Source: Paludibacteraceae bacterium
GTDB taxonomy: Bacteria > Bacteroidota > Bacteroidia > Bacteroidales > Paludibacteraceae
Direction of reading: 5' to 3'
Length of the DNA: 43,769 nt
Assembly (NCBI GenBank): GCA_017646805.1
Contig: JAGCLW010000067.1
Coordinates: forward strand, 1-43,769
Shown here: positions 1-43,769 of the stretch, piece by piece
How positions within the stretch are numbered: position 1 is the first letter of the stretch
Layout of the letters: each line of letters starts with the position of its first letter
Position numbers and translations under genes: made by a program
The notes under the pieces: model-generated
What the model was told of the DNA's origin: nothing
What the model saw: the letters and a program-made list of their open reading frames with translations, nothing else
The model's database searches: none

Positions 1-361
1 ATGAGGGCAGATTAAGTCGGTTGCCAAATAGCATAAACACTCCGATAAGCAACAAGGCAGGAGGTAGAATCAACTCGCCATAAGTGGCTATGAACTTTTG
101 AATGCCGAATACGCTTGCACCGTTCCGTAAGACTGCAATCAGCACCACCCCAAGTAGCGTGTAGGCAATCGTACGACCCAAAGTATAGAGCAAGCCTTGC
201 ACAAACACCCCTTTTCGGCTCTCGATATGCTTGCCAATATAGCCGATGGCAGCGATATTGGTCGCTAACGGACAGGGCGAAAGCGCTGTCAGCAGTCCGA
301 GCAAAAGTGCTGTTACTGCGGGAGTTGTGGAACTATCCAATAATGATTGTAACCATTCCAT
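1..361 (-). CDS. arsG: ArsG-family aminobenzylarsenical efflux permease (3' end cut off by window)
   Basis: Reading leftwards from ATG at 361, 120 codons stay open to the window edge. The protein is a DsbD/CcdA-like membrane protein: a short N-terminal segment, then a helix containing TALSPCPLATN, which is the conserved Pro-Cys-Pro core of this superfamily, then further hydrophobic helices. ArsG permeases are proposed to export trivalent aromatic arsenicals. The start lies 4 bp after the arsF stop, so the two are probably translated from one message. The position behind arsR, arsC and arsF decides between ArsG and a general CcdA; the missing C-terminal half leaves some doubt. Confidence 0.8.
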   Translation of the reverse strand, partial: MEWLQSLLDSSTTPAVTALLLGLLTALSPCPLATNIAAIGYIGKHIESRKGVFVQGLLYTLGRTIAYTLLGVVLIAVLRNGASVFGIQKFIATYGELILPPALLLIGVFMLFGNRLNLPS

Positions 362-365
362 AGTG

Positions 366-797
366 TTAGTTATTTAGCATTTTTATTATTCGCTCAGACA
401 AGCCTTTCTTGAATTTATCTGGTGCATTTCGGACATTGCCAAAGGCAAAATCCGTCAGATTTGTCACACTCTCTTTCCCATTTTTGTCGTAATCGACAAG
501 AATAAGCGATGACCAGCTGACCTCATATTTCTCCGCAAGTGCTTCCTCCTTACTTATATCCACTGAGCGAAATACCAATTTGCCACTTTTTAATGGTTCT
601 GCATAAGCAGATTCGACCAACTCCTTAGCATTCCTTTCAATCGCTATACAAGTAGCACAACGTTGTGCCCCATGGAAGTAAAGCACCTCCACCACATCTC
701 GTTTTGCCTGCTGATTTTCAGCTAAATTTTCAGACTTGCCACCCAAACAAGTCACCGTACCTACGCATAGAGTAAGAATCAATAATACTTTTTTCAT
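366..797 (-). CDS. arsF: ArsF-family thioredoxin-like protein (nitrophenyl-arsenical reductase subunit)
   Basis: This is a 143-residue exported protein. Residues 1-17 form a signal peptide (MKKVLLILTLCVGTVTC), followed by a thioredoxin-like domain with a Cys-x-x-Cys pair in the segment GAQRCATCIAIE. The ArsF family is described as part of a system that reduces nitro-aromatic arsenicals before ArsG exports them. I chose ATG 797 because it starts the signal peptide and because an ArsR-like dyad lies at 824-839; an earlier ATG at 851 would put that dyad inside the gene. The family name rests on the arsR-arsC-arsG context and the CxxC fold. Confidence 0.75.
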   Translation of the reverse strand: MKKVLLILTLCVGTVTCLGGKSENLAENQQAKRDVVEVLYFHGAQRCATCIAIERNAKELVESAYAEPLKSGKLVFRSVDISKEEALAEKYEVSWSSLILVDYDKNGKESVTNLTDFAFGNVRNAPDKFKKGLSERIIKMLNN

Positions 798-823
798 AAC
801 TTTTAATTTTTTATTATTTGTAA

Positions 824-839
824 TTCGTAGAATAACGAA
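824..839. promoter_or_regulatory. ArsR-like operator before arsF
   Basis: A TTCG-N8-CGAA dyad lies 27 bp upstream of the arsF start. It has the same arm and spacer lengths as the dyad in the arsR promoter at 1737-1752. The flanking bases also resemble those before arsC, as if the intergenic block had been duplicated. Function is inferred from this resemblance. Confidence 0.5.
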
Positions 840-869
840 CGATATTTTCAAAAAAAAGAGTATTAGCCG

Positions 870-1325
870 TTAACCCTTGCCACTGCAAGAGCACTGGGGT
901 ATTTCTCGTTTCAGAATCTCGGTAATGTAAAACTCAGTTATTCGCTTCCGGATTTCATCTCTAACCCTTCGAAATTCACTTATGATGAACTCTTCAGAAC
1001 CCTTTGCATCTGAAGGATCGTCGAATCCGATGTGCAGACGTTTGCCGACTTTGCCTATGAACGCAGGACAAGTTTCGTTTGCTCCACCACAAACAGTTAT
1101 CACATAATCCCACGCATCATCAAGATAAATGCCTACATTTTTAGGAGCGTAAGAAGAAATGTCAATGCCTATCTCCTTCATCACTTCGACCGCCAACGGA
1201 TTAACTTGTGACACAGGTTGGGTTCCTGCAGAATAAACTTCCAGACTTTTGTCGAATGATTGGAGAATCCCATGTGCCATCTGGCTGCGGCAACTATTAC
1301 CTGTGCATAAAATCAATACTTTCAT
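870..1325 (-). CDS. arsC: Arsenate reductase, thioredoxin-coupled (low-molecular-weight phosphatase fold)
   Basis: This 151-residue cytoplasmic enzyme reduces arsenate to arsenite. The N-terminal phosphatase loop C7-TGNSC-R13 is the arsenate-binding site, and D102/D103 before Pro104 provides the family's general acid. Two further cysteines, C79 and C86, have the 7-residue spacing of the Cys82/Cys89 relay of the Staphylococcus pI258 enzyme, which places it in the thioredoxin-recycled class rather than the glutaredoxin class. The C-terminus adds a cysteine-bearing tail (QCSCSGKG). It lies between arsR and arsF, and its 5' region carries another ArsR-like dyad. A phosphotyrosine phosphatase is unlikely given the cysteines and context. 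Confidence 0.92.
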   Translation of the reverse strand: MKVLILCTGNSCRSQMAHGILQSFDKSLEVYSAGTQPVSQVNPLAVEVMKEIGIDISSYAPKNVGIYLDDAWDYVITVCGGANETCPAFIGKVGKRLHIGFDDPSDAKGSEEFIISEFRRVRDEIRKRITEFYITEILKREIPQCSCSGKG

Positions 1326-1350
1326 AATCTATTTATTTAGATGTTTGTAA

Positions 1351-1366
1351 TTTGTAAAACAACAAA
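1351..1366. promoter_or_regulatory. ArsR-like operator before arsC
   Basis: TTTG-N8-CAAA lies 25 bp upstream of the arsC start. It is a G-to-A variant of the TTCG-N8-CGAA dyads before arsR and arsF that stays symmetric in both arms. A longer flanking dyad (ATGTTTGT at 1341-1348 with ACAAACAT at 1362-1369) overlaps it. The role is inferred. Confidence 0.45.
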
Positions 1367-1390
1367 CATTGTTTTCAAAAAAAGAGGCTG

Positions 1391-1723
1391 TTATCTACAG
1401 CAACTCTCCTTTTTGCAAGCACAATCATCGAAAAACTCAACGAACAAAGCCTTTGCAAGTTGCCAAGTTTCACGATTGATACAATACTTAACCTTTGGTG
1501 TTTCGACCTCGCCCTGTATCAGACCAGCCTCTTTTAGTTCCTTGAGATGCTGAGATACGGTTGCTTTGGCTATCGGCAATTCTTCGTGAATATCGCCGAA
1601 ATAGCAAGTGGTCCGATTAGCAAGAAATTGCAATATCGCAATGCGTGCAGGGTGTCCCAATGCCTTTGCAAAACGTGCAACTTGCTCTTGCTTAACGGTA
1701 TAATCTTTATTTACCATACTCAT
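1391..1723 (-). CDS. arsR: ArsR-family metalloregulator
   Basis: This 110-residue winged-helix repressor is of the ArsR/SmtB type. The recognition helix is in the segment AKATVSQHLKELKEAGLI (about residues 52-69), followed by a wing around VETPKVKY. It lacks the classical ELCVCDL arsenite site. Its cysteines are C40 just before the DNA-binding domain, C81, and a cluster C101, C103, C108, C109 at the C-terminus, so arsenite may be sensed by a different cysteine set. A perfect 8-bp dyad overlaps its own promoter, which fits autorepression relieved by arsenite. It is the first gene of the arsR-arsC-arsF-arsG run. Confidence 0.9.
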   Translation of the reverse strand: MSMVNKDYTVKQEQVARFAKALGHPARIAILQFLANRTTCYFGDIHEELPIAKATVSQHLKELKEAGLIQGEVETPKVKYCINRETWQLAKALFVEFFDDCACKKESCCR

Positions 1724-1732
1724 TCGTTATTT

Positions 1733-1770
1733 ATTGTTCGCAAATATACGAACAATGTTTAATCCAACAA
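1733..1770 (-). promoter_or_regulatory. arsR promoter with overlapping operator
   Basis: On the minus strand TTG (1770-1768), a 19-bp spacer and TATATTTG (1748-1741) fit the Bacteroidota consensus. The -7 box lies at the centre of a perfect dyad: ATTGTTCG at 1733-1740 and CGAACAAT at 1749-1756. A repressor bound there would cover the promoter directly. Predicted transcription starts about 10 bp before the arsR ATG. Confidence 0.7.
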
Positions 1771-1896
1771 ATTTTTTTACAAGAAATTTCTCAAAATACA
1801 AAAAAAAAGAAAAAAAACTTACGAAATACACTAACCAGCATGATCGACAGCCTTATGTTTCATTGAAAGATTCTTCATCAATCTTGAAAAGTCCTT

Positions 1897-2220
1897 TTAA
1901 TGCACAACTTTTAGACCAATAACTGATGCGATCAAAGTAACGGTGAAAAACAATCGCCAAAACGATGTCGGCTCCTTGAAAATCAAGATGCCGATAATTA
2001 CGGTACCTACGACTCCGATACCCGTCCAAACTGGATAGGCTATGCCGAGCGGGATTGTTTTGGTGGCTTTGGTGAGAAGTGCCATACTCAGCAGACAAAG
2101 AATGGCGAAAGCGGGGTACCACAATACGGCTTTATTGCCTGTGGCAAGATTGCCTTTCCCAAGGCAAAATGCAAAGCCCGTTTCACAAAGCCCTGCAATG
2201 ATTAAAATAATCCAATTCAT
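1897..2220 (-). CDS. Small multidrug resistance (SMR) exporter, SugE/Gdx-like
   Basis: This 107-residue inner-membrane protein has four predicted helices. E13 in the first helix is the family's essential proton- and substrate-binding glutamate. The third helix reads AYPVWTGIGVVGT; the Y62 and W65 spacing and the WTGIG motif are nearer to Gdx/SugE guanidinium exporters than to EmrE-type polydrug pumps. No guanidine riboswitch motif is evident in the short upstream region. It lies upstream of arsR on the same strand, 173 bp away, and is probably a separate unit. Substrate is inferred only. Confidence 0.85.
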   Translation of the reverse strand: MNWIILIIAGLCETGFAFCLGKGNLATGNKAVLWYPAFAILCLLSMALLTKATKTIPLGIAYPVWTGIGVVGTVIIGILIFKEPTSFWRLFFTVTLIASVIGLKVVH

Positions 2221-2270
2221 AAGACAACATAACCCTTAATTATTTTTCTTATCAATGTTTTTATAATTTG

Positions 2271-2301
2271 TTGGTTGATTGATTTCATTTTTGTACCTTT
2301 G
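2271..2301 (+). promoter_or_regulatory. Promoter of the structured RNA
   Basis: TTG (2271-2273), a 20-bp spacer and TACCTTTG (2294-2301) match the Bacteroidota promoter. Transcription should begin near 2308. The next protein start is 271 bp further on and beyond a terminator, so the promoter points to an RNA gene. Confidence 0.6.
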
Positions 2302-2307
2302 CGATGA

Positions 2308-2525
2308 CATATAATACACTCAAGTGGGTCATTCTTGAGGTATCTTTATTATAGCATTTTTGCTCATTTCTTCTAACATTAAAATTTGGCGATTTTAGAA
2401 CATGAAGGAATAAGTTATAAAATGTTCACGTGTGTATATAAATGCGTGAACTTAACTTATCCGTATGTTCGAGGTCACGCCAAATACCTAATGTTAGCGA
2501 GAAAGTTAAGTTCTCGCTTTTTTTA
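2308..2525 (+). ncRNA. Structured small RNA, rod-shaped (6S-like candidate)
   Basis: The stretch between promoter and terminator is noncoding but highly structured. A short hairpin (CTCAAG/CTTGAG) comes first. A long rod at 2373-2497 follows, made of nested helices: CTAACATTA/TAATGTTAG, TTGGCG/CGCCAA, GAACAT/ATGTTC, ATAAGTT/AACTTAT and GTTCACG/CGTGAAC, separated by small internal loops and capped by a 14-nt loop. It ends in a terminator hairpin. A rod of about 125 nt inside a 200-nt transcript resembles 6S RNA, which mimics an open promoter, but I did not recognise diagnostic 6S bases. It could be a lineage-specific RNA. Confidence 0.5.
2497..2524 (+). terminator. Intrinsic terminator of the structured RNA
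   Basis: GCGAGAA (2497-2503), a 7-nt loop and TTCTCGC (2511-2517) form a perfect 7-bp stem followed by seven T. It separates the RNA from the downstream exported protein. Confidence 0.8.
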
Positions 2526-2578
2526 TATCTAATTATTTATATAAAAGTTGTGCCCGACACGGATTTAGGGATAATGCC

Positions 2579-3121
2579 ATGAGAAAAATTTATTCTATTA
2601 TCGTTTTATTAGTTGCATCGGTGACTTTGTTTGCACAAAGTGATGTTACTAAATTTTTGGGTATTCCTGTTGACGGCTCTAAACCTGATATGATTAGGAA
2701 ACTCAAAGAAAAAGGTTTTGTGAGTTCTGAATATGACAAAGATATTTTAGAGGGAGAATTTAATGGACAAGATGTGTTCGTTGGTATTGGGACTAATAAT
2801 AACAAAGTTTATCGTATTATGGTTGCGGATAAAAACCTTAATAATGAAACTAATATACGAATAAGATTTAATATTCTTTGTCGTCAATTTGCAAATAATC
2901 CTAAATATATTCCTGTGTCAGAAAATGTTAATGATTATATTATTCCAGAAAATGAGGATATATCGTATGAAATAAAAAATAAAAGATACCAAGCAAACTT
3001 CTATCAAATACCTGATCCTATGAAATCTGTATGGTTTATAATATGGGAATTTCATGGAGAATATCGTATTCATATGTATTATGATAATCTATATAATCAA
3101 GCAAATGGTGAAGATTTATAA
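2579..3121 (+). CDS. Exported protein of unknown function
   Basis: This 180-residue protein has a clear signal peptide (MRKIYSIIVLLVASVTLFA, cleaved before QSDV). The mature part begins with TKFLGIPVDGSKPDMIRKL, suggesting a small alpha/beta domain, and has no catalytic motif I recognise and no second membrane segment. It is probably periplasmic. The coding sequence is very AT-rich compared with the ars genes to its left. No neighbour suggests a role. A start at 2579 fits the signal peptide; the terminator at 2497-2524 means it needs its own promoter, which I could not place. Confidence 0.7.
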   Translation: MRKIYSIIVLLVASVTLFAQSDVTKFLGIPVDGSKPDMIRKLKEKGFVSSEYDKDILEGEFNGQDVFVGIGTNNNKVYRIMVADKNLNNETNIRIRFNILCRQFANNPKYIPVSENVNDYIIPENEDISYEIKNKRYQANFYQIPDPMKSVWFIIWEFHGEYRIHMYYDNLYNQANGEDL

Positions 3122-3131
3122 AGGGGATTAT

Positions 3132-3269
3132 ATGACAAACGGAGAAATCAAATCATTTGTAACCATGCCCTGCGATGCCGATTTTGTACAATATAGAATA
3201 GATCATTGTGTCGGTGCGAGGAAATATTTCCGCTCGCAAGATGATAAACAACCATTACTTCTATTTTGA
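3132..3269 (+). CDS. Small ORF, doubtful
   Basis: ATG 3132 follows AAGGGG at a Shine-Dalgarno-like distance, unusual for this genome, and opens 45 codons (MTNGEIKSFVTM...). It starts 10 bp after the exported orphan. A palindromic hairpin (3215-3238) sits inside it. The product is not recognised; it may be a gene remnant at the edge of the acquired region. Confidence 0.25.
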   Translation: MTNGEIKSFVTMPCDADFVQYRIDHCVGARKYFRSQDDKQPLLLF

Positions 3270-3305
3270 TGGCATGACACATTAAACATAACAACACAAA
3301 AAAAA

Positions 3306-3327
3306 CGTTTGACTTTTTCGTCAAACG
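3306..3327 (-). terminator. Terminator downstream of tRNA-Asp
   Basis: CGTTTGAC (3306-3313) and GTCAAACG (3320-3327) form a perfect 8-bp stem. On the minus strand it is followed by a T tract (3298-3305 read leftwards). It can also end transcription coming from the left. Confidence 0.75.
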
Positions 3328-3336
3328 ATTTTTTGT

Positions 3337-3413
3337 TGGCGGTCTGGACGAGACTCGAACTCGCGACCCCATGCGTGACAGGCATGTATTCTAACCAACT
3401 GAACTACCAGACC
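3337..3413 (-). tRNA. tRNA-Asp (anticodon GTC)
   Basis: The 77-nt cloverleaf has the acceptor stem GGTCTGG/CCAGACC, anticodon stem CATGC/GCATG with loop CTGTCAC giving anticodon GTC, a normal T arm, and an encoded 3' CCA (3337-3339). The 3' end faces the acquired-looking region at 1-3300, so it is a possible integration target. Confidence 0.95.
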
Positions 3414-3508
3414 AATCCGCAATCATTTTTTCAACTGCGGTGCAAAGATAAGTTTTTTTTTTGAATCTACAAATTTTATTTATAGACAAAATTTCTATCT
3501 TGTAAAAT

Positions 3509-4714
3509 TTATTTCAACGTATGCCCCATACGTGTTTTCTTGGTTTCCATATATTTGCGATTATACTCATTTGTTTCGATTTGAATCGGAACATTTTCGA
3601 CGATTTCAAGACCATACGATTCAAGACCAATTCGCTTGACAGGATTATTTGTCATCAATCGCATTTTTGTCACGCCCAAATCTTGAAGAATGCTTGCTCC
3701 AACGCCATAATCACGTTCGTCTGCATCAAAACCAAGATGAATATTGGCATCGACCGTATCCAAGCCTTCTTCTTGCAATTTATAGGCTTCAATTTTTTTC
3801 ATCAAACCTATTCCCCGCCCTTCTTGACTAAGATAAAGCACAACTCCTTTCCCTTCTTTTTCTACCGCTTGCATGGCACGATGCAATTGGTCGCCACATT
3901 CACAACGCAAACTTCCAAAAACGTCTCCGGTAAGACACGAAGAATGCACTCTCACCAAAATCGGTTCGCCATCTTCCCATTCACCTTTTATAAGAGCAAC
4001 ATGCTCTAATCCATTAGATTTTTGACGATATGGAATCAGTTGAAAATCTCCGTATGCCGTTGGCAAATGAACCTTCACACCTCGTTCGATAAGCGATTCT
4101 TGCTTCAATCTGTAAGCAATAAGATCTTTAATTGTTATGATTTTTATTCCAAATTTTTTTGAAATTTCAATCAATTCCGGCATTCGTGCCATTGTGCCAT
4201 CTTCATTCATAATCTCCATCAATGCCGCAGCCGGATAAAGTCCGGCAAGACGTGCCAAATCCACACTTGCCTCGGTATGTCCTGCACGACGCAAAACGCC
4301 TTTGTCTTGAGCATACAGCGGATTGATATGTCCCGGACGACCGAATGTTTGTGGTGTAGAATTAGGATCTGCCAAAGCCAAAATTGTTGCGGCACGATCG
4401 GCTGCCGAAACTCCGGTCGTACAACCTTCAAGTTTGTCTATAGTCACCGTGAATGGCGTACCCAACATCGACGTATTATCCATTACCTGAGGTTCTAATT
4501 CAAGTTCTTTGCAACGCGAAAGTGTAATCGGAGCACAAAGCAAACCTCGAGCATGTTTGAGCATAAAATTCACTTTTTCGGGTGTAATTTTTTCTGCCGC
4601 AATAATAAAATCACCTTCATTTTCACGATCTTCATCATCTACCACAATCAAAAATTCTCCATTGCGAAAATCTTCGATTGCCTCGTCTATTGTATTCAAT
4701 TTAAAATCTAACAT
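3509..4714 (-). CDS. ribBA: Bifunctional 3,4-dihydroxy-2-butanone-4-phosphate synthase / GTP cyclohydrolase II
   Basis: This 401-residue enzyme makes both precursors of riboflavin, from ribulose 5-phosphate and from GTP. The RibB half (1 to about 205) has the acidic loop [10 protein letters not shown] (26-35) and RAGHTEAS (143-150). The RibA half (about 206-401) has zinc cysteines C260, C271 and C273 in [19 protein letters not shown] and the QEGRGIGL loop (298-305). The length is that of normal fused RibBA. Its ATG overlaps the stop of the upstream permease gene by one base (TAATG), indicating translational coupling. No FMN riboswitch is seen. ribF, which uses the pathway product, lies at 28.3 kb. 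Confidence 0.97.
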
Positions 4715-6159
4715 TATTTATCTTTTCTTTTAAAAAACTTTTTTATTTTTCCAAAAACAATAATATATGCCTCCGAATTAAATATTGGAGAATCTTTTGC
4801 TGCTTTATACGTAAAGAAAATTCCAATCGGCAACAAGCAAACCGAGCTTAACCAAATGCCTTTCCAAACTTCCCAAACATCTTCTCGTGCAAGTTTGAAT
4901 CCGGAATTATCTATCACATAATAAACGATGAATAATCCTACGGAAATCACGATTGGAACGCCTAAACCTCCTTTACGAATGATTGCTCCGAGAGGAGCTC
5001 CAATAAAGAAAAATATCAAACATGCAAAAGGAAGAGTCAACTTTCGATGCCAAGCGATTTTATGGCGAATAACGTAATATTCTTCAGCTTCTTGATACAT
5101 CATTTGATTATTCACTTCGTCTCTAACAATTTGAGACTCTATCCGTGCAATATTGTATGCGTGTTGCGACTCATCTTCCGTCAAATGAGATAGATAAGTG
5201 TTGTAATTTTGCACATTGGACGAAAATGTATCAATTCTAAGTCCCGGATGGAATCGCCTGTCAAAAAAATGACTTCGTACATAATTTTTAGAAAAAGCCA
5301 TTTTTATGCTATCTATATGCAGATTCATTGAATCAATAGAGCGATCCAAACGAGCCATATTTTTTGCATCGTAATCATCGTCCATCACCGTCTCGTCCAT
5401 ACGAGCAAAGTTTGCATCAAAGTCAATTACAAATTGTTTTTGTCTAAATTGCTCGCGACGGTATGGAACGTTTTGTGCGGTTTCGTATTCTTCTTGCTTT
5501 TTTAGATTTTCAAAAGCTTCGCCATTATACAACGTGATAAGCAAAAAGGTTTTATCATCAGCCATTTTCATTCGTGCCGAATCGGCTACGGTTACCGAAG
5601 CGTTTCTAAATCCATCGGAAAAGTCGTAAATCATTACTTCTTTGAGCAATTTTTTATCACGATCTTTGTGACGAACATAAATATTGTAGCCTTTTATTCC
5701 ATCATAAAATTCTCCTTCCGGAATTTCCAATTCGGGCGATGTTTGACGAAGAGAAAATATCAAAGTCCATAATTTTTTTTGACTGATTGGCAACACGTTG
5801 TTTGAAAAGAAAAACGCTCCGATACAAATTCCTATGATTAACAACGTAATCGGTGTCATGATTCGGAACAAAGATATTCCGGCAGCCTTCATGGCTGTCA
5901 ATTCCATTTTTTCACCAAAATTTCCGAAAACGATAAGTGATGCCAACAACACCGCAAGTGGCAACGAAAGCGGAATTACTGATAGAAACGAATAAAAGAA
6001 AAATTCTGCGATAACAATAAAATCGACTCCTTTCCCGATAATATCGTTTATATGACTCCACAAAAATTGCATCAAAAGAATGAAGCTACTAATAAAAAAA
6101 GTAGCAAACAACATTTGAACAAAATGGTATAATACGTATTTATCAAGTTTCTTTATCAC
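4714..6159 (-). CDS. LptF/LptG-family LPS export permease
   Basis: This 481-residue inner-membrane protein is of the YjgP/YjgQ family. It has three predicted helices in the first 125 residues, a large periplasmic beta-jellyroll-like region (about 130-360, including [15 protein letters not shown]), and three C-terminal helices (about 368-455). These permeases pair with the LptB ATPase and pass LPS to LptC, which is encoded here at 39.96 kb. The sequence does not settle F versus G. It starts 40 bp after tilS ends and overlaps ribBA by one base. Confidence 0.93.
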
Positions 6160-6199
6160 AATAAATTTCTTCTAAAAAAATCACGCAAAGATACGAATT

Positions 6200-7504
6200 T
6201 TATTCGGTATACTCTATCCGCAAAATGGTTTTAGTATTTGAATCCACCCGAAACAAATCCGAACTTCTCACTCCGACAACCCACACGATTTCATCTGCTG
6301 ACAACAATACGATAACACGCTGTTTGTCGACGCAAGAAAGTTTTAAATCAATCAACAAATCGCTCACTTTTTTTCGTTTCCCATTCATGCCAAAAGGAGC
6401 AAAACGATCGCCCTCTTTCCAAACTCTATGCGTCAACGTTTCTTGCAATTTGTCCTTATCCACAAAAATTACATTTGAAGAAATGCCATTCTTCAATTCT
6501 TCTTGAAAATCAGCACGATTGCATTCTTTCAAAGCGAATGGAAAAAACTTTTTTGGAACGTTGTTTTTTTTATACAAACACAATTTTGATCGATCTACAA
6601 GCAAAACAAATTCTTTTGAATAAAATCGATTTCCTGTTTTTTGGTAAGGCAATTTCGATGCAATATCTTGAACTTGATGAGCCGAAAAACCATACGAAGC
6701 GAGCCACTCATGCAAAATCGTCGCATAATACGAAAACGTTAGCAATTTTGGGACACTCACTTCCGTTTTGTTTTCATCACAAACAAGTTTTACTTCCGAC
6801 AAAATATCCGCCACTTTTTCGTCAAAAATTTGCTCTGCCGACAAAAAACGTTCTACGTTTGTCAAAATATTTTGTTTTGCCGAAGAATTTATTTCTTGCA
6901 ACAACGGAATGACAGCATGACGAAATTTATTCCGAACATAATTTTGTTCAAAATTTGTTGAATCAACGACAAAAGACAATGATTTTTCTTGCAAAAAATC
7001 CTCTATCTCGTTGCGACACACACACAATAATGGTCGAACAACAAATCCATTTTTCGGTTTTATACCGGTCAGACCATGTATTCCCGTTCCTCGAACAACA
7101 TTCATCAAAAACGTCTCTACAACATCATCTTGATGATGAGCCACCGCTATCGCTTGACAATGCAAATCTCGTCTCAATTCGTCAAACCAAGCATATCTCA
7201 ATTCTCGTGCAACTAACTCGATTGATTTCTTTTGCTCAACGGCAATTTGTGCCGTCTGAAAATCTTTTTTATAATAAGGAAAAGACCATTGTTGTGCCAA
7301 ATTTTGCACAAATTTTTCATCATGATCGGACTCGTCGCCTCTCAAATGAAAATTACAATGAGCAACCACACACGAATAACCCAACTCTTTCAAAACGTAC
7401 AACAAACACACAGAATCCGCACCGCCACTCACCGCAACAAGCACTTTTTGCCGTAAATTCAAAAGAGATTGTTTTTCTATATATGACGAAATTTTTGCAA
7501 TCAA
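6200..7504 (-). CDS. tilS: tRNA(Ile)-lysidine synthase
   Basis: This 434-residue ATP-PPi-type enzyme changes the CAU anticodon wobble C of tRNA-Ile2 to lysidine. The PP-loop SGGADS lies at 26-31, HCNFHLRG near residue 50, the substrate-binding TilS domain in the middle, and a TilS_C domain in the last 80 residues (RVWKEGDRFAPFGMNGKRKK). The start is TTG at 7504: no ATG precedes the PP-loop in frame, and TTG overlaps the yihY stop as TTGA, a coupling arrangement. A possible substrate, a CAU tRNA, is at 30052. Confidence 0.95.
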   Translation of the reverse strand: MIAKISSYIEKQSLLNLRQKVLVAVSGGADSVCLLYVLKELGYSCVVAHCNFHLRGDESDHDEKFVQNLAQQWSFPYYKKDFQTAQIAVEQKKSIELVARELRYAWFDELRRDLHCQAIAVAHHQDDVVETFLMNVVRGTGIHGLTGIKPKNGFVVRPLLCVCRNEIEDFLQEKSLSFVVDSTNFEQNYVRNKFRHAVIPLLQEINSSAKQNILTNVERFLSAEQIFDEKVADILSEVKLVCDENKTEVSVPKLLTFSYYATILHEWLASYGFSAHQVQDIASKLPYQKTGNRFYSKEFVLLVDRSKLCLYKKNNVPKKFFPFALKECNRADFQEELKNGISSNVIFVDKDKLQETLTHRVWKEGDRFAPFGMNGKRKKVSDLLIDLKLSCVDKQRVIVLLSADEIVWVVGVRSSDLFRVDSNTKTILRIEYTE

Positions 7505-8808
7505 AGATCTTTCAATAAAACCGTTAAACTTTTTGAATCATTATTACGAATCATATTTTGCAAAACATTCCAATAAGGTGTAAGATGTTCATTTTGCTCT
7601 ATTTGAAGCAAATCTTCTCCTTGCGTATTCAAACGTTCAAAAAAATCCGCAACCGTCAATTTACTCACATCAATTGCCGGAAAAAACTGACGAACTCGGG
7701 TGTGATTTTTATCGATCGCAATCAACAATCCAGCATCAACCAATTGATTTACAGAATTTTTCACCAAACGAATCGGGATTTCATTTTCACTCGAAAGCAT
7801 TTCGCTCGTGTAAGGTTCTTTTTCTTCCACAAATCGTTTGACGATCAAAGTCATTACCGAAAGTAACAAAAAATCATGATAACGTCGACTCATCTTTTTC
7901 AAATCAAATTCAAAATCAAAATTTGAAAAATTTTGCACAGAAAAAGACAATTCTGCACCTAACAAAACAATCAACCAAGAAATTTGCAACCATAAAAGTA
8001 ACAACGGAATAACTGCAAATCCTCCATAAACAACGTTGTACGAAGTAAGAAAAACTTGTCCTTTTATATACAACAATTGAAAAATTTGAAACATTACTCC
8101 GGTAAAAATTCCCGCTATCAAAGCAGACGAAAATCTAACTTGTGTATTCGGAATGATTGCATACAATGCGGTAAATATCAACGAATTAAGCACATAAGGA
8201 AGAATTTTTATTGTCTGTATAAGAAAATGACTCAATTCGCCAAACATCTCTTCATTGGAAAATATCGTTTGTAACAAAATTGACAAACCGCTGGAAGTCA
8301 GAATCAATATTGGCAACAAAAAAACCATCGAAAAATATGTCGTAAATTGAATTACCAACGAACGATCTTTTTTCACTTGCCAAATATCATTAAAAATCTT
8401 TTCTATATGACGAAATGCAGAAATTACAGACCACAACAAAAATACGATTCCAATACCGACAAACAAACCGCCTTTGGCATTTTCTAAATAACGCTCAACA
8501 AATTCCATCAACAAATGCAATAATTGGACTGTCATTCCATCTTCCACCGCAAGATAAGACATCAATTCTCTTTGGATTCCAAAACCTCTTCCTATTGCAA
8601 AAATCAAAGCAAACACAGGCACAATGGCAAACAACGTATAATACGTCAAAGCGGAAGCTTTCACCATTAAATGATCTCGTTCAAAACCTCGAATTGCCAA
8701 AACCAATGTTTTGACAAAAGAGTAAAAATAACGACGCGTGCGAGATAATTCTGCACCCGTAATTCGCCAAATGTCATAGACAAGAAATTGATATAATCGC
8801 TTAATCAT
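7501..8808 (-). CDS. YihY/BrkB-family membrane protein
   Basis: This 435-residue multi-pass inner-membrane protein has the family signature near the N-terminus: a hydrophobic region after FERDHLMVKASALTYYTLFAIVPVFALIFAIG, then about five more helices to residue 280. The last 130 residues are soluble and may form a winged-helix domain (SENEIPIRLVKNSVNQLVDAGLL). The family was once called ribonuclease BN, wrongly; its function is unknown. I chose ATG 8808 over 8880 because the earlier start runs into the RNase P RNA. The gene begins 22 bp after that RNA and is coupled to tilS. Confidence 0.9.
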   Translation of the reverse strand: MIKRLYQFLVYDIWRITGAELSRTRRYFYSFVKTLVLAIRGFERDHLMVKASALTYYTLFAIVPVFALIFAIGRGFGIQRELMSYLAVEDGMTVQLLHLLMEFVERYLENAKGGLFVGIGIVFLLWSVISAFRHIEKIFNDIWQVKKDRSLVIQFTTYFSMVFLLPILILTSSGLSILLQTIFSNEEMFGELSHFLIQTIKILPYVLNSLIFTALYAIIPNTQVRFSSALIAGIFTGVMFQIFQLLYIKGQVFLTSYNVVYGGFAVIPLLLLWLQISWLIVLLGAELSFSVQNFSNFDFEFDLKKMSRRYHDFLLLSVMTLIVKRFVEEKEPYTSEMLSSENEIPIRLVKNSVNQLVDAGLLIAIDKNHTRVRQFFPAIDVSKLTVADFFERLNTQGEDLLQIEQNEHLTPYWNVLQNMIRNNDSKSLTVLLKDL

Positions 8809-8830
8809 ATAAAAAAAATTCAAAAAAAAA

Positions 8831-9202
8831 GTACAGTTAAACAATACCCCGGGTTCTGTAATGCAAAAAAAATGCACCATCTGTCATTTATCTACGACGT
8901 TTATCACTAAACGCCTCCAGCTACCTACCCCCCGACATCGAGCGAGCAACTCTACATATATGCGTCGGTATACATGGTATTGCAACCCATAAGGTGTACG
9001 GACAAAGAATATCGCTATTCTTTCGGTAGGCTCTTACCCCACCTTTTCACCCTTACTTTGTACAAAAATACAAAGCGGTCATTTTCTGTTACACTGCTTT
9101 ATCCTCACGGATAACTTCTCGTTAAGAAGTATGGTGCTCTTTGTTGCCCGGAAGTTCCTCTTATTTCATTACGAAATCAGCGACAGATTCGTTCAACTGT
9201 AC
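8831..9202 (-). ncRNA. rnpB: RNase P RNA
   Basis: Read on the minus strand the segment has the conserved blocks of bacterial RNase P RNA in order: GAGGAACTTCCGGGC near the 5' end, ACAGAAAATGACCGC, the GTAAGGGTGAAAAGGTGGGG and TAAGAGCCTACCG blocks, and TACAGAACCCGGG near the 3' end. A 12-bp P1 helix pairs 9191-9202 with 8831-8842 and fixes both ends at about 372 nt. The 5' block reads GGAACTTCC where many bacteria have GGAAAGTCC. The 3' P1 strand is followed at once by nine T, with no separate terminator hairpin before yihY. Confidence 0.95.
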
Positions 9203-9258
9203 CAAAATGTAAAAAAAATCTTTTGTTTTTATAAAAAAATAGTTTGCGAAATTTTATT

Positions 9259-10338
9259 TTATAATTTATCCAAAATTTCAACGATTCGCTCCGCAGTATG
9301 ACCGTCCCATAATTCTGGAATCGCACCTTTTTTCCACTTTCCTGAAAACAACAAATTCATAGCCAGTGCAATATTTTTCGGATTTGTTCCAATCAATTCG
9401 TTTGTCCCGACAAAACACGTTTCGGGTCTTTCGGTATTATCTCTCAATGTCATGCAAGGCACTCCCATCACTGTCGTTTCTTCCGTAATTCCTCCACTAT
9501 CAGTCACTACGCACTTTGCATGTTTCACCAAATAATTAAATTCTAAATATCCGAGAGGTTCCACTATATGCAAATTATTCGCAGAAATACCAAGTTCTGC
9601 AAACAATTTTGCCGTACGAGGATGTATTGGAAAAATGATTGGCAAATCTCTCACGTTCTTAACAATTTCATCAATCAAACTTTTAAGATGCGAAGATTCA
9701 TCTACATTTGACGGACGATGAAGCGTAAGAACAATATATTGTTTTTCTTTTAAAGAAAATTCATCTACCACCGAAGGCTTTTTCAACTTTGATTGATTTG
9801 CCAAAAGTGTATCAATCATTATATTTCCGACAAAAAAAATCTTTTTTTCATCAACGCCTTGTTTTATCAAATTGTCATTAGCAATTGTCGTTGTTGTAAA
9901 AAAATAATCCGTCAAAGAATCCGTCACCATACGATTGATTTCTTCCGGCATTGTCAAATCAAACGAACGAATTCCTGCCTCAACATGAGCTACTCTCGTG
10001 TTCATTTTTTTTGCCACAATCGAACAAGCCATTGTACTCGTCACATCGCCGACAACAACAATCAAATCCGTCGGATTTTCCTTCAAATCTCGTTCAAAAG
10101 CGATCATGATATTTGCAGTCTGTTCGGCTTGAGAACCTCCGCCACAACCCAAATTTACATCCGGGAAAGGTATTTTTAAATCTTCAAAAAAAGAATCAGA
10201 CATATTTTTATCATAATGCTGACCGGTATGCACAAGACGAAATTTTATCGTTTGTTTTTCTTGCAAAGCATGAATCAATGGAGCAATTTTTACAAAATTT
10301 GGTCTTGCTCCCGCTATCAAAGTAACATGATTTATCAT
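9259..10338 (-). CDS. wecB: UDP-N-acetylglucosamine 2-epimerase (non-hydrolysing)
   Basis: This 359-residue cytoplasmic enzyme interconverts UDP-GlcNAc and UDP-ManNAc for surface polysaccharides. It has the GT-B fold with GARPNFVKIAPL (10-21), HVEAGIRSF, the HPRT segment, and the nucleotide-binding motif DSGGITEETTVMG followed by NTERPET. Length is normal. It lies 56 bp downstream of tamL on the same strand, with no other sugar genes in view, so the polysaccharide served is unknown. Confidence 0.95.
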   Translation of the reverse strand: MINHVTLIAGARPNFVKIAPLIHALQEKQTIKFRLVHTGQHYDKNMSDSFFEDLKIPFPDVNLGCGGGSQAEQTANIMIAFERDLKENPTDLIVVVGDVTSTMACSIVAKKMNTRVAHVEAGIRSFDLTMPEEINRMVTDSLTDYFFTTTTIANDNLIKQGVDEKKIFFVGNIMIDTLLANQSKLKKPSVVDEFSLKEKQYIVLTLHRPSNVDESSHLKSLIDEIVKNVRDLPIIFPIHPRTAKLFAELGISANNLHIVEPLGYLEFNYLVKHAKCVVTDSGGITEETTVMGVPCMTLRDNTERPETCFVGTNELIGTNPKNIALAMNLLFSGKWKKGAIPELWDGHTAERIVEILDKL

Positions 10339-10394
10339 TTTATATTTTGATTCAATATATTTTCTTTTAAACTCAACTGAAAAAATTTTTTCTT

Positions 10395-12668
10395 CTAAAA
10401 TGGATATCCAATCGCAAGATGAAATGCCATATTATCCCACTCTAAATTACGCCATTGCTCACGACCTTTTTTGGTCGGATCATACAATTGTGCTCCCAAA
10501 TCGCAACGAAGAATGAAAAAATCGAAATCAAATCGCAAGCCTAAACCATACGAAAACGCAATTTGCTTATAAAATTCATCAAACTTAAACACGCCCCCTT
10601 TTTGCGTTTCATACTCGCGTATCGTCCATATATTTCCCGCATCTAAAAATGCCGCCCCTTCAAGAACCCAAAATAATTTAAATCGATATTCAATATTCAG
10701 ATCCAATTTTATATCTCCGGTTTGATTAAAGTCTTTTCGTTTTGAATTGGTCACATAACCTCCCGGACCTAACGAACGAACCGACCAACCACGCACACTG
10801 TTGGCTCCTCCGGCATAAAATCGTTTTTCAAAAGGCACAACCGTTTCATTTCCATAAGGATAAGCCAACCCAACATTAAAATGATAAACCAATCGATTTT
10901 TAGAATTGATTACATGATTGTATGCAAAATCAAATTCGCCTTTTACATATTGAGCAAAACGGATATTCAAAATCGTATACGAACCGTCTTTTTTCGGTGC
11001 ATTAGCCGCCGCACAAATTCCCTGAAGTAAGTTTCCTGCAGTCTCTATGCTTCCTCTGTAGGTATAAAACGACTGACGTTCTTTTGAACGATTTTGAGTA
11101 GATTTGGAAAATGTAAATCCGGCCGACATTATAAAGTGATCTTCATACGAAAAACGTGACAATGACGATGTATTCAAATACGTATTTCGAAAAGTCTCAG
11201 AAACAACCGGCAAATAAACATACGAAAGATCCACCAAATTGACCGAATATCGTCGTTCATTTCGACGACCGGCAGTCCAAACATATTTCATTCCGATTCC
11301 AGCTGTATTTCTCGTATACCACGGATTTGTTTGAAAATTATACGATATTGCGACTTCTGTAATTGCTCGGATCCGTTTTCTTGTTTTTTCGTTCAAAAAC
11401 GGAATCAAAGCTCTTGGAAATCGCAAAGAAGCTTCTCCTCCGACATCAATACTTTTGTCCGACAAAAAATCTTCGAGATAACCCATAGGTTGATATGCCG
11501 CACGCAATTTTAAAGAAAATTGATTTGAACGTTTAAACACATTTCGATGAGTATACGTTCCATTCACAGCCGCTCCAATATCTCCTTCCGTATTATTCCC
11601 TTCAACTTCAATCGTAAAAGTCTGAACTTTCACCGGAGTTAAAGCGATATAACAATCTAATAAAGAATCATTTACCTCTGTAAAATTGATTGTCACATAT
11701 CTTGTAACCGACAATGTGTTCAGATTTGAATATGTTCGTTCAACCATTTGTTCCGAAAAATATTTTCCAGGAACAATATGCGTTTTCATATAAACCGTTT
11801 TCGGACACAATTTACGTTTTCCCGAATCATAATAAGTAGTTTTTCCACAAACCAAACTATCTTGAGCTTGCTCTTTCAAAGACAAAGTATTGTCATACCA
11901 AGGAAGATAACCTACGTTTCTAATTTTCATTCGTTGATGAGGAACGGTTTTTACTTCTCCATTTTCGCCCACTTTCGTCATCGGATTAAACTTAAAAACC
12001 AAATCAACTTGATGATTATTCAATGCCGTATCTGCCTCAACATAAATATGATCTTTGTTAAAATAATAAAAACCTTGATTACGAAGGACTTTTACCATTC
12101 TTTGTCGCTCTTCCTCCAATTTGTCTGCGTCAAACAACTCTCCCACTTTGACCGATATATGAGACGTGTCTGCATCTACGAAAGGCTGTAATTCCGACAA
12201 ATTTGTTTCATATTTAATCGAACGAATAAAATAAGGTTCATTTCCCGTGATTTTATAAACAATGGTCGCTCTTTTTTTCTTAAACGTTGTATCTACTTCT
12301 ACAACAGCATTAGAATAACCTTTATTCTTCATCAATCGTTCAATATTAAGTCTTGAAAGATTGGTAAGTTCCGAAGAATAAATTACCGGAGCTTCTCCTA
12401 TTTCTCGAAGTTTTCGATTTATCCACTTACTTGTATCTTGCCCAGACAAACTATAAATCTGCAACTGAACACGCCAACGTCCGAAAATTCCGGTATTTGT
12501 ATTTTGTGACAAATACGGTTTGACCACACTTTTTGTAATTCCATCAATATCACTCTCAACCTTCACTCGATTCACCAAATATTTATCCGCTGGCACATAC
12601 TTCACGACACTACATGAAGACAAAATGCAGAGCAACAAAAAAATATGTATGTAAATGTATTTTTTCAA
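10395..12668 (-). CDS. tamL: TamL-type outer-membrane lipoprotein with BamA/TamA barrel
   Basis: This is a 757-residue Omp85-family protein. The signal sequence ends in LSSC with the lipidated cysteine at about residue 19, which separates TamL from BamA. It is followed by VPADKYLVNRVKVE, POTRA-like repeats to about residue 350, and a C-terminal barrel ending in phenylalanine (HLAIGYPF). RGWSVRSLGPGG matches the conserved RGY/F-type loop of the barrel. In Bacteroidota TamL is thought to work with TamB in outer-membrane assembly; no tamB gene is next to it here. It sits between the GT39-like gene and wecB. Confidence 0.9.
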   Translation of the reverse strand: MKKYIYIHIFLLLCILSSCSVVKYVPADKYLVNRVKVESDIDGITKSVVKPYLSQNTNTGIFGRWRVQLQIYSLSGQDTSKWINRKLREIGEAPVIYSSELTNLSRLNIERLMKNKGYSNAVVEVDTTFKKKRATIVYKITGNEPYFIRSIKYETNLSELQPFVDADTSHISVKVGELFDADKLEEERQRMVKVLRNQGFYYFNKDHIYVEADTALNNHQVDLVFKFNPMTKVGENGEVKTVPHQRMKIRNVGYLPWYDNTLSLKEQAQDSLVCGKTTYYDSGKRKLCPKTVYMKTHIVPGKYFSEQMVERTYSNLNTLSVTRYVTINFTEVNDSLLDCYIALTPVKVQTFTIEVEGNNTEGDIGAAVNGTYTHRNVFKRSNQFSLKLRAAYQPMGYLEDFLSDKSIDVGGEASLRFPRALIPFLNEKTRKRIRAITEVAISYNFQTNPWYTRNTAGIGMKYVWTAGRRNERRYSVNLVDLSYVYLPVVSETFRNTYLNTSSLSRFSYEDHFIMSAGFTFSKSTQNRSKERQSFYTYRGSIETAGNLLQGICAAANAPKKDGSYTILNIRFAQYVKGEFDFAYNHVINSKNRLVYHFNVGLAYPYGNETVVPFEKRFYAGGANSVRGWSVRSLGPGGYVTNSKRKDFNQTGDIKLDLNIEYRFKLFWVLEGAAFLDAGNIWTIREYETQKGGVFKFDEFYKQIAFSYGLGLRFDFDFFILRCDLGAQLYDPTKKGREQWRNLEWDNMAFHLAIGYPF

Positions 12669-12689
12669 AAGAAAAATAAAATCTTACAA

Positions 12690-14102
12690 TTAAATCAAAC
12701 CTCGACCTGACAACTTAAACCAATTCCATGCAACAACAGCAACACAAATCAAACACAAATATGGCAAATACAGTTTGTCGTACGTTTTATTCATTTGCGA
12801 AATACCAAATGCCACAAAAATCACATACGCAGGCATTGCCGGCAAATAAAATCGCTCTGACATGGCAAAAGCAGACAAACAAACAACCGCCATATATCCT
12901 CCCATGAATAAAAGCAACAACAAATGAGAACGCCAAGTCTTATACTTAACAAACAACATCCATAAAGCAATATACACAAAAAAAGCCAATAATTGTTTTT
13001 CCAAATATCCGCCATTACGAAATTGGTGATTCATTTGAGTATCAATATCTACCATTGTAGGAAAAGGAATCACAAAAACTGCCGGAGCAAAAAGAGATGC
13101 CGAACCATACTTGGCAAACTTATTCCCTCCTTCACGATCCGATCTCCATTCCATACTCGTAGATTGGTTTTTTTCTCGTGCTTCCCAATAAGCAGAAACT
13201 TCAGCCACAATCTTATCCGAAACCAACATAAAAGATGAGAGGAACAATAAAAATCCAATCAAAATACGTTTTCCCATAGACAAAACTCTCTCTGATGAAA
13301 AAAGAATCGAACCAAATAAAGCAATAAAAGCAACAGCTCCAAGAACTGTTCGGAAGAAAAACATTGTCAATCCCACAACAATTGGCATCCATAAAGAAGA
13401 GAACGATAATTTTTCTCCACGCAATGCTTCATCTGCACGCTCCAAAAACAAAACCGTAAGAAAAAGCATATTAATCTCTTTTAAATGCAAGCCCGTATAA
13501 TAAATAAAATTATGAAACAACACCGCTATTATTGCCGCATAACGACCTGGTATTTCTCCAAAATTTCTTTTCGCCAAACGATAAATCAATACACATGTAT
13601 ATGCTCCCCAAACGGCATTTATCAGACGAGGAATGATAATTTCATCTCCCAAAATAGAATAAATCAGTCCCAAATAAATGGGATGTCCCATATCCGAAAT
13701 TTGAACTTCATATTCTTTAGCCAAATCAAACGATTTATCAAGACCAAACCGAGCAATATCTTGACCAAAAGAATGATAAAAAGTAGCATCTCCCGCATCA
13801 AACTCAAACGGAACACCGGTAAAATAAATATATAAAAAATACGAAAAAACAACGTAAAACAAACGAAGAAAAAGAGCTACCTTAAACACGCTTCTTTCAA
13901 ACACTTTTTCATTTCTAATATGCCACCACCATTGGCACAAAACTTTTATTCCTATAAGAAAAAACAAAATCTCAAATGCACCAAAAAACATCCATTGCAA
14001 ATCCATCGCATAATCCATAAATATAATGGACACCACCAAAAGAAGGACAAAATAAACCCATATTGATAAATTTACATATTTTACAATCGGAATCTTGTAC
14101 AT
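12690..14102 (-). CDS. Membrane glycosyltransferase-like protein (GT39/ArnT-type fold)
   Basis: This 470-residue protein has ten or more hydrophobic helices. An acidic loop after the early helices (FEFDAGDATFYHSFG, near residues 98-112) resembles the catalytic Asp loop of GT-C enzymes. The segment SDMGHPIYLGLIYSILGDEIIIPRLINAVWGA is typical of the ArnT/PMT-like DUF2029/GT39 group. These enzymes use polyprenyl-linked sugars at the periplasmic face. The product is unknown; linkage to tamL and wecB suggests envelope glycans. Confidence 0.75.
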   Translation of the reverse strand: MYKIPIVKYVNLSIWVYFVLLLVVSIIFMDYAMDLQWMFFGAFEILFFLIGIKVLCQWWWHIRNEKVFERSVFKVALFLRLFYVVFSYFLYIYFTGVPFEFDAGDATFYHSFGQDIARFGLDKSFDLAKEYEVQISDMGHPIYLGLIYSILGDEIIIPRLINAVWGAYTCVLIYRLAKRNFGEIPGRYAAIIAVLFHNFIYYTGLHLKEINMLFLTVLFLERADEALRGEKLSFSSLWMPIVVGLTMFFFRTVLGAVAFIALFGSILFSSERVLSMGKRILIGFLLFLSSFMLVSDKIVAEVSAYWEAREKNQSTSMEWRSDREGGNKFAKYGSASLFAPAVFVIPFPTMVDIDTQMNHQFRNGGYLEKQLLAFFVYIALWMLFVKYKTWRSHLLLLLFMGGYMAVVCLSAFAMSERFYLPAMPAYVIFVAFGISQMNKTYDKLYLPYLCLICVAVVAWNWFKLSGRGLI

Positions 14103-14142
14103 AACAATTATTCTATAAAAATCTTAATGCTTTTGAAACTTA

Positions 14143-14150
14143 CAAAGATA
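14143..14150 (-). promoter_or_regulatory. -7 box for the GT39-tamL-wecB run
   Basis: TATCTTTG on the minus strand lies 40 bp before the GT39-like start and just downstream of the TauE terminator. No good -33 TTG is seen at the usual distance, so this is a partial match. Confidence 0.5.
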
Positions 14151-14171
14151 TAAACATTTATCCACAAAAAA

Positions 14172-14197
14172 CGTCTTATTTTAAAAAAAATAAGACG
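14172..14197 (-). terminator. Terminator after the TauE gene
   Basis: CGTCTTATT (14172-14180) and AATAAGACG (14189-14197) form a 9-bp stem. On the minus strand a T tract follows. It closes the five-gene aroE run. Confidence 0.8.
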
Positions 14198-14208
14198 CTA
14201 CAAAATCA

Positions 14209-14994
14209 TTATTTCATAAAGCACATATAGATGGAAACTCCAAATAAAAAAATCGCATAAATTTGCTTAAAATATTTAGACGGCAACCGAATCGCCATCT
14301 TGCTACCAAAATAAGCACCTACTACAATTCCCAAAGCCATCAATATTGCAAATAAATAGTTCAAATAACCACCTTCTGCATAAACCATCACACTTGGCAA
14401 TCCGACAGGCAATTGCAATGCTGCCAAAGAAGTTGCGGAGGCCGCTTTTGGATGATATTTGAACAATTTAACCAAAATCGGAACAATAACAATTCCTCCT
14501 CCTTTCCCAAACAAACCGGCAATCACTCCGGCTCCAATTCCCAAAATGACAAACAACCAAAACGGACGAGATTCTCGTTCCCCATGCTGTTCTTTTTCGT
14601 TTTCTTTTTTATTCTTTTTGAAAAAAACTTTCCATAATTCAACATATTCACAAGCAACATAAAAAAGAAAAACCGCATACAATCGCGACAATAATCGTGC
14701 GTCAACCACCATTGCCAATTCCGCTCCAAAAAACGAACCGATGAAAAGACCCAATGCTATCCAAAGCGAATATTTCAGATTGATATATCCAGCCTTGTAA
14801 TACGTCCAAACACCCAATGCCCCGACAGGCAACAACATTGCCGCCAAAGAAGTTGCATTAGCGTTCAACATCGGCATTCCTAAAAAAGCGATCAACATCG
14901 GAACCATGACGATTCCTCCACCAATTCCAAATAATCCCGACAACAAACCGGCCAATAAACCAATCAAAGTTGTCCCAATAGAATATAACTCCAC
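14209..14994 (-). CDS. TSUP/TauE-SafE-family anion exporter
   Basis: This 261-residue inner-membrane protein has about eight helices. The two halves are an internal duplication: GLLSGLFGIGGGIVMVPML near residue 15 recurs as GVIAGLFGKGGGIVIVPIL near residue 155, each followed by an ATSLAAxxLPVG motif. The family moves sulfite, sulfonates or other sulfur anions; the substrate cannot be told here. It is last in the TPR-DedA-aroE-orphan run, 9 bp after the previous gene. Confidence 0.9.
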   Translation of the reverse strand: MELYSIGTTLIGLLAGLLSGLFGIGGGIVMVPMLIAFLGMPMLNANATSLAAMLLPVGALGVWTYYKAGYINLKYSLWIALGLFIGSFFGAELAMVVDARLLSRLYAVFLFYVACEYVELWKVFFKKNKKENEKEQHGERESRPFWLFVILGIGAGVIAGLFGKGGGIVIVPILVKLFKYHPKAASATSLAALQLPVGLPSVMVYAEGGYLNYLFAILMALGIVVGAYFGSKMAIRLPSKYFKQIYAIFLFGVSIYMCFMK

Positions 14995-15003
14995 AATATT
15001 TTT

Positions 15004-15474
15004 TTAATCAAATTCTAATGATGTACGATAAAATTTAAAAGTATTCCCCACTCTCTTAAACCACCATTTTTCACTCATAGTCATTGCATTAGAGCCTTCG
15101 TCTTCCGGCATTTTTTTGTACGAATAAAAATAAGCATCATCATCTGGCGAATATCCTAACCAAACATAAGCATCTTCTCCTTCGACAAGAACCGCATCAA
15201 AACGAACAAATTCCATCTCATGAATATACGGAGGAAAAATAAGCATGTGATTATCTTTAATCTCATCAAGTTCTGCTTCCGGATTATAATACGAACCTTC
15301 TCCGACAAACGGCACTTGTACCGATGAGAATAAAAAATCGGCATCGTTAAACTTTAACGCATTCTTAAATTGCACCCAATAATTGATAAATTCCTGACGA
15401 AACGGGATTGCAATTTGAGCCGTTGAAAACATTGAAACACAACTCAAAAAAAATAATATGACAATTTTTTTCAT
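15004..15474 (-). CDS. Secreted protein of unknown function
   Basis: This 156-residue protein has a signal peptide (MKKIVILFFLSCVSMFSTA, cleaved before QIAI). The mature part is acidic and aromatic, with PFVGEGSYYNPEAELDE and a C-terminal WWFKRVGNTFKFYR, and looks like a small beta-rich domain of the kind often annotated DUF4348 or NTF2-like; I cannot confirm a family. It begins 11 bp after aroE and ends 9 bp before TauE. Confidence 0.7.
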   Translation of the reverse strand: MKKIVILFFLSCVSMFSTAQIAIPFRQEFINYWVQFKNALKFNDADFLFSSVQVPFVGEGSYYNPEAELDEIKDNHMLIFPPYIHEMEFVRFDAVLVEGEDAYVWLGYSPDDDAYFYSYKKMPEDEGSNAMTMSEKWWFKRVGNTFKFYRTSLEFD

Positions 15475-15485
15475 AACGAATAGTT

Positions 15486-16220
15486 TTATTCATTCCAAAT
15501 ATTCCAAGCCGCAACAGCCTGACCTACAAGCATATCCATTCCATTTTTAATTTTTGCCCCAAATTGTTCTCCTTTTTCCAAAAACAAAGTTTTTTCAGGA
15601 TTATAAATCAAATCATAAAGCAAATGTTCGGACGTTAAACACTCATACGGAATGTCCGGACAAGCGTCAACCGGATACATTCCAAGTGGCGTACAATTCA
15701 CAATCAACTTATACTCAGCCATTATTTGAGAAGTAATTTCTTGATACGAAATTTGACCTTCTTTGGGCGTTCGCGAAACAAAAGTCACTTCTATTCCATT
15801 TTTTTTCAAAATATAAGAAACCGCCTTACTCGCTCCACCGGTTCCCAAAACCAACGCTTTTTTGTGTTGCGATTGCAACAATGGCAAAAGAGATTGCTCA
15901 AATCCTATCGCATCAGAATTATATCCTTTAAGCGTCAATGTATTATTTTTTCGAATAAACTTTATGACATTAACAGCACCGATTTGAGAAGCTGTTTCGT
16001 CCATTTCATCAAGCAAAGGAATCACTTGTTGCTTATACGGAATTGTCACATTCAATCCGCAAAGATCATTATCTTTGACCAAATTTTTCAACAAATCAAC
16101 ATTCTCTATCGGATAAAGATTATATTGTGCATCAATAGATTCTTTATCAAATTTTTCAGTAAAATATTTCCTTGAAAAAGAACTACTTAAAGGAAATCCA
16201 ATCAATCCAAATTTTTTCAT
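15486..16220 (-). CDS. aroE: Shikimate dehydrogenase (NADP+)
   Basis: This 244-residue enzyme performs the fourth step of the chorismate pathway. The shikimate site is visible: serines in PLSSSFS (10-16), catalytic K63 in NVTIPYK, and D103 in GYNSDAIGF. The cofactor loop is GTGGAS (126-131), and NCTPLGMYP and the C-terminal MDMLVGQAVAAWNIW helix are conserved. It is a little shorter than the E. coli enzyme (272). It begins 5 bp after the DedA stop and is clearly in the same operon. Confidence 0.96.
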   Translation of the reverse strand: MKKFGLIGFPLSSSFSRKYFTEKFDKESIDAQYNLYPIENVDLLKNLVKDNDLCGLNVTIPYKQQVIPLLDEMDETASQIGAVNVIKFIRKNNTLTLKGYNSDAIGFEQSLLPLLQSQHKKALVLGTGGASKAVSYILKKNGIEVTFVSRTPKEGQISYQEITSQIMAEYKLIVNCTPLGMYPVDACPDIPYECLTSEHLLYDLIYNPEKTLFLEKGEQFGAKIKNGMDMLVGQAVAAWNIWNE

Positions 16221-16225
16221 AAAAT

Positions 16226-16867
16226 CTATTTTTTTATTGCTTTAAAAATTAAAAATCCCAACACAAAAACAACACAAATCAAAATTCCATATCCGATTTG
16301 ATGACTGTAAATAGAGACTTGTTCTATCAATTTCTCTTCCGTATTTATACTTGGCACAAAAACCGGCAAAAAATAACCCAATGTTGCCAATACAACGTTC
16401 CAAATTCCAGCACCAAACAACGTGAAAAACACAAATTTAGACAACGACATTCGAGCCAATCCGGCAGGAATTGAAATCAACTGACGTACGGCAGGAACCA
16501 AACGACCGACGAATGTGCTAACGGCTCCATGCTTATCAAAAAAAACTTCCGCATTTTTCACTTTTTCTTCATTGAGCAAACACATGTGTCCCAATCGACT
16601 ATTCGCAAATTTATAAACAATTGGACGACCCAACCAACATGCCAATCCATAATTTATCAATGCTCCCAACACAGCTCCAATAGAAGCAAACAAAACGACC
16701 AAAAACACATTCATCTCTCCCGTTGTCGCCGCTTTGTAAGCTGCCGGAGGGACAATAATTTCTGACGGGAATGGTATAAACGAGCTTTCTATTGTCATCA
16801 AAAAAGTTACCGTCCAATAATTCAAATTGTCCAAACACCACTGAACAAATGCTACAGATTCTAACAT
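16226..16867 (-). CDS. DedA-family membrane protein
   Basis: This 213-residue inner-membrane protein has the two DedA/VTT signatures: the re-entrant ESSFIPFPSEIIVPPAAY near residues 27-44, and FVGRLVPAVRQLISIPAGLARM near residues 118-140 with its conserved arginine. Members are linked to undecaprenyl-phosphate or phospholipid flipping. It lies between the TPR gene and aroE with 16 and 5 bp gaps. A second, diverged member (YqaA type) is at 26893. Confidence 0.9.
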   Translation of the reverse strand: MLESVAFVQWCLDNLNYWTVTFLMTIESSFIPFPSEIIVPPAAYKAATTGEMNVFLVVLFASIGAVLGALINYGLACWLGRPIVYKFANSRLGHMCLLNEEKVKNAEVFFDKHGAVSTFVGRLVPAVRQLISIPAGLARMSLSKFVFFTLFGAGIWNVVLATLGYFLPVFVPSINTEEKLIEQVSIYSHQIGYGILICVVFVLGFLIFKAIKK

Positions 16868-16883
16868 AAAAATATTTTAAAAA

Positions 16884-17930
16884 TTAAAAAAATTGATTTA
16901 ATTCCGGAAAATCTTGTTTTGCTTCGGGATATATTTCAAAAAATTTATATCCAACCAAAGAATCAAACGCCAATGCTTTCTCAAAAAACTTCAGAAACTT
17001 TTCCTTTTTATTCAAAAAATAACAACAATTTATCATCAACCAATAAGGATCAACAGAATCGACTTCGTATTGCACCAACTTATCCGAATAAAATTCTGCT
17101 CGTTCAAAATCTTCTTCCGAAAAATAATATTGTGCCTTCATGCTGCAAAGCACTTCATCTTCCGGAAACTCATTCTCATATTCTTGAATCGTATTCCAAG
17201 CATCTTTCAATGAAAATTTCAAACTCAATTCCACAAAAAACTTATGTTTCCAAGCCAAAATACATTTGGGATCAATACTTAAACATGTCTTCAAATTGTC
17301 CAAACCTTCATCGAGTTTTCCCATTGCAATTTGATCCGAAGCCAAATTAAACCAAACTTCTGCATCAAAAGGATCAAGTTGAAGAAACGTCATCGCATCT
17401 TCCGGCGACTTGACAAAAGCAAGAGAAAGAAACATTTTCTTCAAATAACTTGGATCATTTGGCTTTTTCTTCAAAATTTTTTCAATATAAACAATTGCTT
17501 GTTCAAAAAAATATTGACGATAATAAATATCCGCCACATCACAAATCAAATCAAAATGATATTCCTCCAATTGCAAAGCCTTCTCAAAAGCCTTTTCTGC
17601 ATAATTTAATTTATTTGAAAGCAAATACAATTCTCCATAAGCAAGATACGATTCAGAATCGTTGGGATCCGCATTTTCTTTCAAATAATCAAGTCCGTCT
17701 TGAACATTTCCTCCCAATGCCAAACACCGTGCCATTTGTCCAACAAACAAATTATCTCCAGGAAAAACTTTCAGTGCATTTTTCAAAACAGAAATTGCTT
17801 CTTTATAAAAACCATTGATATAATGATATTCCGAAAGATCAAAAAACAAATCTCCATCAATATCATACAAACGATTTTCGGCAATCATTCGATTATATTC
17901 ATTCTCCAAAGATTGATAATCATTTTCCAT
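16884..17930 (-). CDS. Tetratricopeptide-repeat protein
   Basis: This 348-residue soluble protein has no signal peptide and is built of tandem TPR helix pairs. Typical repeat ends are visible at FYKEAISVLKNALKVFPGD, NYAEKAFEKALQL, QAIVYIEKILKKKPND and LDEGLDNLKTCLSIDPK. I chose ATG 17930, preceded by AAGGAG, an unusually good ribosome site for this genome, over the ATG at 17978. It is probably a cytoplasmic scaffold. A terminator stem ends just upstream (17959-17993), so expression depends on read-through or on a promoter I could not find. Confidence 0.8.
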   Translation of the reverse strand: MENDYQSLENEYNRMIAENRLYDIDGDLFFDLSEYHYINGFYKEAISVLKNALKVFPGDNLFVGQMARCLALGGNVQDGLDYLKENADPNDSESYLAYGELYLLSNKLNYAEKAFEKALQLEEYHFDLICDVADIYYRQYFFEQAIVYIEKILKKKPNDPSYLKKMFLSLAFVKSPEDAMTFLQLDPFDAEVWFNLASDQIAMGKLDEGLDNLKTCLSIDPKCILAWKHKFFVELSLKFSLKDAWNTIQEYENEFPEDEVLCSMKAQYYFSEEDFERAEFYSDKLVQYEVDSVDPYWLMINCCYFLNKKEKFLKFFEKALAFDSLVGYKFFEIYPEAKQDFPELNQFF

Positions 17931-17951
17931 TTTTATCTCCTTTCTCGAAAT

Positions 17952-17993
17952 AAAAAAACGAAGAGGATTGTAAATCAAAAACTTTCCTCCTCG
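17952..17993 (-). terminator. Terminator after purM
   Basis: On the minus strand CGAGGAGGA (17993-17985) pairs with TCCTCTTCG (17967-17959) with one G-U pair, followed by seven T. It lies 30 bp past the purM stop and only about 22 bp before the TPR gene. Confidence 0.7.
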
Positions 17994-18022
17994 CTTTTAA
18001 AATATATACTTTTTAATAAAAA

Positions 18023-19195
18023 TCAATATTCAAACGTTCCATATTGACTCTTGATTGTAAGATGTTTTTTCGTTGACGCTTCGCAACGTCCTATGATTTG
18101 AGCATCAATATTAAATTGACGAGCAATATCAATCACTTGTTGAGCATATTCTTTTGCAAGATAAACCTCCAAGCGATGCCCCATATTAAATACTTTATAC
18201 ATTTCTTTCCAATCCGTTCCACTTTCTTTTTGAATAATTTCAAACAACGGTGGTGTTGGAAACAAATTATCTTTTATGATATGAAGATTTTCTACAAAAT
18301 GAAGAATTTTCGTTTGTGCTCCACCCGAACAATGAACCATTCCATGAATAAATGGTTTCAATTCATCAAGCATTTTTTTCACAACCGGAGCGTATGTTCG
18401 CGTTGGCGACAACACCAATTTTCCCGCATCGATTCCAAGCGAAGAAATCTCATCAGTCACTTTATAACTTCCGGAATAAACCAATTCTTCCGGAACTGAA
18501 GGGTCAAACGTTTCCGGATATTTTGTTGCCAAATAATGGTTGAAAACATCATGTCGTGCAGAAGTCAATCCATTACTTCCCATTCCTCCGTTATATTCTT
18601 TTTCATACGTTGCTTGACCGCAAGATGATATTCCGACAATCACATCTCCATCTTGAATATTTGCATTATCAATCACATCAGAACGCTTCATTCGACAAGT
18701 AACCGTGCTATCAACGATAATTGTTCGCACAAGGTCTCCTACATCTGCCGTTTCTCCTCCGGTTGCATAAATATTCACACCCATCGTTCGCAACTCCTCA
18801 AGCAATTCATCCGTTCCATTGATAATTGCCGCAATTACTTCTCCCGGAATCAAATTTTTGTTACGTCCAATAGTTGAAGACAACAAAATATTATCCGTTG
18901 CTCCCACACAAAGAAGATCATCAATATTCATAATCAACGCATCTTGTGCGATTCCTTTCCAAACGGACAAATCTCCGGTTTCTTTCCAATAAATATATGC
19001 CAGAGCTGATTTTGTTCCTGCTCCATCTGCGTGCATTATATTGCAATAATCATCATCTCCTCCTAAATAATCAGGAATAATTTTACAAAACGCTTTTGGA
19101 AACAATCCTTTGTCTATATTTTTTATTGCATTATGTACATCTTCTTTATCCGCTGAAACTCCACGAGAAGAATATCTTTGATTTTTATCTACCAT
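18023..19195 (-). CDS. purM: Phosphoribosylformylglycinamidine cyclo-ligase (AIR synthetase)
   Basis: This 390-residue purine enzyme converts FGAM to AIR using ATP. It has the PurM signatures: RYSSRGV at the N-terminus, HADGAGTKSALAY (55-67), ATGGETADVGDLVRT and the glycine-rich loop YNGGMGSNGLTSARHD. The protein is about 45 residues longer than the E. coli one, as usual in Bacteroidota. ATG overlaps the stop of the small membrane gene by one base (TAATG). It is last in the SLOG-recF run. Confidence 0.93.
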   Translation of the reverse strand: MVDKNQRYSSRGVSADKEDVHNAIKNIDKGLFPKAFCKIIPDYLGGDDDYCNIMHADGAGTKSALAYIYWKETGDLSVWKGIAQDALIMNIDDLLCVGATDNILLSSTIGRNKNLIPGEVIAAIINGTDELLEELRTMGVNIYATGGETADVGDLVRTIIVDSTVTCRMKRSDVIDNANIQDGDVIVGISSCGQATYEKEYNGGMGSNGLTSARHDVFNHYLATKYPETFDPSVPEELVYSGSYKVTDEISSLGIDAGKLVLSPTRTYAPVVKKMLDELKPFIHGMVHCSGGAQTKILHFVENLHIIKDNLFPTPPLFEIIQKESGTDWKEMYKVFNMGHRLEVYLAKEYAQQVIDIARQFNIDAQIIGRCEASTKKHLTIKSQYGTFEY

Positions 19196-19476
19196 TATCT
19201 TGTTTTTTTATATGATTTATCTTTTTTATGACTTCGTTTATGATAATCTCGTATTTTTTGCAAAATAAAAACACCCATCATCACCCAACCAATCAACATA
19301 ACAACTCCGATCATATCAACCATTTGCCCACTAAACACATGTTGCAAACTATCCGAATAATAATTTCCATCACCAAACGTTGGGAGATGAATTATCCACA
19401 AATAAATAGATGAACAAATAATATTGAATATCAAATACAACGAAAGAAAAGCTTTTGTATTTCTTGAAATTTGCAT
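19195..19476 (-). CDS. Small two-helix membrane protein
   Basis: This 93-residue protein has two hydrophobic segments, about residues 9-30 and 52-76, joined by a polar loop (PTFGDGNYYSDSLQHV). A strongly basic tail (KRSHKKDKSYKKTR) should face the cytoplasm. No family recognised. It is tightly coupled: 6 bp after recF and a one-base overlap with purM. Confidence 0.65.
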   Translation of the reverse strand: MQISRNTKAFLSLYLIFNIICSSIYLWIIHLPTFGDGNYYSDSLQHVFSGQMVDMIGVVMLIGWVMMGVFILQKIRDYHKRSHKKDKSYKKTR

Positions 19477-19482
19477 AACGTC

Positions 19483-20592
19483 CTAAATATTAACATTAAC
19501 GACTTCTTCTACCGCCCCATTCTTTACCGAAAATATTTTAGCATCCGAAGCTATTTGATGAAGAATCTCATCGATGTGTTCACGATTGGTATCTGTAATG
19601 AAAATCTGACCAAAAGAATTTTGATTAACCAATTTTATTATCTGTCGCACCCGATTGGAATCCAATTTATCAAAAATATCATCAAGCAAAAGCAGCGGAT
19701 TAAGATTTGATGATTTTTTCATAAATTCAAATTGTGCCAATTTTAAAGCGACCAAATAAGTTTTATTCTGACCTTGACTACCAACTCTTTTTATAGGAAA
19801 ATCATCAATCAACATTTCAAGATCATCTTTGTGCGAACCAAACGTAGTGTAACCGATTGCTCGATCTCGATTGCGTCGCAACAAAAAACCGTCTATTGCT
19901 TTTTCATTATGCCGTTGCGACACATAACACAACGAAACCTTCTCTTTTTCCGACGACAAACAATCGTATATGGATTGAAAAATTGGAAGAAATTGCTCTA
20001 TAAACAAACAACGTTTTTCGTAAAGATAATCTACATAAAAAGACATTTGCTGATCAAGCACGTCTAACAAATCATCGTCTGCCGTTTCCGCTTTCAATGC
20101 GGCATTTCGCTGATGCAACAAAACATTATAATTCAAAAGATAATGCAAATATTGGGGATCGTATTGCGAAATGATTCCATCTACAAACTTTCGTCTCTCC
20201 TCACTTCCGTCATTAATCAACGAATGATCATACGGAGAAATCAACACCAACGGCAAAATCCCTATATGCTCTGCCAAACGTTGATATTCTTTTTTATTCC
20301 GCTTAAATTGCTTTTTTCTCCCTTTTTTTAAACCACAATAAATACTTTCTTCTCGTTCTCCGGAAAGCAAATATTCTCCTTGAATCACAAAAAAATCAAA
20401 TCCGTGCAAAATATTTTGAGAATCAACACTTGTACGATGACTCTTACAATAAGACAACATATAAAGAGCATCCAAAATATTCGTTTTCCCCGCTCCATTT
20501 TCACCAATAAAACAATTGATTTTAGGAGAAAAACTAATTTCAGCCTGCTGAATGTTTTTATAGTTGAGCAAAGTCAATTGCTTAATTTGCAC
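19483..20592 (-). CDS. recF: DNA replication and repair protein RecF
   Basis: This 369-residue SMC-like ATPase helps load RecA at single-strand gaps. Walker A is GENGAGKT (30-37), the signature loop is GSQGQNKTYLVALKLAQ, and Walker B is LLLLDDIFDKLD, all in the usual order and length. It lacks its common partners dnaA and dnaN; instead an uncharacterised SLOG/DprA-like gene lies 18 bp upstream. Confidence 0.95.
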   Translation of the reverse strand: MQIKQLTLLNYKNIQQAEISFSPKINCFIGENGAGKTNILDALYMLSYCKSHRTSVDSQNILHGFDFFVIQGEYLLSGEREESIYCGLKKGRKKQFKRNKKEYQRLAEHIGILPLVLISPYDHSLINDGSEERRKFVDGIISQYDPQYLHYLLNYNVLLHQRNAALKAETADDDLLDVLDQQMSFYVDYLYEKRCLFIEQFLPIFQSIYDCLSSEKEKVSLCYVSQRHNEKAIDGFLLRRNRDRAIGYTTFGSHKDDLEMLIDDFPIKRVGSQGQNKTYLVALKLAQFEFMKKSSNLNPLLLLDDIFDKLDSNRVRQIIKLVNQNSFGQIFITDTNREHIDEILHQIASDAKIFSVKNGAVEEVVNVNI

Positions 20593-20610
20593 GTCGATTC
20601 AATTATAATA

Positions 20611-21630
20611 TTAACGTTTGTTCATCAAATAGATGATTTTATTCAATCCATTATGGAATAAATCAATCTCTTCTTCATTCACATAGACATCGTGAGTAAA
20701 GGTCTTATTTTTTTCATCTACACGAGTTTGCAAAATACGAAGAAATTGTCCTTTATCTCCATCTTTTGTATCCATTGTCAATCGACATTCATTTGAAATA
20801 ATCTCCGGCAAAACCGACATTTCTTGCTCGCCTCCTCGCTTTCTATTACGCCAAAAATGATGCACCGCACTGATTTGATCTCTAAAAGCAGTCACTTCGG
20901 CTTTGTTGAGCAACAATGATTTGCGAACCGACTTTTTCTCTTTCAAGTTCTTTTGTTGAGAAATTTTCAAATAAATAGAATCATCTCCCTCTTTCACCTC
21001 AAAAACAATGGCACTATAACGCAAATTTACCGTTATGATTGGCAATTTTACCGGAGGACGAACGTCTTTATTTTGAGACAAAACCACAACATCACGAACT
21101 GCTTCTATTTGTCGAGAAAGATTTCCTTTTGGAGCAACATATCCCACCACAACCTTATCGGCAATTTTCATGATAGCAAGATTGCGTGCTTGGGCAATCT
21201 CCGCCGACGTTCCTCCAAGCGACTCTTTAGGCGAAAGAATCAACAATTGATTCTTCTCCAACGCTTGATTCATCATCGCTGTATTGTTTTTATACACATA
21301 CGGTCTTTCGAGAAAAAGAACCGTTGACACTCCTCGCTCTATTAACTTATTGTACGTAAATCGCTCCGCAAAAGAATGCCCTCCGCAAATAACAACCGTT
21401 TCCTCTTTGTTCAAAGTATCAATCCAAGACAAAATATGAGAAAATTCCGTATTTGGAGTTGATCGCGAAGACAAAAATGCTATTTTCTCTTTTTTCTCCA
21501 ACAATTGTTGACAACCAATCGCATCATAATTTTCTTTTACAGAAGCAATTAAAGCCTCACGAAGTTGTCCATCTTCCGAAAATTTAGAAGACACTAAACC
21601 CGCAATATTGCGAAAAAAATTCTGTATCAA
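20611..21630 (-). CDS. SLOG/DprA-like Rossmann-fold protein
   Basis: This is a 339-residue soluble protein. The middle (about 75-210) looks like a DprA/SLOG nucleotide-binding Rossmann domain: ETVVICGGHSFAERFTYNKLIERG, then LSPKESLGGTSAEIAQARN, then ADKVVVGY. The last 110 residues are a charged second domain I do not recognise. The open frame runs back to 21897, but that stretch lies upstream of a -7 box (21663-21670) and is antisense to the tail chaperone, so I place the start at TTG 21630. DprA itself loads RecA on DNA, and recF follows, so a role with DNA ends is possible, but this is inference. Confidence 0.65.
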   Translation of the reverse strand: MIQNFFRNIAGLVSSKFSEDGQLREALIASVKENYDAIGCQQLLEKKEKIAFLSSRSTPNTEFSHILSWIDTLNKEETVVICGGHSFAERFTYNKLIERGVSTVLFLERPYVYKNNTAMMNQALEKNQLLILSPKESLGGTSAEIAQARNLAIMKIADKVVVGYVAPKGNLSRQIEAVRDVVVLSQNKDVRPPVKLPIITVNLRYSAIVFEVKEGDDSIYLKISQQKNLKEKKSVRKSLLLNKAEVTAFRDQISAVHHFWRNRKRGGEQEMSVLPEIISNECRLTMDTKDGDKGQFLRILQTRVDEKNKTFTHDVYVNEEEIDLFHNGLNKIIYLMNKR

Positions 21631-21662
21631 AATGGTAAATGTTTTAAATTTATATTTCGCCA

Positions 21663-21670
21663 CAAAGATA
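21663..21670 (-). promoter_or_regulatory. -7 box for the SLOG-recF-purM run
   Basis: TATCTTTG on the minus strand predicts a start near 21656, about 26 bp before TTG 21630. The -33 region is weak (TTCG at 20 bp). The phage-derived block begins 39 bp upstream and may have replaced the original upstream DNA. Confidence 0.55.
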
Positions 21671-21708
21671 AAAAATATCTCTGAAAAAACCGAACGAACA
21701 AAGTAAAA

Positions 21709-22304
21709 ATGAGCGACAACAAGAAACGAATCAACCCCAAAGTTTTTGCAATAAAAAGCAATATGGAAAACAAGATTAAAGAAACTTTTGACGGTGGTGT
21801 AACCGAAGAACAAATAAACAAATGGAAAGGTCAGTACGGAAAAGTTATTCGTATTGATGTTGTCGATGATGGCGACTTGCACGTGGGATATTTCCACCGC
21901 CCCCGACTTGAGACAATGTCGGCGGTTACAAAGATGGCAAAGACTGACGAGTTGAAAAGCTCCGAAGTGATGTTTGACAACTGCTGGCTGGGCGGTAGTT
22001 CGGCTATGCGTCAGGATGCAGTGCTTTTTTTGGAAGCAACAAAACAGCTGGGCACAATGCTTAATAGTTGCCGCAGTAGCCTAAAAAACTTGTAGAGGCA
22101 CACCAACTTTCGGACCGCGATAGCGAAGACGGTTTTGAAAAAGGCTGTGCCTTAATACGGGCGAACTTGGGGATAGACCCAACAAAGGGCGATTATGAGG
22201 ACTGGGCAGTGAACTATGCACAAGCTCTATGGCTCGAAAAATGGAGGTTGAAAAACCAAGCCGAAATGCTGGCAAGGATGTTTGGTGGTAAAGAAAGATA
22301 TTGA
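21709..22304 (+). CDS. Phage tail-assembly chaperone, short form plus -1 frameshift extension (G/GT type)
   Basis: The zero frame (21709-22095) encodes 128 residues, including VGYFHRPRLETMSAVTKMAK and VMFDNCWLGG, typical of tail-assembly chaperones. A -1 frame opens at 22080, has no usable start codon, and runs to TGA 22304, encoding the SDRDSEDGFEKG to MFGGKERY region. The slippery heptamer at 22083-22089 joins them, giving a 198-residue fusion. This is the lambda gpG/gpGT layout, and as in lambda a tape-measure gene follows. Base composition is richer in G and C than the flanking core genes. Confidence 0.75.
22083..22089 (+). other. -1 programmed frameshift slippery site
   Basis: In the zero frame the codons read CTA AAA AAC TTG TAG, so the heptamer is A AAA AAC, a canonical -1 slippery site, two codons before the stop. 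Slipping back one base leads straight into the only long alternative frame. A weak hairpin (ACCG 22114-22117 with CGGT 22130-22133) lies downstream; no strong stimulator is evident. Confidence 0.75.
22237..22292 (+). repeat. 56-bp direct repeat, copy 1 (chaperone 3' end)
   Basis: It matches 23220-23275 at 54 of 56 positions by eye. In the chaperone frame it encodes the last part of the gpGT-like extension (WRLKNQAEMLARMFGGK). Both differences to copy 2 are AGG to AGA arginine codons and so silent. Confidence 0.9.
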
Positions 22305-22472
22305 TTACCATAGCCACCAAGGTAAAAAGCTAAAAGGACTCCCCTTTTTGAATTTTTTAGGACAAAATGGATATATAATTAACGAAATCAAATATATCAA
22401 TAAAACTATAAGCCCTATTGCACACGTAATCCAAAAAATCCAAGCAAATATGGTTGTCAAAATATCAAACAT
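22305..22472 (-). CDS. Small membrane protein 1 of the phage-derived array (candidate exclusion protein)
   Basis: This intact 55-codon gene lies opposite to the tail genes. The product starts MFDILTTIFAWIFWITCAIG, has one long or two short hydrophobic helices (about 3-35), then a basic and tryptophan-rich tail (PKKFKKGSPF, PWWLW). Its stop abuts the chaperone stop with no gap. It has a full consensus promoter at 22495-22524. Protein 2 shares the FW..CAIG motif. A separate promoter inside a late tail operon is the mark of a gene expressed in the lysogen; with a tape-measure neighbour it suggests superinfection exclusion. The function is inference. Confidence 0.6.
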   Translation of the reverse strand: MFDILTTIFAWIFWITCAIGLIVLLIYLISLIIYPFCPKKFKKGSPFSFLPWWLW

Positions 22473-22494
22473 GTAATTTTACATTTATCTAACG

Positions 22495-22524
22495 CAAAAA
22501 TACCTAAAAAAATATAATATGCAA
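22495..22524 (-). promoter_or_regulatory. Promoter of small membrane protein 1
   Basis: On the minus strand TTG (22524-22522), 19 bp, TATTTTTG (22502-22495). The -33 element falls just inside the tape-measure reading frame, whose ATG is at 22519. Confidence 0.65.
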
Positions 22525-23274
22525 GCATTTAATTACTTATTTAATATTGGAGGCGACTTTTCTGTTAAAATGGAAGGTATGTCAGAAGCAATGGGGAATT
22601 TTAATGCAAGTATCAATGCAACACAAAATGGAATAGGTAAATTAACGCAAACATTTGCTACATTCAATTTAGCAAGTGACATAGTTGGTAAAATCAATAA
22701 CGTTTTCAGTGGTATCACCGAGGCAGGATCGGCAGCAGAATTGCAGTTGATGAATTTGAAGACCTTGTTTGGAGGCAATGCCGAGGCAGCCGAAGCGATG
22801 TATGAGCGCATATCGGAATACGGCAAGGTAACACCCTACGACAAAGCAGGACTTATAGAGGCACAACGCACAATGATGTCTTTTGGCATTGAAGGCGAAA
22901 AAGCATTTGAAACACTCAAACAAATAGGCGACATCGCTATGGGCGATAGTGGCAAGATGCAGTCGCTCGCGTTGGCATTTGCTCAAATGTCGAGTACGGG
23001 GAAACTGACCGGTCAAGACCTAATGCAGATGGTGAATGCCGGATTCAACCCATTGCAAGAGATAAGCAAACAAACGGGAAAAAGTGTTGCAGATCTCAAA
23101 AAAGATATGGAAAAAGGGGCTATTTCTGTTGGAATGGTAGAGGCAGCTTTCAGGAGTGCGACGAGTGAAGGAGGGCTTTTCCATAATGCCATAGCCGAAG
23201 CTTCGGAAACCACAGCGGGAAAAATGGAGATTGAAAAACCAAGCCGAAATGCTGGCAAGAATGTTTGGTGGTAA
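22519..23274 (+). pseudogene. Tail tape-measure protein 1, N-terminal fragment fused to a foreign end
   Basis: The frame encodes 251 residues. The first 233 or so are a tape-measure N-terminus: MQAFNYLFNIGGDFSV, then the tape-measure core ELQLMNLKTLFGG, YERISEYGKVTPYDKAGL, LAQMSSTGKLTGQDLMQM and NAGFNPLQEISKQTGKS. Tape-measure proteins are normally 700 to well over 1000 residues and set tail length. Here the gene stops after TTAGKM, where the second copy of the chaperone 3' end is joined out of frame, adding a chance 17-residue tail. It cannot make a normal tail tube ruler. Confidence 0.8.
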
Positions 23275-23284
23275 AAAGGGTTAG
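23219..23284 (+). pseudogene. 3' remnant of a second tail-chaperone gene
   Basis: Read one frame away from tape measure 1, this piece encodes the chaperone C-terminus (WRLKNQAEMLARMFGGKKG) and ends at TAG 23284. It has only silent changes against the intact chaperone over the shared 56 bp and its own different last residues. It therefore came from a second functional phage module and not from simple decay of the first. The stop lies 3 bp from the stop of small membrane gene 2, the same layout as in module 1. Confidence 0.75.
23220..23275 (+). repeat. 56-bp direct repeat, copy 2
   Basis: Partner of 22237-22292 with two mismatches. It marks the recombination joint between tape measure 1 and the second module. 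Confidence 0.9.
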
Positions 23285-23287
23285 TGA

Positions 23288-23485
23288 TTATAACCCAAAA
23301 GGAGGAAATGTCCCGCAACCTCCATTAAAAAAATCACGATATTTTTTCTTCCATTTTTTGCTGAAAATAGCAAGTATAGGAAGAATAAAAAAGTAGTAAA
23401 ATCCTTTTATTATCCAACAAAAAGCACCTATTGCACAAAACCAAAAGAAAATAACACCTATTATGACAAAAAAATTGAAAAGCAT
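23288..23485 (-). CDS. Small membrane protein 2 of the phage-derived array (candidate exclusion protein)
   Basis: This intact 65-residue gene starts at ATG 23485 (MLFNFFVIIGVIFFWFCAIG). It has two predicted hydrophobic segments (about 1-25 and 28-42), a basic stretch (SKKWKKKYRD) and a Gly/Pro/Phe tail (GTFPPFGL). It shares the FW..CAIG motif and the hydrophobic-then-basic layout with protein 1, but is otherwise diverged. Start at 23485 is preferred over 23545 because the promoter (23506-23536) lies between them. The role is inferred as for protein 1. Confidence 0.6.
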   Translation of the reverse strand: MLFNFFVIIGVIFFWFCAIGAFCWIIKGFYYFFILPILAIFSKKWKKKYRDFFNGGCGTFPPFGL

Positions 23486-23505
23486 AATCTTATGTTCTTG
23501 TGCTT

Positions 23506-23536
23506 CAAATTTATAAAAAAAATAATAAAATGGCAA
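23506..23536 (-). promoter_or_regulatory. Promoter of small membrane protein 2
   Basis: On the minus strand TTG (23536-23534), 20 bp, TAAATTTG (23513-23506). The -33 element lies inside the second tape-measure start (ATGGCAAACG), the same geometry as in module 1. Confidence 0.65.
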
Positions 23537-23643
23537 ACGAATCATTAAATTTTACTATAAACCTAAATGGTAATGCCTACAAAGGTGTACTGCAACTAAA
23601 TGATGCTGTATTTATCTTCGAATCATGCGATGGATTCCGTTAA
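23530..23643 (+). pseudogene. Tape-measure protein 2, N-terminal stub
   Basis: ATG 23530 opens 37 codons. The first 27 residues or so (MANESLNFTINLNGNAYKGV) look like a different allele of a tape-measure N-terminus. After LQLNDAV the frame runs into module 3 sequence and stops. The upstream 20 bp (AAAAAAATAATAAAATGGCA) recurs at the third start. Confidence 0.5.
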
Positions 23644-23770
23644 TAGAGCAATCACCTCCTGAATTTGATTTTCCATTCCACCAATCTTTGATAATACGGA
23701 CGAAAGTAATAATACCGCCTATGGTTGCAAGTATAATTATAACCCAAAATATGATAGCGATTAGAATCAT
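23612..23770 (-). CDS. Small membrane protein 3 of the phage-derived array (candidate exclusion protein)
   Basis: This 52-codon intact gene reads MILIAIIFWVIIILATIGG, with one hydrophobic helix (about 1-25), then a basic/tryptophan segment (RIIKDWWNGKSNSGG) and a polar tail. It is in the same position and orientation as proteins 1 and 2 relative to a tape-measure start. The last ten codons (INGIHRMIRR) overlap the end of the tape-measure 2 stub on the other strand, so its C-terminus may have been changed at the joint. Confidence 0.5.
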   Translation of the reverse strand: MILIAIIFWVIIILATIGGIITFVRIIKDWWNGKSNSGGDCSINGIHRMIRR

Positions 23771-23789
23771 AATAACAAATTTTGTGTTG

Positions 23790-23819
23790 CAATATAGTAA
23801 AAAAATAATAAAATGGCAA
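23790..23819 (-). promoter_or_regulatory. Possible promoter of small membrane protein 3
   Basis: On the minus strand TTG (23819-23817), 19 bp, then a weaker box (CTATATTG, 23797-23790). Position matches the two better promoters in modules 1 and 2; the -7 box has lost part of the consensus. Confidence 0.35.
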
Positions 23820-23890
23820 ACGTTTTTTGATTATCAATTTAATGTTAGCGGTAATTTTACCGCCACGATTAACGGAATGACGGAGAATAA
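23813..23890 (+). pseudogene. Tape-measure protein 3, frameshifted N-terminal stub
   Basis: ATG 23813 reads MANVF and stops. With one T fewer in the run of six T at 23823-23828, the frame continues as MANVFDYQFNVSGNFTATIN, which aligns with tape measure 1 (AFNYLFNIGGDFSVKMEGM). The homology ends near 23890 where the host terminator begins. Confidence 0.6.
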
Positions 23891-23901
23891 CTACAGAATT
23901 C

Positions 23902-23942
23902 AAAAAAAAAGTGGGTTACCCCTTCCCCAAAGAGTAACCCAC
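23902..23942 (-). terminator. Terminator of the small RNA
   Basis: GTGGGTTAC (23919-23911 on the plus strand as 23911-23919) pairs perfectly with GTAACCCAC (23934-23942). On the minus strand nine T follow. It would also catch transcripts from phoH. Confidence 0.85.
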
Positions 23943-24033
23943 ACATCAAGAGTGAATGTTTGCGATACCACACCGGATTATCGATTTGTATAACTTTTAC
24001 TACTTTCATTATGAAAAATTTTCACTCTTGACC
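23902..24033 (-). ncRNA. Candidate small RNA of about 130 nt
   Basis: A consensus promoter upstream and a strong terminator downstream bound a short transcript. Its 5' end (TCAAGAGTGAA, 24031 leftwards to 24021) pairs perfectly with TTCACTCTTGA (23956-23946), closing an 11-bp helix. Inside is a smaller hairpin (CGATA/TATCG). The terminator stem follows directly. A 46-codon frame (ATG 24009, MKVVKVIQIDNPVWYRKHS...) runs through the terminator stem, so I favour RNA over protein. No known RNA family recognised. Confidence 0.5.
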
Positions 24034-24038
24034 GATAG

Positions 24039-24069
24039 CAAAGATATTATAAAAATACGTAATATCCAA
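24039..24069 (-). promoter_or_regulatory. Promoter of the small RNA
   Basis: On the minus strand TTG (24069-24067), 20 bp, TATCTTTG (24046-24039): a full consensus match. It lies 47 bp past the phoH stop, where a promoter would not be needed unless an RNA gene follows. Confidence 0.65.
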
Positions 24070-24115
24070 ATATGATATTTTTATAAAGAGAAAAAAAGTC
24101 TTTTTTACGACCGAA

Positions 24116-25438
24116 TCATAACAATTTTGAAGCCAATTCGGACAAATAACTCCGTTCTCCTTTGATCAAATTGACATGAGCAAAAATATCTTGACCTTTC
24201 ATTCTGTCAATCAAATAAACCAAACCATTGGATTGATGATCCAAATATGGCGAATCAATTTGTTGAATATCTCCCGTAAAAATAATTTTAGAACCTTCTC
24301 CTGCACGTGTCACGATTGTTTTCACTTCGTGTGGAGTAAGATTTTGAGCCTCATCAACAATAAAAAATGTATCACCCAAACTTCGTCCTCGTATGAAAGC
24401 AAGTGCTTCGATGACCAAACGCTTATCGCGTTGCATTTCTTCTATAATTCGCACTTCTCTTCCTTGATACGACAAATTGCTTTTGATTACGTTAAGATTG
24501 TCGAAAAGCGGTTGCATATAGGGCGATACTTTTTCGGTCGCATCTCCCGGCAATGCACCAAGATCTTTTCCTCCAAGAGCCACAATCGGACGAGACAACA
24601 ATATTTGTTTGTACTCTTCGTTTTTATAAAGTGCCGCAGCAAGAGCCAAAAGCGTTTTTCCCGTACCTGCCCGACCCGTGATTGCAACCAATTTAACATC
24701 GTCGTCAAGCAATACGTCCATTGCGAAAGTTTGTTCTGCATTGCGAGGTTCGATTCCAAAAGTACGTTGTTTTTCTACACGTCGCACTTTGTTTTCAAAT
24801 GGATTGTAACGACACATCACGCTTGCACGAGAAGATTTTAGCAGAAAACATTCGTTTGCTTCCACATCAGATTCCAAAGACAAATCGGAAAGCGAAATTC
24901 CTTCGTTGGAAGAATACAATTTATCAATCAAAGAAGGATCAACAACATCGTACGTTGAAAATTCTTTTTCAAAAATATCCATGTTGGTCACCTTGTCGTT
25001 GATATAATCTTCGGTCAAAACGCCAAGCGACTTCGCTTTCATGCGAAGGTTAATATCTTTTGTTACCAAAATCGTTTTTTCCGATTTTGTTTGTGCCAAC
25101 GTTATGGCAACAGCCAAAATTCGATGATCCGGAGTTCGGTCTGAAAATGCACGTTTCAACACTTCCGGATACGATTCTTCCGTAACGATAAACAAGCGAC
25201 CTTTTCCTTCGCCAAGAGAAGCTCCGGTTGAAAACAAATCCGAATCAGCAATCAAATCAATTTCTCGAGCAAATTGACGAGCCGCAAAATTGATTTGTTC
25301 ATTTCCTTTTTTAAATCGATCCAATTCTTCTAAGACAACGATAGGAATATAAATATCGTTTTCTTCGAAATTATAAATACACTTGTGGTCATGAAGGATC
25401 ACATTGGTATCCAACACGAAATTTTTCTTTGCACCCAT
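24116..25438 (-). CDS. PIN-PhoH family ATPase/RNase (PhoH2 type)
   Basis: This 440-residue protein has an N-terminal PIN nuclease domain (about 5-150) with acidic residues D10, E37/E38, D104 and D128. The C-terminal PhoH ATPase has Walker A GRAGTGKT (255-262), LLSRPIVALGGKDLGALPGD and Walker B FFIVDEAQNLTP. Such fusions act as ATP-dependent RNA helicase/RNases in other bacteria. Bacteroidota often place another phoH near aroE; here this one stands alone and divergent from folC. Confidence 0.93.
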   Translation of the reverse strand: MGAKKNFVLDTNVILHDHKCIYNFEENDIYIPIVVLEELDRFKKGNEQINFAARQFAREIDLIADSDLFSTGASLGEGKGRLFIVTEESYPEVLKRAFSDRTPDHRILAVAITLAQTKSEKTILVTKDINLRMKAKSLGVLTEDYINDKVTNMDIFEKEFSTYDVVDPSLIDKLYSSNEGISLSDLSLESDVEANECFLLKSSRASVMCRYNPFENKVRRVEKQRTFGIEPRNAEQTFAMDVLLDDDVKLVAITGRAGTGKTLLALAAALYKNEEYKQILLSRPIVALGGKDLGALPGDATEKVSPYMQPLFDNLNVIKSNLSYQGREVRIIEEMQRDKRLVIEALAFIRGRSLGDTFFIVDEAQNLTPHEVKTIVTRAGEGSKIIFTGDIQQIDSPYLDHQSNGLVYLIDRMKGQDIFAHVNLIKGERSYLSELASKLL

Positions 25439-25502
25439 TTTTGTATCATTTATAATTGAACATTTTCAAAAATTTTTCTTCGTCCCATTGGATAGAATAT
25501 CG

Positions 25503-25510
25503 TATCTTTG
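25503..25510 (+). promoter_or_regulatory. -7 box upstream of folC
   Basis: TATCTTTG predicts a start near 25517, leaving an untranslated leader of about 140 nt before folC. The -33 region is not consensus. The leader is A-rich with no clear structure. Confidence 0.5.
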
Positions 25511-25656
25511 TCGTGATTTTTTCTTACAATATTCTAAAAAAACTTGTGTAAAGGTAAAAAGAAAAAACGAAAAAAAACAACATCAAAACATGTTATTAAA
25601 CAATCTATTTTAATTCCAAAATTTAATCGGACATTTCGACAAATCAAACACCCACA

Positions 25657-26901
25657 ATGAATTATCAAAAAACATTAGAATATCTCTACAATTGTTGTCC
25701 GGCATTTCAATTTATCGGAGAAAAAGCGTATAAACCCGGCTTGACAAACACAATTCGTTTAGACAATCATTTTCATTCGCCACACAAGGCGTTTCGAACG
25801 ATTCACGTTGGAGGGACAAACGGGAAAGGCTCTACGTCTCACATGTTGGCGGCAATTTTGCAAAGTGCAAATTATAAAGTCGGATTATACACATCGCCTC
25901 ATCTCATTGATTTTGGCGAAAGGATTCGTGTCAATGGAGAAAAAATAAGACCTCAATATGTTTGCGATTTTGTTGCTAAAAACAAAGGCATTTTCAATCA
26001 AATACAACCATCTTTTTTTGAAGCAACAATGATGATGGCTTTTGAATATTTTAAAGAAGAAAAAGTCGATGTTGCAATCATTGAAGTTGGATTGGGAGGT
26101 CGTTTGGATAGCACAAATATCATTGCTCCCGACTTAAGCATCATCACCAATATAAGCAAAGATCACGTTCAATATTTGGGCGACACATTAGAAAAAATTG
26201 CATTTGAAAAAGCCGGAATCATAAAAGAAAAAACGCCTGTCATTATCGGAGAAAATGGGAATGAAAATATCAAAAACATTTTCGCCGAAACGGCAAAAGA
26301 AAAAAATGCTCCAATCTATTTTGCGGAAGAACATTTTTTGAGACATTCTTCGTACGAAAAAATTCTAAAAAACGCAGAATTAAAAGGGTTTTATCAACAA
26401 AAAAACATCAAAACCGTACTTACCGGAATTGATGTTTTGATTGATTTAGGCTATTCTATAAAAGAAGAAAATATTTTGGTCGGCACGCAAAACGTTTGTT
26501 CGCTCACCGGACTAATGGGTCGTTGGCAAATAATCGCAAACAATCCGCTAACGATTGCCGACACCGGACACAACGAAGCCGGAATTGCATACGTTGTACA
26601 ACAATTACGCGAACTAAAAGCCAACAAAATCCGAATTGTTTTTGGAATGGTAAACGACAAAGACATACAAGCCGTTTTGTCTTTGATGCCCAAAGAAGCA
26701 ATTTATTATTTTTGCAACGCCAATATCAAAAGAGCTTTGCCGGCAAAAGACTTACAAAATTTAGCAATGAAATTTGATCTAAAAGGAAAGATTTTCTCCA
26801 ACGTGAAAGAAGCTCTGAATCAAGCTCAAACAGAAGCCGAATCTAACGATGTCGTTTATGTTGGAGGAAGCAATTTTGTCGTTGCCGAAGGACTACAATA
26901 A
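25657..26901 (+). CDS. folC: Bifunctional folylpolyglutamate / dihydrofolate synthase
   Basis: This 414-residue Mur-ligase-like enzyme adds glutamate to dihydropteroate and folates. The ATP loop VGGTNGKGSTSH lies at 51-62, followed by TSPHLIDFGERIRVNG, EVGLGGRLDSTN, ISKDHVQYLGDTLEKIAFEKAGI and DTGHNEAGI, all diagnostic. Length is normal. The 3' end overlaps the end of the convergent yqaA gene by 9 bp, so no terminator fits between them. Confidence 0.95.
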   Translation: MNYQKTLEYLYNCCPAFQFIGEKAYKPGLTNTIRLDNHFHSPHKAFRTIHVGGTNGKGSTSHMLAAILQSANYKVGLYTSPHLIDFGERIRVNGEKIRPQYVCDFVAKNKGIFNQIQPSFFEATMMMAFEYFKEEKVDVAIIEVGLGGRLDSTNIIAPDLSIITNISKDHVQYLGDTLEKIAFEKAGIIKEKTPVIIGENGNENIKNIFAETAKEKNAPIYFAEEHFLRHSSYEKILKNAELKGFYQQKNIKTVLTGIDVLIDLGYSIKEENILVGTQNVCSLTGLMGRWQIIANNPLTIADTGHNEAGIAYVVQQLRELKANKIRIVFGMVNDKDIQAVLSLMPKEAIYYFCNANIKRALPAKDLQNLAMKFDLKGKIFSNVKEALNQAQTEAESNDVVYVGGSNFVVAEGLQ

Positions 26902-27324
26902 AAACCCAAACAAAAAATAACGAAGTCCTTTTCCGATTGCCATCGACAAACACACGATAACTACTCGACAACGAAGAAATCCTGCCGCAATAGCGATAAA
27001 ATCACCAACACCAGGCAAAAATGAAAAAAAGGCAATCCAATCTCCATACGGTCGAATCCGACGAATCCACACATCTACTTTCTCTTTGGGTGCCTTAAAA
27101 TACTTTTCCAACCAATCCACCTTCCCCAACCGACCAAGATAATATCCTGTCATTCCGCCCAAAGTATTGCCAATCGTAGCGACAATCACACAAATCACCA
27201 CATTGGAACCCATGCCCCAAACAACAGCAGAAAACACAGCTTCTGAAGCAAAAGGCAAAACCGTTGCTGCAAGAAATGCCGCAATAAACAATCCTACATA
27301 ACCCCATTCTGCCAACCACTCCAT
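26893..27324 (-). CDS. YqaA-type DedA/VTT membrane protein
   Basis: This 143-residue inner-membrane protein has a short VTT domain: LAATVLPFASEAVFSAVVWGMG, GNTLGGMTGYYLGRLG, and FFSFLPGVGDFIAIAAGFLRC, the last corresponding to the re-entrant loop. It is shorter than the DedA protein at 16.2 kb, as YqaA members are. It is the last gene of the HAD-ribF run, 6 bp after its predecessor. Confidence 0.85.
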   Translation of the reverse strand: MEWLAEWGYVGLFIAAFLAATVLPFASEAVFSAVVWGMGSNVVICVIVATIGNTLGGMTGYYLGRLGKVDWLEKYFKAPKEKVDVWIRRIRPYGDWIAFFSFLPGVGDFIAIAAGFLRCRVVIVCLSMAIGKGLRYFLFGFLL

Positions 27325-27329
27325 AACTT

Positions 27330-28334
27330 TTATTTAAAAATAAGTACACCTAAATAATTAAGCAATCCACCTCCAACAAAAACGCAAAACAAAACGTTGT
27401 ACCACAAACCTCGACCTAATGTAAATAAATGAGAAAGTAGAAGCGATAAAAATATCGTACACAAGAAAACAAAACTATGAGAATACTGAGGATACAAAAA
27501 GAACATTCCCAAACACCAAAAGAAAAAAAGCATAATCACACGGTGCATTTTGCTATCTTTCACTGCTTCGTAATGCAATCCTATCCCAATCCGAAACGAC
27601 GCAATCAACGAAAGAATTAACATTGTCACATAAAACACCGCATTATGAAACGTATATTCCGGGAAAAAAAATTCAATCGAAAGACGTGAAATATAATCTG
27701 CCACAAACGACCATATATTCTCTCCCGTAACAAGATAAAGCGTACCTAAAATAAAATAAGGAAACAAGAAAAAACCACAAAGATTTGCCAAAAACATCCG
27801 AATAGAACCTCCGGAAATTCCAATTTGAGCACACCAAACTATCGGCAACAACAATACATATTCCACGCTGATAATCGAAGCCAACGACATATAAACTCCT
27901 ATCGCAAACGATGACGCAATAGCATTTTTGTCTTTATACGAAAAAAACATTCGACACAAGACAATTAACAATAAAATTGCACTTATTTTATCAAACGAAA
28001 ACTTTTGTTGATCAATCTGAAATGCCACCAAAAACAACAAAAAAACATACGGCAAAAACGTCCGCTCCGAAACAACCCCAAACGTCTCATTAAACAAATA
28101 CAACGCATACGCAATTCCCACAACAAAAACGCCACCCAAAATCCAACTTAAACCTTCATATTCAAAACAATGCGACAATATCGCATCAGAAAAAACAGAG
28201 GTTGATTGAATTGGACCGACCATTTCATTTCCAAAAGCATACGCAATCACATACGCGATCAAAAACAAAAATAACACAAAACAAAACGTAAATAAGGACG
28301 GACGAATAAGAAATCCAATACGATGTTTTACCAT
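27330..28334 (-). CDS. Multi-pass membrane protein, DUF6427-like
   Basis: This 334-residue protein has about nine hydrophobic helices and few charges. It has no transporter or catalytic signature, and the family name is my best match by pattern (FNETFGVVSERTFLPYVFLLF and MYMSLASI-type segments). The start overlaps the end of ribF by 7 bp. Its constant company with ribF and yqaA suggests shared regulation more than shared pathway. Confidence 0.6.
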   Translation of the reverse strand: MVKHRIGFLIRPSLFTFCFVLFLFLIAYVIAYAFGNEMVGPIQSTSVFSDAILSHCFEYEGLSWILGGVFVVGIAYALYLFNETFGVVSERTFLPYVFLLFLVAFQIDQQKFSFDKISAILLLIVLCRMFFSYKDKNAIASSFAIGVYMSLASIISVEYVLLLPIVWCAQIGISGGSIRMFLANLCGFFLFPYFILGTLYLVTGENIWSFVADYISRLSIEFFFPEYTFHNAVFYVTMLILSLIASFRIGIGLHYEAVKDSKMHRVIMLFFFWCLGMFFLYPQYSHSFVFLCTIFLSLLLSHLFTLGRGLWYNVLFCVFVGGGLLNYLGVLIFK

Positions 28335-29284
28335 AAATTTTCTTTTTTAAAATTTGCCAAAATCAAACGAATTTGTTGTTCATCTTGATGTATTTGTCGT
28401 TCAAGACTCAACATATCCAAAAATCGCATTTCTTGACGAACATATTGAACAAAATCCACTTCAATTTCTTTTCCATACAATTCTCCGGAATAATCAAACA
28501 AATGCACTTCCACAACAATCTCTTCAGTCTCACCAAATGTCGGACGACAACCGATATTCATCATTCCATCAAACAACTGATTTTCAACCCAAACCCTCAC
28601 TGCATAAACACCCGATTGTGGCAACATTTTTTTTGAATCTTTCAATGTAATATTTGCCGTTGGGAAACCCATTTTTCGACCGATTTTATGTCCTTCTACA
28701 ACCATTCCGGAAATTCGATAACAACGCCCCAAAAAATGATTCGCAGTCTGCAAATCTCCACGTTTCAACAAACTTCTAATTTCCGAAGAAGACACATACT
28801 CTCCCGAAACCGAACTATACGCCGGAACAGAAATCACATTCAAACCAAACTCACGTCCATACTTCACATATTCATCAAAACCCTCTTCTCTATTTCTTCC
28901 AAAACGATGATCATAACCAACCAACAACGTATTTACACCCAATTGATTAACAACAATTTTTTGCAAAAAATCATACGCCGAAAAATCTGCCATTTCTCTC
29001 GTAAATGGCAAAAAAACACAAACATCAATTCCTTCCTGAGAAATCAACGTCGTTTTTTCCTCATTGGTTGTCAAAAGCGGTAAATGAAACTCCGGTTCAA
29101 CCACCGTTTTAGGATGAACATCAAATGAAATCACCATAGACGAAAGCCCCCGTTTTTCGGCTTCCGATTTCAAATATTGAAGCAAAAAACGATGTCCTTT
29201 ATGCACTCCGTCAAAAAAACCTATCGTTGCCACACTGGAATTTGCCGGAAGTTTAATCGTTTTTTTTAATAAAAATTGTTTCAT
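28328..29284 (-). CDS. ribF: Bifunctional riboflavin kinase / FAD synthetase
   Basis: This 318-residue enzyme makes FMN and then FAD. The N-terminal nucleotidyltransferase half has GFFDGVHKGH (22-31) and SSSEIRSLL; the C-terminal flavokinase half has GRKMGFPTANI with the PTAN metal and ATP motif, and MMNIGCRPTF. ATG overlaps the HAD gene stop by 4 bp (ATGA). With ribBA in the same window it covers the first and last steps of flavin synthesis. Confidence 0.96.
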   Translation of the reverse strand: MKQFLLKKTIKLPANSSVATIGFFDGVHKGHRFLLQYLKSEAEKRGLSSMVISFDVHPKTVVEPEFHLPLLTTNEEKTTLISQEGIDVCVFLPFTREMADFSAYDFLQKIVVNQLGVNTLLVGYDHRFGRNREEGFDEYVKYGREFGLNVISVPAYSSVSGEYVSSSEIRSLLKRGDLQTANHFLGRCYRISGMVVEGHKIGRKMGFPTANITLKDSKKMLPQSGVYAVRVWVENQLFDGMMNIGCRPTFGETEEIVVEVHLFDYSGELYGKEIEVDFVQYVRQEMRFLDMLSLERQIHQDEQQIRLILANFKKENLW

Positions 29285-29907
29285 CTTTCAAACATTTCAT
29301 GCTCCTTCACATGATAAGTACAAAAACCAAGTTGAGTAGCCATTTGAATATTTTTTTCTCCATCATCAAGAAATAAAATCGACGACGCTTCAACGCCTTC
29401 CAAATCAAGAACTTTCTGAAAAATTTCTTTCTCCGGTTTTGCCAAATGCATTTTATACGACAAATACAATTCATCAAAACAATCTTCAACGGAAAAACCC
29501 AAACGGGAAAATTCCTTCATCACCCAATCTTCCCAATGAATAAAATTCGTATTACTAAGCAAAATCACTCGATACTGACGTTTCAACTCTTTTATCAACG
29601 ACAATTTTTCTTTTGAAATTGAAACCAAAAAAGCATTCCACGCAAAACGAATTGCCTCATCAGAAGCCGACAAAATTCCAAATTCCGTTCGTACTCTTTC
29701 AAAAAAATCAGAAGGACTCACCGTCCCTCTCTCCAATTCTAAAAACAAACCATTTTGAACGTATTTGCTAATATAATCAAGAATATTTTCAACTCCCAAT
29801 TTTTCAAATTCACGCACGCAAGCGTCTTGATTCAAATCCACCAAAACACCGCCCAAATCAAACATTACAACCTTTATTTCAGGAGTCAAATAATTCGCTA
29901 ATTTCAC
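29281..29907 (-). CDS. HAD-superfamily phosphatase
   Basis: This 208-residue soluble protein has motif I FDLGGVLVD (nucleophile D17; position +2 is Gly, as in YihX-type phosphatases), motif II LLSNTN, motif III lysine in LAKPEKEIF, and motif IV FLDDGEKNI. A helical cap sits between motifs I and II. It starts the four-gene run and is coupled to ribF. A role as FMN or sugar phosphatase is possible; the substrate cannot be read from the sequence. Confidence 0.9.
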   Translation of the reverse strand: MKLANYLTPEIKVVMFDLGGVLVDLNQDACVREFEKLGVENILDYISKYVQNGLFLELERGTVSPSDFFERVRTEFGILSASDEAIRFAWNAFLVSISKEKLSLIKELKRQYRVILLSNTNFIHWEDWVMKEFSRLGFSVEDCFDELYLSYKMHLAKPEKEIFQKVLDLEGVEASSILFLDDGEKNIQMATQLGFCTYHVKEHEMFER

Positions 29908-29983
29908 AGTTTTTTTTGTTTATTAAAAGAAAAGTATTACTTTTGCACTGCATTTTTGCAAAGGGACATTGTTAAATGTCATG

Positions 29984-29991
29984 CAAAGATA
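29984..29991 (-). promoter_or_regulatory. -7 box for the HAD-ribF run
   Basis: TATCTTTG on the minus strand. The leader contains nested inverted repeats (TTTGCA/TGCAAA and GACAT/ATGTC within 29953-29989) that overlap the box, which could bind a regulator. The -33 element is weak. Confidence 0.45.
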
Positions 29992-30038
29992 ATTATTTAT
30001 TCTGGGATTCGTTTTTTATTTTTCTTAGATTCTTATTT

Positions 30039-30046
30039 TATCTTTG
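30039..30046 (+). promoter_or_regulatory. -7 box for the CAU tRNA
   Basis: TATCTTTG ends 5 bp before the tRNA, so transcription would start within a base or two of the mature 5' end. Confidence 0.55.
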
Positions 30047-30051
30047 TCAAA

Positions 30052-30126
30052 GGGCCCATAGCTCAGTTGGTTAGTAGCACCTGACTCATAATCAGGGGGT
30101 CATCGGTTCAAGCCCGGTTGGGCCCA
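30052..30126 (+). tRNA. tRNA with anticodon CAT (Met elongator or Ile2)
   Basis: The acceptor stem GGGCCCA/TGGGCCC, anticodon stem CCTGA/TCAGG with loop CTCATAA, and T arm are all good. CCA is not encoded, unlike in tRNA-Asp of this window. The D arm GCTC...TAGC has an extra T compared with the usual GGTTAGAGC pattern, leaving one stem mismatch. Which amino acid it carries depends on whether TilS modifies it, which I cannot decide. Confidence 0.9.
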
Positions 30127-30136
30127 CACAAAAAAA

Positions 30137-30167
30137 AGCACTCGTAATTTTACAAGTGCTTTTTTTG
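30137..30167 (+). terminator. Terminator after the CAU tRNA
   Basis: AGCACT-C-GTAA (30137-30147) pairs with TTAC-A-AGTGCT (30150-30160) with one mismatch, followed by seven T. rnz starts 44 bp further on. Confidence 0.8.
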
Positions 30168-30210
30168 TATTTCATTATAAAATAAAATTTCTTCTCAAAA
30201 CATTATATTT

Positions 30211-31128
30211 ATGCCAGAATTAACCCTTCTTGGAACCGGTTCGGCTCTCGGAAACGAACACGCTTTTAACTCCGCTCAAATACTCAACATTCGAGAACAT
30301 TTTTACATGATCGATTGTGGAGAAGGCGTTCAACAACGACTTTTGAAAGCAAAAATCAAAACGAATCGCATCAACAACATTTTTATTTCACACTTGCACG
30401 GCGACCATTGTTTTGGACTGTTGCCTTTCATTAGCACAATGAGTATGCTAAATCGTCGTGCACCACTTACCATTCACGCACATAGCGATTTGGGAAAAAT
30501 CCTCACTCCTCAAATCAATTATTTTTGTCCGGATTTATCTTTTTCAATCAACTTCAACCATATCAATCCAAGAAAAAATGAAATAATTTTTGAGGACAAT
30601 CACACTATTGTTTCAACAATTCCTCTCAAACATTCCATTCCAACATGTGGTTTTTTATTTGAAGAAAAACCTCGAGAACCTCATATCAATAAAAAAGTTT
30701 GTGACGATTGGAATATTCCTCTTTCTTATTATCCCCTCATCAAAGAAGGTCATGATTATATTGACGAAGAAGGAAAATGTGTAAAAAACCGACTCTTGAT
30801 TATTGATGCCGAAAAACCAAAAAAATATGCTTATTGTTCGGACTCCGCTTATTCCGAAAAAATCATTCCACTCATTCAAGACGTTGATTTGCTCTATCAC
30901 GAAACGACTTACGAGAAAAGTTACATTTCCAGAGCAAAATTATTTCTTCATTCCACAACCGAACAAGCCGCTCTAATTGCAAAAAAGGCTAATGTAAAAA
31001 AACTTATTGCAGGTCATTTATCTTCTCGTTACAAAACAAAAGAAGATATTTTACGATTGGAAAAAGAAATTCAAACCATTTTTCCCAATGCTCAAATAGG
31101 AAGAGATTTGCAAAAAATACAATTCTAA
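30211..31128 (+). CDS. rnz: Ribonuclease Z (tRNA 3' endonuclease)
   Basis: This 305-residue metallo-beta-lactamase-fold nuclease trims 3' trailers from CCA-less tRNA precursors. Zinc ligands are in SHLHGDHCFGL (H61, H63, D65, H66), KHSIPTCGF, CSDSAYSEK and AGHLSSRY, and YHETTYE is also conserved. It lies directly behind a tRNA gene that lacks an encoded CCA, a fitting neighbour. Confidence 0.96.
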   Translation: MPELTLLGTGSALGNEHAFNSAQILNIREHFYMIDCGEGVQQRLLKAKIKTNRINNIFISHLHGDHCFGLLPFISTMSMLNRRAPLTIHAHSDLGKILTPQINYFCPDLSFSINFNHINPRKNEIIFEDNHTIVSTIPLKHSIPTCGFLFEEKPREPHINKKVCDDWNIPLSYYPLIKEGHDYIDEEGKCVKNRLLIIDAEKPKKYAYCSDSAYSEKIIPLIQDVDLLYHETTYEKSYISRAKLFLHSTTEQAALIAKKANVKKLIAGHLSSRYKTKEDILRLEKEIQTIFPNAQIGRDLQKIQF

Positions 31129-31130
31129 AA

Positions 31131-31478
31131 TCAAGCAATAATTCGCAATTGATTGATTCTTTGCTCTTTCTTTTTTTTCAAATATCGTTCGCACTGCTGA
31201 CGCTTGTCATACCCTAACATCGAACCAAGAATAAAATCTTCTTCCGGAGAATAATCGCACAATCTTTTGTTTCCTATTTGCTTAACCACCTCTACACACT
31301 CTTTTGCTCCCATAAAAACATTTATTTTTCGCTCCGTTACTTCCTGAATATAATAAGAGATTCCCTGAACTTTCATTTTCTGTTCGGCCAATTCTCGTTC
31401 TTCCGCACTCATCGTATGCAATACCAATTGTCGCAACCCTTTTTGATATTCGTAAATGTGATGGATCAATACTTTCAT
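31131..31478 (-). CDS. DUF2023-family protein
   Basis: This 115-residue soluble protein begins MKVLIHHIYEYQKGLRQLVL, typical of DUF2023, and contains GAKECVEVV and LCDYSPEEDFILGSMLGYD. In other genomes the family is found beside flavodoxin, but no flavodoxin is here. I chose ATG 31478 over 31556 because the longer form would cover the terminator stem at 31501-31536. It converges on rnz with a 2-bp gap. Function unknown. Confidence 0.75.
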   Translation of the reverse strand: MKVLIHHIYEYQKGLRQLVLHTMSAEERELAEQKMKVQGISYYIQEVTERKINVFMGAKECVEVVKQIGNKRLCDYSPEEDFILGSMLGYDKRQQCERYLKKKKEQRINQLRIIA

Positions 31479-31491
31479 ATTTTTTTTTGTA

Positions 31492-31536
31492 TAAAAAAAA
31501 CAATAACTATTCAAGAACGACCTCAAATAGTTATTG
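31492..31536 (-). terminator. Terminator between nhaA and the DUF2023 gene
   Basis: On the minus strand CAATAACTATT (31536-31526) pairs perfectly with AATAGTTATTG (31511-31501), followed by eight T. It could end nhaA transcripts or attenuate a transcript starting near 31588. Confidence 0.75.
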
Positions 31537-31557
31537 CTTTTATAAAAATCAATCAAC

Positions 31558-31584
31558 TTAAAAACAACATTCTTTGTGTGTCAT
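31558..31584 (-). CDS. Possible leader peptide (MTHKECCF)
   Basis: Eight codons start 4 bp after a predicted transcription start, end 22 bp before a terminator stem, and contain adjacent cysteine codons. The order promoter, short ORF, terminator, gene is that of an attenuator. No alternative antiterminator pairing was evident, so chance is likely. Confidence 0.2.
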   Translation of the reverse strand: MTHKECCF

Positions 31585-31594
31585 TTTTTCGTTG

Positions 31595-31625
31595 CAAAAA
31601 TAACGACTTTCTACCCTACATACAA
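31595..31625 (-). promoter_or_regulatory. Promoter upstream of the DUF2023 gene
   Basis: On the minus strand TTG (31625-31623), 20 bp, TATTTTTG (31602-31595). It lies just past the nhaA stop and would give a leader of about 110 nt before ATG 31478. Confidence 0.5.
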
Positions 31626-31645
31626 TCCCTAAAAATAATAATTTT

Positions 31646-32830
31646 CTACCTCAACAAATAAATCTCTTTTTTTCTTGAAGGAAGAGAAAAATACAAAAAT
31701 AAACTTCCCGACAATCCGGAAATTAAAGATCCTATCAAAATAGCCAACTTCGCATTGTCTTGCACTATTGCGTCTGAAAAAGCCAATTGCGTAATAAATA
31801 TTGACATCGTAAATCCGATTCCTGCCAACATACCAACACCAATAAGTCCTTTCCAACTGAGACCAATTGGTCGACGGACAAATTTCATTTTGACACTAAT
31901 CCATGTAAACAACAAAATTCCTATCGGTTTTCCCAAAGACAATCCCAAAATAATCCCCAAACTACTTGCAGATAATAACGACGGAATAGATTCGCCCGAA
32001 AAGACTAATGTTGTGTTGCTCAAAGCAAATAGCGGCAAAATAACAAAAGAAACAGGATAATGTAAAATATGCTCCATTTTGTGCGAAGGAGAAACATATT
32101 GTTCATTGCCATAAAAAGGAATAGCAAATGCCAATAAAACTCCGGCAATTGTTGCATGTATTCCCGATTGCAACATCAACCACCACATCACAACTCCTCC
32201 AACCAAATAAATTGCCAACCATTTAACTCCATGCTTATTCAACGCCATCAATACCAACCAGATAGCAATTGCTCCAACCAAATAATTTAATGCAATCGTA
32301 TCTGTATAGAAAATGGCAATAACAAGAATGGCTCCAAGGTCATCAATCACAGCCAAAGCTGTTAAAAAAATCTTTAATGCCGGAGGAATGCGACTACCGA
32401 ACAAAGACAATATTCCGATTGCAAAAGCTATATCGGTTGCCATCGGGATTCCAAATCCATGCGAAAATTCAGAATCATAATTTAATACAAAATAAATTCC
32501 CGCAGGAACAAGCATGCCTCCAATTGCGGCAATAATCGGCAATAAAGCATTTTTTGGATTTGACAACTCTCCGGTATACAATTCTCGCTCCAACTCCAAC
32601 CCTATCATCAAAAAAAAGATTGCCATCAATCCATCATTTATCCAATGACTCAACGAATGACCGCCTAAATCCTTTTGCCAAAAAGATAAATATTCTTCCG
32701 ACAAAGAAGTATTACTCAACACCAATGAAGCAATTGTTGCAATAAGCAAAACGATTCCTCCGGCTTGCTCCATCGCAAAAAATTGCTTATAATGTTGCGT
32801 TAATTTAATAATACGTTGTCTTCTGTTCAT
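31646..32830 (-). CDS. nhaA: Na+/H+ antiporter NhaA
   Basis: This 394-residue inner-membrane antiporter exports sodium for protons. D163 and D164 in ALAVIDDLGAIL and D133 in ATDIAFAIG fall at the same numbers as in the E. coli protein. About twelve helices fit the usual length. It lies 42 bp after the porin gene on the same strand and near a sodium-coupled DASS transporter, so it may balance sodium brought in by that carrier. Confidence 0.96.
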   Translation of the reverse strand: MNRRQRIIKLTQHYKQFFAMEQAGGIVLLIATIASLVLSNTSLSEEYLSFWQKDLGGHSLSHWINDGLMAIFFLMIGLELERELYTGELSNPKNALLPIIAAIGGMLVPAGIYFVLNYDSEFSHGFGIPMATDIAFAIGILSLFGSRIPPALKIFLTALAVIDDLGAILVIAIFYTDTIALNYLVGAIAIWLVLMALNKHGVKWLAIYLVGGVVMWWLMLQSGIHATIAGVLLAFAIPFYGNEQYVSPSHKMEHILHYPVSFVILPLFALSNTTLVFSGESIPSLLSASSLGIILGLSLGKPIGILLFTWISVKMKFVRRPIGLSWKGLIGVGMLAGIGFTMSIFITQLAFSDAIVQDNAKLAILIGSLISGLSGSLFLYFSLPSRKKEIYLLR

Positions 32831-32872
32831 ATTGCAAAATTTAATGTGTTTATTCTTGTTTTTTTATTTTTT

Positions 32873-34315
32873 TTAAAAATTATATCGAACCAATGCCAAA
32901 AGACGATGACCAAGTACCCAATGATCTCCCTTCACAGAACCATTTGCTTGCAATTCTCCATAATTAATCATATCCAATTCATATTCCAAACCAAAAATAA
33001 AATGTTTCAGATTATACGAAATCACCGGCATTATACGAATCATTTGGTCTATATTTTTTGAATCTTTTGCCCACATTTTATTTTTTACATCTATGAAATC
33101 TTTTTCTGCTCCAAGATTTTTGCTATAACCAAGAAACAACTCTCCTTTAATTTTTTTTCCATACGAAAAATCAATCCAAGATGCAGACATTCGAATCGGT
33201 TGATACTTCCAGGTATTATCTGCAAATTCATCAATAACACCATATCCACCAAGCATATTGAGATGTGTAGTTTGCTCGCCAAAGATAGTTTTTGCTTTGA
33301 AAGAAAAATCATTTTTATCATAATTTAGGACTAAACTATAATTGAAACCGTCAAATCGGTCACTGACTTTTCGTTCTTCATATACATTTTTAGTCGTTGT
33401 AACATTATTCCCGTTAGCATCTACACCAACTACAACCTCTTCGGTTCCGACAAAAACACTTGCTCGCGTACGCGGACGAATACTTACAAAATCGGCAGAT
33501 GCCGTAATATTAAACCCATTATTTTGATAACCGATTCCCAAATAACACTCTGGAATCATGTTATATTGAATATTATATGCACGAGCAGAAATTCCATCTT
33601 TTACGGCTGGTGCAATCGATTGATATTGATATTGAAACAATGCGGCTGCTTGTAAATGAAATCCTGATTTGTTTCCATATTTATATTGCAATTGAGGACT
33701 ACGATTCAACGGATTAAACGGAGCTCCGGCCGCCATTGACAATACGGTTGGTTGTGCATCTACTGCCATCGGATGCCAGGTTTGACCTAACGTCAAAGCA
33801 TGAGTTCCCTCTTTTTTATCCAACCAATCAAATTTCATATATGCTTGACGAAGACGAATCAAAAAATTATTTGTAGAAAATCCGGCAAAATCAAATTCCA
33901 CCTTCGCCGAAGAAACTCCTCCCAATACACGAGGTCCTTTCACATTCAATCCCATTCTCGTACTCATCGCCGCAAGGTTGGATGCCGATTCCGCATTCAA
34001 ATCTTCACCAAAATAGCCCATATTTTCGTCCATCGGACCTTTTGCAACAAAACCATTACTTGAAGATACCATGGCACGATTGTCATAAAAATAATAAACC
34101 CGTACGTTTCCATAAAACTCTACGTGTTTTTTTATTTCTTCTAAAATCTTTTTAGATTTTGCTTTTTTTACAGATTCTTTCGATACATATTCTTTTTTCA
34201 ACGAAAGCGAATCTTTTGGCAAATCTTCTACTTGAGCTACAACAATTCCTCCTATTGCAAAAAAAAGAATACAAATCCAACTTTTCACTCTAACCAATTT
34301 TTGTTTCATATACAT
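32873..34315 (-). CDS. DcaP-like outer-membrane porin
   Basis: This 480-residue protein has a signal peptide (cleaved near VVAQ), a short lysine-rich helical region (about 35-65, KKAKSKKILEEIKKHVEF) suggesting a coiled coil, then a beta-barrel opening with FYGNVRVYYFYDNRAMVSS and ending in a terminal phenylalanine (LLALVRYNF). These are features of DcaP-type trimeric channels for dicarboxylates. It lies just downstream of a DASS dicarboxylate transporter gene, supporting that substrate class. Confidence 0.8.
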   Translation of the reverse strand: MYMKQKLVRVKSWICILFFAIGGIVVAQVEDLPKDSLSLKKEYVSKESVKKAKSKKILEEIKKHVEFYGNVRVYYFYDNRAMVSSSNGFVAKGPMDENMGYFGEDLNAESASNLAAMSTRMGLNVKGPRVLGGVSSAKVEFDFAGFSTNNFLIRLRQAYMKFDWLDKKEGTHALTLGQTWHPMAVDAQPTVLSMAAGAPFNPLNRSPQLQYKYGNKSGFHLQAAALFQYQYQSIAPAVKDGISARAYNIQYNMIPECYLGIGYQNNGFNITASADFVSIRPRTRASVFVGTEEVVVGVDANGNNVTTTKNVYEERKVSDRFDGFNYSLVLNYDKNDFSFKAKTIFGEQTTHLNMLGGYGVIDEFADNTWKYQPIRMSASWIDFSYGKKIKGELFLGYSKNLGAEKDFIDVKNKMWAKDSKNIDQMIRIMPVISYNLKHFIFGLEYELDMINYGELQANGSVKGDHWVLGHRLLALVRYNF

Positions 34316-34322
34316 TTTATTA

Positions 34323-34355
34323 AAAAAATAGGAGACGCTACAAAAATAGCGTCTC
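34323..34355 (-). terminator. Terminator between DASS and porin genes, with a -7-like loop
   Basis: GAGACGCTA (34332-34340) pairs perfectly with TAGCGTCTC (34347-34355); on the minus strand seven T follow. It ends only 8 bp before the porin start. The loop carries TATTTTTG (34348-34341), a -7 match that would place a new start near 34334. Confidence 0.75.
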
Positions 34356-34376
34356 TCTACACTTTTATATTATAAA

Positions 34377-35834
34377 TTAAAATAATGATTTTCCTAAAAA
34401 CAATAATAATAAATACAACAATGTCAATCCTATGACTCCAACAATAATTCCTATTTTTGCCATATCTGCTTGACGTGTTAATCCCGTAGAATGTGCCAAT
34501 GCATTAGGCGGTGTCGAAATTGGCAATGCCATAGCCAACGACGCAGAACCTGCAATTCCAATCAATAAAGTAGTCACACCTCCAAATGCCGCCAATTCTG
34601 CTTCCATTGATGTTCCTATCGTAAACAAAATCGGCATCATAAGTGCTGCTGTTGCGGTATTTGAAATAAATGTTGAAACCACACAACAAATCAAACCAGA
34701 GGCAACAATCAACAACACCGGACTCCATTGACCGAAAGGAATGGATTCAACCAAATGTTTAGCCAATCCCGTTTCTTGCAAACCGACTCCAAGAGCAAAT
34801 CCTCCTGCAACCAACCAAAGAACGTCCCAAGAAATATCCTTCAAATCTTCTTTCCGAATAACTCCGGTCACTGTGAATATCGCAAGAGGAATCAATGCAA
34901 CCGTATTGGCGTTTACGCCGGTAACTTTATCAAGCATCCAAAGGACAACTGTTACAAAAAATGTGATACAAGTAATAATTGTGTTTCTATCCCAAACCAA
35001 CTTACTTTCAATCTTTATCTCTAAACGTTTTTGTTCAAATGGGAACATTTTCAACAAGATAAACCAAACTATCGCCAACAATACAAAAACAAATGGCACC
35101 ATAAACATCATCCATTCTCCAAAACCGATATTAAGATTAAGACCGTCCGGATCATTTAAATATTTAAGTGCGATTGCATTAGGAGGAGTTCCGATAGGAG
35201 TCCCAAGTCCTCCCACATTTGCGGCAATCGGAATAGCCAAAGTCAAACCAACCTTTCCGGCACCATTGCAACCTTCTGCGTTTCGAAGCACAGGAGCCAA
35301 AATAGCAAGCATCATAGCCGCTGTTGCCGTATTACTCATGAACATTGAGAAAATTGCCGTAGACAAAATGAATCCCAACATAACAAAATGAGATTTTGTC
35401 CCGAATGGAGCCAAAAGATTTTTTGCAATATAAGCATCTATTCCACAACGAGTTGCGGCGATAGCAAGAACAAATCCTCCAAGAAACAACATGATAATTG
35501 GATCGGCAAATGTTGCCATCAAACTTTTATGTTTCACCAAAACTCCAAGAGTTTCCGGATCGTATCCGGCATTCATAAATTTGAATCCACTATCACTGAC
35601 CGTCAACAACAACAAAACAATAGTTAATACCGAAGTACTCCAAATAGGAATTGATTCAAAAATCCACATAAGAGCCGCAAAACAAAAAATCGCAATTACG
35701 CGTTGCTCTACAACTGTTAAATTTGAAATTCCTAAAGCACCATCCGGTGCAAACCACAAAAGAAAAAATGAAACTATTGAAACAAATAGGCCAACAAGTT
35801 GTTTGACGCTCATATTCATCTGAAAGTTTTTCAT
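34377..35834 (-). CDS. DASS-family sodium/dicarboxylate symporter (SLC13 type)
   Basis: This inner-membrane protein of about 485 residues is an elevator-type carrier with two inverted halves. Each half has an SNT motif for substrate and sodium (FMSNTATAAMMLAIL and FISNTATAALMMPIL) and a proline-glycine tip (GTPPNAIA and STPPNALA). Such proteins import succinate, fumarate, malate or citrate with Na+. ATG 35834 is preferred over 35891, which would cover the -7 box region and lack conservation. It pairs functionally with the porin and nhaA. Confidence 0.93.
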   Translation of the reverse strand: MKNFQMNMSVKQLVGLFVSIVSFFLLWFAPDGALGISNLTVVEQRVIAIFCFAALMWIFESIPIWSTSVLTIVLLLLTVSDSGFKFMNAGYDPETLGVLVKHKSLMATFADPIIMLFLGGFVLAIAATRCGIDAYIAKNLLAPFGTKSHFVMLGFILSTAIFSMFMSNTATAAMMLAILAPVLRNAEGCNGAGKVGLTLAIPIAANVGGLGTPIGTPPNAIALKYLNDPDGLNLNIGFGEWMMFMVPFVFVLLAIVWFILLKMFPFEQKRLEIKIESKLVWDRNTIITCITFFVTVVLWMLDKVTGVNANTVALIPLAIFTVTGVIRKEDLKDISWDVLWLVAGGFALGVGLQETGLAKHLVESIPFGQWSPVLLIVASGLICCVVSTFISNTATAALMMPILFTIGTSMEAELAAFGGVTTLLIGIAGSASLAMALPISTPPNALAHSTGLTRQADMAKIGIIVGVIGLTLLYLLLLFLGKSLF

Positions 35835-35888
35835 AGTAAAAAATATATTAGTAATGATAAAAGCTTGTTTTTTTAAAACAAAAACGTG

Positions 35889-35896
35889 CAAAGATA
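35889..35896 (-). promoter_or_regulatory. -7 box for the DASS gene
   Basis: TATCTTTG on the minus strand, predicted start near 35882, 48 bp before ATG 35834. No consensus -33 at 19-21 bp. Confidence 0.45.
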
Positions 35897-35957
35897 AAAA
35901 TAATAATTAGATTGAGAATAAGAAAATAAAAGTTTTTTTTAACTAAAAAAAGCATTT

Positions 35958-35987
35958 TTGTAACTCCATATTTTTTCTATATCTTTG
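35958..35987 (+). promoter_or_regulatory. Promoter of the TPM-coaX run
   Basis: TTG (35958-35960), 19 bp, TATCTTTG (35980-35987): full consensus. Start near 35994, 17 bp before the TPM ATG. Confidence 0.7.
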
Positions 35988-36010
35988 CATTTCAAAAAAA
36001 AGATTTTACT

Positions 36011-36499
36011 ATGAAAAAACTATCAATTTTAACATGTTTTCTTTTGTTCATAAACCTACTTTCGGCAAAAACAACAGTCTATAATTTCGCAGAATTTAAC
36101 TCTCGAATTTTTGATGAAGAAGGTCTTCTTTCGCTCCGAGATCGAGAAAGTATCGATTCTCAACTTGCTTCTTTTGCCGAAGAAAGCGGAAAGAACATTG
36201 TAGTTTTAACATTTCAAGACATTACTCCTTACGAAAATGCTCGAGAATTTTGCCATCATACTGCCGTCAATTTTGCCGAAAATCATCCGGAATTTGAAGG
36301 AGACATCTGGCTTTTGCTCATTTCTTCAAAACATGGATTGATTCATATTACGGCGACAAAAGACACGGAACGTATCATTTCTCATGCCGCATGTAGAAGT
36401 ATTGCCAACGAACTCATAGCTCCGGAATTCAAAGAAAAAAACTTTTACAACGGGATTCTTGCGGGAGTTCAAAAATTAATTGAAATTCATCAAAAATAA
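36011..36499 (+). CDS. Exported TPM-domain protein
   Basis: This 162-residue protein has a signal peptide (MKKLSILTCFLLFINLLSA) and a TPM/DUF477 domain: a long helix after LLSLRDRESIDSQLASFAEESG, then NIVVLTFQDI, a histidine-rich loop (REFCHHTAVNF) and DIWLLLISSKHGLIHI. It lacks the C-terminal helix and glycine-rich tail of YgcG. The family includes a photosystem assembly factor and acid phosphatases; function here unknown. It is first in the run, 6 bp before coaX. Confidence 0.8.
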   Translation: MKKLSILTCFLLFINLLSAKTTVYNFAEFNSRIFDEEGLLSLRDRESIDSQLASFAEESGKNIVVLTFQDITPYENAREFCHHTAVNFAENHPEFEGDIWLLLISSKHGLIHITATKDTERIISHAACRSIANELIAPEFKEKNFYNGILAGVQKLIEIHQK

Positions 36500-36505
36500 A
36501 CACTT

Positions 36506-37261
36506 TTGTACGTTGCGGTTGACATAGGAAATTCTCGAACGAAAATTCTCATTTCGAAAGATTTTGATTTTTCAAAAACGGAGCATTTTTTTTTGATTGA
36601 CAACGATTCTGTTTTGCCAAAAAAAGTGTTAGATTTAATTCCACAATCTCACGTTATTTTATCTTCTGTAAGAGAAACTCAACCTCAATGGATTGATACG
36701 CTGAAAAATCATTCTTTATCATTCTTTTTTTTGAATCAAAACACGCCTTTACCAATCATCAATTTATATAAACAAAAAGAAACACTTGGATTAGATAGAA
36801 TTGCAGCGGCTTGCGGAGCAAAAACACTTTTTCCTTCTCAAAATTGTCTCATCATTGATATGGGAACGGCAATCACATTCGACATTTTGACCAAACAAGG
36901 AGAATTTCTCGGAGGAAACATTTCGGCCGGAGCAAAAACAAGATTGCAAGCTCTGAATCAATTCACAGGGAAATTGCCATTGATTTCATCTCATACCTTA
37001 AAAGAAATTAGTAATTTCTCCATCGGAACAAATACAAAAGAAGCAATCATCAACGGTGTTGCTCAAGGCATTACTTTTGAAATAAATGGATATATTCATC
37101 AAACAAAAAAAATATTAAACGATGATTCTTTAACAACAATTTTGACAGGCGGCGATGCAATTTATTTTGAAAATATGATAAAAAACACCACCTTTGCGAT
37201 CGAAAAATTGGTACTAATCGGATTATTAGCAATATTAAAACACAACATTGAAAAAAAATAA
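36506..37261 (+). CDS. coaX: Type III pantothenate kinase
   Basis: This 251-residue ASKHA-fold kinase does the first step of coenzyme A synthesis. DIGNSRTK (6-13) is the phosphate loop, LGLDRIAAACGAK the pantothenate region, IDMGTAITFDI the second Asp motif and GGNISAGAKTRLQAL follows. The start is TTG 36506; no ATG fits, and the upstream stop is only 6 bp away in the same frame. Confidence 0.94.
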   Translation: MYVAVDIGNSRTKILISKDFDFSKTEHFFLIDNDSVLPKKVLDLIPQSHVILSSVRETQPQWIDTLKNHSLSFFFLNQNTPLPIINLYKQKETLGLDRIAAACGAKTLFPSQNCLIIDMGTAITFDILTKQGEFLGGNISAGAKTRLQALNQFTGKLPLISSHTLKEISNFSIGTNTKEAIINGVAQGITFEINGYIHQTKKILNDDSLTTILTGGDAIYFENMIKNTTFAIEKLVLIGLLAILKHNIEKK

Positions 37262-38567
37262 CAACAACATACTATCCAAGAAAAATGTTGCAAAGAGTCT
37301 GCTCCTTGCAACTCTTCTTTTTTGTTCTCATACAATTATTTTTGCACAAAACAACACAAATTCTCCCTACACCCGTTATGGATTAGGAGAATTGACAAAT
37401 TATTCCTCCGGAAAAAACAAAAGTATGGGAGGAACGGCTATCGGTATGAGAAACAAAGGAAGTATAAACATGGCAAACCCGGCAAGTTACACAAGCATCG
37501 ACAGCATGTGTTTCATGTTTGAAGTTGGCATGATGGGAAAAGTTTCAAATTACACCAATTCTCAAAACGCACAAAAAACATCTTTCACTGGAAATATCGA
37601 ATTTTTCAACATGCAATTTCCGTTGGAAAAATGGTTAGCCGGTAGCATTGGATTAACACCTTATTCTTACATTGGATATGATTTTCCCGAAACAGGCAGT
37701 ATTGAAGTTCCAAATTCCGCAGACAACGGAGCAACCTATAGTACAATTAATTTTACAAAAAACTTCAAAGGTTCCGGAGGATTACATCAAGCATACATAG
37801 GATTGGCTGGGCGATGTGGAAAATACATTTCTATCGGTGTGAATGCATATTTGTTGTTTGGAAGCATCAACCATACTCGCCAAATCACATACGACGCAGC
37901 ATTTGGAGATTTCTATTCCACTTTGCAAAACTCAAAAATCAGCATCGTCGATTTCAATCTGCGATACGGAATACAAGGACATTTTCCAATCAACAAAAAT
38001 CACTATCTCACTATTGGAGCAATTGCAGAAACGAAAAATCGATTATCCGGAAAATACACAGTTGAAACATCCGGAGTAGATACAATTTCTTCAAAAAATG
38101 GAAAAGACTTTTACACGCCGTTATCTATTGGAGCCGGAATCAGTTATTCATACAAAAACCAACTTGTTGTTGGAGTTGATGCAATATGGCAAAATTGGGA
38201 AGATGCAGCATTTTTCTCTATTCAAGACACCATACAAGATCGACTTCGCGTAACACTTGGAGCTGAATATACAAACGATCCTTACAGCAAAGATTATTAC
38301 AAAAGAATGGCTTTCCGATTAGGTGCCAATGCAACTTGTGGTTATCTTAACCAACTATCAAAAGGAGTAAATCAATTTGGCATAACTTTTGGATTGGGAT
38401 TTCCAGCACGAGGAAATCGCACCATGATCAATGTCGGATTTGAATATGGTCGAATGGGAAATATTTTAGGAAATCAACTAACTCATAGTATTACCGAAAA
38501 TTATTTTAAATTCACGATAAATGCCTCGTTCAATGAAATTTGGTTCTTTAAACGAAAATTTGAATAA
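37248..38567 (+). CDS. Outer-membrane beta-barrel protein
   Basis: This 439-residue protein has a signal peptide (KSLLLATLLFCSHTIIFA) and a barrel rich in alternating glycine/aromatic strands. NTNSPYTRYGLGELTNY, then GGTAIGMRNKGSINMANPASY resembles FadL/OmpP1-type transporters, but no hatch motif is certain. The C-terminus ends IWFFKRKFE. The start is TTG 37248, inside the coaX end (14-bp overlap), implying coupling. No substrate can be inferred. Confidence 0.75.
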   Translation: MKKNNNNILSKKNVAKSLLLATLLFCSHTIIFAQNNTNSPYTRYGLGELTNYSSGKNKSMGGTAIGMRNKGSINMANPASYTSIDSMCFMFEVGMMGKVSNYTNSQNAQKTSFTGNIEFFNMQFPLEKWLAGSIGLTPYSYIGYDFPETGSIEVPNSADNGATYSTINFTKNFKGSGGLHQAYIGLAGRCGKYISIGVNAYLLFGSINHTRQITYDAAFGDFYSTLQNSKISIVDFNLRYGIQGHFPINKNHYLTIGAIAETKNRLSGKYTVETSGVDTISSKNGKDFYTPLSIGAGISYSYKNQLVVGVDAIWQNWEDAAFFSIQDTIQDRLRVTLGAEYTNDPYSKDYYKRMAFRLGANATCGYLNQLSKGVNQFGITFGLGFPARGNRTMINVGFEYGRMGNILGNQLTHSITENYFKFTINASFNEIWFFKRKFE

Positions 38568-38604
38568 ACGAATTATATACAAACAATAAAAAAATAATTA
38601 TATC

Positions 38605-39954
38605 ATGAAAACATTTTCTAAAATCATTCTTTCTACGCTTCTTGTAGGAACTTCATTTTCAGCTGTTGCACAAGACGCTCCTTCTGCAACAACTGATGCT
38701 GATGCAAAACAACAAAAATGCAAAGAAGACCTTTCTGCATTTTATCAATTTGCTCGTCAAAAAAACTATGCCGACGCTTACCTTCCTTGGTTAGATCTTT
38801 ACAACAATTGCCCTGAAATGTCTAAAAACACTTACAAATACGGGGTTATGATTCTTAATGATTTCATCGCCAAAGAAACTGATGCAACAAAAAAAGCAGA
38901 ATACTTTGATCTTCTAATGAAAGTTTATGACAGTCGTATTCAATATTTCGGCGATGATGCAGTAATGCCCAAAGCTCGCATTCTTGGAAACAAAGCCGTT
39001 GATTACATCTCAAACAATACACCTAATGACCCTCTAAAAAAAGAAGCTTACATTTGGCTTGGAGAAGCCGTAAATGGTCTTGAAGATGCTTGTGACGGAA
39101 CATATTTGCAATACTACATTTGGGTTTCATCAAATCTCTATTACAACGACAAAAACCACGCTCCTCAACTTATTGCAGATTACATAAAAACAAATGAAAT
39201 TCTGAGCAAAGCTTCTACCGATGCAAACAATCCTCATGCGTCTTATTATGCTCAAATAAAAGAAACAAACGATCAAACAATCATGGCAACTCGTGTTCTT
39301 TCTGCAGAAACACTTGATAATATTTATGCCGAAAAAATCATTGAAAACAAAGACAACATAAACTTCCTTGTTTCTACGCTTAATCTTTACAAAAGTGCGG
39401 GAGCAACAACATCGCCAGTCTATTTTCAAGCATCTGAATTTGCACACAAAATACAACCAACAGAAGAATCTGCTGTAGGATGTGCCAATATGTATATTCA
39501 AAAAGAACAATACGAAACTGCAGTCAACTACTTGAAAGATGCGATTAAATATAGTACAGTTGATACGAAAAAAGCTGAATACGAGCTACTTATTGCATCA
39601 ATCATGCAGGCTTATTTAAGAAACTTTTCTGGAGCTCGCGAGCATGCACGTGCTTCTCTTGAATTAAATCCAAATCAAGGAAAACCATACATTTTGATTG
39701 GAACACTTTACGCCCAATCAAAAGGCATTTACTCTGATCCTGTACTTTCAAAAACCGTATATTGGGTTGCTGTCGATAAATTCATAAAAGCAAAACAAGT
39801 AGACCCATCATGTACAGAAGAAGCCAACAAACTAATCAACACTTATAGTCGTTATTTCCCTGAAGATCAAGACATTTTCATGCATCCGGATCTAAATAAA
39901 GGAGCTGCATATACCGTAGGTGGATGGATCGGAGAAACAACAACATGTAGATAA
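38605..39954 (+). CDS. Exported TPR protein
   Basis: This 449-residue protein has a signal peptide (MKTFSKIILSTLLVGTSFSAVA, cleaved before QDAP) and helical repeats throughout: early non-canonical repeats and clearer TPRs near the C-terminus (QYETAVNYLKDAIKYSTVD, GAREHARASLELNPNQGKPYILIGTLY). It is likely periplasmic. Position between an outer-membrane barrel and lptC suggests an envelope role, which is inference. Confidence 0.8.
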   Translation: MKTFSKIILSTLLVGTSFSAVAQDAPSATTDADAKQQKCKEDLSAFYQFARQKNYADAYLPWLDLYNNCPEMSKNTYKYGVMILNDFIAKETDATKKAEYFDLLMKVYDSRIQYFGDDAVMPKARILGNKAVDYISNNTPNDPLKKEAYIWLGEAVNGLEDACDGTYLQYYIWVSSNLYYNDKNHAPQLIADYIKTNEILSKASTDANNPHASYYAQIKETNDQTIMATRVLSAETLDNIYAEKIIENKDNINFLVSTLNLYKSAGATTSPVYFQASEFAHKIQPTEESAVGCANMYIQKEQYETAVNYLKDAIKYSTVDTKKAEYELLIASIMQAYLRNFSGAREHARASLELNPNQGKPYILIGTLYAQSKGIYSDPVLSKTVYWVAVDKFIKAKQVDPSCTEEANKLINTYSRYFPEDQDIFMHPDLNKGAAYTVGGWIGETTTCR

Positions 39955-39961
39955 AACACAA

Positions 39962-40546
39962 ATGTTTTTTTCATCAACAAAAAAAAGAAACAATCATATA
40001 AAAGACATAACAGCCATTACGATAATGGTTGTTATGTTCTTTTTTATCAGTTGCGGTGGAAACCAAGAATTTGAACAAATAAAAGAATCAAGAGATCAAC
40101 AAGCGTTGCTCACTTCTGATACTGTAACAACTCTCATTTCCGACTCTGGAATCACAAAATACAAAGTCGCCGCTATTCGTTGGGAAATTTATGATAAAAC
40201 AGAAGAACCGATTTGGAAATTTCCAAACGGACTTGATTTTGATAAATTCAACGAAAATTACGAAACAGATGCCCACATGCAAGCTGATAGTGCGATTTAT
40301 TATGAGCAAAAAAAATTATGGGAATTCAGAAAAAATGTTCATGCTCAAAACAAAAAAAACGAACATTTTACAACTGATCTTTTATTCTATGATGACAACA
40401 AAAAAGAATTTTATTCTGACACCGAAATTACCATCAAACGAGAAGATAAAATCATTTATGGAATCGGATTTACGTCCAACGCAGATATGACTCGATATAC
40501 AATACAAAAACCAACAGGAATAATTCCCGTTGAAAAGACAGAATAA
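39962..40546 (+). CDS. lptC: LPS export periplasmic protein LptC
   Basis: This 194-residue lipoprotein-like protein has a hydrophobic segment (ITAITIMVVMFFFISC) with Cys before GG, a likely lipobox, and an OstA/LptC jellyroll: TLISDSGITKYKVAAIRWEIYD, then WKFPNGLDFDKFNEN, then DLLFYDDNKKEFYSDTEI. LptC bridges the LptF/G permeases and LptA. ATG 39962 is chosen, 8 bp after the TPR stop, rather than 39920 inside that gene. Confidence 0.88.
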   Translation: MFFSSTKKRNNHIKDITAITIMVVMFFFISCGGNQEFEQIKESRDQQALLTSDTVTTLISDSGITKYKVAAIRWEIYDKTEEPIWKFPNGLDFDKFNENYETDAHMQADSAIYYEQKKLWEFRKNVHAQNKKNEHFTTDLLFYDDNKKEFYSDTEITIKREDKIIYGIGFTSNADMTRYTIQKPTGIIPVEKTE

Positions 40547-40573
40547 AGCCACTTTTCATCAATAGATTATTTT

Positions 40574-40603
40574 TTGACAATTCAAGAAAAATTCGTATAT
40601 TCG
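40574..40603 (+). promoter_or_regulatory. Promoter of ppiD
   Basis: TTG (40574-40576), 19 bp, TATATTCG (40596-40603), a one-base variant of the -7 consensus. Start near 40610; leader about 48 nt. Confidence 0.55.
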
Positions 40604-40657
40604 CACGCTATTTTAGCAAAGCTTTCGTAAAAAAAACAAATAACATAAAATAAAAAA

Positions 40658-42763
40658 ATGGCAACATTAGAAAAAATTCGTAGCAAAGGAGTTTTCCTAC
40701 TTGTAGTTATTGGTCTCGCTTTGATAGCATTTATCGTCGGAGACCTTCTTAATAGTAGTTCTACTTACGTTCAACAATCTCGTGCAAATATTGCAGAAAT
40801 CGATGGAGAAAAAGTAACCATCGAAGATTTTCAAGCAGCAGTAAATCAATTTACCGAAGTTTATAAAATCGAATATCGCACACAAACAATAGACGAAACG
40901 TTGACCGAACGCATTCGTGAAACAGTTTGGGAAAACATTCTAAAAAACAGTTTGATAAAAAATGATGCTGATAAAATCGGAATGGTTGTCAGCGAAGAAG
41001 AATTAACAGATCTTACTATCGGAGATTATATTCACCCTCTTATATCCGGACGTCCTATTTTCACAAACGAAAACGGATTGTTTGACCGAAACATACTAAT
41101 TGCAACAATTGCTCAACTTGAAAACAAACCAACTGATCCTCAAATGCTTGAGCAATACAACGCACTTTTCAACTATTGGTCTTACTTTGAAAATGAAGTA
41201 AAAAACAGCCGACTTGAAGAAAAATACACAACTCTTCTTTCTAAAGCAATCAACACAACTTCTTCTGAAACTAAATTTGCTTATGAACTGAAAAATAAAA
41301 CTTCAGACGTCATTTATGTTTCAAAAAAATATCACGAATTAGACGACAAAAATTTTGAACCTACAGAAGAAGAAATTCAAAAAGTTTACGAAGAAAACAA
41401 AGAACGATTCTATCAAAATTCAGAAACTCGTGATTTAAAATATGTAGCTTTCAATCTCAATCCAAGCGAACAAGACTTTACTGATGCTAAAAATTGGATT
41501 GAAAATTTGAAAGAAGAATTTGCTACAACAACTGAAATTGCCGCCGTAGTAAATAGCAATTCAAAATCATACAGAGATGTCGCTTTGTCAGCAAACGAAA
41601 TCGATCCAGATTTGAAAGACTTCGCATTCTCAGCTTCAAAAGATGCTGTTTTTGAACCTCAACTTTTCGGAAACACTTTCAAAATGGCACGCGCTGTTGA
41701 AACTGGAATCCTTGAACCAGACTCAATTAAATTACGCCATATTGTAATTTACGAAAACACAGAAGAAGCAACTCAAAAATTAGCAGATAGTCTTTTCAAT
41801 GCTATACAAAACGGTAGCGACTTTGCCGCTCTTGCACAACAATTCTCTCAAATGCCACAATCTGCTCAAGTAGGAGGAGAAATCGGTTGGGTAAAAGTTT
41901 CTGGTTTGGACAAAAATATCAAAAATGCTTGTTTCTCTAATCTTAACGGAAATTTCTTCACCGTAAAAGACGGAAATGCAATCCAAATCATGCAAGTTTC
42001 TGAAAAAACTAAAAATGTAAACAAAGTTAAATTGGCAGTAATCTCATCAGAAGTAACTCCAAGTCGTGCGACATACGGAACAATCTACAACGAAGCAAAA
42101 GCTTTTGCCGCAAGTGCAAACAACATTGAACAATTTGAAGCTATTGCCAAGGAAAAAGGATACACTGTATTCCCTTACCCATCTGTAGATGCAAACTCTC
42201 CTCGTCTTGGAATGATAAACAACTCAAGAGAAATTATACGTTGGGCATTTGAGAATGAACCAAACGCAATTTCCGATGTATATGATTGTCAAAATCAATT
42301 TGTTGTTGCCGCTCTTGTTAGCATAACAGAAAAAGGTTACCGTCCGGTAGAGTCAGTTTCAAATGAAGTGACTAACCTCGCAAGAAAAAACAAAAAGGCA
42401 GAACAACTCATTGCAGACATGACAACTTCAAACATTCATGAATTGGCAACAAAAATGAATCTACAAATAGACACTGTCAGTCAAGTAAATTTTGCAAGCT
42501 CATCATTCGGAAAAGAAGGTAACGAAAACGCTGTAATTGGAAGCATTGCAATTGGAGAAAAAGATAAAATATCTGCTCCAATAAAAGGAAACAATGGAGT
42601 CTATGTGTATGCCATTGTCAACCAATTATCAAACACAAGTCCTTACAACGAAGAGGTAGAAAAACAATCACTTGAATTGCGTTCTAAATACGCTGTTTAT
42701 CGTGCAGTTGAAGCACTAAAAGATAAAGCAGAAATTGAAGACAATCGTTCAAGATTTTATTAA
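40658..42763 (+). CDS. ppiD: PpiD/SurA-type periplasmic chaperone with PpiC domain
   Basis: This 701-residue protein is anchored by one N-terminal helix (GVFLLVVIGLALIAFIVGDLL, 11-31). A SurA_N-like chaperone region follows (IAEIDGEKVTIEDFQAAV). A parvulin PpiC domain lies at about 350-450 (LRHIVIYENTEEATQKLADSL, FAALAQQFSQMPQSAQVGGEIGWV). A second helical region completes the PpiD layout. It assists folding of outer-membrane proteins. It follows lptC but has its own promoter. Confidence 0.9.
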   Translation: MATLEKIRSKGVFLLVVIGLALIAFIVGDLLNSSSTYVQQSRANIAEIDGEKVTIEDFQAAVNQFTEVYKIEYRTQTIDETLTERIRETVWENILKNSLIKNDADKIGMVVSEEELTDLTIGDYIHPLISGRPIFTNENGLFDRNILIATIAQLENKPTDPQMLEQYNALFNYWSYFENEVKNSRLEEKYTTLLSKAINTTSSETKFAYELKNKTSDVIYVSKKYHELDDKNFEPTEEEIQKVYEENKERFYQNSETRDLKYVAFNLNPSEQDFTDAKNWIENLKEEFATTTEIAAVVNSNSKSYRDVALSANEIDPDLKDFAFSASKDAVFEPQLFGNTFKMARAVETGILEPDSIKLRHIVIYENTEEATQKLADSLFNAIQNGSDFAALAQQFSQMPQSAQVGGEIGWVKVSGLDKNIKNACFSNLNGNFFTVKDGNAIQIMQVSEKTKNVNKVKLAVISSEVTPSRATYGTIYNEAKAFAASANNIEQFEAIAKEKGYTVFPYPSVDANSPRLGMINNSREIIRWAFENEPNAISDVYDCQNQFVVAALVSITEKGYRPVESVSNEVTNLARKNKKAEQLIADMTTSNIHELATKMNLQIDTVSQVNFASSSFGKEGNENAVIGSIAIGEKDKISAPIKGNNGVYVYAIVNQLSNTSPYNEEVEKQSLELRSKYAVYRAVEALKDKAEIEDNRSRFY

Positions 42764-42790
42764 AAAAAATACTATAAAGAAAAAAAAATA

Positions 42791-42825
42791 AAAACGGAAT
42801 GAAGAAAATTATTTCATTCCGTTTT
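42791..42825 (+). terminator. Terminator after ppiD
   Basis: ACGGAATGAA (42794-42803) pairs with TTCATTCCGT (42813-42822), with flanking A and T tracts extending the stem. It is symmetric enough to act both ways. Confidence 0.8.
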
Positions 42826-42855
42826 TATTATCAAATCATCATTTTTTTGCAAAAC

Positions 42856-43769
42856 ATGACAAAAACTCCCTTAATCGGACTCACAATAAACGAATTAAAA
42901 GAAGTTGTCAATTCTCTCAAAATGCCATCTTTTACTGCAAAACAAATTGCAGAATGGATCTATCAAAAGAAAGTGCTAACAATTGATGACATGACCAACA
43001 TTTCAAAAAAAAACAGACTTGTTTTGTCTGAAAAATATTGTGTCGGACGATGCGATTTTTCTCATGAAGCAATATCTATTGACGGCACAAAAAAATATCT
43101 TTTCCCCACCACAAACGGTTATATTGAATCCGTTTTTATTCCAGAAGACGATCGTGCAACACTTTGCGTTTCATGCCAAGTTGGTTGCAAAATGAATTGT
43201 CAATTTTGCATGACCGGCAAACAAGGTTTTGACGGAAACTTGACCGCTGGAGAAATCATCAATCAAGTACTATCTATTCCGGATAGCAACAAACTTACAA
43301 ACATCGTTTTTATGGGAATGGGAGAACCTATGGACAACATTTCTCACCTTCTAAACTCCATTGAAATTTTAACCAGCGATTACGGATTAAATTGGAGTCC
43401 CAAACGAATAACGGTATCAAGTGTCGGACTTATTCCCGGATTAAAATTATTTTTAGAAAAAACACAATGCCATTTAGCAATCAGCCTACACAACCCAATA
43501 GCCCACGAAAGAGAAGCTATGATGCCAGCAGAAAAAGCCTATCCAATAACAAAAATCATTAAATTTTTAAAAGAATACGACTTTGCTCATCAACGTAGAT
43601 TATCATTTGAATACACTTTGTTTAAAGGAGAAAACGACACTCCTCGACATGTCAATGAATTAGTAAAACTTCTCAAAGGAATTCCTTGTAGAGTAAACAT
43701 TATTCGTTATCACGAAATTTCAAATCTAAACCTACAACGTGCCGCAGATCAAAAAGCCGAATGGTTTAG
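42856..43769 (+). CDS. rlmN: Dual-specificity rRNA/tRNA adenine C2-methyltransferase RlmN (3' end cut off)
   Basis: Radical-SAM enzyme that methylates A2503 of 23S rRNA and A37 of some tRNAs. The frame from ATG 42856 is open to the window edge (304 codons). The 4Fe-4S cysteines C111, C115 and C118 lie in VGCKMNCQFCMTG; VFMGMGEPMDN and ITVSSVGLIPG follow. About 40 C-terminal residues, including the catalytic cysteine near the end, are outside the window. The TAG ending the window is not in this frame. Confidence 0.95.
   Translation, partial: MTKTPLIGLTINELKEVVNSLKMPSFTAKQIAEWIYQKKVLTIDDMTNISKKNRLVLSEKYCVGRCDFSHEAISIDGTKKYLFPTTNGYIESVFIPEDDRATLCVSCQVGCKMNCQFCMTGKQGFDGNLTAGEIINQVLSIPDSNKLTNIVFMGMGEPMDNISHLLNSIEILTSDYGLNWSPKRITVSSVGLIPGLKLFLEKTQCHLAISLHNPIAHEREAMMPAEKAYPITKIIKFLKEYDFAHQRRLSFEYTLFKGENDTPRHVNELVKLLKGIPCRVNIIRYHEISNLNLQRAADQKAEWF

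Follow-up and report, generated by a model that had tools for sequence, protein, structure and literature searches.

What does an intact frameshift signal mean when it stands beside a broken phage tail gene in a bacterial chromosome? The question is raised by a heptamer at the end of a tail-chaperone gene in a Paludibacteraceae bacterium, and we examined it in the window, i.e. the whole stretch of 43,769 nucleotides that was analysed (contig JAGCLW010000067.1). A sequence-only reading of this DNA had proposed that CTA AAA AAC is a canonical -1 slippery site leading into a protein-like frame without a start codon, and that the two frames reproduce the lambda G/GT arrangement upstream of a tape-measure gene. 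The features concerned are as follows.

21763..22095, plus strand: G, the tail-assembly chaperone in the zero frame, 110 aa (phrog_19076, E 1.9e-38; homology model 1-108 over 21763-22092)
22083-22089, plus strand: slippery heptamer A AAA AAC (AAAAAAC in 116 of 117 loci, AAAAAAG in one)
22089..22304, plus strand: putative T domain of GT in the -1 frame, 71 codons plus TGA (kept in relatives, median dN/dS 0.13)
22095..22153, plus strand: stem-loop with outer helix GAGGCACA / TGTGCCTT, beginning 5 nt past the heptamer (fold z -2.3 in the window; covariation)
22519..23226, plus strand: tape-measure gene, first ~240 codons only (TMP_3 PF20155, E 7.4e-19; profile 2-241 of 330)

In the window, positions 22081-22095 read CTA AAA AAC TTG TAG, where the heptamer has the correct phase for tandem -1 slippage and a single sense codon (TTG) separates it from the zero-frame stop at 22093-22095. 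No stop interrupts the -1 frame from 22080 until the TGA at 22302-22304. The early part of this frame contains no start codon; inside it there are only two ATGs, close to the C-terminal end, and a TTG. The zero-frame protein matches phrog_19076, a family without assigned function, and its ORF extends upstream as far as the ATG at 21709. Products of 128 and 198 residues had been predicted earlier; since the homology model starts at 21763 and the relatives of G start at the equivalent ATG, the start used for those figures probably lies 54 nt too far upstream, and the true start is probably ATG 21763, giving predicted products of 110 aa (G) and 180 aa (GT). As a word, A AAA AAC occurs 73 times on both strands of this A-rich window, versus 57.8 expected, and because the word is so common its occurrence alone is no evidence; therefore conservation was used as evidence instead.

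The relatives of the chaperone were collected from IMG/VR, species genomes and phage records. A query with the -1 frame was matched in full at 117 loci; the search patterns lay within that frame and left the heptamer out. All of the first 14 relatives (39-80% identical) carry AAAAAAC just before the stop together with an open -1 frame, and in nearly all loci the zero-frame stop comes after 0 or 1 sense codons past the heptamer; in 4 of the 117 the HMM sets the site 3 nt late, and AAAAAAC is present there. Both frames are under purifying selection, with a dN/dS of 0.08 for G and a median of 0.13 (339 pairs) for the -1 extension. Just downstream, a helix of 8-11 bp is found in most loci, which begins 5-6 nt after the heptamer, encloses a loop of about 30 nt and pairs GAGGCRCACC with GGNUGYGCCUU; in some loci the longest helix found sits elsewhere in the loop. 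Ten helix pairs are 92% formed over 18 sequences, and sliding the partner by 1-3 columns lowers this to 29-53%. Moreover, where an Ala wobble position in one arm meets a Cys wobble position in the other, the pairs are G-C 47 times, A-U 14 times, G-U 9 times and A-C never (counts inflated by relatedness), a pattern that fits selection for pairing over and above the protein code. The alignment of related chaperone genes that the sequence-only reading had called for thus finds heptamer, stop, -1 frame and stem all conserved, and the homologues show the two frames neither fused into one nor split into separate genes, each with a start of its own by the junction. Candidate slip sites near the zero-frame stop are also present in distant relatives, as A AAA AAG in Peternella_1 and L031 and as longer A runs in L013 and L015. 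The more distant chaperones of L004, L006 and L032 apparently have GGAAAAG-like slip sites there, not AAAAAAC.

Could the break between the frames come, in a decaying prophage, from a plain mutation or an assembly error? It is true that the adjacent tape measure is truncated and that indels are common in a run of six As, but the same break, heptamer and stop recur in more than 100 loci, most of them with full-length tape measures, so that the relatives refute this reading and its probability is practically nil. It is likewise very improbable that the extra product comes from RNA-polymerase slippage on the A run and not from ribosomal frameshifting: there are six As in a row, and longer runs in some distant relatives, yet 116 of the 117 loci have exactly six As and then a C, and the covarying stem sits at ribosomal spacing. 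With hardly any doubt left, the comparison identifies the slippery site as the standard lambda-type G/GT -1 frameshift signal of Bacteroidota contractile-tail prophages, real and of a known kind. We infer that frameshifting at A AAA AAC would proceed by ribosomes on G slipping occasionally from AAA AAC to AAA AAA, assisted by the stem-loop just downstream, and would so produce GT. The phage would use G and GT, as lambda does, to load the tail subunit onto its tape-measure protein. With this signal the known kind gains a well-supported representative from Bacteroidota, and annotation of such phages can miss GT, Peternella_1 being an example. In that phage (MT732475.1, 26313-26889) the annotation covers only G, in the zero frame, and leaves out the -1 part of GT, which reaches the tape measure.

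As for the type of phage, the gene order in L048 runs capsid, amidase, two unassigned genes, DUF2586 (which carries a sheath annotation in Peternella_1), a 146-aa protein, G/GT, tape measure (PF10145) and DUF6046, and points to contractile-tail prophages related to Winoviridae. The L048 tape measure has a PhageMin_Tail match and the relatives have the tape-measure gene next after GT, which together with the TMP_3 match in the window supports the proposed lambda-like arrangement. An intact site beside a broken tail gene had also been noticed before, and in fact the heptamer is present and only about 240 aa are left of a tape measure whose relatives reach about 710 aa. Of the phage, the window retains only G/GT and the start of the tape measure, flanked by recF and one further gene on one side and by phoH on the other; the locus is a prophage remnant in the chromosome. 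The intact site is accordingly no proof that GT is still used here: it stands in a remnant, where decay may just not have reached the two frames so far. In the three congeners examined phoH is present, in two of them with folC found beside it; the stretch examined next to phoH shows neither phage pieces nor recF and its neighbour, so that no clean empty site emerges. A minus-strand gene at 20611-21640, which adjoins recF and has weak similarity to DprA and to PurA ssDNA-binding domains, was not found in other genomes of the genus.

The slippery site is of an expected kind; the less expected part is a set of antisense cassettes and chromosomal arrays. Small antisense genes lie between GT and the tape measure, where the sequence-only reading had missed them, and the window continues with the following features.

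22305..22472, minus strand: small membrane-protein gene 1 (predicted), 55 aa (34-45% identical to the same-place gene in relatives; promoter TTG-N-TATTTTTG)
23219..23290, plus strand: second copy of the GT 3' end, 72 nt (90% identical to 22236-22307)
23288..23485, minus strand: small membrane-protein gene 2 (predicted), 65 aa from the aligned ATG (alignment 38% identical to gene 1; own-genome profile E 4e-15; full promoter)
23533..23625, plus strand: head of a second, different tape-measure gene (MANESLNFTINLNGNAYKGV...), ~30 codons (ORF translation; no profile match)
23612..23770, minus strand: small membrane-protein gene 3 (predicted), 52 aa (aligns with the L178 junction gene; promoter -7 box degraded)
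23823..23906, plus strand: head of a third tape-measure gene (profile residues 4-31, E 2e-6)

The window therefore holds three cassettes, in each of which an antisense small gene is flanked by a GT end and/or a tape-measure beginning. The ORF of small gene 2 is open to 23545, and full consensus promoters precede small genes 1 and 2, with none of consensus quality at small gene 3. The head at 23533..23625 resembles, by eye, the start of the L089 tape measure.

Among the relatives, 54 of the 57 distinct loci where GT and tape measure are at least 100 nt apart contain an ORF on the minus strand, 37-89 aa long and with one strongly hydrophobic segment, and it is absent from all 19 short-gap loci. 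The junction genes all lie on the strand opposite to the tail genes, and in over half of the loci the stop of the small gene overlaps the GT stop by exactly 4 nt. The small proteins are very diverse, with a PW motif near the C-terminus in 28 of 54, and the genes evolve as proteins (pooled dN/dS 0.22 over 62 non-independent pairs). Most of them match no Pfam or PHROG family, the ten tested match no PADLOC model, and full-text literature searches, in a library that is incomplete, returned no description of such genes. Of 64 regions upstream of the small genes, 37 carry the consensus promoter of Bacteroidota (PMC7366714) on the antisense strand, versus 0.7 expected from mononucleotide shuffles, and none of the 64 carries it on the opposite strand. 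Its -33 TTG often falls within TTGCCAT or TTGCAT, which as sequence is the reverse complement of the tape-measure start. Because the small gene has its own promoter, with the -33 box often over the tape-measure start codon, the antisense gene that fills the junction could be expressed in a silent prophage; if it is independently expressed, a transcript should start just below TANNTTTG on the antisense strand. Both expression and a membrane location are predictions. A terminator-like repeat follows the small genes in L197, seen by eye and in that locus only. The type of small protein is weakly tied to the tape-measure N-terminus, with a partial rho of 0.43 versus about 0.3 elsewhere, a value confounded by linkage. 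Two rearrangements occur among these loci. L026 (4296-4724), and likewise L049, carries a tandem duplicate of the GT T domain ahead of the small antisense gene, and one GT gene, represented by L158 (5001-5111) and L160 (5019-5135) on contig JAIDJW010000161.1, is split near T residue 34 by an insertion of about 6 kb, with the other half of GT, the small gene and the tape measure beyond it.

Arrays of this sort are found in other Bacteroidales, many of them in metagenome-assembled genomes. That of L197 has four small genes and three GT tails, with a spacing of partly about 370 nt, that of L198 at least three small genes and that of L200 two, while L199 (5633-6088) has three small membrane-protein genes in tandem ahead of a full-length tape-measure gene. 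About 19 remnant units retain the last codons of GT, whose upstream part has been cut away, with an open small gene next to them; any tape measure still present has its start and breaks off after varying lengths. L194 is a remnant without a small gene. In two genomes of one genus, the common part is a bare block of 363 nt, from the GT tail to the tape-measure start and 90% identical, whose small gene has a dN/dS of 0.21 between the two genomes; the value for two small-gene copies within L197 is 0.52. Such retention of the small genes is suggestive and may be overestimated, because decayed copies would have been missed. The L197 array also contains, at 11842-12671, a 35-nt repeat in five copies spaced about 170-220 nt, adjoining a gene in duplicate whose 126-151 aa product looks like a secreted protein. 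Two readings of the arrays were considered and rejected. One is that G/GT has been kept for its own function: several other arrays retain only the last 20-40 codons of GT, so that G/GT looks like flank. The other is a rearranging tape-measure shufflon, suggested by three heads in a row; against it stand the direct orientation of the repeats, the differing sequences of the units and the open small gene as the one element that stays constant.

What the small genes do can be approached from their place and their company. By analogy with HK97 gp15 at the same junction, we lean, with moderate confidence, to a role in superinfection exclusion at DNA entry, and hosts might keep the genes as anti-phage cassettes once the rest of the prophage is lost. 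The whole explanation, a frameshift signal with antisense junction genes as superinfection-exclusion cassettes retained by hosts, seems to us somewhat better than an even bet. More tentative, and a little short of even, is the proposal that these undescribed and diverse antisense microproteins block phages with matching tape measures and that Bacteroidales chromosomes keep them as immunity arrays. What the sequence evidence carries is that both frames are conserved and under selection, that the stem covaries, that the antisense genes exist with promoters and selection of their own, and that the arrays recur.

Type I toxins are small, have a single hydrophobic segment and occur in prophages and in tandem chromosomal arrays, and in all these respects the small genes resemble them. 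That they are the hydrophobic toxins of type I toxin-antitoxin pairs, and not exclusion proteins, is nevertheless unlikely, for no consensus promoter is found on the opposite strand in the 64 regions scanned, which lie upstream of the small genes, and HK97 gp15 has the same place as these genes conservedly have, at the junction with the tape measure. A rather small chance is also left to the reading that the genes serve the phage itself, in tail assembly, lysis or regulation, and that the arrays are no more than leftovers of recombination recurring at the junction. The small genes do lie within the tail gene block, and the units of the arrays have common repeats able to recombine; however, the genes are antisense to the late genes and have their own consensus promoter, they are absent from related short-gap phages, and they stay open in remnants whose tail genes are truncated. 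If exclusion is indeed what the small genes provide, they would form a simple anti-phage repertoire of gut Bacteroidales, mostly missed by current libraries, and the junction of GT and tape measure would be an address for finding them.

Among known systems, the lambda tail-assembly chaperone, with its G and GT products, is reportedly made by such a frameshift (Levin 1993; Xu 2004). The likeness extends to the G frame, the slippery site near its 3' end, the -1 extension and the adjoining tape-measure gene. The lambda heptamer is G GGA AAG, whereas here it is A AAA AAC with a covarying stem close behind, in phages that infect Bacteroidota. The tape measure is the binding partner of lambda G, and GT brings in the tail subunits (PMC5009743).

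The Winogradskyella phage Peternella_1 (Winoviridae, NC_062754) has a homologous chaperone with A AAA AAG before the stop, a -1 frame that runs up to the tape measure and the sheath gene (DUF2586) upstream, but it has no small antisense gene, and its GT overlaps the tape measure. A parallel to the role proposed for the small genes is Ltp of TP-J34, a prophage-expressed superinfection-exclusion lipoprotein that acts on DNA injection and has the tape measure as its target (PMC3952083). Both would be prophage-expressed surface or membrane proteins directed against the injection of phage DNA, although Ltp is a larger lipoprotein. The Ltp gene is placed elsewhere in its phage genome.

In HK97 (NC_002167), the gp15 gene (62 aa) lies between the frameshifted chaperone and the tape measure, and its product is described in PMC10883804 as a superinfection-exclusion moron. 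The small proteins have no homology to gp15 detectable by hhalign (probability 2.5%), and the genes here differ in lying on the opposite strand, in their far greater diversity and in their chromosomal arrays, with exclusion a proposed role here. The likeness is in the kind of product and in its place: a small hydrophobic protein with a single segment, encoded at the junction of chaperone and tape measure, and here provided with its own promoter in 37 of 64 cases.
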